This document shows, in pieces, positions 1 through 64,000 of a stretch of 64,000 nt of DNA (positions are counted from its first letter, which is position 1; each line of letters opens with the position of its first letter). The DNA is from Falsiroseomonas frigidaquae (GTDB taxonomy: Bacteria > Pseudomonadota > Alphaproteobacteria > Acetobacterales > Acetobacteraceae): assembly GCF_012163145.1 (NCBI RefSeq), contig NZ_JAAVTX010000008.1, positions 124,001 through 188,000 on the forward strand. The letters are read 5' to 3'. The position numbers and the translations under genes are program-made. The notes under the pieces were generated by a model. It saw nothing but the letters and a program-made list of their open reading frames with translations. It was not told the origin of the DNA and did no database searches.

Positions 1-2287
1 GCGCCTCATCCACCCGCGGATGCTGGCTGGTCGGGCCGATGAACAGCCCGCTGAACAGGTAGGAGAGCGAGGGGTGGTTGTGCCAGAAGCCGACCAGCGA
101 CTTCAGCAGGTCCGGCCGCCGCAGGAAGGGGCTGTCCGTCGGCGTTGCCGCGCCCATCACCATGTGGTTGCCGCCGCCGGTGCCGACATGGCGGCCGTCC
201 AGCATGAATTTCTCGGCTGCCAGCCCGATCTGGCGGGCTTCCTCATACAGCGTCTCGGTCCGCGCGCCGGTCTCGGCCCAGCTTGCGGAGGGGTGGATGT
301 TGACCTCGATCACGCCCGGGTCGGGGGTGACGGAGAAATTCAGCAGGCGCGGATCGTGCGGCGGCAGGTAGCCTTCCAGGAACACGCGGCGCCCGGTCTC
401 CCGCGCCGTGGCCTCGATGGCGGCGACCAGGTCGAGCCAGTCCTGCACTACGGCCAGCGGCGGCAGGAAGATGTGCAGCAGGCCGCCGCGCGGTTCGACG
501 CAGAGCGCGGTGCGGACCACGCCCGGTTCCTCCCTGCCCGGCTCCGGCACCGGCTGCTCCACCACGCGGCCGCGCGCGGGGCCTTCGCGGCGGGGTTGCA
601 GCGGTTCGCGGCGGGCAAAGGGGTCGGGCTCCGGCTCGGCCTCGATGCTGTCCTCGGAGGCCCAGGGCAGGCTGTCCAGCGGCAGCCGGAAGCCGATCGG
701 GCTGTCGCCCGGCACCAGCAGCAATTCGCCGTCGCGGAACGACCAGCGGCCGGATTCCCAGGCGCGATCCGCCCCCACCCCGGCGCGGCGCAGCGGCAGC
801 ACGCTTCCCACCTCTGCCGCCAGCCCCTGGCCGAACAGCCGCGCCAGGCGGGCGCGTTCCAGCGGGTCCTTCAGCTTGGCATCCTCGGCCACGACATTGG
901 CCGGGAGCATCTTTTCCTTCCACAGATAGTAGTGGACATCCTCCCGCGCCGGCATCCGCAGCGCGGCGTCGATGCCCAGCCGCGCGGCCAGTGCGGCCGC
1001 GAAGGCGGCGGCATCGGCGGGCGTCGCGTCGCCGGTATCGTCATCCGAGGCGAGCAGCGCGGGGTCCGTCCAGACCGGCTCGCCATCCGCGCGCCAGTGG
1101 CAATGCAGGCCCCAGCGCGGCAGCGGCTCGCCCGGGTACCATTTGCCCTGGGCGTAGGTCAGCGCGGCACCCGGCGCCCAGAGCGGCTGCAGGCGGCGCA
1201 ACAACCGGCCGGCCAGCTTGCGCTTGGTCGGGCCGAGCGCGTCGGTGTTCCACTCCGCCGCGTCGCGATCCGCCTCCGCCACGAAGGTCGGCTCGCCGCC
1301 CACGGTCAGCCGCACGTCGCCGGCGGTCAGCGCCTGGTCCACGGTGGACCCCAGCGCCATGATCCGCGCCCAATCCTCCTCGGTGTACGGCTTGGTGACG
1401 CGCGGGGATTGCGCGACGCGGCGGACTTCCATGTGGAAGCCGAATTCCGTCTCCGCCTCATCCACCCCGCCGGTGATCGCCGCGGCGGAAGCCGGTTCCG
1501 GCGTCGCCGCCAGCGGGATGTGCCCCTCGCCCGCCAGCAGGCCGGAGGTGGGGTCGAGGCCGATCCAGCCGGCGCCGGGCACATAGACCTCGCACCAGGC
1601 GTGCAGGTCGGTGAAATCGGACGAGGCGCCGACCGGGCCGGTGACCGACTTCACATCCGGCACCAGCTGGATCAGGTAGCCCGAGACGAAGCGCGCGGCG
1701 AAGCCCAGGTGCCGCAGGATCTGCACCAGCAGCCAGCCCGAGTCGCGGCAGGAGCCCTTGCGGTTCGCCAGCACTTCCTCCGGCGTCCAGACGCCGGGCT
1801 CCATCCGGACGATGTAGCCGATCTCGGTGGAGAGCTTCTGGTTGAGGTCCACCACGTAGTTCACCGTGCTCGGTGCCTCGCGGGGGATATCCTTCAGATA
1901 GGCCTCGAGCAGCGGGCCGGGCGCCGAGACGCGGCGGAACGGGGCGAGTTCCTGGGCCAGCACCGGGTCGTAGGTGAAGGGGAAGCTCTCCGCCTCCGGC
2001 TCCACGAAGAAGTCGAAGGGGTTGATCGTGGCCATGTCGGCCAGCAGGTCCACCGTGACGACGAACTCGCGGACCCGTTCGGGGAACACCACGCGGGCGA
2101 TGAAATTGCCCTGCGGGTCCTGCACCCAGTTGAGGAAATGCGGCTTCGGCGAGATGTCCAGCGAATAGGACAGGATCGGCGTGCGGCAATGCGGCGCCGG
2201 CCGCAACCTGATCAACTGCGGCGACATGCCGACCAGGCGATCGTAGCTGTAGCTGGTGCGATGGGTGAGCGCGGCGTGGATGCTCAT
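1..2287 (-). CDS. Transglutaminase-family protein with DUF2126 region (3' end outside window)
   Basis: This is a continuous minus-strand frame with no stop before the window edge, so the C-terminus is missing. It starts at ATG 2287 (MSIHAALTHRTSYSYDR), the usual N-terminal beta domain of bacterial transglutaminase-like proteins. The transglutaminase core follows with the triad visible: Cys180 in KGSCRDSGW, His229 in DLHAWCEVY and Asp245 in GLDPTSG. After about residue 330 comes the long DUF2126-type region with motifs such as GGEPTFV, YPGEPLPRWG and GGGNHMVMG. The family is usually about 1100 residues; 762 are seen here. It is probably a cytoplasmic cysteine peptidase or amidase-like enzyme, often found with circularly permuted ATP-grasp and alpha-E proteins; its substrate is unknown. 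It is divergent from the SDR gene at 2431. Confidence 0.9.
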   Translation of the reverse strand, partial: MSIHAALTHRTSYSYDRLVGMSPQLIRLRPAPHCRTPILSYSLDISPKPHFLNWVQDPQGNFIARVVFPERVREFVVTVDLLADMATINPFDFFVEPEAESFPFTYDPVLAQELAPFRRVSAPGPLLEAYLKDIPREAPSTVNYVVDLNQKLSTEIGYIVRMEPGVWTPEEVLANRKGSCRDSGWLLVQILRHLGFAARFVSGYLIQLVPDVKSVTGPVGASSDFTDLHAWCEVYVPGAGWIGLDPTSGLLAGEGHIPLAATPEPASAAAITGGVDEAETEFGFHMEVRRVAQSPRVTKPYTEEDWARIMALGSTVDQALTAGDVRLTVGGEPTFVAEADRDAAEWNTDALGPTKRKLAGRLLRRLQPLWAPGAALTYAQGKWYPGEPLPRWGLHCHWRADGEPVWTDPALLASDDDTGDATPADAAAFAAALAARLGIDAALRMPAREDVHYYLWKEKMLPANVVAEDAKLKDPLERARLARLFGQGLAAEVGSVLPLRRAGVGADRAWESGRWSFRDGELLLVPGDSPIGFRLPLDSLPWASEDSIEAEPEPDPFARREPLQPRREGPARGRVVEQPVPEPGREEPGVVRTALCVEPRGGLLHIFLPPLAVVQDWLDLVAAIEATARETGRRVFLEGYLPPHDPRLLNFSVTPDPGVIEVNIHPSASWAETGARTETLYEEARQIGLAAEKFMLDGRHVGTGGGNHMVMGAATPTDSPFLRRPDLLKSLVGFWHNHPSLSYLFSGLFIGPTSQHPRVDEA

Positions 2288-2430
2288 GGGGCGTGGGGGT
2301 CCGGCCGGGATTTCGTTAAATGCTATCCCATCGGAATGGAGGGCGCCGCAAGGCCGAGGATGCCCTCGGGTGGACAGGACCGGCCCTGCCGCTCCAACCT
2401 GCCGTACAGATCGGCTTTGAGGGAACGAGA
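2288..2430. promoter_or_regulatory. Divergent intergenic region
   Basis: These 143 bases separate the minus-strand transglutaminase gene from the plus-strand SDR gene and must hold both promoters. I see a GAGGGAACGAG stretch about 1-11 bases before the SDR ATG that can act as its ribosome binding site. No convincing -35/-10 pair or operator is recognisable by eye. Confidence 0.4.
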
Positions 2431-3177
2431 ATGGCACAAAAATATGCACTGGTGACGGGGGCCGGGTCCGGCGTCGGCCGCGCCGCCTCCCTCGCACTGG
2501 CCGAGGATGGCTGGACCGTCGCCCTGCTCGGCCGCCGCCGCGACGCGCTGGAGGAAACGGCGGGTCTGTGCCAGGGCGGCCAGACCCTGGTGGTGCCGGC
2601 CGATGTGACGGACCCGGCGCAGATCGACGCCGCCTTCGCGACGCTCGCAAAAGAGTTCGGCCGGCTGGACCTGCTGTTCAACAATGCCGGCAACAACGTC
2701 CCCGGCACGCCGTTCGAGGAGCTGACGGCGGAACAGTGGTTCAAGGTGGTGAACGTCAACCTGAACGGCGTGTTCCTCTGCGCCCATGCCGCCTTCCGCA
2801 TGATGGCGAAGCAGGACCCGATGGGCGGTCGCATCATCAACAATGGCTCGATCAGCGCGCATGCGCCGCGGCCGGGCAGCGCGCCCTATACCGCCACCAA
2901 GCACGCCGTCACCGGGCTGACCAAATCGATGAACCTCGATGGCCGCCGCTTCGATATCGCGGTCGGCCAGATCGACATCGGCAATGCCGCGACGCCGATG
3001 GCCGAACGCATGGCGAAGGGCGTGCCGCAGGCGGATTGGTCGATCAAGGCGGAGCCGCTGATGAAAGTGGACCATGTCGGCCGCGCCGTGGCGCAGATGG
3101 CCGCCTGGCCGTTGGAGACCAATGTGCTGACCATGACCATCATGGCCAGCAAGATGCCCTTCGTCGGTCGTGGTTAG
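2431..3177 (+). CDS. Short-chain dehydrogenase/reductase (SDR)
   Basis: This is a 248-residue classical SDR. The start is set at ATG 2431 ([16 protein letters not shown]) because the Rossmann TGAGSGVG motif begins at residue 9 and an AGGGAACGAG ribosome site precedes it; upstream in-frame codons would add unrelated residues. NNAG lies near residue 90 and the active site shows Ser and YTATK (YxxxK) around residue 150-160. It is probably a cytoplasmic NAD(P)-dependent alcohol/ketone oxidoreductase. It is followed by a second SDR and glucokinase, which suggests a sugar or polyol pathway, but the substrate cannot be read from the sequence. Confidence 0.88.
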
Positions 3178-3187
3178 AGGGGGCAGG

Positions 3188-3255
3188 CCCATGCGATCGC
3201 TGGAGGGCGCAGGCGCCCGCAGGGCAACGAGCACCGGAAGCGTGAATCGCATGGG
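3188..3255 (+). promoter_or_regulatory. Nested inverted repeat before the second SDR gene
   Basis: Outer arms CCCATGCGAT (3188-3197) and ATCGCATGGG (3246-3255) are perfectly complementary over 10 bases. Inside sits a second perfect hairpin, GGGCGC-AG-GCGCCC (3205-3218). The outer 3' arm runs into the GGGAGAA ribosome binding site of the SDR at 3265. The structure could attenuate or modulate translation of the downstream gene; this is inference from sequence alone. Confidence 0.45.
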
Positions 3256-3264
3256 AGAAAACGC

Positions 3265-4017
3265 ATGAACAAGCTCGACCTGCATGGCCGCGTCGCCGTC
3301 GTCACCGGCGGCGCACGCGGCATCGGCCTGGCCGTCGCACGCCGCATGATCCAGTCCGGCGCCGCCGTCTCGATCTGGGACGCGGACCCGGCCAAGGCGG
3401 AGGAAAGCCGCGCGGCGCTCGCCGCCGACGGCACCGTCACGGCGGAGGTGCTGGACCTGACCGATGAACTCGCGGTGGCCGAGGCCACGGCGAAGACGAT
3501 CAAGGCCCATGGCAAGGTGGATATCCTGGTCAACAACGCGGGCATCACCGGCGGCAACATGCCGGTGGCGGAAATCCCCGTCGCGCAGTGGCGCCGCGTG
3601 GTGGAGGTGAACCTGACGGCGCCGTTCCTGGTCTGCCAGGCGCTGGTGCCGCATCTGGTGGCGAATGGCTGGGGCCGCGTGGTGAATGTCGCCTCGGTCG
3701 CGGGGAAGGAGGGCAATCCCAACGCCGCGCACTACTCCGCCAGCAAGGCCGGCTTGATCGGGCTGACCAAGTCGCTGGCGAAGGAGCTGGCGACGAAGAA
3801 CGTGCTCGTGAACTGCGTCACCCCCGCCGCGGCCAAGACCGATATTTTCAATCAGATGACGGAGGCCCATATCGCCTTCATGCTTTCCAAGATCCCCATG
3901 GGCCGTTTCGTCGAGGTGGAGGAGATCGCCGCCCTGATCTGCTGGCTCTCGACGCCCGATTGTTCCTTCTCCACCGGCGGCGTGTTCGATATCAGCGGCG
4001 GGCGCGCCACCTATTGA
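3265..4017 (+). CDS. Short-chain dehydrogenase/reductase, FabG-like
   Basis: A 250-residue SDR starting at ATG 3265 after GGGAGAAAACGC. The cofactor motif TGGARGIG lies at residues 14-21 and NNAGITGG near residue 92. The catalytic Ser lies in VASVAG and the Tyr/Lys pair in YSASKAG near residue 155. The C-terminus (GGVFDISGGRATY) is the normal SDR substrate-loop end. The sequence resembles the FabG/sugar-dehydrogenase type. Its stop codon overlaps the TTG start of glk (TTGA), so the two are translationally coupled. The role is probably oxidation of a sugar or hydroxy acid feeding central carbon metabolism; the exact substrate is unknown. Confidence 0.88.
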   Translation: MNKLDLHGRVAVVTGGARGIGLAVARRMIQSGAAVSIWDADPAKAEESRAALAADGTVTAEVLDLTDELAVAEATAKTIKAHGKVDILVNNAGITGGNMPVAEIPVAQWRRVVEVNLTAPFLVCQALVPHLVANGWGRVVNVASVAGKEGNPNAAHYSASKAGLIGLTKSLAKELATKNVLVNCVTPAAAKTDIFNQMTEAHIAFMLSKIPMGRFVEVEEIAALICWLSTPDCSFSTGGVFDISGGRATY

Positions 4018-4958
4018 GCGCGTTGCTGGCTGATATCGGCGGCACCAATGCGCGCTTCGCATTGTGGCAGAATGGGCAGGTCACCGATCCGGTGATCCTG
4101 CCAGTGGCGGGCCATGCCACCGCCGAGGACGCGATTGCGGAGGCGCTGCGGCGCCTCGCGCCCGCCACGCCACCGGACAGCGCCGTATTGGCGCTCGCCG
4201 GGCCGGTGCTGGTGGAGCCGGTGCGGCTGACCAATGCCGATTGGGCGCTGTCCAGCACCGCCATCGCGGAGCGCTTCGGCATGCGGCGCGTACGGCTGGT
4301 CAATGATTTCCTCGCGCTGGCGCATTCGCTGCCGCATCTCGGGCAGGATGACCTGCACCGCATCGGTGGCGGCAAGGCGGTGGCGGAGGCGCCGATGCTG
4401 GTGGTCGGCCCTGGCACCGGCCTCGGCGCCGCCGGCCTGGTGCCGGCACCCTCCGGCCCGGTCGCGGTGCCGACCGAGGGTGGCCATATCGGCCTGGCCG
4501 GCGAGACGGCGCGGGAGGATGCGGTGATCGGCGCATTGCGCGCCCGCTGCGGCCGGGCGGGGGCGGAGGAAGCGCTCTCCGGCCGCGGGCTGGTCAATTT
4601 GCACGCCATCGTCGCCGATCTGCAGGGCGTGGCGGCGCCGCCACGCGATGCCGCCGCCATCGTCGCGGCCGCCGGGAAATGCCCGGTGGCGGATGAGGCG
4701 CTGGCGCATTTCCTGGCCTTCCTGGCGGGCTATGCCGGCGACATGGCGCTGGCCTGGGGCGCGCGCGGCGGCGTCTTCATCGCCGGCGGCATCCTGCCGC
4801 GGCTGCTGCCGATGCTCGACGCAACCCGCTTCCGTGAACAATTCGAGGCCAAGCCGCCAATGCGGCACTGGATGGCCGATGTTCCGCTGGCGGTGGTGAC
4901 GCACCCTGCCCCGGCCTTCCTGGGCCTGGCCGCCATCGCGCGGTTCAGCGCGGATTAA
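4014..4958 (+). CDS. glk: Glucokinase
   Basis: Phosphorylates glucose with ATP to glucose-6-phosphate in the cytoplasm. The 314-residue product starts at TTG 4014, overlapping the SDR stop codon by four bases; this start places the phosphate-binding motif ADIGGTNARF at residues 6-15, as expected for bacterial Glk. Other family features are LVNDF near residue 100, GPGTGLGAA near 138, the EGGHIGLA segment near 160 and GGVFIAGGI near 255. Length matches the family (about 320). Its position 140 bases before glgP ties glucose activation to the glycogen operon. A longer upstream frame is open but overlaps the SDR and is unlikely to be used. Confidence 0.93.
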   Translation: MSALLADIGGTNARFALWQNGQVTDPVILPVAGHATAEDAIAEALRRLAPATPPDSAVLALAGPVLVEPVRLTNADWALSSTAIAERFGMRRVRLVNDFLALAHSLPHLGQDDLHRIGGGKAVAEAPMLVVGPGTGLGAAGLVPAPSGPVAVPTEGGHIGLAGETAREDAVIGALRARCGRAGAEEALSGRGLVNLHAIVADLQGVAAPPRDAAAIVAAAGKCPVADEALAHFLAFLAGYAGDMALAWGARGGVFIAGGILPRLLPMLDATRFREQFEAKPPMRHWMADVPLAVVTHPAPAFLGLAAIARFSAD

Positions 4959-5098
4959 CACCCGCCGTCTGCAACTGGCAGGCGAAAGCGGGTGCTCGTT
5001 TTTCATTTGGCGGCTCCCGCGAATTGCTGCAAAGCAGCGTCGTTGACGCGATCGTGCCAACGCCGCGCGATCACGCCTGCTCAAGGAGCCGAGACCCG

Positions 5099-7591
5099 AT
5101 GGATACCCCGACGACGCCAAGCCTCGCCGCCGCGCCACCTCGGTTGCCGGCCGACGATGCCGCCGCGCTGCGCGAGACCATCCTGCACAAGCTGACCTAC
5201 GACCTGGGCAAGAGCCGGCTCGGCGCGCGGGACCGCGACTGGTTCATCGCCACGGCCCTGGCGGTGCGGGACCGGATCGTCGATCGCTGGATCGACCTGA
5301 CGCGGGCCACCTACCAGTCCGGCGCGAAGCAGGTGTACTACCTGAGCCTGGAATTCCTCATCGGCCGGCTGCTGCGTGACAATGTCTGCAACCTGGGCCT
5401 GGTCGGCGCCATCCGCGATGCGCTGGAACCGCTTGGCGTGGACCCGGAGAAGCTGCGGATCGCGGAGCCCGACGCGGCGCTCGGCAATGGTGGCCTCGGC
5501 CGGCTCGCGGCCTGCTTCATGGAGAGCATGGCCTCGCTCGGCATTCCCGCCTTCGGATACGGCATCCGCTATGACCATGGCCTGTTCCGGCAGATCATCC
5601 GCGATGGCTGGCAGCATGAATTCCCCGAGGACTGGCTGAATTTCGGCAACCCCTGGGAGTTCGCCCGGCCCGAAATCTCCCACACCATCGGCTTCGGCGG
5701 CGTGGTGGAGGCGGTGACCGTCTCCGAGGCGCGGGTGAAGCATGTCTGGAAGCCGGGCGAGACCGTGCAGGCGGTGGCCTACGACACCCCCATAGTCGGC
5801 TGGCGCGGCGCGCATGTGAACACGCTGCGGCTCTGGTCGGCGCGCGCCACGGATGCGCTGAAGCTGGAGGCGTTCAACTCCGGCGACCATGTCGGCGCCT
5901 TGAGCGAGAAGGTGCGGGCGGAGAGCATCTCCAAGCTGCTCTATCCCTCGGATGAAAGTCCCGCGGGGCAGGAATTACGGCTGCGGCAGGAATACTTCTT
6001 CTCCTCCGCCGCGCTGCAGGATCTGGTCCGCCGCCACATGCGCGTCTACGGCGACATCCGGTCCCTGCCCGATCGCGTGGCGATCCAGCTGAATGACACG
6101 CACCCGGCCATCGTCGTTGCGGAACTTTTGCGTATCCTGGTCGATCTGCATGACATCGCATGGGACGAGGCCTGGGACATCACGCGCCGCACGATCAGCT
6201 ACACCAACCACACCTTGCTGCCCGAGGCGCTGGAAAGCTGGCCGGTTCCCCTGATGGAGCGGCTGCTGCCGCGCCACATGCAGTTGATCTACCTGATCAA
6301 CGCCTTCCACCTGGATGAGGTGCGCGGCAAGAATCCGGATGACGGGCGGCTGCTTTCCTCTGTCTCCCTGATCGAGGAAGGGCATGGGCGGCGCGTGCGC
6401 ATGGGGCATCTGGCGGTGGTCGGCTCGCACAAGGTCAACGGCGTCTCCGCGCTGCATTCGGACCTGCTGAAGCAGACCGTCTTCGCCGATTTCCACCACC
6501 TGTTCCCCGGGCGGCTGACCAACAAGACCAATGGAATAACCTTCCGGCGCTGGCTGCAGCAGTGCAATCCGGGCCTGACCGGCCTGCTGGTGGAAGCCTG
6601 CGGGGCGGAAGTGCTGGACAACCCGGCGGCGCTGGAGAAGCTGCGGCCGCTGGCCGCCGATGCCGGCTTCCAGCAGAAATTCGCCGCCGTGAAGCGCGCC
6701 AACAAGCAGGCGCTGGCCGCCCTGGTGCGGGACCAGTACCAGCTCAAGATCGACCCGGACGCGCTGTTCGACGTGCAGATCAAGCGCATTCACGAATACA
6801 AGCGGCAGCTGCTGAACGTTATCGAGGCGGTCGCGTTGTATGACGAGATCCGCAGCCAGCCGACCAAGAACTGGACCCCCCGAGTCAAGATCTTCGCCGG
6901 CAAGGCGGCGAGCAGCTACCATCGGGCGAAGCTGATCATCAAGCTGGCACATGACGTGGCCCGCGTGGTGAACAGCGACCCGACGGTGCGCAACCTTCTG
7001 AAGGTGGTGTTCCTGCCGAACTACAATGTTTCCCTGGCCGAGATCATCGTGCCCGCCGCCGACCTGTCCGAGCAGATCAGCACCGCGGGCATGGAGGCAT
7101 CCGGCACCGGCAACATGAAGCTGGCCCTGAACGGCGCGCTGACCATCGGCACGCTGGACGGCGCCAATGTCGAGATCAAGGAACATGTCGGCGACGACAA
7201 CATCTTCATCTTCGGCCTGACGACGGAGCAGGTGGCGAAGCACCGCGCCGAGGGTATCCAGGGCGCGGCCGCCATCGCGAAGTCGCGCCGGCTGCAGGAA
7301 GCGCTGGAGCAGATCGAGGCCGGCGTCTTCTCGCCGGACGACCCGACCCGCTACCGCGACCTGGTCGCGTCGCTGCGTGCCTCCGACTACTTCCTGGTGA
7401 CCGCCGATTTCGACAGCTACTTCGACGCGCAGCGCAGCGTCGATGAGCGCTGGCGCAATCCGGCCGCATGGTGGAAATCCGCCGTGCTCAACACCGCCAA
7501 TGTCGGCTGGTTCTCCTCCGACCGCACCATCGCGGAGTATGCGGAGGAGATCTGGAACGTCCCCGTCAAACGAAGCCCTGCCCACGGATGA
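5099..7591 (+). CDS. glgP: Glycogen phosphorylase
   Basis: Releases glucose-1-phosphate from glycogen ends by phosphorolysis, using pyridoxal phosphate. The 830-residue protein starts at ATG 5099, preceded by AAGGAG (5083-5088) with 10-base spacing; an upstream in-frame codon at 5024 lacks such a site. The PLP lysine is Lys674 in GTGNMK, with the flanking EASGTGNMKLALNGA signature. Also visible are GNGGLGRLAAC near residue 124, QLNDTHPA near 330 and KRIHEYKRQ near 562. Length matches GT35 phosphorylases. It is the first gene of the glg operon; its stop is 13 bases before glgB. Confidence 0.97.
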   Translation: MDTPTTPSLAAAPPRLPADDAAALRETILHKLTYDLGKSRLGARDRDWFIATALAVRDRIVDRWIDLTRATYQSGAKQVYYLSLEFLIGRLLRDNVCNLGLVGAIRDALEPLGVDPEKLRIAEPDAALGNGGLGRLAACFMESMASLGIPAFGYGIRYDHGLFRQIIRDGWQHEFPEDWLNFGNPWEFARPEISHTIGFGGVVEAVTVSEARVKHVWKPGETVQAVAYDTPIVGWRGAHVNTLRLWSARATDALKLEAFNSGDHVGALSEKVRAESISKLLYPSDESPAGQELRLRQEYFFSSAALQDLVRRHMRVYGDIRSLPDRVAIQLNDTHPAIVVAELLRILVDLHDIAWDEAWDITRRTISYTNHTLLPEALESWPVPLMERLLPRHMQLIYLINAFHLDEVRGKNPDDGRLLSSVSLIEEGHGRRVRMGHLAVVGSHKVNGVSALHSDLLKQTVFADFHHLFPGRLTNKTNGITFRRWLQQCNPGLTGLLVEACGAEVLDNPAALEKLRPLAADAGFQQKFAAVKRANKQALAALVRDQYQLKIDPDALFDVQIKRIHEYKRQLLNVIEAVALYDEIRSQPTKNWTPRVKIFAGKAASSYHRAKLIIKLAHDVARVVNSDPTVRNLLKVVFLPNYNVSLAEIIVPAADLSEQISTAGMEASGTGNMKLALNGALTIGTLDGANVEIKEHVGDDNIFIFGLTTEQVAKHRAEGIQGAAAIAKSRRLQEALEQIEAGVFSPDDPTRYRDLVASLRASDYFLVTADFDSYFDAQRSVDERWRNPAAWWKSAVLNTANVGWFSSDRTIAEYAEEIWNVPVKRSPAHG

Positions 7592-7604
7592 AGGTGAAGC
7601 GCCG

Positions 7605-9842
7605 ATGATGGAAGCCTGGCAGATGCCGACGGCCGAGCTTGAGGCGCTGCGAAACGCCCGCCATGGCGACCCCTTCGCCTGGCTGGGGCCGCATGAGGTG
7701 GCGGGTGGGCTTGTCCTGCGCGCCTTCGTGCCGGATGCGGCGCGGCTGTTCGTGCTGCCGGCGGATGGCGGGCCGCCCATCCGCCTCGACCAGCGCGACA
7801 GCGCCGGCATCTTCGAGGGGCTGCTGCCGAAGCGCCGCCTGCCCTTCGGCTATCGCCTGCGGGCCGAGAATGATGGCGGCACCTGGGAGCTGGAGGACCC
7901 GTTCCGCTTCGGCGCCACGCTGGGGCCGCTGGACGACCACCTGTTGGTCGAGGGTACGCATCGGCGCCTGCATGAACGCCTCGGCGCGCATGTGGTGGTG
8001 CATGAGGCTGTGCACGGCACGCGCTTCGCCGTCTGGGCGCCGAATGCGAAGCGGGTTTCCGTGGTCGGCGATTTCAACGCCTGGGACGGCCGCCGCCACC
8101 CAATGCGCAAGCGCGTCGATAGCGGCTTGTGGGAGATCTTCATCCCCGGCCTCGGCGCCGGCGCCGCCTATAAATACGAGATCCTCGGCGCGGACGGCGA
8201 GGTGCAGCCGCTGAAGGCGGACCCCTTCGGCCGCGCTGCGCAGCTTCGCCCGGCCACCGCATCCGTGGTGCAGGATGACGCCGCTTTCCCCTGGCAGGAT
8301 TCCGATTTCCTGGCGCGCCGGGAAGACCGGCAATCGGCCCGCGCGCCGATCACGATTTACGAAGTCCACGCCCCGTCCTGGCGCCGCCACCCGGATGGCC
8401 GCTTCTATTCCTGGGACGATCTGATCGTCGCCATGGTGCCCTATGTCGCCTGGATGGGTTTTTCCCACATCGAGCTGATGCCGGTGATGGAGCATCCGCT
8501 GGATGAAAGCTGGGGCTACCAGCCGATCGGGCTGCATGCCCCCACCGCCCGCATGGGCGACCCGGCGGGCCTCAAGCGCTTCATCGCGGCCTGCCACGCG
8601 CATGACCTTGGCGTGATCCTGGACTGGGTGCCGGCGCATTTCCCGCAGGACAAGCACGGGCTGATCCGCTTCGACGGCCACGCGCTGTATGAACACCCCG
8701 ATCCGAAGCGCGGCTTCCACAAGGGCTGGGGCACGGCGACCTTCGATTTCGGACGTCGTGAGGTGGCCGGCTTCCTCGCCTCCAACGCGCTATACTGGAC
8801 ACAGGAATTCCACGCCGACGGGCTGCGCGTGGATGCCGTCTCCACCATGGTGCATCTCGACCACGGCCGCGCCGCCGGCGACTGGATTCCGAACGAGGAG
8901 GGCGGCACCGAGAACCACGAGGCCGTTGCGTTCTTGCGCCAGGTCAATGCGCTGGTTGCGGAAGAAGCGCCCGGTGCCGCCGTGTTCGCGGAAGAAGCGA
9001 CCTCCTGGCCCGGTGTCACGCATGCAGCCGATGAAGGCGGGCTCGGCTTCCAGTTCAAGTGGAACATGGGCTGGATGAACGACACGCTGCGCTACATCGC
9101 GCTCGACCCGCTGCACCGCCGCTGGCACCATAATCTGGTGACCTTCGGCATGGTGTATGCCTTCTCCGAAAATTTCGTCCTGCCGCTGAGCCATGACGAG
9201 GTGGTGCATGGCAAGGGCTCGCTGCTCGGCCGGCTGCCGGGCGATGACTGGCAGCGCTTCGCGACGCTGCGCGCGTATTACGGTTTCATGTACGGGCACC
9301 CCGGCAAGAAGCTGCTGTTCATGGGCGACGAGCTCGCACAGTGGCGCGAATGGTCCGAGGCGCGTGAGCTGGATTGGTGGCTGCTGCAATTCGCCCCCCA
9401 CCAGGGCGTGCAGAACCTGGTGCGCGAGCTCAACCAGCTTTACCGCGAGACGCCGGCCCTGCACGCAAGGGATGCGGAGCCGGAGGGATTCCGCTGGATC
9501 GACGCCGATGACGCGGAGCATTCCGTGTTCAGCTGGCTGCGAATGGATGGCGAAGGTGGAAAACCCGTTGCGGTGTTGTGCAACCTGACGCCCGTTCCGC
9601 GGTTTCATCTTCGCTTCGGTCTGCCGCAGGCAGGCGTGTGGCGCGAGATTCTGAATACCGATGCGACCGGTTTCGGCGGTTCGGGCATGGGTAATCTGGG
9701 TCGCGTGGTGGCGGAAAAGCTGCCCGCGCACGGGTTTCCCGCGTCCGCCGTGGTGGTGTTGCCTCCGCTGGCCACCATCTATCTGATGCCGGAGAGTATC
9801 GAGAACGAAATAGAGGGAGAAGACCATGACGAACAGCCGTAG
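7605..9842 (+). CDS. glgB: 1,4-alpha-glucan branching enzyme
   Basis: Cuts alpha-1,4 chains and rejoins them as alpha-1,6 branches in glycogen. It starts at ATG 7605 (a second ATG follows at 7608) after a GAAGGTGAAG site; 745 residues. It has an N-terminal CBM48-like domain (WLGPHEV near residue 25; [18 protein letters not shown] near 142) and a GH13 barrel. Catalytic residues are visible: Asp410 in LRVDAVS, Glu463/464 in FAEEATSW and Asp531 in LSHDEVVHG. The C-terminal beta domain is present. The last 17 bases overlap the start of glgC, so translation is probably coupled. Confidence 0.97.
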
Positions 9843-11097
9843 CCAGGCCTCTGCGCCCCTGGCCCGTACTGCCATGGCCTTCGTCCTGGCAGGCGGCCGG
9901 GGTAGCCGCCTGATGGAATTGACGGATCGCCGTGCCAAGCCCGCCGTGTTCTTCGGCGGCAAGTCGCGCATCATCGACTTCGCCCTGTCGAATGCGATCA
10001 ATTCCGGTATCCGCCGCGTCGCGGTGGCGACCCAGTACAAGGCCCACAGCCTGATCCGCCACCTGCAGCGGGGCTGGAACTTCCTGCGTCCGGAGCGCAA
10101 CGAGACCTTCGACATCCTGCCGGCCAGCCAGCGCGGCGACGGGCAGAACTGGTACCTCGGCACCGCGGACGCGGTGTACCAGAACATAGATATCATCGAG
10201 GATCTGGCGCCGCGCCACATGGTCATCCTGGCGGGAGACCACGTCTACAAGCAGGATTACGAGCACATGCTGCAGCAGCATGTCGAATCCGGCGCCGACG
10301 TGACGGTGGGCTGCATCGCCGTGCCGCGCATGGAAGCGACCGCCTTCGGCGTGATGCATGTGGACACCAACGCCAACATCGTGGCCTTCCTGGAGAAGCC
10401 GAAGGATCCGCCCGGCATTCCCGGGCGGGAAGACCTGGCGCTGGCCTCCATGGGCATCTACGTGTTCGAGACGAAGTTCCTGTTCGAACAGCTTCGCCGC
10501 GATGCCGCGGACCCGGACAGCCAGCGTGACTTCGGCCACAACATCATCCCCTACCTGGTCAAGCACGGTAAGGCGGTGGCGCATCGCTTCGAACGCTCCT
10601 GCGTCCGATCCAGCCAGGAAGCCGTGCCGTATTGGCGCGACGCAGGCACCATCGACGCCTATTGGGAAGCCAATATCGACCTGACGGACGTGGTCCCGGG
10701 CCTCGACCTGTTCGATCGCGACTGGCCGATCTGGACCTACGCCGAAGTCGTGCCGCCGGCGAAGTTCGTGCATGACACGGAAGGCCGTCGTGGCGAGGCG
10801 ATCGCCTCCCTCGTCTCGGGCGGCTGTATCGTCTCCGGCGGCAGCGCGCGGCGTTCCTTGCTCTGCACCGGGGTGCATCTGCATTCCTACACCAAGGTCG
10901 ATGGCGGCGTGCTGCTGCCTTACGTGGACGTCGCCCGCGGGGCACGGCTGACCAATGTCGTGGTCGATCGCGGCGTGCGGATCCCGGAAGGCATGGTGAT
11001 CGGCGAGGACCCGATCGAGGACGCGAAGCGCTTCAGGCGTACGGAGAAGGGCATCTGCCTGGTCACCCAGGCAATGCTCGACAAGATCGAGGCATGA
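9826..11097 (+). CDS. glgC: Glucose-1-phosphate adenylyltransferase
   Basis: Makes ADP-glucose from ATP and glucose-1-phosphate, the committed step of bacterial glycogen synthesis. It is 423 residues from ATG 9826, with GAGGGAGAAGACC just upstream inside glgB. The nucleotidyltransferase motif [12 protein letters not shown] starts near residue 16, followed by [13 protein letters not shown], which carries the pyrophosphate-binding and activator-site lysines. AGDHVYK is seen near residue 131 and [10 protein letters not shown] near 277. The C-terminal left-handed beta-helix region supports an allosteric tetramer. The last four bases overlap glgA (ATGA). Confidence 0.97.
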
Positions 11098-12542
11098 GCC
11101 TGCGCGTCCTCTCCGTCGCCTCCGAATGCGTGCCGCTGGTGAAGACCGGGGGGCTGGCGGATGTGGTGGGCGCATTGCCCTCCGCCCTCGGCGCGCTGGG
11201 TGTGCGCGTCACCACCTTGCTGCCGGGCTATCCGGCGGTGATGGCGGCGATGGGCGGCGGGCGGGCGCTGCGGAGGATCGACGACCTGTTCGGCGGCCCC
11301 GCCCGGCTGCAGCGTGGCGAGGTGGCGGGGATGGACATCATCGCCATCGACGCGCCGCACCTGTTCGGCCGCACCGGCAACCCGTATCTGTCGCCGCAGG
11401 GCGGCGAATGGGCGGATAACGGCGTGCGCTTCGCGGCGCTCGGCGCCATGGCATCCCTGGTCGCCACCGGCGGCATCCGCAGCCTGAACTTCGACGTGGT
11501 GCATGCGCACGACTGGCAGGCGGGCCTGGCGCCCGCCTATCTGCGCTACGCGCCGAAGCGCGTGCCCTCCGTGTTCACGGTGCACAACCTGGCCTTCCAG
11601 GGGAAATTCCCGCTCGCCCTGTTCCCGCTGCTCGGCCTGCCGGCGCAGGCGCTGGCGGTGGAGGGGGTTGAGTATTTCGGCACCACCGGCTTCCTGAAGG
11701 CGGGGCTCTGGTACGCAGACCGCATCACCACCGTCTCCCCAACCTATGCGGCGGAAATCCGCACGCCGGAGATGGGCATGGGGCTGGACGGGCTGCTGCG
11801 CGGCCGGGCCGGCGCTGTCTCCGGCATCCTCAACGGGATCGACCAGGCCGCCTGGGACCCGTCCAAGGACAAGCTGCTGCCGGCCAATTTCAGCGCCACC
11901 CAGCCGAAGCCCCGCGCCATCAACAAGGCGGCGCTGCAACGCCGGCTGGGCCTGGATGAGGACCCGGACGCGCTGCTGTTCGGCTTCGTCGGCCGGCTGA
12001 CCTGGCAGAAGGGCGTCGACCTGATCCTCGGCGCGCTCGGCACCATGCTGGGTCAGGGCGCGCAGCTTGCCGTGCTCGGCACCGGCGACCCGGAACTGGA
12101 AGCCGCCTGCCGTGCCGCTGCCTGGGCCAATCCGGGCCGCGTCGGTCACGAGATCGGCTATGACGAGGCCCTCGCCCGGCAGATATATGCCGGCTCCGAC
12201 GTGATCCTGGTGCCGAGCCGCTTCGAGCCCTGCGGCCTCGCCCAGCTTTGCGCGCTGCGCTACGGCGCCCTGCCGCTGGTCGCGCATGTCGGGGGATTGT
12301 CGGACAGCGTGATCGACGCGAATGAGATGGCGCTGGCGGAAGGTCAGGGCACCGGGCTGCATTTCTCCCCGGTGACGCGGGAGATGCTGGAGGCCGCGGT
12401 GCTGCGGACGGCCGGCCTGTGGCGGGACAAGCGCGTCTTCGCCAAGCTGCAGGCCAATGCCTTGCGCTGCGACGTGTCCTGGACCCGATCCGCCGCGCGC
12501 TATGCGGCGCTCTACAAGGATGCGGTTGCGCATGCGCGCTAG
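11094..12542 (+). CDS. glgA: Glycogen synthase (ADP-glucose dependent)
   Basis: Transfers glucose from ADP-glucose to the non-reducing ends of glycogen. The GT5 enzyme has 482 residues from ATG 11094, overlapping glgC by four bases. The ADP-glucose binding motif [10 protein letters not shown] begins at Lys17. [11 protein letters not shown] lies near residue 137 and [12 protein letters not shown] near 299. The second nucleotide-sugar motif [10 protein letters not shown], containing the catalytic Glu, is near residue 377. Length matches the family (about 480). Its 3' end overlaps the start of the glgX-malQ gene by about 11 bases. Confidence 0.97.
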
Positions 12543-15500
12543 CGCGGCGACGGGGTCTCCCGAGCCGCTGGGCGCCAGGCTCGACAGCCAGGGCGCCAAC
12601 TTCGCCTTCCCGGCACCGGATGCCGTGGCGCTGTCCGTCTGCATCTTCGACGCGCAGGACCGGGAAGTTGCACGCATCCGCCTGCCCGGCCGCACCGGCG
12701 ATGTGCATCATGGCCATGTCGGCGGCCTCGCCCCCGGCACGCGCTACGGGCTGCGGGCGGAGGGGCCCTGGCAGCCCTGGCGCGGCCACCGCTTCAACCC
12801 GCACAAGCTGCTGGTGGACCCCTGGGCCACGGCGCTCGACCGGCCCTTCGCGCTGCACCCCAGCCTGTTCGACACGGGCGAATCGCCGGATGCGGCGGAC
12901 AGCGCGCCGCATCTGCCGAAGGCGATCCTGACGGCGTTGCTGCCTGCACGGCCCGGCCGCGCGCCAACTGGCCCGCAGGTGATCTACGAGCTGCATGTGA
13001 AGGGCTTCTCCCAGGCAAACCAGGCGGTGCCCGAGGCGCTGCGCGGTACCTTCGCCGGCCTCGGTCATGCCGCCAGCGTGGCGCATCTGAAGCGCCTTGG
13101 CGTGACCATGGTGGAACTGCTGCCGGCCGCTGCCTGGGTGGATGAACGCCATCTGCCGCCGCTCGGCCTGACCAACTACTGGGGCTACAACCCGGTGGCG
13201 CTGCTGGCGCCCGATCCGCGGCTTGCGCCTGGCGGCATGGCGGAGGTGCGGGCAGCGATCGATGCGCTGCACGAGGCCGGCATCGCCGTGGTGCAGGATG
13301 TGGTGTTCAACCACACTGGAGAGGGCGATGAGCTTGGCCCGACCCTGTCGCTGCGCGGCCTCGGCAACGCCGCCTTCCATCGCCTGCTGCCGGATGATGG
13401 CCGCCGCTACGCCAACGATGCCGGCTGCGGCAACACGCTCGCCCTGGATCGCCCCTGGCCGCTGCGGCTGGTGATGGACGGCTTCCGCCATTGGGCGGAA
13501 CAGGCCGGGCTGGACGGCTTCCGGCTGGATCTCGCGACCACGCTCGGCCGGCGCGAAGCCGGCTTCGACCCGCATGCGCCGCTGCTGCAGGCGATGCGCC
13601 AGGACCCCGTGCTGCGCAACCTGACCATCATTGCAGAGCCCTGGGACATCGGCGCGGAAGGCTACCAGCTCGGTCGCTTCCCCGCCGGCTGGGGCGAGTG
13701 GAACGACCGCTTCCGCGACGACATCCGCCGTTTCTGGCGCGGCGACACCGGGCGCGTTGGCGCGCTGGCAACCAGGCTGGCCGGGTCGGCCGATATCTTC
13801 GTGGCCCGCCCGCTGTCGGACAGCGTGAACTTCGTCACGGCGCATGACGGCTTCACCCTCGCCGATCTGGTCAGCTACGCCCACAAGGCCAACCACGCCA
13901 ACGGCGAGGACAACCGCGACGGCACCGGGGACAACACCTCCTGGAACTGCGGCGCGGAGGGGCCGACGGACGACCCGGCGATCCTGGCCCGCCGCCAGCG
14001 GGACATGCGCGCACTGCTGGCCACGCTGCTGCTGGCGCGCGGCACGCCGATGCTGGCGATGGGCGACGAGGCCGGGCGCAGCCAGGGCGGCAACAACAAC
14101 GCCTACGCGCAGGACACGGCGCAAAGCTGGATGGACTGGGCCGGACTGGATACCGGCCTTTGCGACTTCACCGCCCGGCTCGTGGCCGCCCGCCTGGCGC
14201 ATCCGGCGCTGCACGCGACAGCCAAGCTGACCGGCCTGCCGGATGCGGAGGGCCTGGCCGATGTGGTGTGGCTCCGCCCGGATGGCGCGCCGATGCAGCC
14301 GGAGGATTGGCACGACCATGCCCGCCAATCCCTCGGTGCCCTGCTGCATGCGGCGGGGGATCGCTGCCTGCTGCTGCTGAATGCCGGCGCGGCGCAGCCC
14401 CTGGCGCTGCCGGAACCACGCCCGAACCACCGCTGGCGCCTGCTGGCCGACAGCGCCAACCCTGCCGCGACAATTCTGCCGGAAGCCCTGCCCGAGCGCG
14501 CCGTCCTGCTGCTGGCCGAGGAACGTTTGGCGCGTGGCGCGGTTGAGATGGGCATGGAAGACCAATCACTTGCACGGCTGGCGCGTGCCGCCGGCATCGA
14601 CACCGAATGGCACCCGATCTCCGGCCCGCGCAGCATGGTGCCAGCCAGCACGCTGCGCGCCCTGCTCGGCGCGCTCGGGCTGCCGGCGGAGAATGCGGCG
14701 GCGATCCGCGGCAGCCTGGATGCGCTCTCGGCGCCGCCCGCCTTGCCCACCTCCCTCACCCATCGCGGCTCCACGCCGCCGCTGGTGCCGCTGCCCCTGT
14801 CCGACCGGCCGGTGATGCTGCGTCTCGAAGCCGAGGATGGCAGCACGCAGCGCATCCCCGTCCCGCCGGAGGCGGGCAGTACGCAGCGCCTGGCGCTGCC
14901 GGATGGCCGCGCCGCGGCGCAGCGGATGGTGGCGCTGCCGAAGCTGCCGCCCGGTCGCCACCGCCTGTTCGACGAGGCAGCGCCCGACCGCGCCTGCCTG
15001 CTGACCGTCGCGCCGGCCCGCTGCCATCTGCCGCCAGCGCTGGAAGGCGGCGGCCGGGGCTTCGGGCTTTCGGCGCAGATCTACGGGCTGCGCGGCGCGC
15101 GCGACCAGGGCATCGGCGATTTCTCAGCCGTCGCGGAATTCGCCCGCATGGCGCAGGCCGAAGGGGCGATTGTGGCGGGGCTGAGCCCGCCACATGCGCT
15201 GTTCCCTACGGATCGCACCCGCGCCAGCCCCTACCACCCCTCCGACCGCCGCTTCCTCGACCCGATCTTCATCGACGTGACGGCGCTGCCGGGCGTGGGC
15301 GACCTGTCCGCCCTGAGGGAGGCGGCGCCGGTCTTCGAGGCGCTGGCGGCCCGCGAATCGGTGGACCATGCGGCTGTCTGGCAGGCCAAGCGCGCCGTGC
15401 TGCTGGCGGCTTGGCGCGCCCTGGGCGCGGAGCCGCCAGGCCTCGCCGCGTTCCGCCAGGCGGGCGGCGCGGCGCTGGAGCATTTCTGCACTTTCATCGC

Positions 15501-16614
15501 CATCGCCGACCGCATCGGCCACAGCGATTCCCGCGCCTGGCCGCAAGGCTTGCGCCATGGCGAGGATGCCGGGCTGGCCGCCTTCCGCACCGAACATGCG
15601 GATGCCATCGGCTTCGCCGCCTTCCAGCAATGGGTGGCGGATACCCAGCTTGCCGAGGCCGGCCGCGCCGGGGCGGGGCTGTATCGCGACCTCGCCGTGG
15701 GCGCCGCGCCGGATGGGGCGGAGATCTGGTCCGGCGACAGCCGCTTCCTACCCGGCTTCTCCGTGGGTGCGCCGCCCGATCCCTTCGCGCTGGACGGCCA
15801 GGTCTGGGGCCTGCCACCGCCCGACCCGCGGCACGGCGCCGCCCACGGCCACGCCCCCTTCGCCCGGCTGATCCGCGCCAACATGCGCCACGCGGCGGCG
15901 CTGCGGGTGGACCATGTGCTGGGTCTGAAGCGCCTGTTCCTGGTGCCGGACGGTGCCAAGGGCTCCGAGGGCACCTACCTCGCCCAGCCCTTCGAGGATC
16001 TGCTGGGCCAGCTCGCCCTGGAGAGCCTGCAGGCGAAATGCCTGGTGGTCGGGGAGGATCTGGGCACGGTGCCGGAGGGCATCGGCGAGGCGCTGCGATC
16101 GGCCGATGTGCTGTCGTACCGCGTGCTGTGGTTCGAGCGGCATGGCCCCCGCTTCACCGCACCCGACCACTGGCCCGCCCGCGCCGCCGCCTGCGTCTCC
16201 ACGCATGACCTGGCGACGCTGGAAGGCTTCTGGACCGGCGCCGACATCGCCGAACGCGCCGAACTTGGCCTGCTGCCGGATGTGGCGGCGGCAAGGGCGG
16301 AGCGTGCGGCGGACCGCGCGGCGCTGCTGGACGCGCTGCTGGAACAGGGGCTGCTGCCGCCCGATTGCACGGCGGATGGCCCGATGACGGATGAACTGGC
16401 CGCCGCGATCCACGGCTTCGTGGCGAGCACGCCCTCCGCCCTGCTGCTGGCCCAGGCGGAGGATCTGGCCGGCGAGACCCAGGCGGTGAACCTGCCGGGC
16501 ACGGACCGGGAGCGTCCGAACTGGCGCCGCCGCCTGCCGGTGTCGGTCGCCGCGCTGGCCGCCCTGCCGCGCGCGCAGGCGATCCTCGCCAATCTGAGGC
16601 AGGCCCGGGGGTAG
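12532..16614 (+). CDS. GlgX-MalQ fusion: glycogen debranching enzyme plus 4-alpha-glucanotransferase
   Basis: One uninterrupted frame of 1360 residues. Residues 1-670 are GlgX: CBM48-like start (LGARLDSQGANFAF), then a GH13 barrel with Asp333 in GFRLDLATT, Glu369 in IIAEPWDIG and Asp439 in VTAHDGFTLADL. Residues from about 673 are MalQ (GH77): RASPYHPSDRRFLDP, Asp1127 in LRVDHVLGLKR, Glu1175 in VVGEDLGTVP and Asp1226 in STHDLATLEG. GlgX removes the short stubs left by phosphorylase; MalQ disproportionates the released maltodextrins. Start is at ATG 12532 (12520 possible), overlapping glgA. An ATG at 14548 or 14554 could give a separate MalQ, but no good ribosome site is seen there. Confidence 0.93.
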   Translation: MRASAATGSPEPLGARLDSQGANFAFPAPDAVALSVCIFDAQDREVARIRLPGRTGDVHHGHVGGLAPGTRYGLRAEGPWQPWRGHRFNPHKLLVDPWATALDRPFALHPSLFDTGESPDAADSAPHLPKAILTALLPARPGRAPTGPQVIYELHVKGFSQANQAVPEALRGTFAGLGHAASVAHLKRLGVTMVELLPAAAWVDERHLPPLGLTNYWGYNPVALLAPDPRLAPGGMAEVRAAIDALHEAGIAVVQDVVFNHTGEGDELGPTLSLRGLGNAAFHRLLPDDGRRYANDAGCGNTLALDRPWPLRLVMDGFRHWAEQAGLDGFRLDLATTLGRREAGFDPHAPLLQAMRQDPVLRNLTIIAEPWDIGAEGYQLGRFPAGWGEWNDRFRDDIRRFWRGDTGRVGALATRLAGSADIFVARPLSDSVNFVTAHDGFTLADLVSYAHKANHANGEDNRDGTGDNTSWNCGAEGPTDDPAILARRQRDMRALLATLLLARGTPMLAMGDEAGRSQGGNNNAYAQDTAQSWMDWAGLDTGLCDFTARLVAARLAHPALHATAKLTGLPDAEGLADVVWLRPDGAPMQPEDWHDHARQSLGALLHAAGDRCLLLLNAGAAQPLALPEPRPNHRWRLLADSANPAATILPEALPERAVLLLAEERLARGAVEMGMEDQSLARLARAAGIDTEWHPISGPRSMVPASTLRALLGALGLPAENAAAIRGSLDALSAPPALPTSLTHRGSTPPLVPLPLSDRPVMLRLEAEDGSTQRIPVPPEAGSTQRLALPDGRAAAQRMVALPKLPPGRHRLFDEAAPDRACLLTVAPARCHLPPALEGGGRGFGLSAQIYGLRGARDQGIGDFSAVAEFARMAQAEGAIVAGLSPPHALFPTDRTRASPYHPSDRRFLDPIFIDVTALPGVGDLSALREAAPVFEALAARESVDHAAVWQAKRAVLLAAWRALGAEPPGLAAFRQAGGAALEHFCTFIAIADRIGHSDSRAWPQGLRHGEDAGLAAFRTEHADAIGFAAFQQWVADTQLAEAGRAGAGLYRDLAVGAAPDGAEIWSGDSRFLPGFSVGAPPDPFALDGQVWGLPPPDPRHGAAHGHAPFARLIRANMRHAAALRVDHVLGLKRLFLVPDGAKGSEGTYLAQPFEDLLGQLALESLQAKCLVVGEDLGTVPEGIGEALRSADVLSYRVLWFERHGPRFTAPDHWPARAAACVSTHDLATLEGFWTGADIAERAELGLLPDVAAARAERAADRAALLDALLEQGLLPPDCTADGPMTDELAAAIHGFVASTPSALLLAQAEDLAGETQAVNLPGTDRERPNWRRRLPVSVAALAALPRAQAILANLRQARG

Positions 16615-16666
16615 GAAGCGCCCGCCCGGCGGGGCACACTGCACCGCCAATACCAAGGGGTGGGAT

Positions 16667-17767
16667 ATGTCGACGGAAGCACAGGAACAGTTCCAGACGC
16701 TGCATGAGCTGGTGAAGGCGGCCAAGATCCGCCTCAACGCCAATATCTGGGACTACCTGGTCGGCGCGACCGAGACCGAGACCACCATGCTGCGCAACCG
16801 CGCCGCGCTGGATGCCTGGGCCTTCCGGCCGCGCGTGCTGCGCGATGTCAGCGCGGTGGACAGCAGCGGCGATTTCCTCGGCAAGCGGCGCATCCGGCTG
16901 CCGGTGGCCCTCGCCCCGGTCGGATCGCTGGACAGTTTCGATCCAGGCGGCGCCGCCACCGCGGGCCGCGCGGCGGCGGAATTCGGCGTGCCGATCATCG
17001 TCAGCAGCGTGACGGAGCCGGGGCTGGAAGGCTCGGCGCAGGCGAATCCGGATGGCGCCAAGGTCTTTCAGCTTTACGTCCGCGGCGGCTTCGACTTCAT
17101 CGACGAACACATCCGCCGCGCCATGGATGCGGGCTACGACGCCTTCGCCATCACCGTGGACACCGCCCATTACAGCCGCCGCGAACGGGACATCGCCAAG
17201 CGTTTCGTGAAGCACTGGCGCGCCCGATCCTCCGGCATGAACTACCAGGCCGCCCTGTCCTGGGCCGATATCGCCAAGGTGCGGGAGGCGCATCCGAAGG
17301 TGACGCTCATCCTGAAGGGCATCGGCACCGGGGAGGATGCGGAGATCGCGGTCCAGCACGGGATCGAGGTGGTCTATGTCTCGAACCATGGCGGCCGCCA
17401 GCTCGACCACGGCCGCGGTTCGCTCGCCGTGCTGCCGGAGGTGGTGCAGGCCGTCTCCGGCCGTGCCCGGGTCTGGATGGATGGCGGCATCAGCCGCGGC
17501 TCAGACCTGGTGAAGGCGGTGGCGCTGGGCGCGGAGGTGGTGGGCCTCGGGCGGCTGTACTGCTACGGCCTGGCCGCGGCGGGGCAGGATGGCGTGCGGC
17601 GCGTGCTGCAATTGCTGGAGGATGAGGTGCAGACCTGCCTCGGCCTGCTCGGCGCCAACAGCTTCGCGGCGGTGGAGAAATCCATGCTGCACCAGGTCGC
17701 CCCGGTAGTGCCGCCGCATGTCCATTCCGCCTTCCCGCTGCTCGCGCATCCCGAACGCGGCTACTGA
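16667..17767 (+). CDS. FMN-dependent alpha-hydroxy-acid oxidase/dehydrogenase
   Basis: A 366-residue protein of the FMN-dependent alpha-hydroxy-acid family (lactate dehydrogenase/monooxygenase, glycolate oxidase). It starts at ATG 16667 after AAGGGGTGGGAT. FMN-binding segments are visible: PVALAPVG near residue 80, FQLYVRGG near 133 and LILKGIGTGEDAE near 213. The active-site signature SNHGGRQLDHG includes His241 (catalytic base) and Arg244 (substrate carboxylate). It oxidises a small 2-hydroxy acid to the 2-keto acid; lactate, glycolate or mandelate cannot be distinguished here. It follows the glycogen operon after 52 bases and may have its own promoter. Confidence 0.9.
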   Translation: MSTEAQEQFQTLHELVKAAKIRLNANIWDYLVGATETETTMLRNRAALDAWAFRPRVLRDVSAVDSSGDFLGKRRIRLPVALAPVGSLDSFDPGGAATAGRAAAEFGVPIIVSSVTEPGLEGSAQANPDGAKVFQLYVRGGFDFIDEHIRRAMDAGYDAFAITVDTAHYSRRERDIAKRFVKHWRARSSGMNYQAALSWADIAKVREAHPKVTLILKGIGTGEDAEIAVQHGIEVVYVSNHGGRQLDHGRGSLAVLPEVVQAVSGRARVWMDGGISRGSDLVKAVALGAEVVGLGRLYCYGLAAAGQDGVRRVLQLLEDEVQTCLGLLGANSFAAVEKSMLHQVAPVVPPHVHSAFPLLAHPERGY

Positions 17768-17774
17768 ATCGGTG

Positions 17775-17827
17775 CGCGCAGCGGATGGCTTGCCCGCTGC
17801 GCGAGGTGGGTGGAATATCCACCCACC
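17775..17827 (+). terminator. Two tandem strong hairpins after the hydroxy-acid oxidase gene
   Basis: Hairpin 1 has perfect 10-bp arms CGCGCAGCGG (17775-17784) and CCGCTGCGCG (17794-17803). Hairpin 2 follows at once with perfect 10-bp arms GGTGGGTGGA (17805-17814) and TCCACCCACC (17818-17827), loop ATA. Neither is followed by a clear T run, so these may be a weak intrinsic terminator, an RNA-processing/stability block, or a regulatory element for the gene at 17895. Confidence 0.55.
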
Positions 17828-17894
17828 CTGGCCCGCCGCAGCGGCGCCACCGTCTGCGCCGGGGGCCTCGCAGCATCCGAACCACCGAGGACCC

Positions 17895-19919
17895 GTGCGA
17901 GCCAAACTCCCCCTCCTGCGCCACGCCAGCCGCGCCGCCCTGGCCATCGCCCTGATCGCGGGCGGGGTGGAGGCAGCGGCGCAGCCGCGCGGACGAGCGC
18001 CCGCCGCCGAACCCATCCCCCTGCCGCCGCCGCCGGCGCCGGTGGAGCCGCAGTTGCAGGCCCCCGCGCCAGCGACCCCGCCGGTCGCCGCACCCGCCCC
18101 GGCCATCGCAGCACCGCGCGCCGCCACGGAGGCGCCGCCGCTGGAGCGACGCATCGCCCTGGCCGAGATCGACCTGCCGACCGGCCTGGGCTTCGATGCC
18201 GCCGGCGCCGAGGCGACCTTCCCACTACCACGCGGCGTTGCCGACCTGGCGGGCCGGCTGGCGCTGGAATTCGAGCTTTCCGCCCCCTTCCCCGGCCGCC
18301 ATGCCATCGAGCTGCGCGCCAATGGCCGGCTGCTGGCCAGCCAGCCCTTCCCGCCCGGCAGCACCCGGCTGACGGTCGACCTGCCGCTGCCCGAGGCAGC
18401 GCTCGCAGGGCCCGACGGGCAGCTCCGGCTCGGACTGCGCCTGCTGGGCGACACCGGCTCGGCCAGCGCCACGCTGCTGCCCGAAAGCCACCTGGCATTG
18501 CTGCTGCCGGAACCGGGGCAGCTTTCCGTCGCCGCCCTGTTCGGATTGCTGCCGCACACCACCCAGGTTCTGCTGCGCCCCGGCCCGATCAGCGCGGCAG
18601 AGGCCGCGGCGGCGCTGCGCATCGGCCTCGCCCTGGCCGCGACGGGGCGGCAGGCGAGCATCGCCAGCGCCCCGCCCGGCCAGGCCCTGCCAGGCCCCGG
18701 CGGCGCCCGCCTGTGGGAAACCGGCGCCGTGCTGGTCGGCCAGGGGGCGGAGGCCGCGCAGGTGCGGCTGATGAACGGGCTGCCGGTGCTGAGCCTCGGC
18801 GGCGCGGCGCCGGAACGCCTGGCGCGGCTGCTGGACAGCCCCTGGCGCGGCCTGGCGCTGGCGGAGAGCCTGAGCGGCGGCGCGACCGGCCCCACAGCCT
18901 CCGAGGCCCCGCCGCCACCCGGCTCCCTGCCCTTCGCCGCCCTGCGCGGCAGCCTGGCGCCGCAGGAGACGGCGCGCGCCGCCTGGAGCCTGGGCTTCAC
19001 CACCCGCGACCTGCCGCTCGGCGCGCGGGTCGAGGCGCTGGAGGTACTGCTGCGCGCCGCGCCTGACCCTGCCGGGGTACGGGGCGTGGCCACGCTGCTG
19101 CTGAACGAGGTCATCCTCGGCACCACCACCCTGACCGCCGAGGGCCAGGGCCGCATCATGGTGCCGGTCCCGCCCCGGGCGCTGGCCGCTGAGAACCGCA
19201 TCGAGGTGGTGCTGCAGCGCGCCGCGGCCAGTGGCCCGGCGCAGCTGCTGCCCGGCAGCCAGCTCCGCCTCGCCCCCGCCGGCGGCCAGCCCCGCGACTT
19301 CCTCGGCCTGCCGGCGGCCTTCGGCGCGGGGCTGGAGGTGCTGGTGGATGCGCCGGGGGGCGTACTGGTGGCGGAAGGCCTGAACCCGTTGCTGTGGGTG
19401 CTGCGGGCCGTGGTGCCCGCGGCAGCGCCGCTGCGCGTGACCCTGGCCGAACCCGGCACCCCCGCCACCCCCGGCGGCCCCTTCGTCGCCGCCACCTTCG
19501 AGCCGCCTGCCGACAGCGACCCGGTGCTGCGCTTCGATGCCGGGCGCATCCTGCTGTCCAACCGCGCCGGCCGGCCGGTGCTGGACCTGGGCGGCGTGGA
19601 ACGGGCGGTCGCGGTGCAGATCCTGACCGCCGGCGGGCAACCTGGCCTGTGGCTGCGGCCGATCGGCCCCCCGCCCCTGCTGCCGGCGGCGGCGCCGCGG
19701 CTGGACCAGGGCGATGTCGCATTGCTGGATGGGCAGGGCGTGGCGCTGGCCTGGTCCAGCGGGCCCGGTCCGCAATTGCGGGTGGATTACCCCGATGCGG
19801 CGGCCCCGGTGGCCTGGATGCCGCTTCTGATGGCCTGGCGGCCCTGGCTGGTCGGGGTCCTGTGGCTGTGCGGCTTCATCCTCGTGGTCTACGCCTTCCT
19901 GCGGCCACGGCGGAGCTGA
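17895..19919 (+). CDS. Exported, C-terminally membrane-anchored protein, BcsB-like
   Basis: A 674-residue protein with an N-terminal Sec-type signal (RHASRAALAIALIAGG) and a Pro/Ala-rich stretch at about residues 35-80. Two similar beta-sandwich-like halves follow: LALEFELSAPFPGRHAIEL near residue 122, and RGVATLLLNEVILG near 400. One C-terminal membrane helix (WLVGVLWLCGFILVVYAFL) is followed by an RPRRS tail. This layout resembles BcsB, the periplasmic subunit of cellulose synthase, but no bcsA lies next to it and the similarity is by eye. GTG 17895 is chosen because it directly precedes the signal peptide and follows ACCGAGGA. It may instead be a generic periplasmic carbohydrate-binding protein. 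Confidence 0.6.
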   Translation: MRAKLPLLRHASRAALAIALIAGGVEAAAQPRGRAPAAEPIPLPPPPAPVEPQLQAPAPATPPVAAPAPAIAAPRAATEAPPLERRIALAEIDLPTGLGFDAAGAEATFPLPRGVADLAGRLALEFELSAPFPGRHAIELRANGRLLASQPFPPGSTRLTVDLPLPEAALAGPDGQLRLGLRLLGDTGSASATLLPESHLALLLPEPGQLSVAALFGLLPHTTQVLLRPGPISAAEAAAALRIGLALAATGRQASIASAPPGQALPGPGGARLWETGAVLVGQGAEAAQVRLMNGLPVLSLGGAAPERLARLLDSPWRGLALAESLSGGATGPTASEAPPPPGSLPFAALRGSLAPQETARAAWSLGFTTRDLPLGARVEALEVLLRAAPDPAGVRGVATLLLNEVILGTTTLTAEGQGRIMVPVPPRALAAENRIEVVLQRAAASGPAQLLPGSQLRLAPAGGQPRDFLGLPAAFGAGLEVLVDAPGGVLVAEGLNPLLWVLRAVVPAAAPLRVTLAEPGTPATPGGPFVAATFEPPADSDPVLRFDAGRILLSNRAGRPVLDLGGVERAVAVQILTAGGQPGLWLRPIGPPPLLPAAAPRLDQGDVALLDGQGVALAWSSGPGPQLRVDYPDAAAPVAWMPLLMAWRPWLVGVLWLCGFILVVYAFLRPRRS

Positions 19920-20106
19920 CGCGGCCGCCTATCACATCCCCGAGAGCCCGATGCCCCGGCGGGCCGCGCTGCCTGCGCCGGCCTGCCACTGCGCCACGCC
20001 GTGACGCTTCAGCAACATAGGGCGGGCAGCATGCCCGCTGCGGGGCCCGCCATGGCATCATGGCTGCGTCCGGCGGCCATGCCGGTTGAGGGAGTTGCGT
20101 CGATCC

Positions 20107-20817
20107 ATGCTGAATGACCAGGCGCCGGACCAACAGGTTCCGGTGCAGCTCATCTTTGTTCACCTGCCCAAGACCGGCGGCTTCGCCCTGCACGCGGCGC
20201 TGGAACGCGCCCTGCCGGCGGATGGCGTGCTGCGGGTCGGCGATTCCGCGGCGCAACAGGCCTTCGTGGGGATGAGCCCGGAGCAGGTGGCCCCCTATGC
20301 CATGGTCAGCGGCCATTTCACCTTCGAGGAAGCACTGGCCCGCGCTCGCCCCGGCGCCCGCTTCGCGACCCTGCTGCGGGACCCGGTGGCGCGGCTGCTG
20401 TCCGCGTTCAACTACATGTCCACCTGGGTGGACCACCCGCTGCACGCCAGCTTCCGCGACCGGGGCTTCGCCGAGTTCATCGCCGATTCCGGAAAGGAAC
20501 TGGCCGCCGAGGCCTGCCGCCAGCTGACCGGCCGCGACAATGCGGCGGAGGCGATTCCGATCCTGGAAGGCTATTACGGCCTGGTCGGCACCACGGCCCG
20601 CGTGCCCGACGTATCCCGGCATCTGCACCGCTGGCTGGGCCTGCCGCCGCAGGTTCCTGGGCGGGAGAACGTGACCGCAGGTCAGGGCCGCGTGACGCTG
20701 ACCAGCGAGACCTGCGAGCAGCTTCTGGAGCTGACGCGGGAGGACCGGAAGCTGTTCCAGCACATCGCGAACCGTCATGACGGTCTGTACATTCATCGCG
20801 CCTGCTCGGGCGCGTAA
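20107..20817 (+). CDS. Sulfotransferase family protein
   Basis: A 236-residue cytoplasmic sulfotransferase-like protein. The PAPS 5'-phosphosulfate loop is visible as FVHLPKTGG near residues 16-24 and the 3'-phosphate motif as LLRDPVARLLSAF near residue 92. Start is ATG 20107, preceded by GAGGGAG; a TTG at 20086 is an alternative. The family transfers sulfate from PAPS to hydroxyl groups of glycans, lipids or small molecules; the acceptor is unknown. It stands alone between the BcsB-like gene and a terminator and tRNA-Arg. Confidence 0.82.
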   Translation: MLNDQAPDQQVPVQLIFVHLPKTGGFALHAALERALPADGVLRVGDSAAQQAFVGMSPEQVAPYAMVSGHFTFEEALARARPGARFATLLRDPVARLLSAFNYMSTWVDHPLHASFRDRGFAEFIADSGKELAAEACRQLTGRDNAAEAIPILEGYYGLVGTTARVPDVSRHLHRWLGLPPQVPGRENVTAGQGRVTLTSETCEQLLELTREDRKLFQHIANRHDGLYIHRACSGA

Positions 20818-20867
20818 AGAACCCCGGGCGCGCCTGTCCAGGCGCGCCAAGGACTGCAGAAACGCAG

Positions 20868-20895
20868 AAAGGCCGGATCAGAAGATCCGGCCTTT
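20868..20895 (+). terminator. Rho-independent terminator (works on both strands)
   Basis: A 12-bp perfect stem AAAGGCCGGATC (20868-20879) and GATCCGGCCTTT (20884-20895) with loop AGAA, followed by TTCTAT. It ends the sulfotransferase transcript on the plus strand. Because of the flanking A and T runs it can also end minus-strand transcripts coming from tRNA-Arg. Confidence 0.88.
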
Positions 20896-20924
20896 TCTAT
20901 CGCGTATTGTCTCAGAAGAACCCG

Positions 20925-21001
20925 TGGCGGACCCGAAGAGATTCGAACTCCTAACCCCCAGATCCGTAGTCTGGTGCTCTATCCAATTGAGCTACGGGTC
21001 C
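20925..21001 (-). tRNA. tRNA-Arg(ACG)
   Basis: The minus strand folds as a 77-nt cloverleaf. Acceptor stem is GGACCCG/CGGGTCC with discriminator G and encoded CCA (20927-20925). The anticodon arm is CCAGA-CTACGGA-TCTGG with anticodon ACG, read as Arg CGN after inosine modification. The T arm holds GTTCGAATC. It lies downstream of leuB and upstream of the terminator at 20868-20895. Confidence 0.96.
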
Positions 21002-21016
21002 GCACGGGAGGCGCTA

Positions 21017-21053
21017 GATAGCGGGGGAGATCGGATCGCGCAACCCCGCTATC
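21017..21053 (-). terminator. Inverted repeat after leuB, possible terminator or processing site
   Basis: Perfect 10-bp arms GATAGCGGGG (21017-21026) and CCCCGCTATC (21044-21053) with a 17-base loop, starting 8 bases past the leuB stop. There is no T run on the minus strand, so it may be a weak terminator or a 3'-end-stabilising hairpin between the leu genes and tRNA-Arg. Confidence 0.5.
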
Positions 21054-21060
21054 AGCATTT

Positions 21061-22173
21061 CTATGCAGAGAGTTTTTCGAGCTCCCGCAGCACTGCCTCG
21101 CCCATCACGGTGGTGCCGACGCGGGCCATGCCGGGGGCCATGATGTCGGCCGTGCGTAGCCCGCCGCCGAGCACCTTCTCCACCGCCTGCTCGATCAGCG
21201 CCGCATCCTCGTCCATGCCGAAGGACAGCCGCAGCAGCATGGCGAAGGACAGGATCTGGGCGCTGGGATTGGCGATGCCCTTGCCGGCGATATCCGGCGC
21301 CGAGCCGTGGATCGGCTCGTACAGCGCATTGCGGCGGCCATCCGATTGCAGCGCGCCGATGGTGGCCGAGGGCAGCATGCCGAGCGAGCCCGTCAGCGCC
21401 GCTGCAAGGTCGGACAGCACGTCGCCGAACAGGTTGCCACCCAGCACCACGTCGAACTGCTTCGGCCGGCTGGCGAGCTGCATGGCGCAGTTATCCGCGT
21501 ACATGTGTTCAAGCTCGACATCCGGGTATTCGGCCGCGCCGACTTCCCCCACCACGGCGCGCCACAGGCGGCCGGATTGCATGACGTTGGCCTTCTCGAC
21601 GCTGGTCACCTTGTTGCGGCGCTTGCGCGCCAGGTCGAAGGCTACGCGGGCGACGCGGGCGATCTCGTCCTCGGAATAGATCTCGGTGTCGATGCCGACA
21701 CGCTTGCCCTGCTCATTCACATGAATGCCGCGCGGCTCGCCGAAATAGATGCCGCCGGTGGTCTCGCGCACGATCATGATGTCGAGCCCGCGCACCAGCT
21801 CCGGTCGCAACGCGGAGGCATCGATCAGCGCATCCAGCACCACGGCGGGGCGGAGGTTGGCGAACAGGCCGAGATCCTTGCGCAGCCGCAGGATGCCGAG
21901 CTCCGGCCGCTTGTCGAAGGGCAGCTTGTCCCATTTCGGGCCGCCAACGGAGCCGAACAGCACCGCATCCGCCGCCGCCGCCGCGGCCACGGTCTGATCC
22001 GGGCAGGGCGAACCGGTCGCGTCCAGCGCGGCGCCGCCGACCAGGCCCTCGGTGATCTCGAAGGTGACGCTGCGGCGGCGGTCCATCCAGTCGATGATCC
22101 GGCGCACCTCGCGCATCACCTCCGGCCCGATGCCGTCGCCGGGCAGGATGAGGAGCTTCTTGTTGGCGGGCAT
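21061..22173 (-). CDS. leuB: 3-isopropylmalate dehydrogenase
   Basis: Oxidative decarboxylation of 3-isopropylmalate to 2-oxoisocaproate, the third leucine-specific step, using NAD+. The protein has 370 residues from ATG 22173 ([19 protein letters not shown]). Family motifs are GDGIGPE near residue 12, FGSVGGPKW near 72, [10 protein letters not shown] near 132, the Lys/Asp active-site region ([20 protein letters not shown]) and [18 protein letters not shown] near 285. Length matches LeuB. It is the last gene of a leuC-leuD-leuB cluster, separated from leuD by 135 bases. Confidence 0.97.
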
Positions 22174-22281
22174 CTTGGCGTTCGTCCTGTTCAGGTCATG
22201 TGGCTGCGGCCCGCCCCCACCCGGAACCCGGGCGATGGCAGGCCGCGTCGATGTCCCGCTCCCGGCAACCGGGGTCGGGCT

Positions 22282-22300
22282 GGGGGCCAGGACGGCCCCC
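22282..22300 (-). promoter_or_regulatory. GC-rich hairpin between leuD and leuB
   Basis: Perfect 7-bp stem GGGGGCC (22282-22288) and GGCCCCC (22294-22300) with a 5-base loop inside the 135-base leuD-leuB gap. No T run follows on either strand. It may influence relative expression of leuB; no leader peptide is evident. Confidence 0.35.
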
Positions 22301-22308
22301 GGGGGTCT

Positions 22309-22926
22309 TCAGGCCTCGGCGTAGAGCCAGGGCTGAGCGGCGCGCTGCTTCGCCTCGAAGCCGTCGATCGCCGGGGCGTGCTGCAGGGTCTGGCCGATAT
22401 CGTCCAGGCCGTTCAGCAGCAGGTGGCGGCGGAAGGGGTCGATCTGGAAGGGAATCTCCTCCCCGTTCGGCCGCACCACCACCTGGCGCTCCAGATCCAC
22501 CGTCAGCCGCGCATTGCCGCCCATGCGGGCGTCTTCCATCAGTTGCTCGCAGACCGCGCGCGGCAGCGCCACGGGCAGCACGCCGTTCTTGAAGCTGTTG
22601 GAATGGAAGATATCCGCGAAGTCCGGCGCGATGACACAGCGGATGCCGAAATCCAGCAGCGCCCAGGGCGCATGTTCCCGCGACGAGCCGCAGCCGAAAT
22701 TGTCGAAGGCGATCAGGATTTCCGCGCGGCGATACGGCTCCTGGTTCAGCACGAAGTCGGGGTTCTCCGTGCCGTCCTCATTGTAGCGCATATTGGCGAA
22801 CAGGCTCTTGCCGAGGCCGGTTCGGGCAATGGTCTTGAGGAAGCGCGCCGGAATGATCTTGTCGGTGTCGATATTGGCGGCGGGCATCGGCGCCGCGACG
22901 CCGGTCAGCGTGGTGAAGGCCTTCAT
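22309..22926 (-). CDS. leuD: 3-isopropylmalate dehydratase small subunit
   Basis: Small subunit of isopropylmalate isomerase, which with LeuC converts 2-isopropylmalate to 3-isopropylmalate. The 205-residue frame starts at ATG 22926 ([15 protein letters not shown]) with GGAGGGTG just upstream; the open frame continues ten residues further but that part lies inside leuC. Family motifs are [15 protein letters not shown] near residue 20 and [14 protein letters not shown] near residue 70. One base separates it from the leuC stop, so the two subunits are translationally coupled. Confidence 0.96.
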
Positions 22927-22927
22927 C

Positions 22928-24346
<1,419 letters not shown>

Positions 24347-24383
24347 CGCTTTCCCCTTTGCCTTCTTGTCCCCCCAACCCGAT

Positions 24384-24406
24384 GGCCCCGCCATTGTGGC
24401 GGGGCC
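24384..24406 (-). terminator. Hairpin after rplS
   Basis: A perfect 9-bp stem GGCCCCGCC (24384-24392) and GGCGGGGCC (24398-24406) with loop ATTGT, nine bases past the rplS stop codon. It probably ends the rpsP-rimM-trmD-rplS transcript; the T run is missing, so it could be Rho-assisted. Confidence 0.6.
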
Positions 24407-24414
24407 AAGCCGGA

Positions 24415-24801
24415 TCAGGCGGTGGCGGGCACTTCGCGCTTGTCGCGCGCCCGCTCGACGATGCGCGCGGACTTGCCGGTCCGGCCGCGCAGGTAATACA
24501 GCTTCGCGCGCCGCACCTTGCCGCGGCGGACCACGATGATCTCCGCCACGTTCGGCGAGTACAGCGGGAAGATGCGCTCCACGCCCTCGCCGTAGGACAG
24601 CTTGCGGACGGTGAAGTTGCTGTTCAGGCCACGGTTGCTGCGCGCGATGCAGACGCCTTCATAGGCCTGCACGCGGGTGCGCTCGCCTTCCACGACCTTC
24701 ACCATGACGCGGAGCGTGTCGCCCGCATCGAAGGCCGGCGTCGGCCGGGTGGCGGAGAGACGCGCCTGCTGGGCGGCCTCGAACTGCTGGAGCAGGTTCA
24801 T
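24415..24801 (-). CDS. rplS: 50S ribosomal protein L19
   Basis: L19 lies at the 30S-50S interface. The 128-residue protein starts at ATG 24801 ([15 protein letters not shown]) with GGAAGGAACC just upstream. Family signatures are [20 protein letters not shown] near residue 24, [12 protein letters not shown] near residue 47, and [12 protein letters not shown] with the basic [17 protein letters not shown] near residue 95. It is the last gene of the conserved rpsP-rimM-trmD-rplS block. A longer open frame upstream overlaps trmD and is not used. Confidence 0.97.
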
Positions 24802-24827
24802 CGGGTGGTTCCTTCCAATCTGTGCAT

Positions 24828-25586
24828 CTAGGCGGCGGCCGGGTGGCCGTCCAGCCGCCCCGCCTTGGCCGTGTTCGGTTGTTCCGCCATGCGGCGGGTG
24901 AATTGGTCCCAGAGGTCCGGGCGCCGCGCGCGGGTCGCGGCCTCCGCCTCGGCGCGGCGCCAGCGTGCAACCTCGGCATGGTGGCCGGAGAGCAGCACAT
25001 CGGGCACGCGATGGCCCTGCCATTCGGCCGGGCGGGTGTAGTGCGGATATTCCAGCAGGCCGTCGGTGCCGTGGCTTTCCTCCGCCGCGCTGGCCGCCCC
25101 GCCCATCACGCCCGGCAGCAGCCGGATGCAGGCATCGAGCAGCAACAGCGCCGCGGGCTCGCCGCCCGACAGCACGAAGTCGCCCGCCGAGACCTCGACC
25201 ATGTTCCGGGCCTCGATCACCCGCTGGTCGACGCCTTCGTAGCGGCCACACAGCACCACCACGCCCGGCCCGGCTGAAAGCTCCCGCACCAGCGCCTGGT
25301 CCAGCAGCCGCCCGCGGGGCGTCAGATAGACCAGCGGCGCGCCGGGATTGGCGGCGGTGGCCGCCTCGCAGGCCGCATCCAGCACATCCGGCCGCATCAC
25401 CATGCCGGCGCCACCACCGAAGGGCGTGTCGTCCACGGTGCGATGCCGGTCCGTGGCGAAGCCGCGGATGTCCATCGCCTCGATCGCCCAGCGCCCTTCC
25501 CGCAACGCCTTGCCGGCGAGCGACAGGCCGAGCGGCCCCGGAAACATCTCCGGGAACAGCGTCAGGATGGTGGCCTGCCAGGTCAC
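24828..25586 (-). CDS. trmD: tRNA (guanine-N1)-methyltransferase
   Basis: SPOUT-class enzyme that methylates G37 of tRNAs from S-adenosylmethionine, guarding against +1 frameshifting. It is 252 residues from GTG 25586 (read [15 protein letters not shown]), whose GTGA overlaps the rimM stop. The knot region shows [11 protein letters not shown] near residue 87, [11 protein letters not shown] near 112, and [12 protein letters not shown] near 135. The C-terminus ([18 protein letters not shown]) is typical. A longer open frame runs into rimM and is rejected as the start. Confidence 0.96.
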
Positions 25587-26107
25587 GCCGCTTCCTCGCC
25601 CGGTTGGGGAGGAACGACGACCTCGGCCGGCGGCACCACCACCACGCGGCCGCCGGCGACATCCACCACCGGCACCACGGCCTTGGTGAAGGGCAACAGC
25701 AATTCGCCGGCAGCGGCGTCGATCACCAGGAAGGCACCGGCACCATGGTCCTGCACGGCCCGCACCACGCCGAGCTTCGCCCCGTCCTCGCTGAAGGCCG
25801 GCAGGCCCTCCAGGTCGCACAGGAAGAACTCGTCCGGGTCCACGGGCGGCGGCAGGCGGTCGCGCTCGGCATAGAGCTTCACGCCCGTCAGCTTCGCGGC
25901 CTGCTCGCGGTCCGTCACACCCTCGATGCGGGCGATGCCGTCCGGCATGGCGGTCACGGCGAAGCGGCGCGTGCCGGCCTCATCCGTCAGCGGGCCGTAG
26001 TCGCCGATCGCGCGTGGGTCGGCGGTGAAGGCGCGCAGGCGCACGAGTCCGCGCACGCCATGCGGCCTGCCGATCTCACCCACGATCACCCGCTTCACCG
26101 ACGCCAC
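25583..26107 (-). CDS. rimM: Ribosome maturation factor RimM
   Basis: Binds S19 in the 30S head and assists 16S rRNA processing. The 174-residue protein starts at ATG 26107 ([20 protein letters not shown]). The N-terminal barrel motif [15 protein letters not shown] is seen at residues 10-24, and the PRC-barrel part ([16 protein letters not shown], then [15 protein letters not shown]) in the C-terminal half. Overlaps trmD by four bases and follows rpsP by 17 bases. Confidence 0.95.
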
Positions 26108-26124
26108 CGATCAGCCCCTGTCGC

Positions 26125-26457
26125 TCAGCCCGCGTTCGCGGCGGCGCGTTCCTGCGCCTTCTTCTTCGGCAGGGACTGCTTGGGCTGCTCCGGGTACACC
26201 GGCATCGGCGCCAGGCCGGCATGGCCGAGGAACTTGGCCACGCGCTCCGTCGGCAGCGCGCCGACGGACTTCCAATGGGTGATGCGCTCGGCGAACAGCC
26301 GCACGCGATCGGGGTGGTCCGACGGCAGCATCGGGTTGTAGCTGCCCAGCTTCTCGATGAAGCGGCCGTCACGCGGGCTGCGGCTGTCCGCCACCACGAT
26401 GTGGTAGTACGGACGCTTCTTGGCGCCGGCGCGTGCGAGGCGGATCTTGAGGCCCAT
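26125..26457 (-). CDS. rpsP: 30S ribosomal protein S16
   Basis: Assembly protein of the 30S subunit. 110 residues from ATG 26457 ([20 protein letters not shown]). The S16 signature [22 protein letters not shown] lies at the N-terminus, followed by GSYNPM near residue 39 and [12 protein letters not shown] near residue 62. The C-terminal tail ([13 protein letters not shown]) is a lineage-specific charged extension. It follows ffh by only 14 bases, so ffh and the ribosomal block are likely cotranscribed. Confidence 0.96.
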
Positions 26458-26471
26458 CTGTATGCTTGCTC

Positions 26472-27857
26472 CTAGAAAGGTCGTTTGTTGCCAAGGCCGG
26501 GCATGAGCGAGGCGAGACCACCGCGCATCAGCCCTTTCTGGCCCATCTTGTTCATCCGCTTCATCATGTCCGACATGTCGTCGAACTGCTTCAGCAGGCG
26601 ATTGACTTCCTGCACCGTGGTGCCGGAACCGGCGGCGATGCGCTTCTTGCGAGAGGCCTTGATCAGATCCGGCTTGCGCCGTTCCTTCACCGTCATCGAG
26701 GAGATGATGGCGGCCTGACGCTTCAGCATGGACTGGTCGAGATTCGCGTTCTCGATCTGCGCCTTCATCTTGCCCACGCCGGGCAGCATGCCGAGGATGC
26801 CGGACAACGAGCCCATCTTGCCGATCTGCTTGATCTGCTGGGCATAGTCCTCGAGGTCGAACGACCCCTTCTGCATCTTCTTGGCAAGCTTCTCGGCTTC
26901 CGCCTGGTCGATCGTCTCGGCCGCACGCTCGACCAGGGAGACGATGTCGCCCATGCCGAGGATGCGGTTGGCGATGCGATCCGGGTGGAAATCCTCCAGC
27001 GCATCCAGCTTCTCACCGGCGCCGAGCAGCTTGATCGGCGCCCCGGTGACGGCCCGCATGGACAGCGCCGCGCCGCCGCGCGCATCGCCATCGACGCGGG
27101 TCATGACGATGCCGGTGACGCCGACCTGTTCATTGAAGGCGCGCGCCGTCTGAACCGCGTCCTGGCCGGTCATGGCATCAACCACCAGCAGCGTCTCATG
27201 CGGCTTGGCGAAGGCCTTCACCGCGGCGACTTCCGCCATCAGCTCGGCATCGATGGAAAGGCGGCCGGCGGTGTCCAGGATGACGACGTCGAACAGCTCG
27301 CGCCGCGCCACATCCAGCGCCCGCGCCGCGATCTCCAGCGGCTTCTGGCCGGCGACGATCGGCAGGCAGGTCACCTCCGCGCGGTCCGCCAGCTGCTGCA
27401 ACTGCAACTGCGCCGCCGGGCGGTGCACGTCGAGGGACGCGAGCAGGACCTTCTTGCGGTCCCGCGTGCGCAGCCGCAGCGCGATCTTGCCGGAGGTGGT
27501 GGTCTTGCCCGAGCCCTGCAGGCCGACCATCAGGATCGGCAGCGGCGCCGGCGCGTTGAGGTCGATGCCCCGCTTGCCGTCGTCGCCTTCGCCACCGCCC
27601 AGCGCCTCGACCAGCGCGTCGTTGACGATCTTGATGACCTGCTGCGCCGGGGAAACGCTGCGGATGACCTCCTGCCCCACGGCGCGGTCGCGCACGCGGT
27701 TCACCAGGTCCTTCACCACCGGCAGGGCGACATCGGCCTCCAGCAGCGCAATGCGGACTTCCCGCAGCGCCTCCTGGACATCGGCATCGGACAGCGCGCC
27801 ACGGCGGCGCAGCTTGTCGAAAACCCCTGTCAGCCTGTTGCCGAGCGCCTCGAACAT
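26472..27857 (-). CDS. ffh: Signal recognition particle protein Ffh
   Basis: GTPase of the signal recognition particle; binds 4.5S RNA and signal sequences and docks with FtsY. The 461-residue protein starts at ATG 27857 ([16 protein letters not shown]). It shows the N domain, then the G domain with [15 protein letters not shown] near residue 104, DTAGRLSID near 192, [14 protein letters not shown] near 250 and [10 protein letters not shown] near 273. The methionine-rich M domain follows ([40 protein letters not shown]). The 4.5S RNA gene was not found in the window. Confidence 0.97.
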
Positions 27858-27969
27858 CCTGGCGGATAAACCCCTTGCAGCCGTTGCGACGCCCCCAAAC
27901 GAAATCGCGCCGCTGCGCGAGTCTTCGCGGAGCGACGGAGCCGACCCACCTCAGGCGGGGCGACCAAGA

Positions 27970-27988
27970 CATCAGGGGGTGCCTGATG
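27970..27988 (-). terminator. Hairpin in the methyltransferase-ffh gap
   Basis: Perfect 7-bp arms CATCAGG (27970-27976) and CCTGATG (27982-27988) with loop GGGTG. It lies 33 bases past the methyltransferase stop on the minus strand and is followed there by TCTTGG. It may end or attenuate that transcript before ffh. No T run, so the call is tentative. Confidence 0.35.
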
Positions 27989-28020
27989 CCGCGTTCCCTA
28001 CCGCCTGGCGGGGGCCGCGG

Positions 28021-28944
28021 TCAAGCACCAGCCGCCGGATCGCGCGGTTTCCGCCCCACCACCACCAGGTTCCGCAACGCGTCGGCCGGCAGGCGGGCCG
28101 CATCCTCCGCGGTATCCCAGCAGGCGGAGTACTGCGCCACCTCCAGCTCCAGCCCCGCCGCCAGCATCGCCTCCAGCAGTTCCGCCATGGTGTACTCGCG
28201 GACATGGTGGTGGAAGCGGTCTTCCGGCCGGTACTCCGGGCGGAACAGCGGCTGCGGGTTGCGCCCAGCGAGGATCAGGCCGCGGCAGCCCTGGCGCAGG
28301 AAATTCGGCGTCGTCACATACAATACGCCGCCCGGCCGCAGCGTGCCGGCCAGCGCCCGGAACAGATTGGCCGGATTGACCAGCAGGTGCTCCAACACCT
28401 CGCACAGCATGACCATGTCGAGGTCCCACAGCGGCGGGCCGGGCAGCGCCAGGCCGGCATCGGCGCGGAGGTCCAGCTTCTCCAGATCCACCTGCACCGC
28501 CCGCTCGACGATGCCGTCCAGCTGCTTGTGCCGGAACAGGCAGGCGGCGGTCAGGCGCAGTTCGGGAAAGGCCGCGTGGAACAGCATCGGCGTGATCGAG
28601 GAGCCAACCTCCATCACCCGGCAACGTGGCCAGGCCGGCTCCGCGGCCAGCAGGGTCTCGATGGCATACAGCGCCTCGGCGAAGCGCAGCCGGTGGTCGC
28701 GGGCGTAGACCAGCTGGTCCGGTCGCAGGCTCCCTGCCGCGACCAGCCCCGCCAGGGCCTCCTCGAACACCGCAACATGGGATCGGCAGGCGGCACCGAA
28801 GGCCGCGGAACGGTCCCGCAGCGCCGCATCATCGGCCAGCGCGGCCGGGATGGGCACCGGGAAGGGCGAAACCGGCGCCGGAGGCTCCGGCTTTGGCTCG
28901 GCGATGGCCGGGCGGGCCAGCCGGTTCCGGAACATGCCGAACAT
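28021..28944 (-). CDS. Class I SAM-dependent methyltransferase
   Basis: A 307-residue protein from ATG 28944 (second ATG at 28935). The N-terminal 30 residues are Pro-rich. The middle has a SAM-binding motif (RVMEVGSSITPMLF near residue 108) and a typical motif III region, VMLCEVLEHLL near residue 178 followed by LRPGGVLYVTTPNF near 198. The UbiE/COQ5-type fold is clear but the substrate is not. Such genes often act on sugars or lipids; the gene sits between infC and ffh, where rpmI-rplT might be expected. Those two genes are not in this window. Confidence 0.8.
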   Translation of the reverse strand: MFGMFRNRLARPAIAEPKPEPPAPVSPFPVPIPAALADDAALRDRSAAFGAACRSHVAVFEEALAGLVAAGSLRPDQLVYARDHRLRFAEALYAIETLLAAEPAWPRCRVMEVGSSITPMLFHAAFPELRLTAACLFRHKQLDGIVERAVQVDLEKLDLRADAGLALPGPPLWDLDMVMLCEVLEHLLVNPANLFRALAGTLRPGGVLYVTTPNFLRQGCRGLILAGRNPQPLFRPEYRPEDRFHHHVREYTMAELLEAMLAAGLELEVAQYSACWDTAEDAARLPADALRNLVVVGRKPRDPAAGA

Positions 28945-28985
28945 GCCGGCCAGGCCCCCTACGATGCGGCGCGCCGGCGCGGCGG

Positions 28986-29510
28986 TTACTTGGGCGCCAG
29001 CACCATGATCATCTGGCGGTTTTCCAGGCGCGGCATGGATTCCACCTTGGTGGCCTCCGCCAGTTCCGTCCGGATCCGGTCCAGCACCTTCAGGCCGAGA
29101 TCCTGGTGCGCCATCTCGCGGCCGCGGAAGCGGAGCGTGACCTTCACCTTGTCGCCCTCGGCGATGAAGTCCTTCATCTGCCGCATCTTCACGCCGTAAT
29201 CGTGGTCGTCGATGTTCGGACGGACCTTGATTTCCTTGAGCTCGACGACCTTCTGGCGCTTGCGCGCCTCATTGGCCTTCTTCTGCTGCTCGTACTTGTA
29301 CTTCCCGTAATCCGTGATCTTGCAGACCGGCGGGACGGCGTTCGGGCTGATCTCGAGCAGGTCGAGGCCGACCTCATACGCCCGCAGCAACGCATCGCGC
29401 GCCGTCATCACCCCGATCATTTCACCGTCCTGATCGATCAGGCGGACCTGGGGGACACGGATGTCTTCGTTGACCCGCGGGCCGTCGCGCGTCGGCAACT
29501 GGGCGGGCAT
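28986..29510 (-). CDS. infC: Translation initiation factor IF-3
   Basis: Binds the 30S subunit and checks start codon-initiator pairing. The 174-residue frame starts at ATG 29510 ([20 protein letters not shown]) with GAGG just upstream; the unusual AUU start known in enteric infC is not seen. Family motifs are [13 protein letters not shown] near residue 22, [17 protein letters not shown] near 48, [12 protein letters not shown] near 66, and the C domain [17 protein letters not shown] near 117. It lies 126 bases after thrS; no rpmI or rplT follows. Confidence 0.97.
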
Positions 29511-29636
29511 CGGACCTCGGGCTATAGCGCTCTCCTATCGTTGTTCAAGGTAAATCGCGCCTGTTATGGCGATGCGATCCCGCCGAAGCAAGCGGCCGAG
29601 GGCGCTTCCGCCCGCGCACCGCCGCGAAATGTGGCA

Positions 29637-31604
29637 TTATTGCGCCAGTGCGGAGACAGCCGGCTCAGCGTCCCGGCTAAGATCGGGTGCCGTGGCCTCC
29701 GACACAAGACGGGCGACTGCCTCCGAAAGCGGCAGGCTCTCCTGCTCCCGCCCGGGAAGGCGGCGCAGCACCAGCATGCCTTCCTCCGCCTCCCGCCGCC
29801 CCACCACCGCCAGCACCGGCACGCGCTGGGCGATGTGGTCGGGCACCTTGCGGTTGATCTTCTCGTTCCGCAGATCGAGTTCCACGCGCAGCCCGGCCTT
29901 GGCCAGCGCCGCGGCGGCCTGGCGGGCATAGTCGTCGGCGTCGGAGACGATGGTCGCCACCACCACCTGCACCGGCGCCAGCCAAAGCGGGAAGCGCCCC
30001 GCATGCTGCTCAATCAGGATGCCGAGGAACCGCTCGAAGCTGCCGAGGATCGCCCGGTGCAGCATGACCGGCCGCTTGCGGGTTCCGTCCTCCGCCGCAT
30101 AGGTCGCGTCCAGCCGTTCCGGCAGCACGAAATCCACCTGCAGCGTGCCGCATTGCCAGTCCCGGCCGATGGCGTCCCGCAGCACGAATTCCAGCTTCGG
30201 GCCGTAGAAGGCGCCCTCCCCCGGGTTCAGCTCGTACTCCACCCCGGCCACGGCGCAGGCTTCCTTCAGCGCGCCCTCCGCCCGGTCCCAGGTGGCGTCG
30301 TCGCCGGCGCGGACTTCCGGCCGGTCGGAGAACTTCACCCGGAAATCGGTGAAGCCGAGGTCGCGGTAGATGCCCGACAGCAGCGCCACGAAATGCACCG
30401 TCTCATCCGCGATCTGGTGCTCCTCGCAGAAGATATGCGCGTCGTCCTGGGTGAAGGCGCGCACGCGCATGATGCCGTGCAGGGCGCCGGACGGCTCGAA
30501 GCGGTGGCAGGCACCGAATTCGGCCATGCGCAGCGGCAGCTCGCGGTAGCTGCGGACGCCCTGGTTGAAGATCTGCACATGGCAGGGGCAGTTCATCGGC
30601 TTCAGCGCATAGGTGCGGTCCGCCTCGTCCTTGTCCTCGACCTTGGCGAGGAACATGGCGTGGCGGAATTTCTCCCAGTGGCCGGATTCCTCCCACAGGC
30701 GGCGATCCACCAGCTGCGGGGTCTTCACCTCCTGGTAGTCGGCCTGGTCCAGGCGGCGGCGCATGTAGTCTTCGACCGTGCGGTACAGCTTCCAGCCCTT
30801 CGGGTGCCAGAACACGCTGCCGGTCGCTTCCTCCTGCAGATGGAACAGGCCCATTTCCTTGCCGATGCGGCGGTGGTCGCGCTTCTCCGCCTCCTCGATC
30901 TGCAGCAGATGGGCGTCGAGCTCCTTCTGGTCGCGCCAGGCGGTGCCGTAGATGCGCGACAGCACCGGATTTTCCGACTTCCCGCGCCAATAGGCGCCGG
31001 CCACCTTCATCAGCTTGAAGGCGGTGCCGACATCGCCGGTCCCGCGCATATGCGGCCCGCGGCAGAGGTCGATCCACTCGCCCTGGCTGTACAGGCTGAT
31101 GTCCACGCCATCCGGCAGGTCGCGGATCAGCTCGACCTTGAAGGCCTCGCCCTTCTTCTCGAACAGGGAAGTCGCCTCGGCGCGGGACACCACGCTGCGG
31201 CGGAACGGGGCATTGCGCGCCACGATCTCCCGCATCCGCGCCTCGATCGCGGCAAAATCCTCGATGCTGAAGGGCTGGTTGCGGAAGAAGTCGTAGTAGA
31301 AGCCGTTCTCGATCACCGGGCCGATGGTCACCTGGGTGCCGGGGAACAGATCCTGCACCGCCTCCGCCAGCACATGGGCGGTGTCGTGGCGGATCATCTC
31401 CAGCGCCTCCGGGTCGCGGCGGGTGATGAAGCGCAGGCTGGCATCGGCCGAGATCTCGTCCGACAGGTCGCGCAGCACGCCGTCCACCTGCATGGCGAGC
31501 GCGGCCTTGGCGAGGCCGGGGCCGATGCTGGCCGCGACCGTCGTGCCGGTGACGGGCCCGACAAAGTCGCGGACGGAACCGTCTGGCAGGGTGATCGCGG
31601 GCAT
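29637..31604 (-). CDS. thrS: Threonine-tRNA ligase
   Basis: Class II aminoacyl-tRNA synthetase charging tRNA-Thr. 655 residues from ATG 31604 ([14 protein letters not shown]) with GGAGCC upstream; the open frame extends 15 codons further but those are not conserved in form. Layout: TGS domain (residues 1-60), editing domain ([16 protein letters not shown] near 80), catalytic domain with [16 protein letters not shown] near 270 and the zinc site MNCPCHVQ near 335, and the C-terminal anticodon-binding domain ([11 protein letters not shown] near 552). Length matches the family. Confidence 0.97.
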
Positions 31605-31742
31605 GGTGATACAAGGCTCCTGGGCTGTGCCATAAAGGGCGCGGACCATGGCCAGCCCGCTGCCCTGCCGTCAAGGCGTGGCGCGACATGCCTGGGCCTT
31701 ATCACTGATTTGACCTTCGCGTTTTCCTGCCTGGAAGCCTGA

Positions 31743-33335
31743 ATGACCAACCAAGACCCGTTGCCGCGTGCCGCCCTCTATGTCGATTTCGACAATGTCT
31801 TCATGGCTCTGCTCCGCTGGGATGAGCGCGCGGCCTACGCCTTCGGTGAACGCCCCGATGCCTGGCTCGCCTGGCTGGAAGGGCGGGAGGAGGATGGCAA
31901 GCCGGCCATCCGCCGCACGCTGGTGCGCCGCTGCTACCTGAATCCGGGCGGATACTGGGACTTCCAGCCGGGCCGCCCGGTGGCGCGCTACCGCGCCACG
32001 AAGGACCTGCGGAACCGCACCTACTTCTCCGAATTCCGCGCCGCCTTCGTGCAGGCCGGCTTCGACGTGGTGGATTGCCCGCCCGTCGCCTGGCTGAAGA
32101 ACAGCGCCGACATGAAGATGGCGCTCGATATCCGGGAGGCGCTGGACCACCGCACCCGCTTCGAGGAATTCGTCCTGCTGTCCGGCGACAGCGACTTCCT
32201 GCCGGCGCTCGCCCGGCTGCGTGCGCATGACCGGCGCATCACCATCCTGGCGCAGGATACGGCGAAGGCGGCCTATCTGGCGGCGGCCGACCAGGTGGTG
32301 GGGCTGGATGAGTTCGCGCATGAGGGCATGGGCAACCTGCCCATCGCCCAGTTTTCCGCCACCGCAGTTGCCGCCGCGCCTGCCGCGCGCGCCGAATTGC
32401 CGCGCGGCGAATCCTCCCGCGCGGATCTGCCGGCGCTGCGGACCCAGGCCCTGGAATGGGTGCGGGAGGCGCTGGCGCGCAGCCCCGCCGGTGCGCTGCG
32501 CCTGACCGATATCGGCCAGGCCCTGCCGCGCGCCTTCCCGGCGCTACGGCACACCGATTATGCAGGCGCCGGATCGCTCGGCGCATTGATCGAGGAGGCG
32601 CAGGATCGCCGCCTGTCGCTCTCCGGCCCGCCGGCGCGGCGCTGGGTGTTCGATGCGGAACGCGGCACCGCGCCCGAGGATTCCCCCGCCGAGGACAAGG
32701 CGCCCGAGGAGAAGGCGCCCGAGGAGAAGCTGGGCGAGGACAAGTCCTGTGCGGAAAAGCCCGATGCGGACAAGCCGGGTGAGGAACAGCCGGGTGAGGA
32801 AAGGCCGGGTGTGAAGGCCGGCGAGGCCGAGCTCCCCGAGCCGATGCTGGCCGAAACCGCGGCATCCCCGGATGCGGTGGCGCCCGAGGCCGAGGCGGCG
32901 CCGCCCGAGACGGGCGCCGTCAGCGAGGTCGCGCTGCTGGAGGCACCGCAATTGCTGCGTGACCTGCTCTGGGGCTCGCGCGATCCGAAGGGCCTGCCGC
33001 ATGACCTGCCGGCCTTCGCCCCGGCGGAGCTCGGCTTCCTGCTGCGGACGATCGCCGCAACCCTGCCGCTGGAGCCGGCCACCGCCGCCCCCGAAATCGC
33101 CCGCGCCGCCGCCGCCGAGGGGCTGCATGTCTCGGCGCGGGAAGTCACGGCTCTGCTGCGCTGGCTGATGCGCGGCTACGTCAAGCTGCATGAGCCGCCG
33201 ACGCCGGAAGGCGCCGCCCGCCTGTCCCGCGTGCTGTTCGCCACCCTGGTCAACACCGCCCGCGCGGCTGGCGAGAAGCTGAGCGAGACGGAGACGGAGG
33301 CGCTGCGGGCCTGGACCCAGTCGGGCCTGGGGTAG
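31743..33335 (+). CDS. NYN-domain nuclease-like protein with LOTUS/OST-HTH module
   Basis: 530 residues from ATG 31743. Residues 10-195 form a NYN (PIN-like) domain: Asp15/Asp17 in YVDFDNVF, Asp123/Asp129 in KNSADMKMALDI and Asp149/Asp151 in SGDSDFLPAL, consistent with metal-dependent RNase activity. Residues about 230-300 look like an OST-HTH/LOTUS RNA-binding module (LEWVREALARSPAGALRLTDIGQAL). A low-complexity Glu/Lys/Pro linker with repeated PEEK-like units spans about 310-370, and a helical C-terminal region ends the protein. NYN plus LOTUS proteins are thought to act in RNA processing or decay; the target is unknown. It is a single gene, divergent from thrS. Confidence 0.82.
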   Translation: MTNQDPLPRAALYVDFDNVFMALLRWDERAAYAFGERPDAWLAWLEGREEDGKPAIRRTLVRRCYLNPGGYWDFQPGRPVARYRATKDLRNRTYFSEFRAAFVQAGFDVVDCPPVAWLKNSADMKMALDIREALDHRTRFEEFVLLSGDSDFLPALARLRAHDRRITILAQDTAKAAYLAAADQVVGLDEFAHEGMGNLPIAQFSATAVAAAPAARAELPRGESSRADLPALRTQALEWVREALARSPAGALRLTDIGQALPRAFPALRHTDYAGAGSLGALIEEAQDRRLSLSGPPARRWVFDAERGTAPEDSPAEDKAPEEKAPEEKLGEDKSCAEKPDADKPGEEQPGEERPGVKAGEAELPEPMLAETAASPDAVAPEAEAAPPETGAVSEVALLEAPQLLRDLLWGSRDPKGLPHDLPAFAPAELGFLLRTIAATLPLEPATAAPEIARAAAAEGLHVSAREVTALLRWLMRGYVKLHEPPTPEGAARLSRVLFATLVNTARAAGEKLSETETEALRAWTQSGLG

Positions 33336-33337
33336 CC

Positions 33338-34261
33338 TCAGTCCGGCGGCAGGATGCCGGCCAGCGCGGCATTCACCGCCTCCAGCCCGAGGCCGGATAG
33401 CGGCACATGCCGCAGCACCGCCACCGCCGGGCCGCGCGGGGCGCACAGCGCCGGGTCGCTGTCGCCGCCGAACAGTGCCAGCGTCGGGCAGCCGGCAGCG
33501 GCGATCAGATGCGTCGGGCCGGTGTCGTTGCCCAGCGCGAAACGGGCCTGACGGGCCAGTGCCGCAATTTCCGCGAAGCCGGTGCGACCGGCCAGGTTGA
33601 TGGCGCCGGGCGCGGCGGCGGTGATGCGCTCGGCCAGCGCTGCCTCCGCCGGGCCGCCCAGCACCACGCAGGGAACCCGGCTGGTGGCCGCGAAGGCGGC
33701 GAAGCGCGCTTCCGGCCAGCGCTTGCCGGGCCGCTGCGGCGATGCCCCCGGCACGAGCAGGGCGAAATCCGGCGGCAGGCCGAAGCCGCCCAGGTCGGCC
33801 GAGAGCCAATCCAGCGCCGGCGGCGGAAAATGCGTGATCCCCGCGCGTTCGAGCTGTTCGCGCTGACGCTCGATGGTGTGCAGCGAATCGCGGTCCGGAT
33901 TGTCATGCGGGTGGGAGGCGCCGCGCGCCACGCCGGACCACTCCACCCCCAGCCCGACCAGCCAACGGTAGCGGGAGGACCGGCCGGAGGTCTGCAGATC
34001 ATACACCCGCCCGAACCGCGCCTGGCGCAGCCGCCGGCGCAGGCCGAGCACGGCGCGCGGGTCGTGCCAAGCCGGGCGGCCCTCGGACCAGACCTCGTCG
34101 AACCAGGGGCTGCGGCGGGCGAGATCGGCGAAGGGGGGCGTTGTCAGCAGCACGATGCGCGCGCCGGGGTGGTGCGCGCGGATCGCGGCAAAGGGCCCGA
34201 AGGACTGCACGAAATCGCCCAGCGCGCCGAGCCGGATCACCAGGATGGCGGGCACGGTCAT
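33338..34261 (-). CDS. Glycosyltransferase family 9 (heptosyltransferase-like)
   Basis: 307 residues from ATG 34261 (MTVPAILVIRLGALGDFVQ). The N-terminal nucleotide-sugar fold (RLGALGDFVQSFGPFAAI) and the C-terminal signature FALGNDTGPTHLIAAAGCPTLALFG near residue 240-265 are typical of GT9, the ADP-heptose:LPS heptosyltransferases. It probably acts at the inner membrane in LPS core assembly. Overlaps the upstream GT4 gene by four bases (ATGA). The real donor sugar could differ from heptose. Confidence 0.85.
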   Translation of the reverse strand: MTVPAILVIRLGALGDFVQSFGPFAAIRAHHPGARIVLLTTPPFADLARRSPWFDEVWSEGRPAWHDPRAVLGLRRRLRQARFGRVYDLQTSGRSSRYRWLVGLGVEWSGVARGASHPHDNPDRDSLHTIERQREQLERAGITHFPPPALDWLSADLGGFGLPPDFALLVPGASPQRPGKRWPEARFAAFAATSRVPCVVLGGPAEAALAERITAAAPGAINLAGRTGFAEIAALARQARFALGNDTGPTHLIAAAGCPTLALFGGDSDPALCAPRGPAVAVLRHVPLSGLGLEAVNAALAGILPPD

Positions 34262-35382
34262 GCCAGGAACTCCCGATAGACGGCCAGCGTCGCCGCCTGC
34301 ATCGCGGCGGTGCTGTAGCGTGCCAGCACGGCCTGCCGCGCCGCATCCCCCACCGCCTGCCGCGCTTCCGCCGGCATCGCCAGCACCTGCGCCAGCAGCG
34401 CCGCCAGCGCCGCCGGGTCGCCCGGCGTCACGCGCCAGCCGATGACGCCGTGGTCCACCGTCTCCCGCGGCCCGCCGAGATCGGCGGCGATCACGGGCCG
34501 CGCCATGGCCTGGGCCTCGATGACGGTGCGGCCGAAGGCCTCGGCATCCGTGCTGGCATGCACCACCACATCGGCGGCGGCGAGTGCCAGCGCCAGTTCC
34601 GGCACATGGCCGAGGATGCGCAGCCGCCCGGCCACGCCGAGCTGCGCGGCCAGCGCCTGCAATTCGCGCAGATAGCCGTCACGCCCGCCGCCGGCCAGCA
34701 CCACGCGGGTATTGGCAGGTAGCAGCGGCAAGGCGCGCAGCAGCACCGCCTGGCCCTTCCAGCGCGTCAGCCGCGCCGGCAGCAGCAGCACCGCATCGCC
34801 AGGCTCTGCGCCCCATGCGGCGCGCTGGGCCGCGATCGCCGCCGCATCCACCAGCGCCGGGTCGAAGCGCCGCGGATCGACGCCGCGCGGGATCAGGCGG
34901 ATGCGCTCGGCCGGCACGCCGTGCCGCGCCTGCACCAGGTCCGCGATGAAGCGGCTGATCGCGATCACCCGGTCGCCACGCGCCATGACGGAATTGTACA
35001 GCCGCTTGCCCGGCAGGCCTTCATTGTAGGCGCCGTGATAGGTGGTGACGAAGGCCGCCCCGCTGCGTCGCGCCGCCAGCAGCGCCGACCAGGCCGGGGC
35101 GCGCGACCGGGCGTGGATGATCCGCACGCCCTCCGCCCGCGCCAGCGCCGTCAGCGCCGCCGCGTTGCGCCAGATGCCGACCGGCGATTTGGTGGCCAGC
35201 GGCAGCGCCACATGGCGCACGCCCAGCCGTTCCAGATCCGCCACCAGCGCACCCCCGGCCGAGGCCACCAGCGGCCGAAAGCCGGCATCGCGGATCGCCT
35301 CGGCGATCTCGATGGTGCCGCGCTCCACCCCGCCCGAGGCCAGAGCGGGCAGCACCTGGAGCACGGCGGGGGGCATTATCAT
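34258..35382 (-). CDS. Glycosyltransferase family 4
   Basis: 374 residues from ATG 35382 (M-I-M-P-P), with AGGAACG 8-14 bases upstream; ATG 35376 is also possible. The GT4 fold is shown by an N-terminal VLPALASGGVERGTIEIA, then DPRRF near residue 170, LLPARLTRWKGQAVLL near 197 and the E-x7-E element EAFGRTVIEAQAMARPVIA near 275. It probably adds a hexose to LPS core or another surface glycan, paired with the overlapping GT9 gene. Donor and acceptor are unknown. Confidence 0.87.
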   Translation of the reverse strand: MIMPPAVLQVLPALASGGVERGTIEIAEAIRDAGFRPLVASAGGALVADLERLGVRHVALPLATKSPVGIWRNAAALTALARAEGVRIIHARSRAPAWSALLAARRSGAAFVTTYHGAYNEGLPGKRLYNSVMARGDRVIAISRFIADLVQARHGVPAERIRLIPRGVDPRRFDPALVDAAAIAAQRAAWGAEPGDAVLLLPARLTRWKGQAVLLRALPLLPANTRVVLAGGGRDGYLRELQALAAQLGVAGRLRILGHVPELALALAAADVVVHASTDAEAFGRTVIEAQAMARPVIAADLGGPRETVDHGVIGWRVTPGDPAALAALLAQVLAMPAEARQAVGDAARQAVLARYSTAAMQAATLAVYREFLA

Positions 35383-35504
35383 GGCGCGACGTTCCTAGCC
35401 CCGCCGCCGTGGCACGTCCATCTGCCCGCCCCGGCGGGAGTTCACGGAACCCGCGCCTTGGCCCTACTGTGCCGCGGACGCCAAGAAGGGAAACACGGCC
35501 CGCC

Positions 35505-36689
35505 ATGACCCAGACCGAGCCGACCGCCGGCCTGCCCCAGGCCCATCTGCCCCAGGATTTGGACTCCGGCCATTTCGCGCTGCGCCTGATGACGCCGGAC
35601 GGACCCTCCGTCTTCGCGCTGCGCCAGGGCGCGGCCTTCGACATGACGCCCGCCTTCGGCACCGCCAGCGCCTGGCTGAACAGCGAGGACCCCATCGCCG
35701 CCATCACCGCGCGCGGCGTGCAGGCTGCGCTCGACCTGCCGGCGGCGCTGGCCAATGCGCACCACGCGGCGCGCGACCCGGCGCGGCCCTGGCTGCTGGC
35801 GCCGATCGACCTGCAGGTCATCAAGGCCGCCGGCGTGACCTATGTGCGCTCCATGCTGGAGCGCGTGATCGAGGAACGCTGCCGCGGCGATGCCAGCCAG
35901 GCGGAGGCGATCCGCGCCGAGGTGCGCGGCATGATCGGCGACGACCTGGCGAACCTGGTGCCCGGCAGCGCGGAAGCCGCGCGGGTGAAGGCGGCGCTGG
36001 TCGCCAAGGGCTGGTGGAGCCAGTACCTGGAGGTCGGCATCGGCCCGGATGCGGAGATCTTCACCAAGGGCCCCGTGCTGTCCGCCGTCGGCACCGGCGC
36101 CAAGGTCGGCGTCCACCCCTCCAGCCAATGGTCGAACCCGGAGCCGGAGGCCGTGATGGTGGTGAATGCGCGCGGGAAAATCGTCGGCGCGACGCTGGGC
36201 AATGACGTGAACCTGCGCGACGTGGAGGGCCGCAGCGCCCTGCTGCTCGGCCGCGCCAAGGACAACAACGCCGCCTGCGCCCTCGGCCCGCTTGTGCGGC
36301 TGTTCGATGAGGGCTTCACGCTGGAGGATGTGCGCCAGGCGGAGCTGACCCTGACCATCACCGGCCGGGACGGCTTCGCGCTGCAGGATAGCGGCCGCAT
36401 CGGCGCCATCTCCCGCGACCCGACGGAGGTGGTGGGCCAGATGATCGGTGCGCATCACCAATATCCGGATGGCGCGGTGCTGTTCCTCGGCACGCCCTTC
36501 TCGCCCTCCAAGGATCGCGGCGCGCCGGGGATGGGCTTCACGCATCACCCGGGCGATGTGGTCCGCATCGCCACCCCGCGCCTGGGCGCGCTGGAGAATG
36601 AGGTGGACCGCACCGATTCCTGCCCGCCCTGGAGTTTTGGCATTGGCGCGCTGATGACGAACCTGGCGCAGCGCGGCGTCCCCGCATGA
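35505..36689 (+). CDS. Fumarylacetoacetate hydrolase (FAH) family protein
   Basis: 394 residues from ATG 35505 (MTQTEPTAGLPQ) with AAGAAGGGA upstream; the longer frame back to 35409 crosses the divergent promoter. The C-terminal half carries FAH-type metal and active-site segments: PEPEAVMVVNARGKIVG near residue 210, GNDVNLRDVEG near 230 and DNNAACALGP near 250. The family covers hydrolases, decarboxylases and sugar-acid dehydratases acting on 2-keto acids; the 390-residue size suggests the sugar-acid or aromatic-acid branch. It overlaps the hydrolase gene by four bases (ATGA). Confidence 0.85.
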   Translation: MTQTEPTAGLPQAHLPQDLDSGHFALRLMTPDGPSVFALRQGAAFDMTPAFGTASAWLNSEDPIAAITARGVQAALDLPAALANAHHAARDPARPWLLAPIDLQVIKAAGVTYVRSMLERVIEERCRGDASQAEAIRAEVRGMIGDDLANLVPGSAEAARVKAALVAKGWWSQYLEVGIGPDAEIFTKGPVLSAVGTGAKVGVHPSSQWSNPEPEAVMVVNARGKIVGATLGNDVNLRDVEGRSALLLGRAKDNNAACALGPLVRLFDEGFTLEDVRQAELTLTITGRDGFALQDSGRIGAISRDPTEVVGQMIGAHHQYPDGAVLFLGTPFSPSKDRGAPGMGFTHHPGDVVRIATPRLGALENEVDRTDSCPPWSFGIGALMTNLAQRGVPA

Positions 36690-37429
36690 GGGAGGAGACC
36701 GGCCGGCTGGATGGCCGCCTGGCCTGGGCGCGGCTGCCGGGCCGTGGCCCCGGCGTGGTGTTCCTGCCCGGCTTCCGCAGCGACATGCAGGGCTCCAAGG
36801 CGCTGGCGCTGCGCGAGCATTGCGCCGCGACGGGGCGCGCCTTCCTGCGGCTGGACTATTCGGGCCACGGCGAATCGGCCGGGCGCTTCGAGGATGGCAC
36901 CATCGGCCAATGGGCCGCCGATGCGCTGGCGCTGTTCGATGCGCTGACGGAGGGGCCCCAGATCCTGGTCGGCTCCTCCATGGGCGGCTGGATCGGGCTG
37001 CTGCTGGCCCGCCAGCGCCCGGCGCGGCTGGCCGGCTTCATCGGCCTGGCCCCCGCCCCCGACTTCACCGCCGAGCTGATGTGGCCGTCCTTCTCGGAGG
37101 CGCAGCGGCAGGCGCTGATGCGGGATGGCGTGATCCACCTGCCGAGCCAGTATGGCGAACCGACGCCGGTCACCCGCGCGCTGATCGAGGAGGGCCGCAC
37201 CCAATCCGTGCTCGGCGGCCCGCTCGCCCTGCCCTGCCCGGTCCGCATCCTGCAGGGCATGGCCGACCCCGACGTGCCCTGGCAGCACGCGCTGCGGCTG
37301 GTGCAGGCGCTGGAGGGCGGCGATGTCCGCCTGCACCTGATCAAGGATGGCGACCACCGCCTGTCCCGCCCGGAGGATCTGCGCCTGCTGGCGGAGACGC
37401 TGGAAAGCCTGGTCAGCCCCCCGCCATGA
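36686..37429 (+). CDS. Alpha/beta hydrolase
   Basis: 247 residues from ATG 36686. Alpha/beta hydrolase core: VFLPGFRSDMQGSKA near residue 26 (oxyanion region), the nucleophile elbow GSSMGGW near residue 98, an Asp in GMADPDVPW near 192 and a His in KDGDHRLS near 222. The pattern (FLRLDYSGHGESAG then DGTIGQW) resembles the ABHD10-type thioesterase/esterase group. It is coupled to the FAH gene, so it may hydrolyse an ester or lactone feeding that enzyme; this is inference. Its end overlaps the minus-strand gene at 37413 by 17 bases. Confidence 0.83.
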   Translation: MREETGRLDGRLAWARLPGRGPGVVFLPGFRSDMQGSKALALREHCAATGRAFLRLDYSGHGESAGRFEDGTIGQWAADALALFDALTEGPQILVGSSMGGWIGLLLARQRPARLAGFIGLAPAPDFTAELMWPSFSEAQRQALMRDGVIHLPSQYGEPTPVTRALIEEGRTQSVLGGPLALPCPVRILQGMADPDVPWQHALRLVQALEGGDVRLHLIKDGDHRLSRPEDLRLLAETLESLVSPPP

Positions 37430-38252
37430 TGCGCGCCAGCCCCTCCCGGTAGGTCGGGCAGCGCCAGGCGATGCCGAGCGCCGCCTTGGTCGCGGCATTG
37501 GCGACGCGGCGGTTCTCCGCCCAGAAGGACAACGCCATCGGCGACATGGCCTGGCTGGCCTGTTCGAAGGGCACCTCCGGCGGCGGCGCCACGCCCAGCA
37601 ACCGCGCGGCTTCCGCCACCACATCCGCATTGGGCGCGGGCTCGTCATCCACCAGGTGCAGCACCCGCGCGCCGTGGCTTTGCTGGCGCGCCGCGGTGAC
37701 CACGGCCAGTGCGATGTCGTCCCGGTGGATCCGGCTGAAGGCATGGCCGGGCTTCACCACGCGCCGCGCCGTGCCGCGCCGCACATCGTCCAGCGCGCTA
37801 CGGCCGGGGCCATAGATGCCCCCCGTGCGGAACAGGTCCAGCGCCGCGCCGCGCGCCGCCGCCGCAGCCCGCCACGCCTCCTCCACCCGCAGGCGATGGA
37901 CGGAGCGGGCCTGGCCGGGGGCGGGCGGCGTCGTCTCATCCACCTCCGCCCCGCCGCGGTCGCCATAGACCCCGGTGGTGGAGAGGTAGCCGATCCAGCG
38001 CAGCCCGGGGGCGCGGGCGATGGCCGCCGCATGCGCCAGCAGCACCGGGCAGCCGGCTTCCTCCGGCCCGGCGGTGACGACCAGATGCGTCGCGGCCTCG
38101 ATCGCCGGCCCGGCTTCGGCGAATCGCACCACCGATACGGCCGCGGCGGCGCCGGGCTCGCGCGCCGTGCCGGTCACCGTGAAGCCGGCGGCAGCCGCTT
38201 CCGCCGCGATCGCCGCCCCGGAATAGCCAAGACCCGCCACCACCATTCGCAT
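37413..38252 (-). CDS. NAD(P)-binding epimerase/dehydratase-like protein
   Basis: 279 residues from ATG 38252 (MRMVVAGLGYSGAAIAAEAA), preceded by GGAGAAG; ATG 38246 is the alternative. Atypical extended-SDR fold with GLGYSGAAIA as the dinucleotide loop near residue 10, STTGVYGDRGGAEVDE near residue 95 and a long C-terminal helical part (YREGLARIM). This resembles the YeeZ-type SDR branch, whose reactions are mostly unknown. It ends inside the convergent hydrolase gene and is divergent from the TPR gene at 38318. Confidence 0.82.
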   Translation of the reverse strand: MRMVVAGLGYSGAAIAAEAAAAGFTVTGTAREPGAAAAVSVVRFAEAGPAIEAATHLVVTAGPEEAGCPVLLAHAAAIARAPGLRWIGYLSTTGVYGDRGGAEVDETTPPAPGQARSVHRLRVEEAWRAAAAARGAALDLFRTGGIYGPGRSALDDVRRGTARRVVKPGHAFSRIHRDDIALAVVTAARQQSHGARVLHLVDDEPAPNADVVAEAARLLGVAPPPEVPFEQASQAMSPMALSFWAENRRVANAATKAALGIAWRCPTYREGLARIMAGG

Positions 38253-38317
38253 TGCCAACACTTCTCCACCACCGGACAACTGGCGCCTTGCCGCGCCCAT
38301 GCGTAGGATCGCAGGCC

Positions 38318-39151
38318 ATGCGACGCCAGACCCGCACTGTCCTTCTCGGCGCCTTTGCCGCCGCCGCGTTTACGGCGCTGGGGGCGGTTGGCTGGGTGGC
38401 CCTCACGCCGACGCCGGCCCAGACGGCCGAGGACAGAATGCCGACGCCGCCGGAGCCGCCGCGCCTGGCCAATGGCCCGGAGTTCGAGCGCTGCCTGCTG
38501 CTGCTGCGCAGCGACCCGGAGGCCGCACGCAGCTTTGCCGAGACCTGGGGACGCGAAGGCGGCGGAGAAGGTGCGCGGCAGTGCCAGGCGCTGGCGCTGC
38601 TGGCGCTCGGCGAGCCGGCCGCGGCGGCGCAGCGGCTGGAGACGCTGGCCACCCAATCCGCAGCCAGCGGCCCGGCGCGCGCCGCGGTATACGCCCAGGC
38701 AACGCAGGCCTGGCTGATGGCCGGCGACGCCAACCGCGCCTATGGCGCAGCCACCCTGGCGCTGACCCTGTCGCCGGAGGATGTGGACCTGCTGGTCGAC
38801 CGCGCGGTGACGCTCGGCAGCCTGTCCCGCTACAACGAGGCGATCGAGGATCTCGACCGCGCCCTGGCGCTGGACCCGGAACGGGCAGAGGCGCTGGTAT
38901 TCCGCGCCGCCGCCTACCGGCACCAGGACCAGGTGGAACTGGCCGCGCGCGATATCGAGCGGGCGCTTGCCGCCGATCCGTCCAATGCCGAGGCACGGCT
39001 GGAGCGCGGAATCATCCGCCAGCTGCGCGGTGACGCCGCCGGGGCGCGGGAGGATTGGGAACACGCCATCGCGCTGTCCCCCAATTCGGCCACGGCCGAC
39101 CTCGCGGCGCAGAACCTGGCGCTGAACGAGGCCGGGCCGGCGCGGCGCTGA
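38318..39151 (+). CDS. Exported or membrane-anchored TPR-repeat protein
   Basis: 277 residues from ATG 38318. Residues 1-32 form a basic start and one hydrophobic helix (TVLLGAFAAAAFTALGAVGWVAL), giving a signal anchor. The rest is alpha-helical with tetratricopeptide repeats, clearest at SLSRYNEAIEDLDRALALDPERAEAL (split as about residues 168-190) and VELAARDIERALAADPSNAEA (about 210-230). TPRs mediate protein contacts, so this is probably an envelope assembly or scaffolding factor facing the periplasm. No enzyme motif is seen. It is followed by the tandem repeat at 39169. Confidence 0.8.
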   Translation: MRRQTRTVLLGAFAAAAFTALGAVGWVALTPTPAQTAEDRMPTPPEPPRLANGPEFERCLLLLRSDPEAARSFAETWGREGGGEGARQCQALALLALGEPAAAAQRLETLATQSAASGPARAAVYAQATQAWLMAGDANRAYGAATLALTLSPEDVDLLVDRAVTLGSLSRYNEAIEDLDRALALDPERAEALVFRAAAYRHQDQVELAARDIERALAADPSNAEARLERGIIRQLRGDAAGAREDWEHAIALSPNSATADLAAQNLALNEAGPARR

Positions 39152-39168
39152 CCGGACGGATCGGCGCC

Positions 39169-39348
39169 GGGTCCCCCGCCGCAGGCGGGAGAGGGTCCCG
39201 CGCCGCAGGCGGGAAAGGGTCCCGCGCCGCAGGCGGGAAAGGGTCCCGCGCCCCAGGCGGGAAAGGGTCCCGCGCCCCAGGCGGGAAAGGGTCCCGCGCC
39301 CCAGGCGGGAAAGGGTCCCGCGCCCCAGGCGGGAAAGGGTCCCGCGCG
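39169..39348. repeat. 24-bp tandem repeat array (7 full units plus part of an eighth)
   Basis: Units of 24 bases start at 39169, 39193, 39217, 39241, 39265, 39289, 39313 and, partly, 39337. The consensus is GGGTCCCGCGCC-CCAGGCGGGAAA; units 1-3 have CG instead of CC in the middle. Each unit carries TCCCGC and GCGGGA, or a near variant, as inverted arms, so the array can form a row of hairpins. It lies 17 bases past the TPR gene stop and 91 bases before the Bug-protein gene. Confidence 0.93.
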
Positions 39349-39438
39349 CGGGTTGCGGCCCCCGCCCCATCTGCCTAGGATTTCCCGCAACCCGGGATTT
39401 GTTCCAATACCCGGGGTCAATGAGGGAAGGAAAAAGCC

Positions 39439-40428
39439 GTGATAAAGGCATCGCGACGCAGGCTGCTCGGCCTTGGGGCCTCGCTGGCAGGGGGCGCGTT
39501 GGCCGCGCCCCGCCTCGCTCGGGCGCAGGATGGCTGGCCCGGGGATCGGCCGATCCAAATCATCGTGCCCTTCCCGCCCGGCGGCGGCACGGACATCAAC
39601 CTGCGCGCCATCACCGCGCATTTCCAGCGCCACCTGCCCGGCTCGCGCTTCGTCATCGTCAATCGCGGCGGCGCGGGCGGGGAGATCGGCTACACCGCCA
39701 TGGCCAGCGCCGCGCCGGATGGGCTGACGCTGGGCACCGTCATCACCCCCAGCCTGCAGACCATCACCATCGAGCGCCAGCCCCGCTACAAGCTGGAGGA
39801 TTTCGCCTTCCTCGGCACCATCGTGGAGGATCCGGGCGGGCTGCATGTGGCGGCCAACAGCCCGCTGCGCAGCGTCGCGGATCTGGTGGCGCATGCGAAG
39901 GCCAATCCCGGCGCCGTTGCGGTCGGCACCGCGGGCATCGGCTCCGACGACCACCTGCTGATGATCGGCCTGGCCCGCGCCGCGGATATCCGCCTGAACC
40001 ACATCCCCTATGCCGGCCAGGCGCCGACCGTGACCGCGTTGCTCGCCGGCCACATCCAGGTCGCCTCGATGAATATGGGGGAGAGCGTGGCGCTGATCCA
40101 GGAAGGCCAGATCCGGCCGCTGGCCTCCGCCGGGCCGCGGCGCTTCGGCATGACCCCGAATGTGCCGACCTTCCGCGAGGCCGGCTATGCGCTGGATACC
40201 GGCGTGGTCCGCAGCCTGGTGGTGCCCGCCGCGACGCCGGATTCAATCCGCCGGCGGCTGGAGCAGACCATCGCGGCGACAATGCGCGACCCGGCCTGGA
40301 TCGCGGAGGCGCAGCGCCTGTACATCCCGCTGCAATACCGCAGCGCGGAGGAAACCCGCGCCATCGTCTTCCGCGAGGCAGCCTCGCTGCGCCAGCTCTG
40401 GCAGCAGCAGCCCTGGCGCGATGCCTGA
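39439..40428 (+). CDS. Bug-type tripartite tricarboxylate transporter substrate-binding protein
   Basis: 329 residues from GTG 39439, preceded by GGGAAGGAA. The N-terminus has a twin-arginine-like signal (SRRRLLGLGASLAGGALAAP). The mature protein has family motifs IIVPFPPGGGTDINLRAI near residue 40, VNRGGAGGEIGYTAMASAAPDG (split about 73-95) and PYAGQAPTVTALLAGHIQ near 192. Bug/TctC proteins bind small carboxylates in the periplasm; ligand unknown. No TctA/TctB membrane genes are nearby. It is followed 12 bases later by a cyclase-family gene, so the three downstream genes likely degrade its ligand. Confidence 0.92.
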   Translation: MIKASRRRLLGLGASLAGGALAAPRLARAQDGWPGDRPIQIIVPFPPGGGTDINLRAITAHFQRHLPGSRFVIVNRGGAGGEIGYTAMASAAPDGLTLGTVITPSLQTITIERQPRYKLEDFAFLGTIVEDPGGLHVAANSPLRSVADLVAHAKANPGAVAVGTAGIGSDDHLLMIGLARAADIRLNHIPYAGQAPTVTALLAGHIQVASMNMGESVALIQEGQIRPLASAGPRRFGMTPNVPTFREAGYALDTGVVRSLVVPAATPDSIRRRLEQTIAATMRDPAWIAEAQRLYIPLQYRSAEETRAIVFREAASLRQLWQQQPWRDA

Positions 40429-40440
40429 AGGAGCCAGACG

Positions 40441-41115
40441 ATGCAGCGCCTGATCGACCTGTCCACCCCGGTGAAGACCGGCCATTTCCGCTGGGAGGTC
40501 GATCGGCGCCTGGCAAAAAGCCACGATACCGGCGCCGGCCAGGCGACCTGGGCCGGCTGGAACCTGCACGCCTTCACCCATATGGACAGCCCGCGCCATG
40601 TAGACCCGAAGGGCTTCACCACGGATGCCATCACGCTGGAGATGACGGTGGGGCCCGGCGCGGTGCTCGATGTTTCCGACGTGCCGGCCAATACGCCGAT
40701 TGAGGCAGCGCGGCTGGAAGCCGCCGGGGCGCATCTGCAGCCTGGCGACTTCGCGCTGATCCGCACGCGCTGGGATGAGCGCGCCAGCATCGACACGCCG
40801 GAGTTCTGGCTCAACGCGCCCTGGATGACGGCGGAAGGCTCCATCTGGCTGCGCGAGCGCGGCATCAAGGCGGTTGGCTTCGATTTCCCGCAGGACCATT
40901 GCATCCGCTTCTTCCTGACCGGGGAGAAGCGGCCGCCGCTGCCGGAGCACGTCACGCATTACCACCTGCTGGCGCGCGGCGTGATCATGTTCGAATACCT
41001 CTGCAACATGGGCGCGCTGGAGCAGAAGCGAAACCAGGTGATCGGCCTGCCGGTGAAGGTGCCGGATTCGGATGGCGCGCCGGCGCGCGTCATCGCCATC
41101 GAGGACGCGGCATGA
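40441..41115 (+). CDS. Cyclase-family metal hydrolase (kynurenine formamidase-like)
   Basis: 224 residues from ATG 40441 with GAAGGAGCC upstream. The metal-binding signature of the cyclase family is seen as HAFTHMDSPRHVD at about residues 44-56. Also seen are GPGAVLDVSDV near residue 71, FALIRTRWDER near 103 and FPQDHCIRF near 150. The family includes kynurenine formamidase, isatin hydrolase and polyketide cyclases. It probably hydrolyses an amide, lactam or lactone. Overlaps the next SDR by four bases and follows the Bug protein gene. Confidence 0.87.
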   Translation: MQRLIDLSTPVKTGHFRWEVDRRLAKSHDTGAGQATWAGWNLHAFTHMDSPRHVDPKGFTTDAITLEMTVGPGAVLDVSDVPANTPIEAARLEAAGAHLQPGDFALIRTRWDERASIDTPEFWLNAPWMTAEGSIWLRERGIKAVGFDFPQDHCIRFFLTGEKRPPLPEHVTHYHLLARGVIMFEYLCNMGALEQKRNQVIGLPVKVPDSDGAPARVIAIEDAA

Positions 41116-41888
41116 CGCTGGCTGGGCAGGTCGCACTGGTCACCGGCGGCGGGTCCGGCATCGGCGCGGGCATCGCGCAGCGCCTGGCGCGGGACGGGGC
41201 CGCGGTGCTGGTCGCCGACATCAATCTGGCGGCGGCCGAGCAGGTGGCGGCCGGGATCGTCGCGGCCGGCGGGCAGGCCCTGGCGCAGCGGATGGATGCG
41301 GCGGAGCCGGCGGATGCCGCGGCGGCCGTGGCTGCGGCGGAGGCACGCTTCGGCCGGCTGCGGATCGCCATCTGCAACGCCGGCATCACCGACCGCGTGC
41401 CGGTGCTGGAGCTGGAGTTGGCGGCCTTCGAGAAGGTGGTGCGGACCAACCTGACCGGCTGCTTCGTCTCCGCCCAGGCGGCCGGGCGGGCGATGGCGCG
41501 CGGGCCGGATAGCGGCGGGCGGATCGTCACCGTCTCCTCCGTCTCCGGCCAGTTCGGCGGCACCGGGCGCGCGGCCTATGGCGCCAGCAAGGGCGGGATC
41601 GAGACGCTGACCAAGGTGCTGGCGGTGGAGCTCGCGCCGCTCGGCATCCTGGTGAACGGCGTGGCGCCGGGGCCGACGCAGATCGCGCGCACCGCGCATG
41701 GCCCACGCCAGCGCGCCGCCTTCCTCGACCGCATGGCGATCAAGCGCTACGCGACGCCGGAGGATATTGCCGGCGCGGTGGCCTTCCTGTGCGGCCCGGA
41801 CGCCGCCTTCCTGGCCGGGCACATCCTGAACGTGGATGGCGGCTTTGCGGCGGCGGGGGTGATGTATGACCCGGCCGAGGGTGCCTAG
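41112..41888 (+). CDS. Short-chain dehydrogenase/reductase
   Basis: 258 residues from ATG 41112 (MTLAGQVALVTGGGSGIG). Cofactor motif TGGGSGIG near residue 11, CNAGITD near 89, catalytic Ser in VSSVSG and Tyr-Lys in YGASKGG near 157. The start is set by the ATGA overlap with the cyclase; a longer frame runs back inside the cyclase gene and is rejected. It is the third gene of a putative carboxylate uptake/degradation unit. Its TAG stop shares CTAG with the stop of the convergent GST gene. Confidence 0.9.
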   Translation: MTLAGQVALVTGGGSGIGAGIAQRLARDGAAVLVADINLAAAEQVAAGIVAAGGQALAQRMDAAEPADAAAAVAAAEARFGRLRIAICNAGITDRVPVLELELAAFEKVVRTNLTGCFVSAQAAGRAMARGPDSGGRIVTVSSVSGQFGGTGRAAYGASKGGIETLTKVLAVELAPLGILVNGVAPGPTQIARTAHGPRQRAAFLDRMAIKRYATPEDIAGAVAFLCGPDAAFLAGHILNVDGGFAAAGVMYDPAEGA

Positions 41889-42553
41889 AAATCCAGATCG
41901 TCGTAGTGCGGCGGCGGCACCACGCCGGTGACGCGGTCGCCCAGCAGCGCGCGGAAGCTCGGGCGGGATTTTACCCGCGCATACCAATCCTTCGCCGCGT
42001 CGCAGATCGACCAATCCACGTCGCCGATATAGTCCAGCGTCGAAAGCTGCGCCGCCGCCGCCAGGTCCGCCAGCCCGATCTGAGGCCCGCCGAGCCAGGC
42101 CCGCGTCTCCGCCAGCCAGCCGATGTATTCCAGATGCGGCTTCAGGTTCGCATAGCCGGCGCGGATCGCCGTGGCATCCGGGTTGCCGCGGCCGAGCAGC
42201 CGCTTCATCTGCTTCTCGAACACCAGGTTGCGGGTGACCTCGGCGTAGAATTTATGGTCGAACCAGGCGACCAGCCGCCGCATCTCCGCCCTTTCGCCCA
42301 GCGTGCGGCCGAGCAGCGGCATGTCCGGATAGGCCTCGTCCAGATATTCGCAGATCGCATAGGAATCGGCGATCGACAGGCCGTTCGACTCCTGCAGCAC
42401 CGGCACGGTGCCGGCCGGATTCACCGCGAGGAATTCCTCGCGCCGCTCCCACACCCGCTCGATCCTCAGATCGAAGGGCAGGCGCTTCTCGGCCAGGGCA
42501 AGGCGGACCTTACGGGCGAAGGGGGACAGGGGAAGGTGAAAAAGGATCCGCAT
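41885..42553 (-). CDS. Glutathione S-transferase family protein
   Basis: 222 residues from ATG 42553 (MRILFHLPLSPFARKVRLAL). N-terminal thioredoxin-like domain with SPFARK near residue 10, the cis-Pro motif GTVPVLQ near 48 and ESNGLSIADSYAICEYLD near 55-72, which binds glutathione. The C-terminal helical domain follows (GPQIGLADLAAAAQL near 165). It conjugates or binds glutathione; substrate unknown. Ends tail to tail with the SDR by a shared CTAG. Confidence 0.9.
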   Translation of the reverse strand: MRILFHLPLSPFARKVRLALAEKRLPFDLRIERVWERREEFLAVNPAGTVPVLQESNGLSIADSYAICEYLDEAYPDMPLLGRTLGERAEMRRLVAWFDHKFYAEVTRNLVFEKQMKRLLGRGNPDATAIRAGYANLKPHLEYIGWLAETRAWLGGPQIGLADLAAAAQLSTLDYIGDVDWSICDAAKDWYARVKSRPSFRALLGDRVTGVVPPPHYDDLDF

Positions 42554-42632
42554 GCGTGCCGATATTTGAGACGGCGGGAATATTGCACGCGGCGCCCCGG
42601 CGGCCAACCCGCAGCCGCGGGTCGATGACCCG

Positions 42633-43745
42633 CTAGCCCCGCGGCGGCGCCGCATCCAGCGCGGCGGCGATGGCGGCCCAGATGGGTTTGCGGCGCATCG
42701 CGTCGTCATAGGGCAGCGGGCGGGCCCTGGCCGTGTCGCGGCGGCGGTGTTCCGGCAGGCGGCCTTCGCGGATCCAGGAATGGCGATCCGTCAGCCCCCA
42801 GGTGACCACGGCGCGCACCGCCGGTTCCTCCAGCGTCGCATCCAGGAAGCGCCGCACCAGATCCGCCGCGGCGGCATCGCGCGGGCCGGCGGCGGCCGGC
42901 AGGGCGCGGCAATTCACATCCAGCTCCGTCACCTCGATGGTCAAGCCCAGCGCCGCGACATCCGCCAGGAAGGCGCGCCATTCGGAGGCCTCGAAGGGCT
43001 GCCCCGCCTGCAGATGCGCCTGCATGCCCAGAACCTGCACCGGCGCGCCAGCCTGGCGCAGCCCGCGCAGCAGGCCGAGCACGCCAAGCCGGCGGCGGCG
43101 CGACCAGGCGGTGGCGTGCTCGCAGCCGAAATCATTGTAGGCGAGGCGTGCATTGGGGTCGGCCGCGCGGGCGATATGGAAGGCCTGCGGCAGGTAGTCC
43201 GGGCCGATCCGGTTCAACAGCCAGGTGCGGCGCAGGAAATCCGGGCGGCCATCCTCCGGCGCCACTGCCTCATTCACCACGTCCCAGGTGGTGACCTGGC
43301 CCCGCCAGCACAGCACGGTGGCATCCACATGCTGCGCCATGGCGGCGGCGGTGCCGCGGGCAGAGAGGTCCGACAGCCAGCGCGGCTCGCTCTCATGCCA
43401 CAGCAGCGTGTGGCCGCGCACGGCCATGCCGTTGCGGCGCGCGAAATCGAAAAGCTGGTCGGCACGGCGGGTGCGGCGATTGCCGGGCTGCGGCTCCAGC
43501 TCCGCCCATTTCATCTCGTATTCGGCGACCAGTAGCCCGCAATCGGCGAGGAAGGCGGCCATCAGATCCGGCTCCGCCATCTGCCGGGTGCTGGTGGCGG
43601 CGCCGAAGGCCAGGCCCTTGGCGGCGGCGCGGGCATGCAGGCCGCCACCCGGCGCGGCGGGCGGCGTCACCATCCCCGGCTGCGCCGTGGCACAGCCGGG
43701 AATGGCAAGCGCCAGCAGCCCGCGCCGCGTGGCGGCGCCGATCAC
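42633..43745 (-). CDS. Glycoside hydrolase family 10 (endo-1,4-beta-xylanase-like)
   Basis: 370 residues from GTG 43745, whose GTGA overlaps the gltB stop. The N-terminus has a signal-like segment (TRRGLLALAIPGC), possibly twin-arginine or lipoprotein type, so the enzyme is likely exported. GH10 motifs are clear: RGHTLLWHESEPRW near residue 98, WDVVNEAV with acid/base Glu159, and EVTELDVNC with nucleophile Glu274. Length is normal for a single-domain GH10. It would cleave xylan or a related beta-1,4-glycan. A longer reading frame inside gltB is rejected. Translational coupling to glutamate synthase is unusual. Confidence 0.9.
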   Translation of the reverse strand: MIGAATRRGLLALAIPGCATAQPGMVTPPAAPGGGLHARAAAKGLAFGAATSTRQMAEPDLMAAFLADCGLLVAEYEMKWAELEPQPGNRRTRRADQLFDFARRNGMAVRGHTLLWHESEPRWLSDLSARGTAAAMAQHVDATVLCWRGQVTTWDVVNEAVAPEDGRPDFLRRTWLLNRIGPDYLPQAFHIARAADPNARLAYNDFGCEHATAWSRRRRLGVLGLLRGLRQAGAPVQVLGMQAHLQAGQPFEASEWRAFLADVAALGLTIEVTELDVNCRALPAAAGPRDAAAADLVRRFLDATLEEPAVRAVVTWGLTDRHSWIREGRLPEHRRRDTARARPLPYDDAMRRKPIWAAIAAALDAAPPRG

Positions 43746-46700
43746 TCGGCGGCGACGGCCAGCGCGTCTTCCATCGGCTGCGGCAGGTAGCGGGCATAGT
43801 CCTTCGGCACGACATGCCAGAAGTTCAGCCGCTCCGTCGCCCAGTCGTTCAGCAGGCGCGCGGCGAAGGGGCTGTTCGTCTCCTCCACATGACGGGCGAT
43901 GTGTTCGCGCAGCGCCGCATCCCAATGGGCCGAGCCGCCAACGCGGCACCAGCGCAGCGATTCCGGATTCACCCGCTGCTCGAAGCTGCCATCCGCGTCG
44001 TAGATGAAGGCCATGCCGCCGGTGAAGCCGGCGCCGAAATTGTCACCGACCGGGCCGAGGATCACGACGGTGCCGCCCGTCATGTATTCGCAGCCATTGG
44101 CGCCGACGCCTTCCACCACCGCCAGCGCGCCGGAATTGCGCACCGCGAAGCGTTCACCCGCCTGCCCTGCCGCGAACAGCGCGCCGCTGGTCGCGCCATA
44201 GAGGCAGGTATTGCCGATGATGGTATTGTCCTTCCACACCAGCGTGGAGGACGGCGCCGGCCGCACCACGATGGTGCCGCCGGACAGGCCCTTGCCGACA
44301 TAGTCATTGGCATCGCCGAAGACTTCCAGCTTCAGCCCGCGCACCGCGAAGGCACCCAGCGACTGGCCGGCGGAGCCGCGCAGGCGGACGGAGAGATGGC
44401 CGCGCTGCAGCCCCTCCATGCCGAAGCGGCGGACGATCTTGCTGCTGATCTTGGTGCCGATGGCGCGGTGCGTGTTGCGGATGTTGTAGGCGAGCTGCAT
44501 CTTCTCGCCGCGTTCGAACAGCGCCGCCGCATCGCGGATCATGTCCGCATCCAGCGTCTCCGGCACCTCGTTGCGGCCCTCCAGCGTGCAATAGGCGGCA
44601 TGCGCGCCGGCATCGGCCTTCACCAGAAGCGGGTTCAGGTCGAGGTCGTCCAGATCCTCCGCGCCGCGGCTGACCTGACGCAGCAGGTCGGTGCGGCCGA
44701 TCACCTCCGTCAGGCGGCGGAAGCCGAGGCCGGCGAGAATTTCCCGCACCTCCTCCGCCACGAAGCTGAACAGGTTGATGACCTTCTCCGGCGTGCCGGC
44801 AAACTTCTGCCGCAGCGCATCGTCCTGGGTGCAGACGCCGACCGGGCACGTGTTGCTATGGCACTGGCGCACCATGATGCAGCCCATGGCGACGAGGCTG
44901 GCCGTGCCGATGCCGAATTCCTCGGCGCCCAGCATGGCGGCGATCACCACGTCGCGGCCCGTCTTGAGGCCACCATCGGTGCGCAGCTTCACGCGATGGC
45001 GCAGGCGGTTGAGCATCAACACCTGATGCGTCTCGGTCAGCCCCATCTCCCAGGGCAGGCCGGCATGCTTGATGGACGACACGGGGGACGCACCCGTGCC
45101 GCCGGAATGGCCGGAGACCAGGATCGCATCCGCCTTCGCCTTCGCCACCCCAGCGGCGATGGTGCCGATGCCGCTGCGCGCCACCAGCTTCACGCAGACG
45201 GTGGCTTCCGGGTTGATCTGCTTCAGGTCGTAGATGAGCTGCGCCAAGTCTTCGATGGAGTAGATGTCGTGGTGCGGCGGCGGGCTGATCAGCATGACGC
45301 CCGGCGTGGAATGCCGCAGCTTGGCGATGAGTTCCGTCACCTTGAAGCCGGGCAGCTGCCCGCCCTCGCCGGGCTTGGCGCCCTGGGCGACCTTGATCTC
45401 GATTTCCTTGCAGTTGTTCAGGTATTCGGCGGTAACGCCGAAGCGGCCCGAAGCGATCTGCTTGATGGCGGAATTCGCATTGTCGCCATTGCGCCGCGGC
45501 CGCGCGCGCGCCGGATCCTCGCCGCCCTCGCCGCTGTCGCTGCGGGCGCCGATGCGATTCATGGCGATGGACAGCGTCTCATGCGCCTCGGGGCTCAGCG
45601 CGCCGAGCGAGATGCCTGGCGCCACCAGGCGTTTGCGGATTTCCGTGATGCTTTCGACTTCCTCGAGCGAGACCGGCACCCGGCCCTCGGCGCGGAAATC
45701 CAGCAGGTCGCGCAGCGCCACCGGCGGCAGCTTGCGCACGCCTTCCGAATACCGCTTGAAAGTCTGGTAGCTGTCCGTCTCCACAGCCTTCTGCAGCGTG
45801 TGGATCAGGCTGCCGTCGAAGGCATGGTTCTCGCCCCGCTTGCGCAGCTTATACAGACCGCCGACCGGCAGCGTCACCACATCCGCATCCCAGGCCTTCG
45901 CATGCAGCGCCAGCACGCGCCGGGCGATGCCGGACAGGCCGATGCCGGAGATGCGGCTGGCGATGCCGGGGAAGAACTCCGCGACCAGGGCCCGGGACAG
46001 CCCGATCGCCTCGAAATTCATGCCGCCGCGGTAGGAGGAGATGACGGAGATGCCCATCTTGGACATCACCTTCAGCAGCCCCTTGTCGACCGCCTTCTTG
46101 TAGCGTGCCACGCAATCCTTCAGCGACAGCTCGCCGAACAACCCGCGGCGGTGCCGGTCCGCGATGCTTTCCTGCGCGAGGTAGGCGTTCACCGTGGTGG
46201 CACCCGCGCCGATCAGCACGGCGATGTAGTGCACATCGATGGATTCGGCGCAGCGCAGGTTCAGGCTGGTGAAGGTCCGCAGCGAGTTCTTAACCAGATG
46301 CGTGTGCACGCCGCCGACCGCCAGGATCATCGGTATGGCGGCGCGATCCGGCCCCTGCCCCTCATCGGTCAGGATCACATGCGCGCAGCCGCTGCGCACA
46401 CCTTCCTCGGCCTCGCGCCGGATGCGCTCGATGGCGTGGCGCAAGCCGGCCTCGCCCTCGGCAACCGCGAAGGTGCAGTCCACCACGCAGGCGGTGTCGC
46501 CCATATAGGCGCGCATGGCGGCGAATTCCGCGTTGGACAGAACGGGGCTGTCCAGCATCAGCATGTCGCACTGGGTCGGGTCCTCATCGAGGATATTGCC
46601 CAGATTGCCGAGGCGCGTCTTCAGCGACATCACCCGCGTCTCGCGCAGGCTGTCGATCGGCGGGTTGGTGACCTGGCTGAAGGACTGACGGAAATAATGG

Positions 46701-48274
46701 TGCAGGCCGCGATACTGGGTGGAGAGCACGGCGATGGGCGTGTCGTCGCCCATGCTGCCGATCGCCTCCGCCGCTTCCTCCACCATCGGGTGCAGGATCG
46801 TCTCCAGTTCCTCCAGCGTATAGCCCATGGCGAGCTGGCGGCGGCGCAGCGCTTCCCCGGTCAGCTCCGCATGCTCATCCGCGCCGGCCTTGACGATGCC
46901 GTCGATGCGCGTGGTGCGGCTGGTCCAGTCACCGAACGGCTTGCGGGAGGATAGCGCATCCTTCAGCTCCGTGTCGCCATAGAAGCGGCCAGTGGCGAGA
47001 TCGACGCCGACGCATTGGCCGGGGCCGACACGGCCCTTTGCCACCACGCGATCCTCGGCGATCTTCACCATGCCGGTCTCGGAGCCGATGACCAGGATGT
47101 TGTCCGTGGTGATGCTGTAGCGCATCGGCCGCAGCCCGTTGCGGTCCAGCCCGCCGATCACCCACTTGCCGTCCGTCGCCGCGATCGCCGCCGGGCCGTC
47201 CCAGGGCTCCATCACCGCATTGCAGTAGAGGAACATCTCGCGATGCGCCTCCGGCATGGTGGCGTTGCTGCCCAGGCTTTCCGGGATCAGCATCGACTTC
47301 GCCATCGGCGCGTCGCGGCCGCCGCGCACCAGCAGCTCGAACACATTGTCCAGCGTCGCGGTGTCGGACCCGCCCGCCTGCACGATCGGCTTGATGTCGT
47401 CCATGTGGGCATCGAGCAAGGGATGCGCCAGCCGCGTCTCATGCGACTTCATCCAGTTGATGTTGCCGTGGACGGTGTTGATCTCGCCGTTATGCGCCAG
47501 CATGCGGAAGGGCTGTGCCAGGCGCCAGGTGGGGAAGGTGTTGGTGGAATAACGCTGGTGGTAGATCGCGAAGCGGCTGACGAAGCGCGCATCCAGCAGG
47601 TCGGGGTAGAATTCCGTCAGGCTCTCGGCCAGGAACATGCCCTTGTAGACGATGGACCGGCAGGACAGGGAACACAGGTACAGTTCCGGAATCTGCGCCG
47701 CGATCGCCTGCTTCTCGATCTTGCGGCGGATCACATACATGTCCCGCTCGTACAGATCCTCATCCACGCCGCGCGGGTTCCACAGCAGGATCTGCTCGAT
47801 CTCCGGCCGCGTCGCATTGGCCTTCTCGCCGATGCAGGACACGTCGATCGGCACCTGGCGCCAGGAGTAGATGTTGTAGCCGGCGGCGAGGATCTCCGAT
47901 TCCACGATCTGCCGGCAGCGCTCCTGCGCGCTCAGATCGGTCTTCGGCAGGAACACCATGCCGACCGCGATGCGGCCCGGCCGCAGCCGGTCGCCGCCGC
48001 GCTCCACGACTTCCGCGAAGAAATCCTGCGGGATCTCGATATGGATGCCGGCGCCGTCGCCGGTCTTGCCATCCGCATCCACCGCGCCGCGATGCCACAC
48101 CGCCTTCAGCGCATCGATGCCGGCCTGCACCACCTTGCGATGCGCCTGGCCATCCAGGGACGCCACCAGGCCGACGCCGCAGGCATCGTGTTCCGTCAGG
48201 TCGATCTGCGCTTCGGAAGACAGCAGCGCGTGCTGGGACTGATAATCCTCGACGTAGTTCGCCATCGTCGTCAC
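43742..48274 (-). CDS. gltB: Glutamate synthase large subunit
   Basis: Makes two glutamates from glutamine and 2-oxoglutarate with electrons from GltD. 1510 residues from GTG 48274, overlapping gltD; ATG 48265 is the alternative. The class II amidotransferase domain starts after a propeptide: nucleophile Cys32 in HDACGVGLV. Then come the central domain, the FMN-binding domain (LVSGHSGGTGASPVSSI near residue 1060; GLPWEMGL near 1075), the 3Fe-4S cysteines in MVRQCHSNTCPVGVC near 1140, and the C-terminal beta-helix (GGTIVVRP, GATSGALFAAG, GGMAFIYD). Length matches bacterial GltB. Confidence 0.97.
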   Translation of the reverse strand: MTTMANYVEDYQSQHALLSSEAQIDLTEHDACGVGLVASLDGQAHRKVVQAGIDALKAVWHRGAVDADGKTGDGAGIHIEIPQDFFAEVVERGGDRLRPGRIAVGMVFLPKTDLSAQERCRQIVESEILAAGYNIYSWRQVPIDVSCIGEKANATRPEIEQILLWNPRGVDEDLYERDMYVIRRKIEKQAIAAQIPELYLCSLSCRSIVYKGMFLAESLTEFYPDLLDARFVSRFAIYHQRYSTNTFPTWRLAQPFRMLAHNGEINTVHGNINWMKSHETRLAHPLLDAHMDDIKPIVQAGGSDTATLDNVFELLVRGGRDAPMAKSMLIPESLGSNATMPEAHREMFLYCNAVMEPWDGPAAIAATDGKWVIGGLDRNGLRPMRYSITTDNILVIGSETGMVKIAEDRVVAKGRVGPGQCVGVDLATGRFYGDTELKDALSSRKPFGDWTSRTTRIDGIVKAGADEHAELTGEALRRRQLAMGYTLEELETILHPMVEEAAEAIGSMGDDTPIAVLSTQYRGLHHYFRQSFSQVTNPPIDSLRETRVMSLKTRLGNLGNILDEDPTQCDMLMLDSPVLSNAEFAAMRAYMGDTACVVDCTFAVAEGEAGLRHAIERIRREAEEGVRSGCAHVILTDEGQGPDRAAIPMILAVGGVHTHLVKNSLRTFTSLNLRCAESIDVHYIAVLIGAGATTVNAYLAQESIADRHRRGLFGELSLKDCVARYKKAVDKGLLKVMSKMGISVISSYRGGMNFEAIGLSRALVAEFFPGIASRISGIGLSGIARRVLALHAKAWDADVVTLPVGGLYKLRKRGENHAFDGSLIHTLQKAVETDSYQTFKRYSEGVRKLPPVALRDLLDFRAEGRVPVSLEEVESITEIRKRLVAPGISLGALSPEAHETLSIAMNRIGARSDSGEGGEDPARARPRRNGDNANSAIKQIASGRFGVTAEYLNNCKEIEIKVAQGAKPGEGGQLPGFKVTELIAKLRHSTPGVMLISPPPHHDIYSIEDLAQLIYDLKQINPEATVCVKLVARSGIGTIAAGVAKAKADAILVSGHSGGTGASPVSSIKHAGLPWEMGLTETHQVLMLNRLRHRVKLRTDGGLKTGRDVVIAAMLGAEEFGIGTASLVAMGCIMVRQCHSNTCPVGVCTQDDALRQKFAGTPEKVINLFSFVAEEVREILAGLGFRRLTEVIGRTDLLRQVSRGAEDLDDLDLNPLLVKADAGAHAAYCTLEGRNEVPETLDADMIRDAAALFERGEKMQLAYNIRNTHRAIGTKISSKIVRRFGMEGLQRGHLSVRLRGSAGQSLGAFAVRGLKLEVFGDANDYVGKGLSGGTIVVRPAPSSTLVWKDNTIIGNTCLYGATSGALFAAGQAGERFAVRNSGALAVVEGVGANGCEYMTGGTVVILGPVGDNFGAGFTGGMAFIYDADGSFEQRVNPESLRWCRVGGSAHWDAALREHIARHVEETNSPFAARLLNDWATERLNFWHVVPKDYARYLPQPMEDALAVAAE

Positions 48275-49710
48275 TCCGCCGCCACGGCGAGCGCCGCGGA
48301 CTTCTGCTCGATGTAGCTGTGCATGGTCTCCGCCGCGTCGCGCCCGTCGCGGATCGCCCAGACGACGAGGCTCGCGCCGCGCACGATGTCACCCGCCGCG
48401 AAGACGCCCGGCAGCGCCGTCATCATCGTGCGGTGGTCAACCTTCAGCGTGCCCCACTTCGTCACCGGCAGCGCCGGCTCATTGAAGGCCTTGGGCAAAT
48501 CCTCCGGGTCGAAGCCCAGCGCCATGATGACGAGGTCCGCCGGCAGGTCGAAGCTGCTGCCCGGGATCGCCTGCACCTGCTGGCGGCCCGTCGCATCCGG
48601 CAGGCCGAGATGCATGCGGTGCGCGCGCACGGCGGTGACGGCGGCATCGCCCAGGAAGGCCTCCGGCGCGCCGAGCCATTCGAAGGTCACGCCTTCTTCC
48701 TCGGCGTTGTACACTTCCCGCATCGAGCCCGGCATATTCGCCTTGTCGCGGCGATAGAGGCAGGTGACGGAGGTGGCGCCCTGGCGCACCGCGGTGCGGA
48801 CGCAATCCATCGCCGTGTCGCCGCCACCGATGACGACCACGCGCTTGCCGGCGGCGTTCATCGTGCCGCTCGCCATGCCGGGCACATTCTCACCCAGCCC
48901 GGCGCGGTTCGAAGCCGTCAGGTAATCCAGCGCCGGGACGATGCCCGGCAGGCCGATGCCGGGGGCGGCCATGTCGCGCGCCTTGTACACGCCGGTCGCG
49001 ATCAGCACGGCGTCGTGCTTCACGCGCAGCTCCTCCAGCGTGATGTCGCGCCCGACCGCGACGTTCAGGTGGAATTGGATGCCGCCTTCCTCGAACTGCT
49101 TCCAACGCCGCAGCACCACCTCCTTCTCCAGCTTGAAGTTGGGGATGCCGTAGATCATCAGCCCGCCAACGCGGTCGTAGCGGTCATAGACATGCACCTG
49201 GTAGCCGCGCATGCGCAGCCGCTCCGCAGCCGCCAGGCCGCCCGGGCCGGCGCCGATGATGCCGACGGACTGCGCCAGTTCACGCCGCGGCTTCGGCGCC
49301 TTGACCCAGCCATTCTCCCATGCGGTATCGGTGATGTACTTCTCCACCGATCCGATGGTGACACTACCAAAATCCTTCTCGATGACGCAGTTGCCTTCGC
49401 ACAGCCGGTCCTGCGGGCAGATGCGGCCGCAGATCTCGGGGAAGGTGTTGGTGGCGGCGGCGACCTCATAGGCCTCCTCCAGCCTTCCTTCCGCGGTCAG
49501 CTTCAACCAGTCCGGGATGTTGTTGTTCAGCGGGCAATGCACCTGGCAGAACGGCACGCCGCACTGGCTGCATCGGCTGGACTGCGCCGCCGCGGCCTGG
49601 GGCGCGAATTCCTGGTAGATCTCGGCGAAATCCTCGCGGCGCGCCGTGGCCGGGCGCTTGTCCGGCTGGTGCTGGTCGAGGCGCACGAATTGCAGCATCC
49701 GATCGGCCAT
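48271..49710 (-). CDS. gltD: Glutamate synthase small subunit
   Basis: Feeds electrons from NAD(P)H through FAD and iron-sulfur clusters to GltB. 479 residues from ATG 49710 (MADRMLQFVRLDQHQPDKRP). N-terminal cluster cysteines are in CSQCGVPFCQVHCPL near residue 48 and CGRICPQDRLCEGNC near 95. The FAD loop GIIGAGPGGLAAAERL lies near residue 150 and the NAD(P) loop VVIGGGDTAMDCVRTA near 293. The second nucleotide region AGDIVRGASLVVWAI lies near 442. Order gltD-gltB, with a GTGA junction, as in some other alphaproteobacteria. Confidence 0.97.
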   Translation of the reverse strand: MADRMLQFVRLDQHQPDKRPATARREDFAEIYQEFAPQAAAAQSSRCSQCGVPFCQVHCPLNNNIPDWLKLTAEGRLEEAYEVAAATNTFPEICGRICPQDRLCEGNCVIEKDFGSVTIGSVEKYITDTAWENGWVKAPKPRRELAQSVGIIGAGPGGLAAAERLRMRGYQVHVYDRYDRVGGLMIYGIPNFKLEKEVVLRRWKQFEEGGIQFHLNVAVGRDITLEELRVKHDAVLIATGVYKARDMAAPGIGLPGIVPALDYLTASNRAGLGENVPGMASGTMNAAGKRVVVIGGGDTAMDCVRTAVRQGATSVTCLYRRDKANMPGSMREVYNAEEEGVTFEWLGAPEAFLGDAAVTAVRAHRMHLGLPDATGRQQVQAIPGSSFDLPADLVIMALGFDPEDLPKAFNEPALPVTKWGTLKVDHRTMMTALPGVFAAGDIVRGASLVVWAIRDGRDAAETMHSYIEQKSAALAVAAE

Positions 49711-49781
49711 GGCGGCGCAGGCTCCTGACAGCGCGCAACCATCCGGCGGCGGCGCGGGGAGGCCCTCCTACACCAGCGCCG

Positions 49782-49801
49782 AAACGGACGCGAGTCCGTT
49801 T
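49782..49801. terminator. Hairpin with GCGA tetraloop upstream of gltD
   Basis: Perfect 8-bp arms AAACGGAC (49782-49789) and GTCCGTTT (49794-49801) closed by GCGA. On the minus strand it lies 100 bases after the SDR gene stop and 72 bases before the gltD start. It may end the SDR transcript or form part of the gltD leader. Confidence 0.5.
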
Positions 49802-49811
49802 TGCGCTGATC

Positions 49812-49828
49812 TGACAGCTCAGCTGTCA
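49812..49828. promoter_or_regulatory. 17-bp dyad upstream of gltD
   Basis: TGACAGCT (49812-49819) and AGCTGTCA (49821-49828) are perfect inverted arms around one central base. The site lies about 102-118 bases before the gltD start on the minus strand, in a locally AT-richer stretch. It has the size and symmetry of an operator for a dimeric regulator, or may be a second hairpin. The regulator is unknown. Confidence 0.5.
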
Positions 49829-49900
49829 TATTTTCTTCTCCCGCCCCCGACATTCTTAACCGCGCCGGCGCAGGAGGCACTCAAAAGGTCCGATCCGGCC

Positions 49901-50860
49901 TCACGCCATCGCGAGGTCGCGCCGCCCGCCGCCAGGACGGAACCGGCGCAGATAGGCCGGCACCACCGACTCAACGGATTTCGGGGCGATGCCGAGGGCG
50001 GCCAGGCCGGGCATGCCCTCCGCCGCCACATTGTCCTTCGCCAGCAGCAGAAGCTGGTCGCGGGTCAGCGCCGGGTTCGGCAGCTTCTCCATGATGCTGG
50101 CCTGCAGGCGCATCAGCCCCATCGGCATCTCGACCAGCCGGCGGCGCCGGCGGGTGGTGTCCAGGATGAAGCGCAGCACGTCCCGCATCGTCATCACGCG
50201 CGGGCCGCCCAGCTCATAGGTGGTGCCCTGTGCCTGGTCCTGTTCCAGCGCCGCCATCACCGCATCCGCCACATCGGCTACATAGACCGGCTGGAAGCGT
50301 GAATTGCCGGAGACCACCGGCATGAAGGGCAGCATCTGCGACATGCCGGCGAAGCGGTTGAAGAACTGGTCCTCCGGCCCGAACACCACCGAGGGACGCA
50401 GGATCGTCGCGGTGGGGAAGGCCGCCAGCACCGCCGCCTCACCCTGCGCCTTGCTCCGCGCGTACAGGCTCTCGCTGTTGGCGTCGGCGCCGATGGCCGA
50501 GACATGCACCATGCGGCGCGCGCCAGCCCTGGCGGCGGCCTCGGCGATCAGGCCCGGCGCCTCGCCCTGCACCCGCGCGAAATCGCCGGCGCGGCGCTCA
50601 TGCAGGATGCCCACCAGGTTGATGACGACATCGGCGCCCGAGACGGCCCGCGCCAGCGCCGCGGCATCGGTGACCGAGACCTGCAGCGGCACGATCTGCC
50701 CGACCCGCCCCTGAGTCGTCAGGAAGCGCATGCCGGCGGGGTTCCGCGTCGCCACACGCACCACATAGCCCTGCGCCGCCAGCCGCTGCACCACGTAGCG
50801 GCCGATGAAGCCGGCGCCACCGAACACCGTCGCAACCCTGCGATCCCGCCCCACCTGCAT
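49901..50860 (-). CDS. NAD(P)-binding protein, complex I NDUFA9-type atypical SDR
   Basis: 319 residues from ATG 50860 (MQVGRDRRVATVFGGAGFIG); the frame is open further upstream through the repeat at 50927-50977 but shows no motif there. The dinucleotide loop is VFGGAGFIGRYV near residue 12, then DVVINLVGIL near 78, HVSAIGADANSESLYARSKAQGE (split; about 123-145) and ILRPSVVFGPEDQF near 155. This pattern fits the NDUFA9-like SDR group found in alphaproteobacteria, related to a respiratory complex I accessory subunit. Enzymatic activity is not established. Confidence 0.85.
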   Translation of the reverse strand: MQVGRDRRVATVFGGAGFIGRYVVQRLAAQGYVVRVATRNPAGMRFLTTQGRVGQIVPLQVSVTDAAALARAVSGADVVINLVGILHERRAGDFARVQGEAPGLIAEAAARAGARRMVHVSAIGADANSESLYARSKAQGEAAVLAAFPTATILRPSVVFGPEDQFFNRFAGMSQMLPFMPVVSGNSRFQPVYVADVADAVMAALEQDQAQGTTYELGGPRVMTMRDVLRFILDTTRRRRRLVEMPMGLMRLQASIMEKLPNPALTRDQLLLLAKDNVAAEGMPGLAALGIAPKSVESVVPAYLRRFRPGGGRRDLAMA

Positions 50861-50926
50861 CACCCGCACTCCATCCGAAGCTGACCATTCGCTGCCGGAC
50901 CATATGGGGGCGGAGAGACAACGCCA

Positions 50927-50977
50927 AGCAGTGACCCGGGCCAAGCAGTGGACCGGACCAGGTAGTGGACCGGGCCA
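50927..50977. repeat. Three imperfect 17-bp tandem repeats
   Basis: Units AGCAGTGACCCGGGCCA (50927-50943), AGCAGTGGACCGGACCA (50944-50960) and GGTAGTGGACCGGGCCA (50961-50977) differ at one to four positions. They lie 67 bases upstream of the SDR gene start on the minus strand and about 100 bases before tRNA-Leu, so they may belong to a promoter region. Confidence 0.8.
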
Positions 50978-51073
50978 AGGCAATGTCACGCCACGGCAAG
51001 AATTCCATCCGACCCCGCTTGACGGAAAACGGAGCCGCCCGTAAATCCCGCCTCACGTCGGAAGACGCCCCTT

Positions 51074-51160
<87 letters not shown>

Positions 51161-51161
51161 C

Positions 51162-51662
51162 CATAGGTTTGCCGAGACGGGTGTAAGCTTGGTGATATGC
51201 GCTGCGGCGCGTCCGCCATGAGCGAGTGCGCGTTGCCAGTGCCATCGCACAGCGAGACTGCCGGGCCGCTTGATCGTTCATAGCGCCGGAACAGGTTCTT
51301 ACGTCGCTGGTCCATGCGCTCGTGTATCAAACGGATTTCCTCCACCAAGACTGAGGAAGCGCGGTATCACGTGACTGGGGGGCGAATCACGCGTCGTGTT
51401 TAGCGACGCCACGGAGGCCACTAGCCGCGCAAGCAGATGTGCACCGCACATATTGAAATTAATAGTTGTCCGATGCTAGGTCAGGTGAGGAAATTTTCAC
51501 TGAGCCGTCGCCGCTCCTGCTCTTTGTGCTGGACGACGTGCACCAAGCAGAGCCTATGGGCAGCGCGAACGAGGGGCGCCAACTTGGATGTATGCCGAGG
51601 AAAATTCCAGCTCTAGAACACCCTTAGCAGCATTACGCGTAGAATGTCCTGCTACGCCAAAT
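51162..51662. other. Non-coding stretch inside the island (left part)
   Basis: About 500 bases with no convincing gene. A minus-strand frame beginning near 51348 has a GGAGGAAATCC-like start but soon runs through the complement of tRNA-Leu, which is an artefact. Whether the first 60 residues are a decayed coding fragment cannot be decided. Confidence 0.5.
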
Positions 51663-52550
51663 TCAGGGTGAGGTGGACTTGGCACTCGGAATCTTGAGGC
51701 CCCCGATAGCCCTTGAGGGATGACGCAACAAGACGTTACGAGATGACGATGGCCGATCGGCTTTGATGTCGGACAGACTCCCGTCATGTTCCGAAAGCCA
51801 GTAGGCATCATACCCGAGCGGCGTGACAAGACCCGTTACCGAGGCCAAGATCTCGGGTGTCAGAATTTCAGCTAAGATCGTAGGCTTGTGCATGTTGATC
51901 GATTTAATCCCTCCGCGGATAACATGAAATTCATGCTCTTCCACGTCAATTTTCATCAGGTCGACGGGCCGGCCCTGAAGAAAATTATCAATGCTAATTT
52001 TGTTAATTCGCTTCACGGCGACAGATTTTCCGCGATCAACAACGGACGCACCGGTGGACATCAGCCGGGGACCGCTCCGGATATTCATGTCGATCCAGCC
52101 CTCACCATCTGAAACTGCGGCCAAGTGAGGGCGCACCTTGAAGAATCTGTTCGCTTGGGCGTTGACGAACAGACGCGCAAAAATATGATCTATGGCTTCG
52201 AAAGCATCAATTTCCGCTTTTGGATTAGACAGCGCCGCAACCAGCGAAAACAACCCAACATGGGCCCCAATATCAAGGATGGCCGAGGATTCTTTGCACA
52301 ACAATGACCAAGCGCGAAGTGTATGTTCCTCGTAGTCGAAGGCTCCATTCCAGTTTGCGCAGTAGGCGAACACCTCGTCGTTATTGCAAAACATAACGAA
52401 AGGCGCCACATACTTGGTTACGACCTCTGCGTAGCCGTAGAAAGGATAGTTCTTTCGGCGCTCCGAAAATTCCTTCGTTTCCATAGGCCCCAACGCCTTT
52501 GCATCAGCGCTGATCCTAGCTCCGAATTCTTCGAGCGCCTCTAAGTTCAT
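51663..52550 (-). CDS. FkbM-family methyltransferase
   Basis: 295 residues from ATG 52550 (MNLEALEEFGARISADAK). SAM-binding motif I is AILDIGAHVGLFSLVAA at residues 90-106, and the FkbM signature VDLMKIDVEEHEFHVIRGG lies near residue 200. FkbM proteins O-methylate sugars, polyketides or glycolipids. Codon use is clearly more AT-rich than neighbours (for example AAA, ATT and TTC-rich stretches), and the gene lies inside the tRNA-Leu island, so it was probably acquired by transfer. It has its own weak upstream ribosome site (GGCGAAAACC). Confidence 0.85.
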   Translation of the reverse strand: MNLEALEEFGARISADAKALGPMETKEFSERRKNYPFYGYAEVVTKYVAPFVMFCNNDEVFAYCANWNGAFDYEEHTLRAWSLLCKESSAILDIGAHVGLFSLVAALSNPKAEIDAFEAIDHIFARLFVNAQANRFFKVRPHLAAVSDGEGWIDMNIRSGPRLMSTGASVVDRGKSVAVKRINKISIDNFLQGRPVDLMKIDVEEHEFHVIRGGIKSINMHKPTILAEILTPEILASVTGLVTPLGYDAYWLSEHDGSLSDIKADRPSSSRNVLLRHPSRAIGGLKIPSAKSTSP

Positions 52551-53139
52551 GGTTTTCGCCTTGGATTGTCGGATTTAGTTACTTCTTCGCACACACCCGA
52601 TTTAAAGTAAAGTTGGATAGCAGCAGATCATCTTCTGTGCGCTTCAAGGATCGTGCAAGGCCGGAGCCCTCCTCTTCCCATGAGACTATGACGCCTCCCC
52701 GTCGGCTTATGTTCGGCACGCGCCGCGTCGCGCCGCAAGATGCGGGCCGGCGTTGAGGAAGGCGATGAAGCGGCACTCACCCGACTCGCTCCGATCGCAG
52801 AGACCCGTCAGCCCTGCCCTCGGTTCAACTGGCGTATGCGAAGGTTCGCCCAACAGCAGGCCGGCGGGCTTCGGGGTGCTGCCGACGCGGATGGGCGAGC
52901 CCTGCCCGCCGCAACTACATTGCCTGGCCCGGCACCCTGGTTTACTAGGGCCCAGAGAATGGCACGGGCTTGGTGCAATGGCATCCGAACCTGGGTAGTT
53001 TTCGCTCCGCCTCTGTAATCGTCGCTCATGGTTTTTCAGATGCTTAAGGCGGTAGCTGTTGCGAAAAGCTGCCTTTCCTGGGCACCACTCCATCGGGGTC
53101 ACAACGGCGGTGGGTTCCACCCTTTTCACGAAGGCCGCC
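52551..53139. other. Non-coding stretch with right att copy
   Basis: About 590 bases without a recognisable gene. It starts AT-rich next to the FkbM gene and becomes GC-rich after about 52680. Short open frames exist on both strands between 52707 and 53029 but show no family motif or codon bias. It holds the right att repeat (53072-53088) and must contain the promoter of the RNase D-like gene. Confidence 0.5.
53072..53088 (+). other. Attachment-site repeat, right copy
   Basis: CCTTTCCTGGGCACCAC, identical to 51145-51161 at the end of tRNA-Leu. Flanking bases differ on both sides, so it is not simply a second tRNA gene. It marks the right edge of the inferred island, 51 bases before the RNase D-like start. 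Confidence 0.8.
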
Positions 53140-53763
53140 GTGATCCGACTGCATCGGCATGACTTGCCGGACGACCTGAACTTCGGGTCCTCCGTCGCCA
53201 TCGATACCGAAACAATGGGCCTCGACCCGCGGCGCGACCGGCTTTGCCTGGTGCAGCTCTCCGCAGGCGACGGAACCGCGCATTGCGTGCAGATCCTGCC
53301 CGACCGGCTTGGTGGCCGCGGCGCGGATTGCCCCAACCTGAAGCGCCTGCTGGCCGACCCGGCGGTGCTGAAGATCTTCCACTTTGCCCGCTTCGACGTC
53401 GCCGCGCTGTACAATGCGCTGGGCGTGGTGGTGGCGCCCGTGGTCTGCACCAAGATCGCCTCCAAGCTGGTCCGCACCTACACGGACCGTCACGGCCTGA
53501 AGGACCTGTGCCGCGACCTGCTGGGCGTCGACCTGTCCAAGCAGCAGCAATCCAGCGACTGGGGCCAGGCCGAGCTGACGCCGGAGCAGCTGACCTATGC
53601 GGCGTCCGACGTGCTGCATCTGCATGCGCTCTGGGCGCGGCTGAAGGCGCTGCTGGAGCGCGAGGGGCGGCTGGACATCGCCCAGGCCTGCTACCACTTC
53701 CTGCCCATGCGCGGTCGGTTGGACCTGCTGGGCTATGAGGACCCGGACATCTTCGCGCATTGA
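53140..53763 (+). CDS. rnd: Ribonuclease D-like 3'-5' exonuclease
   Basis: 207 residues from GTG 53140 (read MIRLHRHDLPDDL), just downstream of AAGGCC; the open frame continues upstream across the att site but is not used in the family. DEDDy exonuclease motifs: Exo I AIDTETMGL with Asp22 and Glu24, Exo II FHFARFDVAAL near residue 80, and Exo III YAASDVLHLHAL near 149. This is the short RNase D form, without HRDC domains, common in alphaproteobacteria; it trims tRNA or other RNA 3' ends. The gene sits directly beside the island edge. Confidence 0.9.
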   Translation: MIRLHRHDLPDDLNFGSSVAIDTETMGLDPRRDRLCLVQLSAGDGTAHCVQILPDRLGGRGADCPNLKRLLADPAVLKIFHFARFDVAALYNALGVVVAPVVCTKIASKLVRTYTDRHGLKDLCRDLLGVDLSKQQQSSDWGQAELTPEQLTYAASDVLHLHALWARLKALLEREGRLDIAQACYHFLPMRGRLDLLGYEDPDIFAH

Positions 53764-53926
53764 TCCGGCCATTCGCCGCCTGCGCACCGCGCCGGCGGCA
53801 CGAAATGGCCAGCGCGTTAACATCCGGCGGGCAGGAGCGGTCGCCGTGGCACGTTTCTTGTCCGCAGGGCAGGAGACGCCTGTTCTGCGCGTTGACCCTC
53901 CGCTCCGCGAGGCTCATAGAAACCAG

Positions 53927-54628
53927 GTGAGATTGCCGCCGCCCATTTCCGTCAGGCCCCAGGCCACGTCCGGCACTGCCGCTCGTGCCCCGGCGCGCCG
54001 CATGCTGGCGCCCTCGCGGGAACGCCGCGCGCCGAGCGCGGGGCAATTGGCGCGGCGGCGCATCCTGGTCAGCGTCGCCAAGCGGCTGCTGCCCCTGGCG
54101 GCGGTGGCGCTGCTGGCCACCGTGGCGCTGTGGCCGGAGCTGGACAGCGCGGCGGATCGTGGCCGCGTCGCCTTTCGCCGCGTTCTGCAGGCGGCACCGG
54201 ATGCGCTGCGAATCGTTGATCCGCGGTATCAGGGGGTGGATGAGCAGAACCGCCCCTACACGGTCACGGCCAGCCTCGCGACGCAGGGCGGCAACGAGGA
54301 TGTTGTGGTGCTGAACGAACCGCGGGCCGACCTGCTGCTGGGCGACAGCGCCTGGGTCTACCTCGAATCGCAACAGGGCCGCTTCGACCGCCCGACCAAC
54401 CGGCTGGACCTCGCCGGGCAGGTCACCGTGCACCATGATGACGGCACCCAGTTCGTGACGCAGCGCGCAGCCATCGACCTGAACGCCGGTGCCGCCACGG
54501 GGGATGAGCCGGTGGCGGCGCAGGGCCCCTTCGGCAATCTGACGGCGGAAGGCTTCCGGCTGTTCGACCGTGGCCAGGTGGTGGTGTTCACCGGCCGCGC
54601 CCGCGCGGTGCTGGAGGGCGGACGATGA
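53927..54628 (+). CDS. lptC: LPS export protein LptC
   Basis: Bitopic inner-membrane protein that receives LPS from LptBFG and hands it to LptA. Start is uncertain; GTG 53927 gives 233 residues with a basic N-terminus, one membrane helix (LLPLAAVALLATVALWPEL, about residues 47-65) and a periplasmic beta-jellyroll part. An ATG at 54002 would leave a shorter cytoplasmic tail; upstream GTG codons would lengthen it. Motifs include DPRYQGVDEQNRPYTVTA and LAGQVTVHHDDGTQF. Overlaps lptA by four bases. Confidence 0.85.
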   Translation: MRLPPPISVRPQATSGTAARAPARRMLAPSRERRAPSAGQLARRRILVSVAKRLLPLAAVALLATVALWPELDSAADRGRVAFRRVLQAAPDALRIVDPRYQGVDEQNRPYTVTASLATQGGNEDVVVLNEPRADLLLGDSAWVYLESQQGRFDRPTNRLDLAGQVTVHHDDGTQFVTQRAAIDLNAGAATGDEPVAAQGPFGNLTAEGFRLFDRGQVVVFTGRARAVLEGGR

Positions 54629-55614
54629 GGCGCACCGGTCTTGCCCTCGCGGCACTGCTGCTGGCGCTTCCTGTACAGGCGCAGAACCTGGACCTGAACC
54701 AGGGCGGGCCGGTGGAAATCACCGCCAATGACGGCATCGAGTGGCGCCAGCAGGAACAGGTGGTGATCGCCCGCGGCCAGGCGCGCGCGGTGCGGGACGG
54801 CGTGACGGTGGATGCGGACCGGCTGATCGCACGCTATCGCCCGCGCGGCGGCGCCAACGCCCCGGCGCCCGAGCCCGGCGGCAGCCCGCTATCCGGCGGC
54901 GAGATCTGGCGGCTGGAGGCTGAGGGCAGTGTCCGCGTCACCTCCACCACCGAACGCGCGGAAGGTGAGCGTGCGGTCTATGACATGGACCAGGCGGTGA
55001 TGGTGCTGTCCGGCCGCGGTCTGTCGCTGACCACGCCGGACCAGCGCATCACCGCGCGCGACAGCCTGGAATACTGGCCGCAGCGCCGCATGGCGGTGGC
55101 CCGGGGTGGCGCCGTCGTGGTCAGTTCGGATGGCAGGCAGATCGCCGCCGATACGCTTGTCGCCTATTTCCTCGACGCGCCGGCGGAAGGCGCGCCCACG
55201 GCCGCACCCGCACCGGCACCCGCACGCCCCGCATCGCCGCCGGTGGCCGGCCTGCCGGCTGCGAATGAAAGCAGCCGCATCGAACGCGTCGAAGCCTATG
55301 GCGGCGTCGAGATCCGCTCCGCCGAGGAAGTCGTGCGTGGCGAACGTGGCATGTACAGCCCGCAGACCGGCCTCGCGCGGCTGGTCGGCGGCGTCCGCAT
55401 CACCCGTGGGGAGAACCAGTTGAACGGCCAGGAAGCCATCGTGAATCTGCGAACCGGCGTGTCCCGGCTGATCTCCGCCCCCGGCACGCGCGTGCAGGGG
55501 CTGGTGGTGCCGGGGCAGCAGCAGCCGGGCCAGGCCACGGTGCCCCCGGCCCAGCGGCCCGCGCCGCGCACCCCCGCCCCGCCGCCGGCACGGCGCCCGA
55601 GCGCAACACCATGA
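54625..55614 (+). CDS. lptA: LPS export periplasmic protein LptA
   Basis: Periplasmic bridge protein for LPS transport to the outer membrane. 329 residues from ATG 54625 with a signal peptide (TGLALAALLLALPVQAQ). The OstA-like beta-jellyroll is seen as PVEITANDGIEWRQQEQVVIARGQA near residues 32-56, and a second half with VRITRGENQLNGQEAIVNL near 260. A long Pro/Ala-rich C-terminus (TPAPPPARRPSATP) is unusual. It is longer than enteric LptA (185). Its stop overlaps the first ATG of lptB. Confidence 0.88.
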   Translation: MRRTGLALAALLLALPVQAQNLDLNQGGPVEITANDGIEWRQQEQVVIARGQARAVRDGVTVDADRLIARYRPRGGANAPAPEPGGSPLSGGEIWRLEAEGSVRVTSTTERAEGERAVYDMDQAVMVLSGRGLSLTTPDQRITARDSLEYWPQRRMAVARGGAVVVSSDGRQIAADTLVAYFLDAPAEGAPTAAPAPAPARPASPPVAGLPAANESSRIERVEAYGGVEIRSAEEVVRGERGMYSPQTGLARLVGGVRITRGENQLNGQEAIVNLRTGVSRLISAPGTRVQGLVVPGQQQPGQATVPPAQRPAPRTPAPPPARRPSATP

Positions 55615-55682
55615 GCGCGCCAGGGCGCGACACCATGAGCTCGCCAGGGCGCGACACCATGAGCTCGCCAGGGCGCGACACC
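55611..55682 (+). repeat. 24-bp tandem repeat at the lptB start codon
   Basis: Three units start at 55611, 55635 and 55659, each beginning with ATG and ending GGGCGCGACACC; a fourth ATG follows at 55683. Each unit encodes MS(A/S)PGRDT, so four in-frame start codons stand in a row, and the first overlaps the lptA stop (ATGA). Confidence 0.95.
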
Positions 55683-56456
55683 ATGAGCGGCACCGGCGAC
55701 CCGCGCCAGCCGCCGATCCGGCTGGCCGCGCAGAATGCCGGGCTGGTCGCGACCGGCCTCGGCAAGCGCTACAAGAAGCGTCCGGTGGTGCGGAACGTCT
55801 CGCTGAACCTGCGGCGTGGCGAGGCGGTGGGGCTGCTCGGCCCGAATGGCGCCGGCAAGACCACCACCTTCTACATGATCACCGGCCTGGTGCAGCCCGA
55901 TGAGGGCACCGTCACCATGGACGGCCACGACGTGACCTACCTGCCGATGTACCGCCGCGCCCGCCTCGGCCTCGGCTACCTGCCGCAGGAGGCCTCGATC
56001 TTCCGCGGCCTGTCAGTGGAGGACAATATCCGCGCGGCGCTGGAGGTGGTGGAGCCGGTGCGCGACCGGCGGGAGCAGATGCTGGACAGCCTGCTGGCCG
56101 AGTTCGGCATCGCGCATCTGCGCCGCGCGCCCGCACTGGCCCTTTCGGGCGGCGAACGCCGGCGTTGCGAGATCGCCCGCGCGCTGGCCACCCAGCCCAG
56201 CTACATCCTGCTGGACGAGCCGCTGGCCGGCATCGACCCGATCGCGGTGGGAGAGATCCGCGATTTGGTGAAGCACCTGAAGGATCGCGGCCTCGGCGTG
56301 CTGATCACCGACCACAATGTGCGTGAGACGCTGGAGATCATCGACCGCGCCTACATCCTGCACGACGGCCAGGTGCTGATGGAGGGCAACCCGCGCGACA
56401 TCGTCGCGCATGAGGGTGTGCGGCGTGTCTATCTCGGCGAAAGATTCTCGCTCTAG
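55611..56456 (+). CDS. lptB: LPS export ABC transporter ATP-binding protein LptB
   Basis: Cytoplasmic ATPase that powers LPS extraction through LptFG. Depending on which of four in-frame ATGs is used (55611, 55635, 55659, 55683), it has 281, 273, 265 or 257 residues. The ABC core has Walker A GPNGAGKTTT, Q-loop region GYLPQEASIFR, signature ALSGGERRRCEIA, Walker B YILLDEPLAGID and the switch His in ITDHNVRETLEI. The repeated MSxPGRDT head is not part of the fold; the core begins at about LAAQNAGLVATGL. Confidence 0.95.
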   Translation: MSAPGRDTMSSPGRDTMSSPGRDTMSGTGDPRQPPIRLAAQNAGLVATGLGKRYKKRPVVRNVSLNLRRGEAVGLLGPNGAGKTTTFYMITGLVQPDEGTVTMDGHDVTYLPMYRRARLGLGYLPQEASIFRGLSVEDNIRAALEVVEPVRDRREQMLDSLLAEFGIAHLRRAPALALSGGERRRCEIARALATQPSYILLDEPLAGIDPIAVGEIRDLVKHLKDRGLGVLITDHNVRETLEIIDRAYILHDGQVLMEGNPRDIVAHEGVRRVYLGERFSL

Positions 56457-56506
56457 ACTGGCCGGATGATCAGGGCCGCGCATCGCCGGGTTGGGGGCTG
56501 AGGATC

Positions 56507-57997
56507 GTGGCGCTCGGACCACGCCTCGACCTGCGGCAGTCGCAGTCCCTGGTGATGACGCCGCAATTGCGGCAGGCCATCAAGCTGCTGCAATCCAGCA
56601 ACGTGGAAGTCACCGCCTTCGTCGAGGAGGAGCTGGAGCGCAACCCGCTGCTGGAGCGCGACGACCGGCCGGAACCCGCGACGCGGGCCGATGAACGCGC
56701 GCCCGAAGCGCCCGCGCCGGAGCCCACCGATGCGCATGCCGCAGCCACCTCCGGCGAGATGCCGGCGGAGAGTGCGGCGCCGCTCGATGCCGACTACGGC
56801 AATGTCTATGACAGCGACGGGCCTGGCGGCGGCTTCGCCGAATCAGGCGGCCGTGGTGGCCGCGCCGATTTCGACGACAGCCTGTCCGACATCGAGGATC
56901 TCGCCGATGGCCGGAAGTCGCTGCGCGAGCATCTGGGCGAACAGGTCCGCCTGACCTTCGGCAATGCGCAGGAAAGGCTGATCGCGGCGCAGATGCTGGC
57001 GCTGGTCGATCCCGCCGGGCGCATGACCATCGAGGACTGGCAGATCGCCAACGCCATGGGCTGCGACGTGGCGCAGGTGGCGGGCGTGCGGGCGCGGCTG
57101 CAGCGGCTCGATCCCGTCGGCATGTTCTGCCGCGACCTGCGCGAATGCCTGGCGGTGCAGCTGGCCGAGCTGAACCGGCTCGACCCCTGCATGGACCGCC
57201 TGCTGGACAATCTGGACATGCTGGCGCGGCGCGACCTGCGTGGGCTGATGAAGGTGTGCGAGGTCGATTCGGAAGACCTGGCGGACATGATCGCGGAGCT
57301 GAAGCGCCTGGACCCGAAGCCGGGCGCCAGCTTCGACGCGCCGCCGGCCATGGCGGTGGTACCGGATGTGCTGATGAAGCGCCTGCCGGATGATGGCTGG
57401 GCGGTGGAGCTGAACCCGGAGACCCTGCCCCGCGTGCTGGTCAACCGCGGCTTTCATGCCCGCGCCGTGGTCGGCGCCAAGTCGCGTGACGACAAGGCCT
57501 TCATCGCGGACCGGTTGCAATCGGCCACCTGGCTGGTGAAGTCGCTGGAACAGCGCGCCAACACCATCCTGAAGGTCGCCGCCGAGATCGTCCGCCGGCA
57601 GGATGGCTTCTTCCGCCACGGCGTGGCGCATCTGCGGCCGCTGATCCTGCGCGACGTTGCCGAATATGTCGCCATGCATGAAAGCACCGTGAGCCGCGTC
57701 ACCGCCAACAAGTACATTGCGACGCCGCGCGGAACCTTCGAGCTTAAGTATTTCTTCACCACTGCCATCGCCGGAACACTTGGCGGCGAAAGCCACTCCG
57801 CCGAGGCCGTCCGGTTCCGCATCCGGGAGATGATCAGCGCCGAGACGATGGAGGATGTCCTTTCCGACGACGCAATCGTCGAGCGTTTACGCAAGGAGGG
57901 AGTGGACATCGCCCGTCGAACGGTGGCCAAATACCGTGAGGCGTTGCGCATCCCATCATCGGTGCAACGCAAGCGGGAGAAGGCCGTCCCGGCCTGA
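56507..57997 (+). CDS. rpoN: RNA polymerase sigma-54 factor
   Basis: Directs RNA polymerase to -24/-12 promoters with enhancer-binding activators. 496 residues from GTG 56507 (read MALGPRLDLRQSQSLVM), with CTGAGGA upstream. N-terminal activator-interacting region SLVMTPQLRQAIKLLQ near residue 15, an acidic linker around 60-125, the core-binding part and the C-terminal RpoN box ARRTVAKYREAL near residue 472. Length matches the family. It sits in the conserved lptB-rpoN-hpf block. Confidence 0.97.
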   Translation: MALGPRLDLRQSQSLVMTPQLRQAIKLLQSSNVEVTAFVEEELERNPLLERDDRPEPATRADERAPEAPAPEPTDAHAAATSGEMPAESAAPLDADYGNVYDSDGPGGGFAESGGRGGRADFDDSLSDIEDLADGRKSLREHLGEQVRLTFGNAQERLIAAQMLALVDPAGRMTIEDWQIANAMGCDVAQVAGVRARLQRLDPVGMFCRDLRECLAVQLAELNRLDPCMDRLLDNLDMLARRDLRGLMKVCEVDSEDLADMIAELKRLDPKPGASFDAPPAMAVVPDVLMKRLPDDGWAVELNPETLPRVLVNRGFHARAVVGAKSRDDKAFIADRLQSATWLVKSLEQRANTILKVAAEIVRRQDGFFRHGVAHLRPLILRDVAEYVAMHESTVSRVTANKYIATPRGTFELKYFFTTAIAGTLGGESHSAEAVRFRIREMISAETMEDVLSDDAIVERLRKEGVDIARRTVAKYREALRIPSSVQRKREKAVPA

Positions 57998-58097
57998 TCC
58001 GCGGCCTGATCTCATGCCGCATCCGCGGCGGGGTACTATGCCGCCTATCCCACCGGGCGCGGCCTTCCCCCATAGCGGAGGAAGGAGCGAGGCTCGC

Positions 58098-58697
58098 ATG
58101 CATATCACCGTCGCAGGCAAGCAGGTCGAAACCGGAGAGGCGCTGAAGACGCATGTGCGGGATGGTCTCACCACCATATCCCGCAAGTATTTCGACCACG
58201 CCGTCGAAGCAAACGTGACCTTCAGCCGAGACGCCAAGGGCCACGCCTTCCTCTGCGACATCAACCTGAAGGCTGGCCGCAACCTGTTCCTGCGCGGCGA
58301 GGGCGAGGGTGCCGACGCGCACCGCGCCTTCACCGTGGCGGCGGAGCACGTCGCCAAGCGCCTGCGCCGCTACCGCCGCCGCATGAACGACCACGCCCGC
58401 AGCCTGGCCGCCGAGCGCGAACCCGAAGTGGCCGAAGTCGCGCGCCAGGTGGTGCTGCGGCAGGAGGAGGATGAGGAGACACCCGACCCCGCGCTGGAGG
58501 AGGCCGGCGACAACCCCGCCGTGGTGGCGGAGACGCCAGCCGAGATCCATCGGCTGACGGTGGGCGAGGCGGTGATGCGGATGGATCTGGCGCATGTGCC
58601 GGTGCTGATGTTCCGCAACCGGGCGACGAACGGCCTGAACGTCGTCTATCGCCGCGGCGACGGAAATATCGGCTGGATCGACCCGAAGACGGCCTGA
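58098..58697 (+). CDS. hpf: Ribosome hibernation promoting factor, long form
   Basis: Dimerises 70S ribosomes into inactive 100S particles. 199 residues from ATG 58098 (MHITVAGKQVETGEALKTHV) with GGAGCGAGG upstream; the longer frame back into rpoN is not used. N-terminal S30AE domain (residues 1-100) and C-terminal dimerisation domain (residues about 140-199, EIHRLTVGEAVMRMDLAHVPVLMFRN split across it, then GNIGWIDPKTA). Typical partner of rpoN. Seven bases separate it from the convergent DJ-1-like gene. Confidence 0.95.
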   Translation: MHITVAGKQVETGEALKTHVRDGLTTISRKYFDHAVEANVTFSRDAKGHAFLCDINLKAGRNLFLRGEGEGADAHRAFTVAAEHVAKRLRRYRRRMNDHARSLAAEREPEVAEVARQVVLRQEEDEETPDPALEEAGDNPAVVAETPAEIHRLTVGEAVMRMDLAHVPVLMFRNRATNGLNVVYRRGDGNIGWIDPKTA

Positions 58698-58704
58698 GGC
58701 ACCC

Positions 58705-59379
58705 TCACCCCGCCGCCACCTCCGCAACCAGCGCCTCGCGCGCCTGCCGGGTGGCGGCGGTCTTCGCCCGCACGGCGGCGAGAATGTCGGGCGGTGCGGT
58801 CTCGGGGCTGCCGGAGTCGAAGGGCGGCGCCGGGGCGTATTCCAGGCCGAGCTGGATCGCCTGCGCCGCGGCCGGCCCGGCGATTTCCGCCACCAGGGCC
58901 AGGGCGAAGTCGATGCCGGCGGTGACGCCGCCGCCGGTGAACAGGTTGCCGTCCTGCACCACCCGCGCCTGCACCGGAATCGCACCGAGCGGAGACAGCA
59001 GGTGGTGGGCATTCCAATGGGTCGTGGCGCGCTTGCCGCGCAGCAGCCCGGCCGCGCCGAGCACCAGCGCGCCGGTGCAGACCGAGGTGACATAGCGCGC
59101 ACCGGGCGCCTGGCGGCGCAGGAAATCCAGCACCGCCGGGTCGCGCAGCAGCGCGTTCACCCCGCCCCCACCAGGTACGCAGATGATATCGAGCTGCGGG
59201 CAGGTGCCGAAATCGGTGGTGGCCAGCAGGGTGAGGCCGGTCGAGGCCCGCACCGGCCCGGTCTGTGCCGCCACCAGATGCATTCGCGCGCACGGCAGGC
59301 CGGCCAGCACCTCATAGGGGCCGGTGAGGTCCAGTTGCTGTACGTCCGGAAACAGCAGCAGGCCGATCTCGATGGTCAT
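58705..59379 (-). CDS. DJ-1/PfpI-family protein, isonitrile hydratase-like
   Basis: 224 residues from ATG 59379 (MTIEIGLLLFPDVQQLDLTG); the frame is open 25 codons upstream but with no motif. The DJ-1 fold is shown by LLFPDVQQLDLTGPYEVLA and the nucleophile elbow VCTGALVLGAAGLL, with the active-site Cys near residue 103, followed by THWNAHHLL. This is the branch of isonitrile hydratase and GlxA-type sensor domains; no DNA-binding HTH domain is attached here. The activity is not certain. Confidence 0.85.
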   Translation of the reverse strand: MTIEIGLLLFPDVQQLDLTGPYEVLAGLPCARMHLVAAQTGPVRASTGLTLLATTDFGTCPQLDIICVPGGGGVNALLRDPAVLDFLRRQAPGARYVTSVCTGALVLGAAGLLRGKRATTHWNAHHLLSPLGAIPVQARVVQDGNLFTGGGVTAGIDFALALVAEIAGPAAAQAIQLGLEYAPAPPFDSGSPETAPPDILAAVRAKTAATRQAREALVAEVAAG

Positions 59380-59450
59380 GTTCCGTCTCCTGCCCGGGTT
59401 GTCCCGGCAGGCTAGACGGGACCGCGGACGGGGGAAAACCCCCGCCCTGA

Positions 59451-59705
59451 TCAATGCACCAGCATCGGCTCCATATCGTGCTGGCGGATCGCCGCGGCGG
59501 CGAGATCGGCGTTCGGCGCCGCGCCGATCGGCGTGCCATCGGCGGCATGGATAGCGAAGGCCAGCGCGCCGTTCATCACGACCGGGCGCAGATAGGCCAC
59601 GGCATCCGCACCGAGGCGGGCGAAATCGAGGTTCGACAGGCTCCGCAGAGCCATCGGGGTCATATTCATGCGGCCCTCACCGGCGCCGCCATCAAAGTCG
59701 GACAT
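59451..59705 (-). CDS. DUF1150-family small protein
   Basis: 84 residues from ATG 59705 (MSDFDGGAGEGRMNM) with GGAAGGAGAACACC upstream. The motif AYLRPVVMNGALAFAIHAADGTPI matches the DUF1150 family, found in alphaproteobacteria next to hsp20 genes. Function is unknown; the steady pairing suggests a role in the heat-shock response. It lies 59 bases downstream of hsp20 and is probably cotranscribed. Confidence 0.85.
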   Translation of the reverse strand: MSDFDGGAGEGRMNMTPMALRSLSNLDFARLGADAVAYLRPVVMNGALAFAIHAADGTPIGAAPNADLAAAAIRQHDMEPMLVH

Positions 59706-59764
59706 GGTGTTCTCCTTCCGGCACGGCCGTTCCTGGCCCGTGCCAACGTAACGCAAAACGGGTC

Positions 59765-60292
59765 TCAGCTTTCCTTGACCCGATTATCAGCCAGTCTCTC
59801 ACCCGGCTGCCTGTCGCCCTGCAGCTTCTCACCCGGCTGGCCGCCGCCCACCTGCCCCACGACGGGGCGCTGCGGGCCGTTGCCGCGCGTGGCGATCTGG
59901 ATGGTCTTGACCCGCACCTCCGGCACCGGGCGGCGCAGGTCGACATGCAGCAGGCCGTTATCCAGCCAGGCTCCCTCCACCTCGATCCCCTCGGCCAATA
60001 CGAAGGCGCGCTGGAATTGCCGCGCGGCGATGCCGCGATGCAGGAATATCCGGCCCTCGCTATCGTCGCGCTGGCGGCCGCGGATCACCAGCTGATTGTC
60101 TTCCTGCGTGATCTGCAGGTCATCCATCGAGAAGCCGGCAACCGCCAGCGTGATGCGAAGCCGCGTCTCCGCGGTCTGCTCGATGTTGTAGGGCGGGTAG
60201 CCGTCGGCACTTTTCTGCACCCGGTCGAGCATCTGCTCCAGATGATCGAAGCCGAGGAACAGGGGTGAGCCGAACAGCGATGATCGTGACAT
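59765..60292 (-). CDS. Hsp20-family small heat shock protein
   Basis: ATP-independent chaperone that holds unfolding proteins. 175 residues from ATG 60292 (MSRSSLFGSPLFLGFDHLEQ). The alpha-crystallin domain spans about residues 35-130 (ETRLRITLAVAGFSMDDLQI; QLVIRGRQ; NGLLHVDLRRPVPE). The C-terminus (GQVGGGQPGEKLQGDRQPGERLADN) is long and Gly/Gln-rich, with no clear I-x-I motif. The leader upstream can sequester the ribosome site (see 60293-60390). Confidence 0.93.
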   Translation of the reverse strand: MSRSSLFGSPLFLGFDHLEQMLDRVQKSADGYPPYNIEQTAETRLRITLAVAGFSMDDLQITQEDNQLVIRGRQRDDSEGRIFLHRGIAARQFQRAFVLAEGIEVEGAWLDNGLLHVDLRRPVPEVRVKTIQIATRGNGPQRPVVGQVGGGQPGEKLQGDRQPGERLADNRVKES

Positions 60293-60390
60293 ATCTTAAG
60301 GTGCCTCCTCGCTCAGGAGCGAAGCCGTGGTCTCGCGGGGCCCCAAGGCACCCCGCTTGCTCCAATTTTGGCGCCGGGGCCTGCCGTTGC
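60293..60390 (-). promoter_or_regulatory. hsp20 leader: possible ROSE-like RNA thermometer and heat-shock promoter
   Basis: The mRNA just before the hsp20 start reads GCUUCGCUCCU-GAGCG-AGGAGGC; the ribosome site AGGAGG (60309-60304) can pair with CUCCU (60319-60315). The UCGCU element next to it resembles the U(U/C)GCU core of ROSE thermometers, which are common before alphaproteobacterial hsp20 genes. A second stem GCGGGG/CCCCGC lies at 60335-60356. CCCTTGCAA (about 60380-60388) followed 18 bases later by CCAAAATT could be a heat-shock sigma promoter. All of this is inference by eye. Confidence 0.5.
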
Positions 60391-60461
60391 AAGGGGGGCA
60401 AGGCGGGGCTACCTCTCCGCCCTTCCCCCGTGATGTCCCGCCATGCGGGCGAGTGATAGAC

Positions 60462-60989
60462 ATGACCTCCGCAACAGACCTGCTGCCCATCCTCAATGTT
60501 CCGGACCCGCGGCTGCGCGCCAAGGCCAAGCCCGTGCCGGCCGGGGATGCGCGCATCGGCGACCTCTCCGCCCGCATGCTGGCCACCATGTACAAGGCGC
60601 CCGGCATCGGGCTGGCGGCACCGCAGGTGGGCGAGCTGCTGCGCCTGGTCGTGCTCGACCTGCATGAGAACGACATCCCGGCGCCGATGGTGCTGGTGAA
60701 CCCGGAGATCATCGCCGAAAGCGCCGAGATGGCGGTGCGCGAGGAAGGCTGCCTGTCCCTGCCCGGCCAGTATGCGGATGTGACGCGGCCGGCCCGGGTG
60801 AAGGTGCGCTACCACGACCTGACCGGCGCGAAGAAGGAAATCGAGGGCGACGGCCTGCTCGCTGCCTGCCTGCAGCATGAAATCGATCATCTCGATGGCG
60901 TGCTGTTCGTGGACCATATCTCCGCCTTGAAGCGCAACATGCTGCTGCGGAAGCTGGCCAAGGAACTGAAGCTGAAGGCGCAGGAGTGA
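60462..60989 (+). CDS. def: Peptide deformylase
   Basis: Removes the formyl group from the N-terminal Met of new proteins. 175 residues from ATG 60462 ([18 protein letters not shown]). Metal and active-site motifs: GIGLAAPQ near residue 48, EGCLSLP with Cys97, and QHEIDHLDG with His139, Glu140 and His143. The longer frame upstream crosses the hsp20 leader and is not used. GTGA overlap with fmt. Confidence 0.96.
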
Positions 60990-61894
60990 GCACGAAGCTC
61001 CGCCTCGCCTTCATGGGCAGCCCGGATTTCTCGGTTCCGGCGCTGCGGGCATTGCATGCGGCGGGGCATGAGATCGTCGCGGTCTATGCCCAGCCGCCGA
61101 AGCCGGCCGGGCGCGGCCAGCGGGAGACCCCCTGCCCGGTACATCGCGCGGCGCTGGAACTCGGCCTGCCGGTCCGCACCCCGGCCCGGGTGAAGCGGGA
61201 TGCGGCGGAGCATGCGGCATTCGCGGCGCTGGATCTCGATGTGGCGGTGGTCGCGGCCTATGGGTTGATCCTGCCGAAGCCGATGCTGGAGGCGCCCCGG
61301 CGCGGCTGCCTGAACATCCATGCCTCGCTGCTGCCGCGCTGGCGCGGCGCAGGGCCGATCCAGGCGGCGATCCTGGCCGGCGACCGGGAAACCGGCATCA
61401 CCATTATGCAGATGGAGGAAGGGCTGGATACCGGCCCGATGCTGCTTCGCGAGTCCACGCCGATCGGTCCCCGCACCACCACGCCCGAACTGCACGACGC
61501 GCTGTCGGCCATCGGCGCCCGGCTGATCCTGCGCGCGCTGGAAGAAAATCCACCGGCGACGCCGCAGCCGGAGGATGGCGTGACTTATGCGCCGAAGCTG
61601 GCCAAGGCGGATGGGCGGCTGGACTGGACCCAGCCCGCCGAAGCGCTGGACCGCCGCATCCGCGCGCTCACCCCCTGGCCCGGCTGTTTCTTCCAGGCCG
61701 GCGAGGAGGTGCTGCGGGTGCATGCGGCGGAGCCGCTGCCCGGAAGCGGCGCCCCCGGCACGCTGCTGGCGCCCGATGTCGTGGCCTGCGGCGCGGGCGC
61801 GCTGCGGCTGCTGCGCCTGCAACGCCCCGGCCGCGCCGCCATGCCCACCGCCGACCTGCTGCGCGGCTACAGCCTGCCCGCGCAGCTGACCTGA
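60986..61894 (+). CDS. fmt: Methionyl-tRNA formyltransferase
   Basis: Formylates Met-tRNAfMet using 10-formyl-tetrahydrofolate. 302 residues from GTG 60986 overlapping the def stop. N-terminal formyltransferase domain: [15 protein letters not shown] near residue 9, [18 protein letters not shown] near 112 (active-site His/Arg region) and [17 protein letters not shown] near 135. The C-terminal oligonucleotide-binding-fold domain follows ([15 protein letters not shown] near 216). Length matches Fmt. Confidence 0.96.
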
Positions 61895-62656
61895 ATGCCT
61901 CGCTACGCGCTGCTGCTGGAATATGACGGCACGAATTTCTGCGGCTGGCAGCGCCAGCACGACCTGCCCAGCGTGCAGAAGCTGCTGGAGGAAGCGGCCG
62001 CGCCGCTGAACCACGGCGTGCCGCCCACCGTCACCGCCTCCGGCCGCACCGATGCGGGCGTGCATGCGGAAGGCGCGGTGGCCGATCTGGAACTGGCGCT
62101 GGACCTGCCGCCGCAGCGTGTGCGGGACGCCATCAATTTCCGCACCCTGCCCCACCCCGTGGTGGTCCGCGCCGCCGCGCGGGTGGCGGATGGCTGGTCG
62201 GCGCGCTTCGATTGCCTCGGCCGTGGCTATCGCTACCGCATCCTCAACCGTCCGGCGCGGCCAGCGCTGGAGGCCAGCAAGCTTTGGCATGTGAAGCGCC
62301 CGCTGGATGCGGCGGCGATGCATGAGGCGGCGCAGATGCTGCTCGGCCGGCATGATTTCTCCGCCTATCGCGCCGCCGCCTGCCAGGCGAAATCCGCCAT
62401 CCGCACGCTGGACCGGCTGGATGTGGCGCGGGTCGGGGAGGAGGTGCAGGTGACCGCGGAAGCCCGCAGCTTCCTGCACCATCAGGTCCGCAACCTGGTC
62501 GGCACGCTGTACGAGGTCGGCCACGGCCGCCGCCCCGTGACCTGGCCGCGCGAGGTGCTGGAGGGGCTGGACCGCGGCAAGGCGGGCCAGACGGCGCCGC
62601 CGGATGGGCTGGTCTTCCGGTTCGCGCGGTACGAGCCGGCGCCGGAGTGGGTGTAG
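61895..62656 (+). CDS. truA: tRNA pseudouridine synthase A
   Basis: Isomerises uridines 38-40 in the anticodon stem-loop. 253 residues from ATG 61895, directly after the fmt stop. Motif YALLLEYDGTNFCGWQRQ near residue 4, GRTDAGVHAEG with catalytic Asp53, FHRIL-like RYRILNRPARPALE near 110, and RNLVGTLYEVGHG near 196. Length and order def-fmt-truA are typical. Confidence 0.96.
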   Translation: MPRYALLLEYDGTNFCGWQRQHDLPSVQKLLEEAAAPLNHGVPPTVTASGRTDAGVHAEGAVADLELALDLPPQRVRDAINFRTLPHPVVVRAAARVADGWSARFDCLGRGYRYRILNRPARPALEASKLWHVKRPLDAAAMHEAAQMLLGRHDFSAYRAAACQAKSAIRTLDRLDVARVGEEVQVTAEARSFLHHQVRNLVGTLYEVGHGRRPVTWPREVLEGLDRGKAGQTAPPDGLVFRFARYEPAPEWV

Positions 62657-62668
62657 TCATCCCCCAGA

Positions 62669-62923
62669 TCAAGTGACCTGCACCGGATTAGGCTTAAGGC
62701 CCTGGCCATCGTAGCCCACGCTTCTTGGGCACCCATGCCACCGCGACTGGTGCTCGGCATGAGCTTCTTGCTTGCCGTCAGCCGAGGTGCCGTGGAGCCT
62801 GACCGGCCCCTTGCAGTCGACGCAGCGGATCATCTGACGCCTATTGCCGAGTGCCAGCGCGACGCTCAGTCTGCGCCATTCGCCATCTGTGCCCTTGATC
62901 TCGATATCCGTTGCGAGCGGCAC
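62669..62923 (-). CDS. Small Cys/His-rich protein (putative zinc-binding)
   Basis: 84 residues from GTG 62923 (read MPLATDIEIKGTDGEWRRLS), which overlaps the TAG stop of the upstream dehydrogenase by one base; GGAGG lies 11 bases before it. The middle has a zinc-finger-like pattern: RCVDCKGPVRLHG (CxxC), then HAEHQSRWHGC with paired His and Cys. Residues CxxC-HxxH-C are compatible with one zinc site. Reminiscent of small bacterial proteins of unknown function; no enzyme motif. It may be translationally coupled to the dehydrogenase. Confidence 0.62.
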   Translation of the reverse strand: MPLATDIEIKGTDGEWRRLSVALALGNRRQMIRCVDCKGPVRLHGTSADGKQEAHAEHQSRWHGCPRSVGYDGQGLKPNPVQVT

Positions 62924-63972
62924 TACACCGCCTCCGGCAGCGCCAAATCGAACCGCTGTGCCAGCTTGGCCAGCGCCGGCAGGATCGCCGGGTGCAGCGC
63001 CACCCCTTCCGCCATCGCCTGCGCCCGGCGCGCCATGGCGCGTTCGCCCGGCAGGCGGGGCGCCTCGCCGCCCGGCTTCGGCGGATTGCCGTGCACCGCA
63101 TCCGCCATCCAGCCGGTTTCCCGCAGGAAGGCCTGGGTACCGCCGAAGCGGGCCGGGTCGATCACCATGACCAGGACGGAGGCGCCCCAGCCGGTCGGCG
63201 CATCGGCGCGGCCATGGCCGGCGAGCGCGCTGGTCAGCACCTCGATCAGCAGGCCGAGCGCGAAGCCCTTGTGCCCAGCCTCCACCCCGCCGAGCGGCAT
63301 CAGCGTGCCATCCGCCCAGAACACGTTGGGGTCCCGCGTCGGCGCGCCATTCGCGTCCAGCAGCACCTCATGGTCGAACAGCTTGCCCTCGGCGCGCTTG
63401 CGGCCGGTCATGCCGTTGGTGGTGACGGACATCGACACATCGATCAGCACCGGGCCATCCGGCGTCGGCCAGGCGGCGGCCAGCGGGTTCGGCGTGTAGA
63501 TCCGCCGCGTGCCGCCCCAGGGCGCGACCGACCCGGTGGCGGGGTCGGAGCAGGTCAGCAGCAGCATACGCCCGGCGGCGGCCACGGGCGGGCCATAGGC
63601 GGCAAGGCAGCCGATATGGTGGCAGCGGCCGATGCTGACCACGCCGATCCCGGCCTCGGCCGAGGCTGCCTCCGCCCGCGCGATGGCGCGGCGCACCAGC
63701 CAGGGGCCGGGCAGCTTGCGGCCATCCCAGGTCTCGGCGACCGCGGTGGCGGAGACCAGTTCCGGCTCACCCGTCGCGCGCATGTCGCCGGAAACCAGGG
63801 AATCCAGGTACGGGGTCAGCAGCGCCAGGCCATGCGTGTCGTGGCCCATCAGGTCGCCCTCGAGCAGCACCTCCGCCACCGCGCGGGCCTTCTCCGATTC
63901 GAGCCCCGCGGCGGCGCAGGCCGTGGTGGCGAAGCGCAGCAATCCCGCCACCTCGTAGCGCGCATCCGGCAT
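62923..63972 (-). CDS. Malate/L-lactate dehydrogenase family oxidoreductase (Ldh_2)
   Basis: 349 residues from ATG 63972 (MPDARYEVAGLLRFATTACA) with GGGAGACGAACC upstream. Family motifs: EGDLMGHDTHGLALLTPYL near residue 40 (active-site His), RCHHIGCLAAYG near 115, SVTTNGMTGRKRAEG near 185 and GVEAGHKGFALGLLIEVLT near 228. These NAD(P)-dependent enzymes reduce or oxidise 2-keto/2-hydroxy acids such as malate, lactate, ureidoglycolate or 2,3-diketogulonate; the substrate is not identifiable here. TAG stop shares its last G with the GTG of the small gene downstream. Confidence 0.9.
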   Translation of the reverse strand: MPDARYEVAGLLRFATTACAAAGLESEKARAVAEVLLEGDLMGHDTHGLALLTPYLDSLVSGDMRATGEPELVSATAVAETWDGRKLPGPWLVRRAIARAEAASAEAGIGVVSIGRCHHIGCLAAYGPPVAAAGRMLLLTCSDPATGSVAPWGGTRRIYTPNPLAAAWPTPDGPVLIDVSMSVTTNGMTGRKRAEGKLFDHEVLLDANGAPTRDPNVFWADGTLMPLGGVEAGHKGFALGLLIEVLTSALAGHGRADAPTGWGASVLVMVIDPARFGGTQAFLRETGWMADAVHGNPPKPGGEAPRLPGERAMARRAQAMAEGVALHPAILPALAKLAQRFDLALPEAV

Positions 63973-64000
63973 GGTTCGTCTCCCTGATCCGTTGTTGCGT

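Follow-up and report, generated by a model that had tools for sequence, protein, structure and literature searches.

A 1.9 kb AT-rich island separates tRNA-Leu(CAG) from the ribonuclease D-type gene rnd in Falsiroseomonas frigidaquae, and it is probably what a deletion left of a temperate phage, with the att ends and one cargo gene retained. The island was studied within a stretch of 64,000 nucleotides, here called the window, to which all coordinates refer unless stated otherwise. We infer phage descent from the ends of the island, and the expression "remnant of a phage" is used here in that sense and not as a claim of membership in a phage group.

The island is bounded by an exact 17-bp direct repeat, CCTTTCCTGGGCACCAC, at positions 51145-51161 and 53072-53088, with zero mismatches and the copies 1927 bp apart. 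A genome-wide search of all 6,082,652 bases returned these two copies only. Thus, the exact att duplication that the original prediction had placed at the 3' end of tRNA-Leu(CAG) was verified at both positions, and the genome holds no third copy. The first copy, the attL core (51145..51161, + strand), is composed of the 3' strand of the T-stem, the 3' acceptor strand, the CCA end and one extra base. It thereby covers the end of the insertion target, the tRNA-Leu(CAG) gene at 51074..51160 (+ strand; ARAGORN; Rfam RF00005, 55.3 bits), which has been kept whole. The second copy is the attR core (53072..53088, + strand). The span of 51145..53088 first given for the feature is therefore right as to the repeat ends, but the target tRNA gene starts earlier, at 51074. 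Downstream of the attR core lies the displaced neighbour rnd (53110..53763, + strand), which encodes a ribonuclease D-type 3'-5' exonuclease (Pfam DNA_pol_A_exo1, E=1.6e-37); its GTG start was inferred by alignment with relatives that have an empty site.

The G+C content of the island is 0.554, as compared to 0.701 in the rest of the window, which agrees with the prediction that the DNA between the repeats is AT-richer than its surroundings. Within the island, G+C is 0.573 in the left non-coding stretch (51162..51662, unstranded), 0.516 in the fkbM gene and 0.601 in the right non-coding stretch (52551..53071, unstranded). Approximately 500 bases on either side of fkbM, or about 1 kb of the 1.9 kb, are thus without a recognised gene. 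A total of 59 stop-to-stop frames of at least 25 aa overlap the island. Ten of these, taken from the non-coding parts, gave no Pfam match at E≤1, and nine frames from the non-coding parts gave a single match to PHROGs, at E=0.29. Two frames opening with ATG, GTG or TTG (51554-51829 and 52579-52776) had no Pfam match at E≤0.001. No integrase, whole or broken, and no phage structural or replication gene was recognised by Pfam and PHROGs in the island pieces scanned, including the right non-coding stretch, which is the side where the related elements G346 and L165 carry their integrase gene; the 13 PF00589 loci of the genome are all outside the window. Satellite-type integrase, replication or helper-interference genes were likewise not found, and the FkbM-family methyltransferase is the sole gene recognised in the island. 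Both the lack of an integrase and the restriction to one recognisable gene had been read correctly from the sequence. Two tandem arrays were observed elsewhere in the window: 3.4 copies of a 17-base unit with 82% matches at 50923-50979, before an epimerase-like gene, and four 24-base units with 93% matches at 55593-55689, spanning the start of a gene for an ABC transporter that by eye is LptB-like. The latter array would give a repeated N-terminal peptide, provided that the first ATG is used.

Comparison with relatives confirmed the empty site that had been predicted for related strains. The rnd gene directly follows tRNA-Leu in 11 of 15 same-genus relatives, with the first aligned rnd base at -25 to +39 bases from the tRNA end, and a direct tRNA-rnd junction was also found at 26 of 28 further family loci examined, the remaining two being a contig edge and a locus without rnd nearby. 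Left out of these counts were the second tRNA of G020 (L012, no rnd), an empty locus of G018 (L013), two loci of other families with rnd adjacent (L017, L022) and repeats of G013 and G009 (L087, L088). When the two flanks of the island were joined in silico, they aligned through the tRNA-Leu-rnd junction of seven relatives. The island itself is absent from all 15 other genomes of the genus (present in 1 of 16), a finding opposite to the case in which all close relatives share it at the same place. Beyond matches of 28-56 bases, it was also not found in the 397 other genomes among the 398 of the family, with two candidate places scored per genome. The 16-base core occurs in 94 family genomes, 80 of them outside the genus, and each of the other genus genomes holds the tRNA-end sequence once, which argues against the repeat being an ordinary terminator element.

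These results bear on the explanation that there was no site-specific insertion at all, the repeat being a chance or terminator-like one and the AT-rich DNA having arrived by ordinary recombination. AT-rich genes can reach tRNA loci through homologous recombination, which counts for such an origin. However, the repeat is exact, unique in the genome and located at the tRNA 3' end, the displaced copy sits where the tRNA end of the relatives meets rnd, the repeat begins at the same base in the window and in the elements G346 and G004 described below, and the empty-site comparison contradicts this explanation, which we therefore regard as extremely unlikely. A further candidate, the island as a decayed mosaic of host genes, was rejected. 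Short DNA matches of 28-56 bases were found in 13 other family genomes, at island positions 1537-1604 and 1696-1745 and once at 777-813 inside fkbM; among the matches listed, several sit in genes read by eye as gyrB and others elsewhere. The matches at 1537-1604 and 1696-1745 were judged to be chance because both positions fall in the GC-rich part of the island. The best non-self match of the island in its own genome had E=0.018.

The four same-genus relatives without an empty site comprise G004, which carries an element, and G013, G014 and G006, which have other genes between tRNA-Leu and rnd. In the latter three (L023, L025, L026) a gene that by eye resembles a membrane diguanylate cyclase of MASE1-GGDEF type was observed between the two, in G014 together with a sensor-kinase-like gene, and no second exact core was present in the stretches fetched. 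Additional copies of the core were seen in other settings: in G263, G188 and G132 (L109, L110, L111; one genus) tandem tRNA-Leu(CAG) genes place two cores at a distance of 152-153 bases, G020 carries on another contig than its rnd locus a second tRNA-Leu(CAG)-like gene (L027:1505-1592) that is altered but identical at the 3' end, and in G292 the second copy lies away from any tRNA and may be due to chance. In most relatives examined rnd begins soon after tRNA-Leu(CAG), and the two genes may share a transcript; the island now parts them by 1.9 kb. The rnd product trims tRNA 3' ends in other bacteria.

Larger elements that use the same core were found in two other genomes and among viral sequences. 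G346, which belongs to another genus, has two copies of the core 38.8 kb apart, one at the tRNA end and one immediately ahead of rnd. A tyrosine integrase gene (PF00589, E=2.8e-17; PHROG 1, E=5.4e-45) adjoins the rnd-side core, its ATG being 141 bases from this attR core, and is followed by a gene for a terminase small subunit (PHROG 309, E=5.6e-49). In the prophage-like element of G004, the tRNA is near a contig end and the second core is on another contig, where it is followed by DNA sharing 83% identity over 2004 bases with the region next to the tRNA in G006. The G004 element contains an endolysin gene (GH108) at the tRNA-side end, a methyltransferase gene and an RgpF-like gene; an integrase was not found in the parts of the element read. 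An open frame of 2615 codons, by eye a repetitive surface protein, was also observed in this element (C33:3653-11497, minus strand; L114/L108). The core was further found in 18 IMG/VR viral stretches, where six matches are the ends of phage-borne tRNA genes, two (L165, L171) are beside a match to one of 13 integrase queries, which were 12 of the 13 PF00589 loci of the island's own genome (L030 missing) and the integrase of G346, and ten are neither. L165 is a contig of 49.5 kb, in which the integrase starts 148 bases from the core and is 51% identical to that of G346, with an endolysin gene on the opposite side of the core. L171 has a different integrase beside the same core, which also matches PHROG 1. 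The att core of the island is identical over 16 bp to the cores of L165 and G346. Since the core is shared by no fewer than three further elements (G346, G004 and L165), site-specific insertion targeted to the tRNA, as originally proposed and as the empty sites indicate, is well supported.

Compared with those parts of the G346 and G004 elements that had been retrieved, the island pieces gave no DNA match at 0.01, and the four protein matches at E≤0.05, of which two were to G346 and the best had E=0.006, were not convincing. Since neither a phage gene nor an integrase fragment was recognised in the island, phage descent rests on the core and the arm sites considered below. The company that the core keeps also bears on the possibility that the island descends from an integrative conjugative or mobilizable element, and would then be a true CIME, or from another kind of tRNA island. 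Classical CIMEs are 1.2-13 kb long and carry cargo and att sites without recombination genes (PMC7563491), which the size and content of the island fit. FkbM genes are also carried on plasmids (42 records), and the second type of integrase beside the core in L171 would suit such an origin too. However, G346, G004 and L165 carry phage genes, either terminase or endolysin, and descent from a conjugative or mobilizable element consequently seems very unlikely to us, phage descent being the reading that we prefer.

Relatives of the G346 integrase at E≤1e-20 are present in 37 of 398 family genomes. Among the 11 G346-type integrase loci read (L128-L138), the core is present only at the locus of G346 itself, and three of the loci adjoin other tRNAs, namely tRNA-Glu, tRNA-Val and tRNA-Arg. 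Relatives of the L165 integrase were found at 46 viral loci, and of these the contig of L165 alone is among the 18 core matches. Thus, the G346/L165 integrase clade is not tied to tRNA-Leu(CAG). Among the matches listed, the nearest named records to integrases of this type are the Pseudomonas phages Lodos and Turba, at 44%.

A search of the island's own genome for an integrase with a matching core, as had been suggested at the outset, was carried out with the G346 integrase. None of the 13 PF00589 loci matched it at E≤1e-3, and a helper integrase in the own genome was rejected on this basis; nor was there a match at E≤1e-20 among the best 5 of 31 candidates. The genome may hold a weaker relative. 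Two of its PF00589 loci adjoin tRNA-Gly CCC and tRNA-Ser GGA, and one lies about 3.6 kb from tRNA-Pro.

Both ends of the island contain a pair of short repeats that may be arm-type sites of the lost integrase. The left pair, GGGTGTAAGCT and TGGTGATATGC (51179..51200, + strand), has half-sites 11 bp apart and an offset of +18 from the CCA end. The right pair, TGGCACGGGCT and TGGTGCAATGG (52960..52981, + strand), is located inside the island, 112 bases before the attR core. A corresponding pair, TGGTGCAATCG and TGGTGCAATGG, also 11 bases apart, is present upstream of the integrase gene in L165. The offset of the right pair from the start of the core is -112 in the island, -112 in L165 and -111 in G346, and the 11-mer TGGTGCAATGG is common to the island and L165 at the same offset. 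On the tRNA side, repeats were found at +34 in L165 (10-base spacing) and at +31 in G346, as compared to +18 for the island pair; the right arm of G004 has other repeats. Pairs of TGGTGYAA-like half-sites 10-11 bases apart were also observed upstream of other integrases of the clade (L129, L131, L132, L134, L135, L185 and others, in addition to L165), and it is possible, judging from the sequences, that such pairs mark the arm-type sites of this clade. By eye, the four half-sites of the island agree with TGGTGYAA at 8, 7, 6 and 4 of 8 positions. In the excerpts of papers retrieved for the half-site together with integrase or att, none was seen to concern it.

The island pairs were scored with a matrix built from eight pairs of other elements, with nothing from the window included. 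Of 127,958 places in the window, the left pair ranked first and the right pair fifth. When L165 was left out of the matrix, the ranks were 2 and 15, with a simulated chance of 1.0% (window background). Without both L165 and G346, the left pair was still first or second, and the right pair ranked 46th with the window background and 17th with the island background, the simulated chance being 1.2% and 0.08%, respectively. With all eight pairs in the matrix, simulated ends of island composition equalled the pairs in 0.1% of 4000 cases with the window background and in none with the island background. In a simpler test with a single consensus, the right and left arm were equalled by 2.5% and 2.2% of the arms after resampling, and by 1.6% of window pieces taken at random. 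The matrix was derived from 42 rows of 57 loci, from which seven contig-edge artefacts were dropped (L186, L187, L188, L189, L191, L200, L202); eight clear pairs with 11-bp spacing were picked by eye from the remaining 35 rows, and duplicates (L190, L192), pairs with 10-bp spacing (L130, L134, L135), pairs that differed in sequence and rows in which no pair stood out were excluded. The island pairs are here called candidate sites, given the post hoc nature of the comparison and the selection of the eight pairs by eye.

The cargo gene (51663..52550, minus strand) is an open frame of 295 aa. The protein matched Pfam PF05050 (Methyltransf_21; E=3e-12, 47.4 bits, cut-off 22.7), NCBIfam TIGR01444 (E=1e-19, 71.4 bits, cut-off 37.7) and the phage family PHROG 8156 (E=3.8e-24, 86 bits), confirming the earlier reading of it as an FkbM methyltransferase. 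That PHROG 8156 outscores NCBIfam (71 bits) and Pfam (47 bits) counts weakly toward a phage origin. An alignment with seven partial relatives has 15 invariant columns, including D93, G95, G99, K200, D202, E204 and E207; these columns are common to the relatives by construction of the count. The relatives show at most 37% identity among the matches listed, no match to PDB sequences was found at 0.01, and a PADLOC search for defence systems gave no FkbM match. From its family, we infer that the enzyme would methylate a surface glycan and alter the recognition of the cell. In Serratia symbiotica, two clones with mutations in an FkbM gene were reported among other clones mutated in LPS genes, and in the authors' view these mutations likely confer phage resistance (PMC12505973). 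A table of Sinorhizobium prophage cargo has one FkbM entry (PMC12429752).

Taken together, the data suggest the following course of events. A temperate phage would have integrated at the 3' end of tRNA-Leu(CAG) by means of a tyrosine recombinase, which would belong to the G346/L165 clade of PHROG 1 integrases or bind the same kind of sites. The tRNA would have stayed whole because a copy of its last 16-17 bases came with the phage, the displaced copy landing before rnd. A later deletion would then have removed the integrase and the remaining phage genes, leaving attL with its arm, the open fkbM gene that the phage had introduced as cargo, and attR with its arm. Going by the layout of G346 and L165, the start of the lost integrase gene would have been about 30-36 bases deeper in the island than the right arm pair. 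The cargo gene may have been kept for its usefulness or by chance.

The same ends would also serve a non-autonomous satellite or cassette, consisting of the attL arm, the cargo gene and the attR arm, that moves with an integrase provided in trans by a helper phage. This arrangement would fit the two undamaged, identical cores, the arm-like pairs persisting at both ends, the open reading frame of the cargo gene and the existence of at least one viral contig in which an integrase gene adjoins the core. However, one genome among 16 of the genus, and one among 398 of the family, was found to carry the island (two candidate places scored per family genome), no integrase of the matching clade was seen in the own genome (13 PF00589 loci; best 5 of 31 candidates), and the half-sites are imperfect. 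We consider a satellite unlikely and favour the phage remnant on account of the single copy in a single genome, the failure to find a clade integrase in the genome, the imperfect half-sites and the approximately 1 kb of DNA in which no gene was recognised.

Integrase-less islands that keep their att sites are already known, and the 1.9 kb island adds to that kind. Tycheposons are likewise targeted to tRNA genes, and such elements can be mostly cargo. The island resembles G346 and L165 in that its core is the end of tRNA-Leu(CAG) and that an 11-bp-spaced pair is found on the integrase side at a distance of 111-112 bases from the core, but it differs from these in having no integrase, terminase or structural gene. 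The CIME criterion of retained att sites with recombination and transfer genes lost fits the island, which has kept its cores and has FkbM as the only recognised gene, and its 1.9 kb falls within the CIME size range. CIMEs, however, derive by definition from ICEs or IMEs, while the other users of this core that were read carry phage genes, and the CIMEs described in the excerpts of that source are in tandem with other elements, of which none was seen here (PMC7563491). As such descent is not established here, the island is not classed among the CIMEs. The ssrA islands of Dehalococcoides, 15 of which have no integration module, are alike in using an RNA gene as the site, in carrying cargo and in partly lacking the integration module, but they target tmRNA and have serine-recombinase modules, as opposed to tRNA-Leu and a presumed tyrosine integrase in the present case (PMC3146451). 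No description of this locus appears in the excerpts seen of the literature on FkbM and tRNA islands, CIMEs, tycheposons, phage resistance and arm-type sites.

A repeat is often the sole basis on which islands without an integrase are proposed. In the present case, the empty site, the elements that share the core, the viral contig and the arm candidates at matching offsets tie a scrap of 1.9 kb to a phage integrase clade, and the use of arm-type sites as a pointer to a missing integrase could be extended to other orphan islands. As to cargo, a region of about 597-6620 in G346 (L106) was observed to contain PseB and PseC genes over the curated cut-offs, a NeuB/PseI-like gene below the cut-offs and a frame that combines NeuB and cytidylyltransferase domains. 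A phage-type element at tRNA-Leu(CAG) thus encodes some steps of a pseudaminic-acid-type pathway. Each of the three occupied sites read (window, G346 and G004) has a gene likely to alter the cell surface. With three cases, and with most of the other genes in G346 and G004 unclassified, no rule is claimed from this pattern. There is a small chance that the 1.9 kb unit is still mobile, as a minimal one-gene cassette with a working core and arm sites at both ends that is moved in trans by phages of the G346/L165 type. If so, tRNA-Leu(CAG) would be a dock for surface-glycan genes in this family, on full phages and integrase-free cassettes alike, with the pseudaminic-acid-type genes of G346 and the RgpF-like and methyltransferase genes of G004 as the cargo on full phages.
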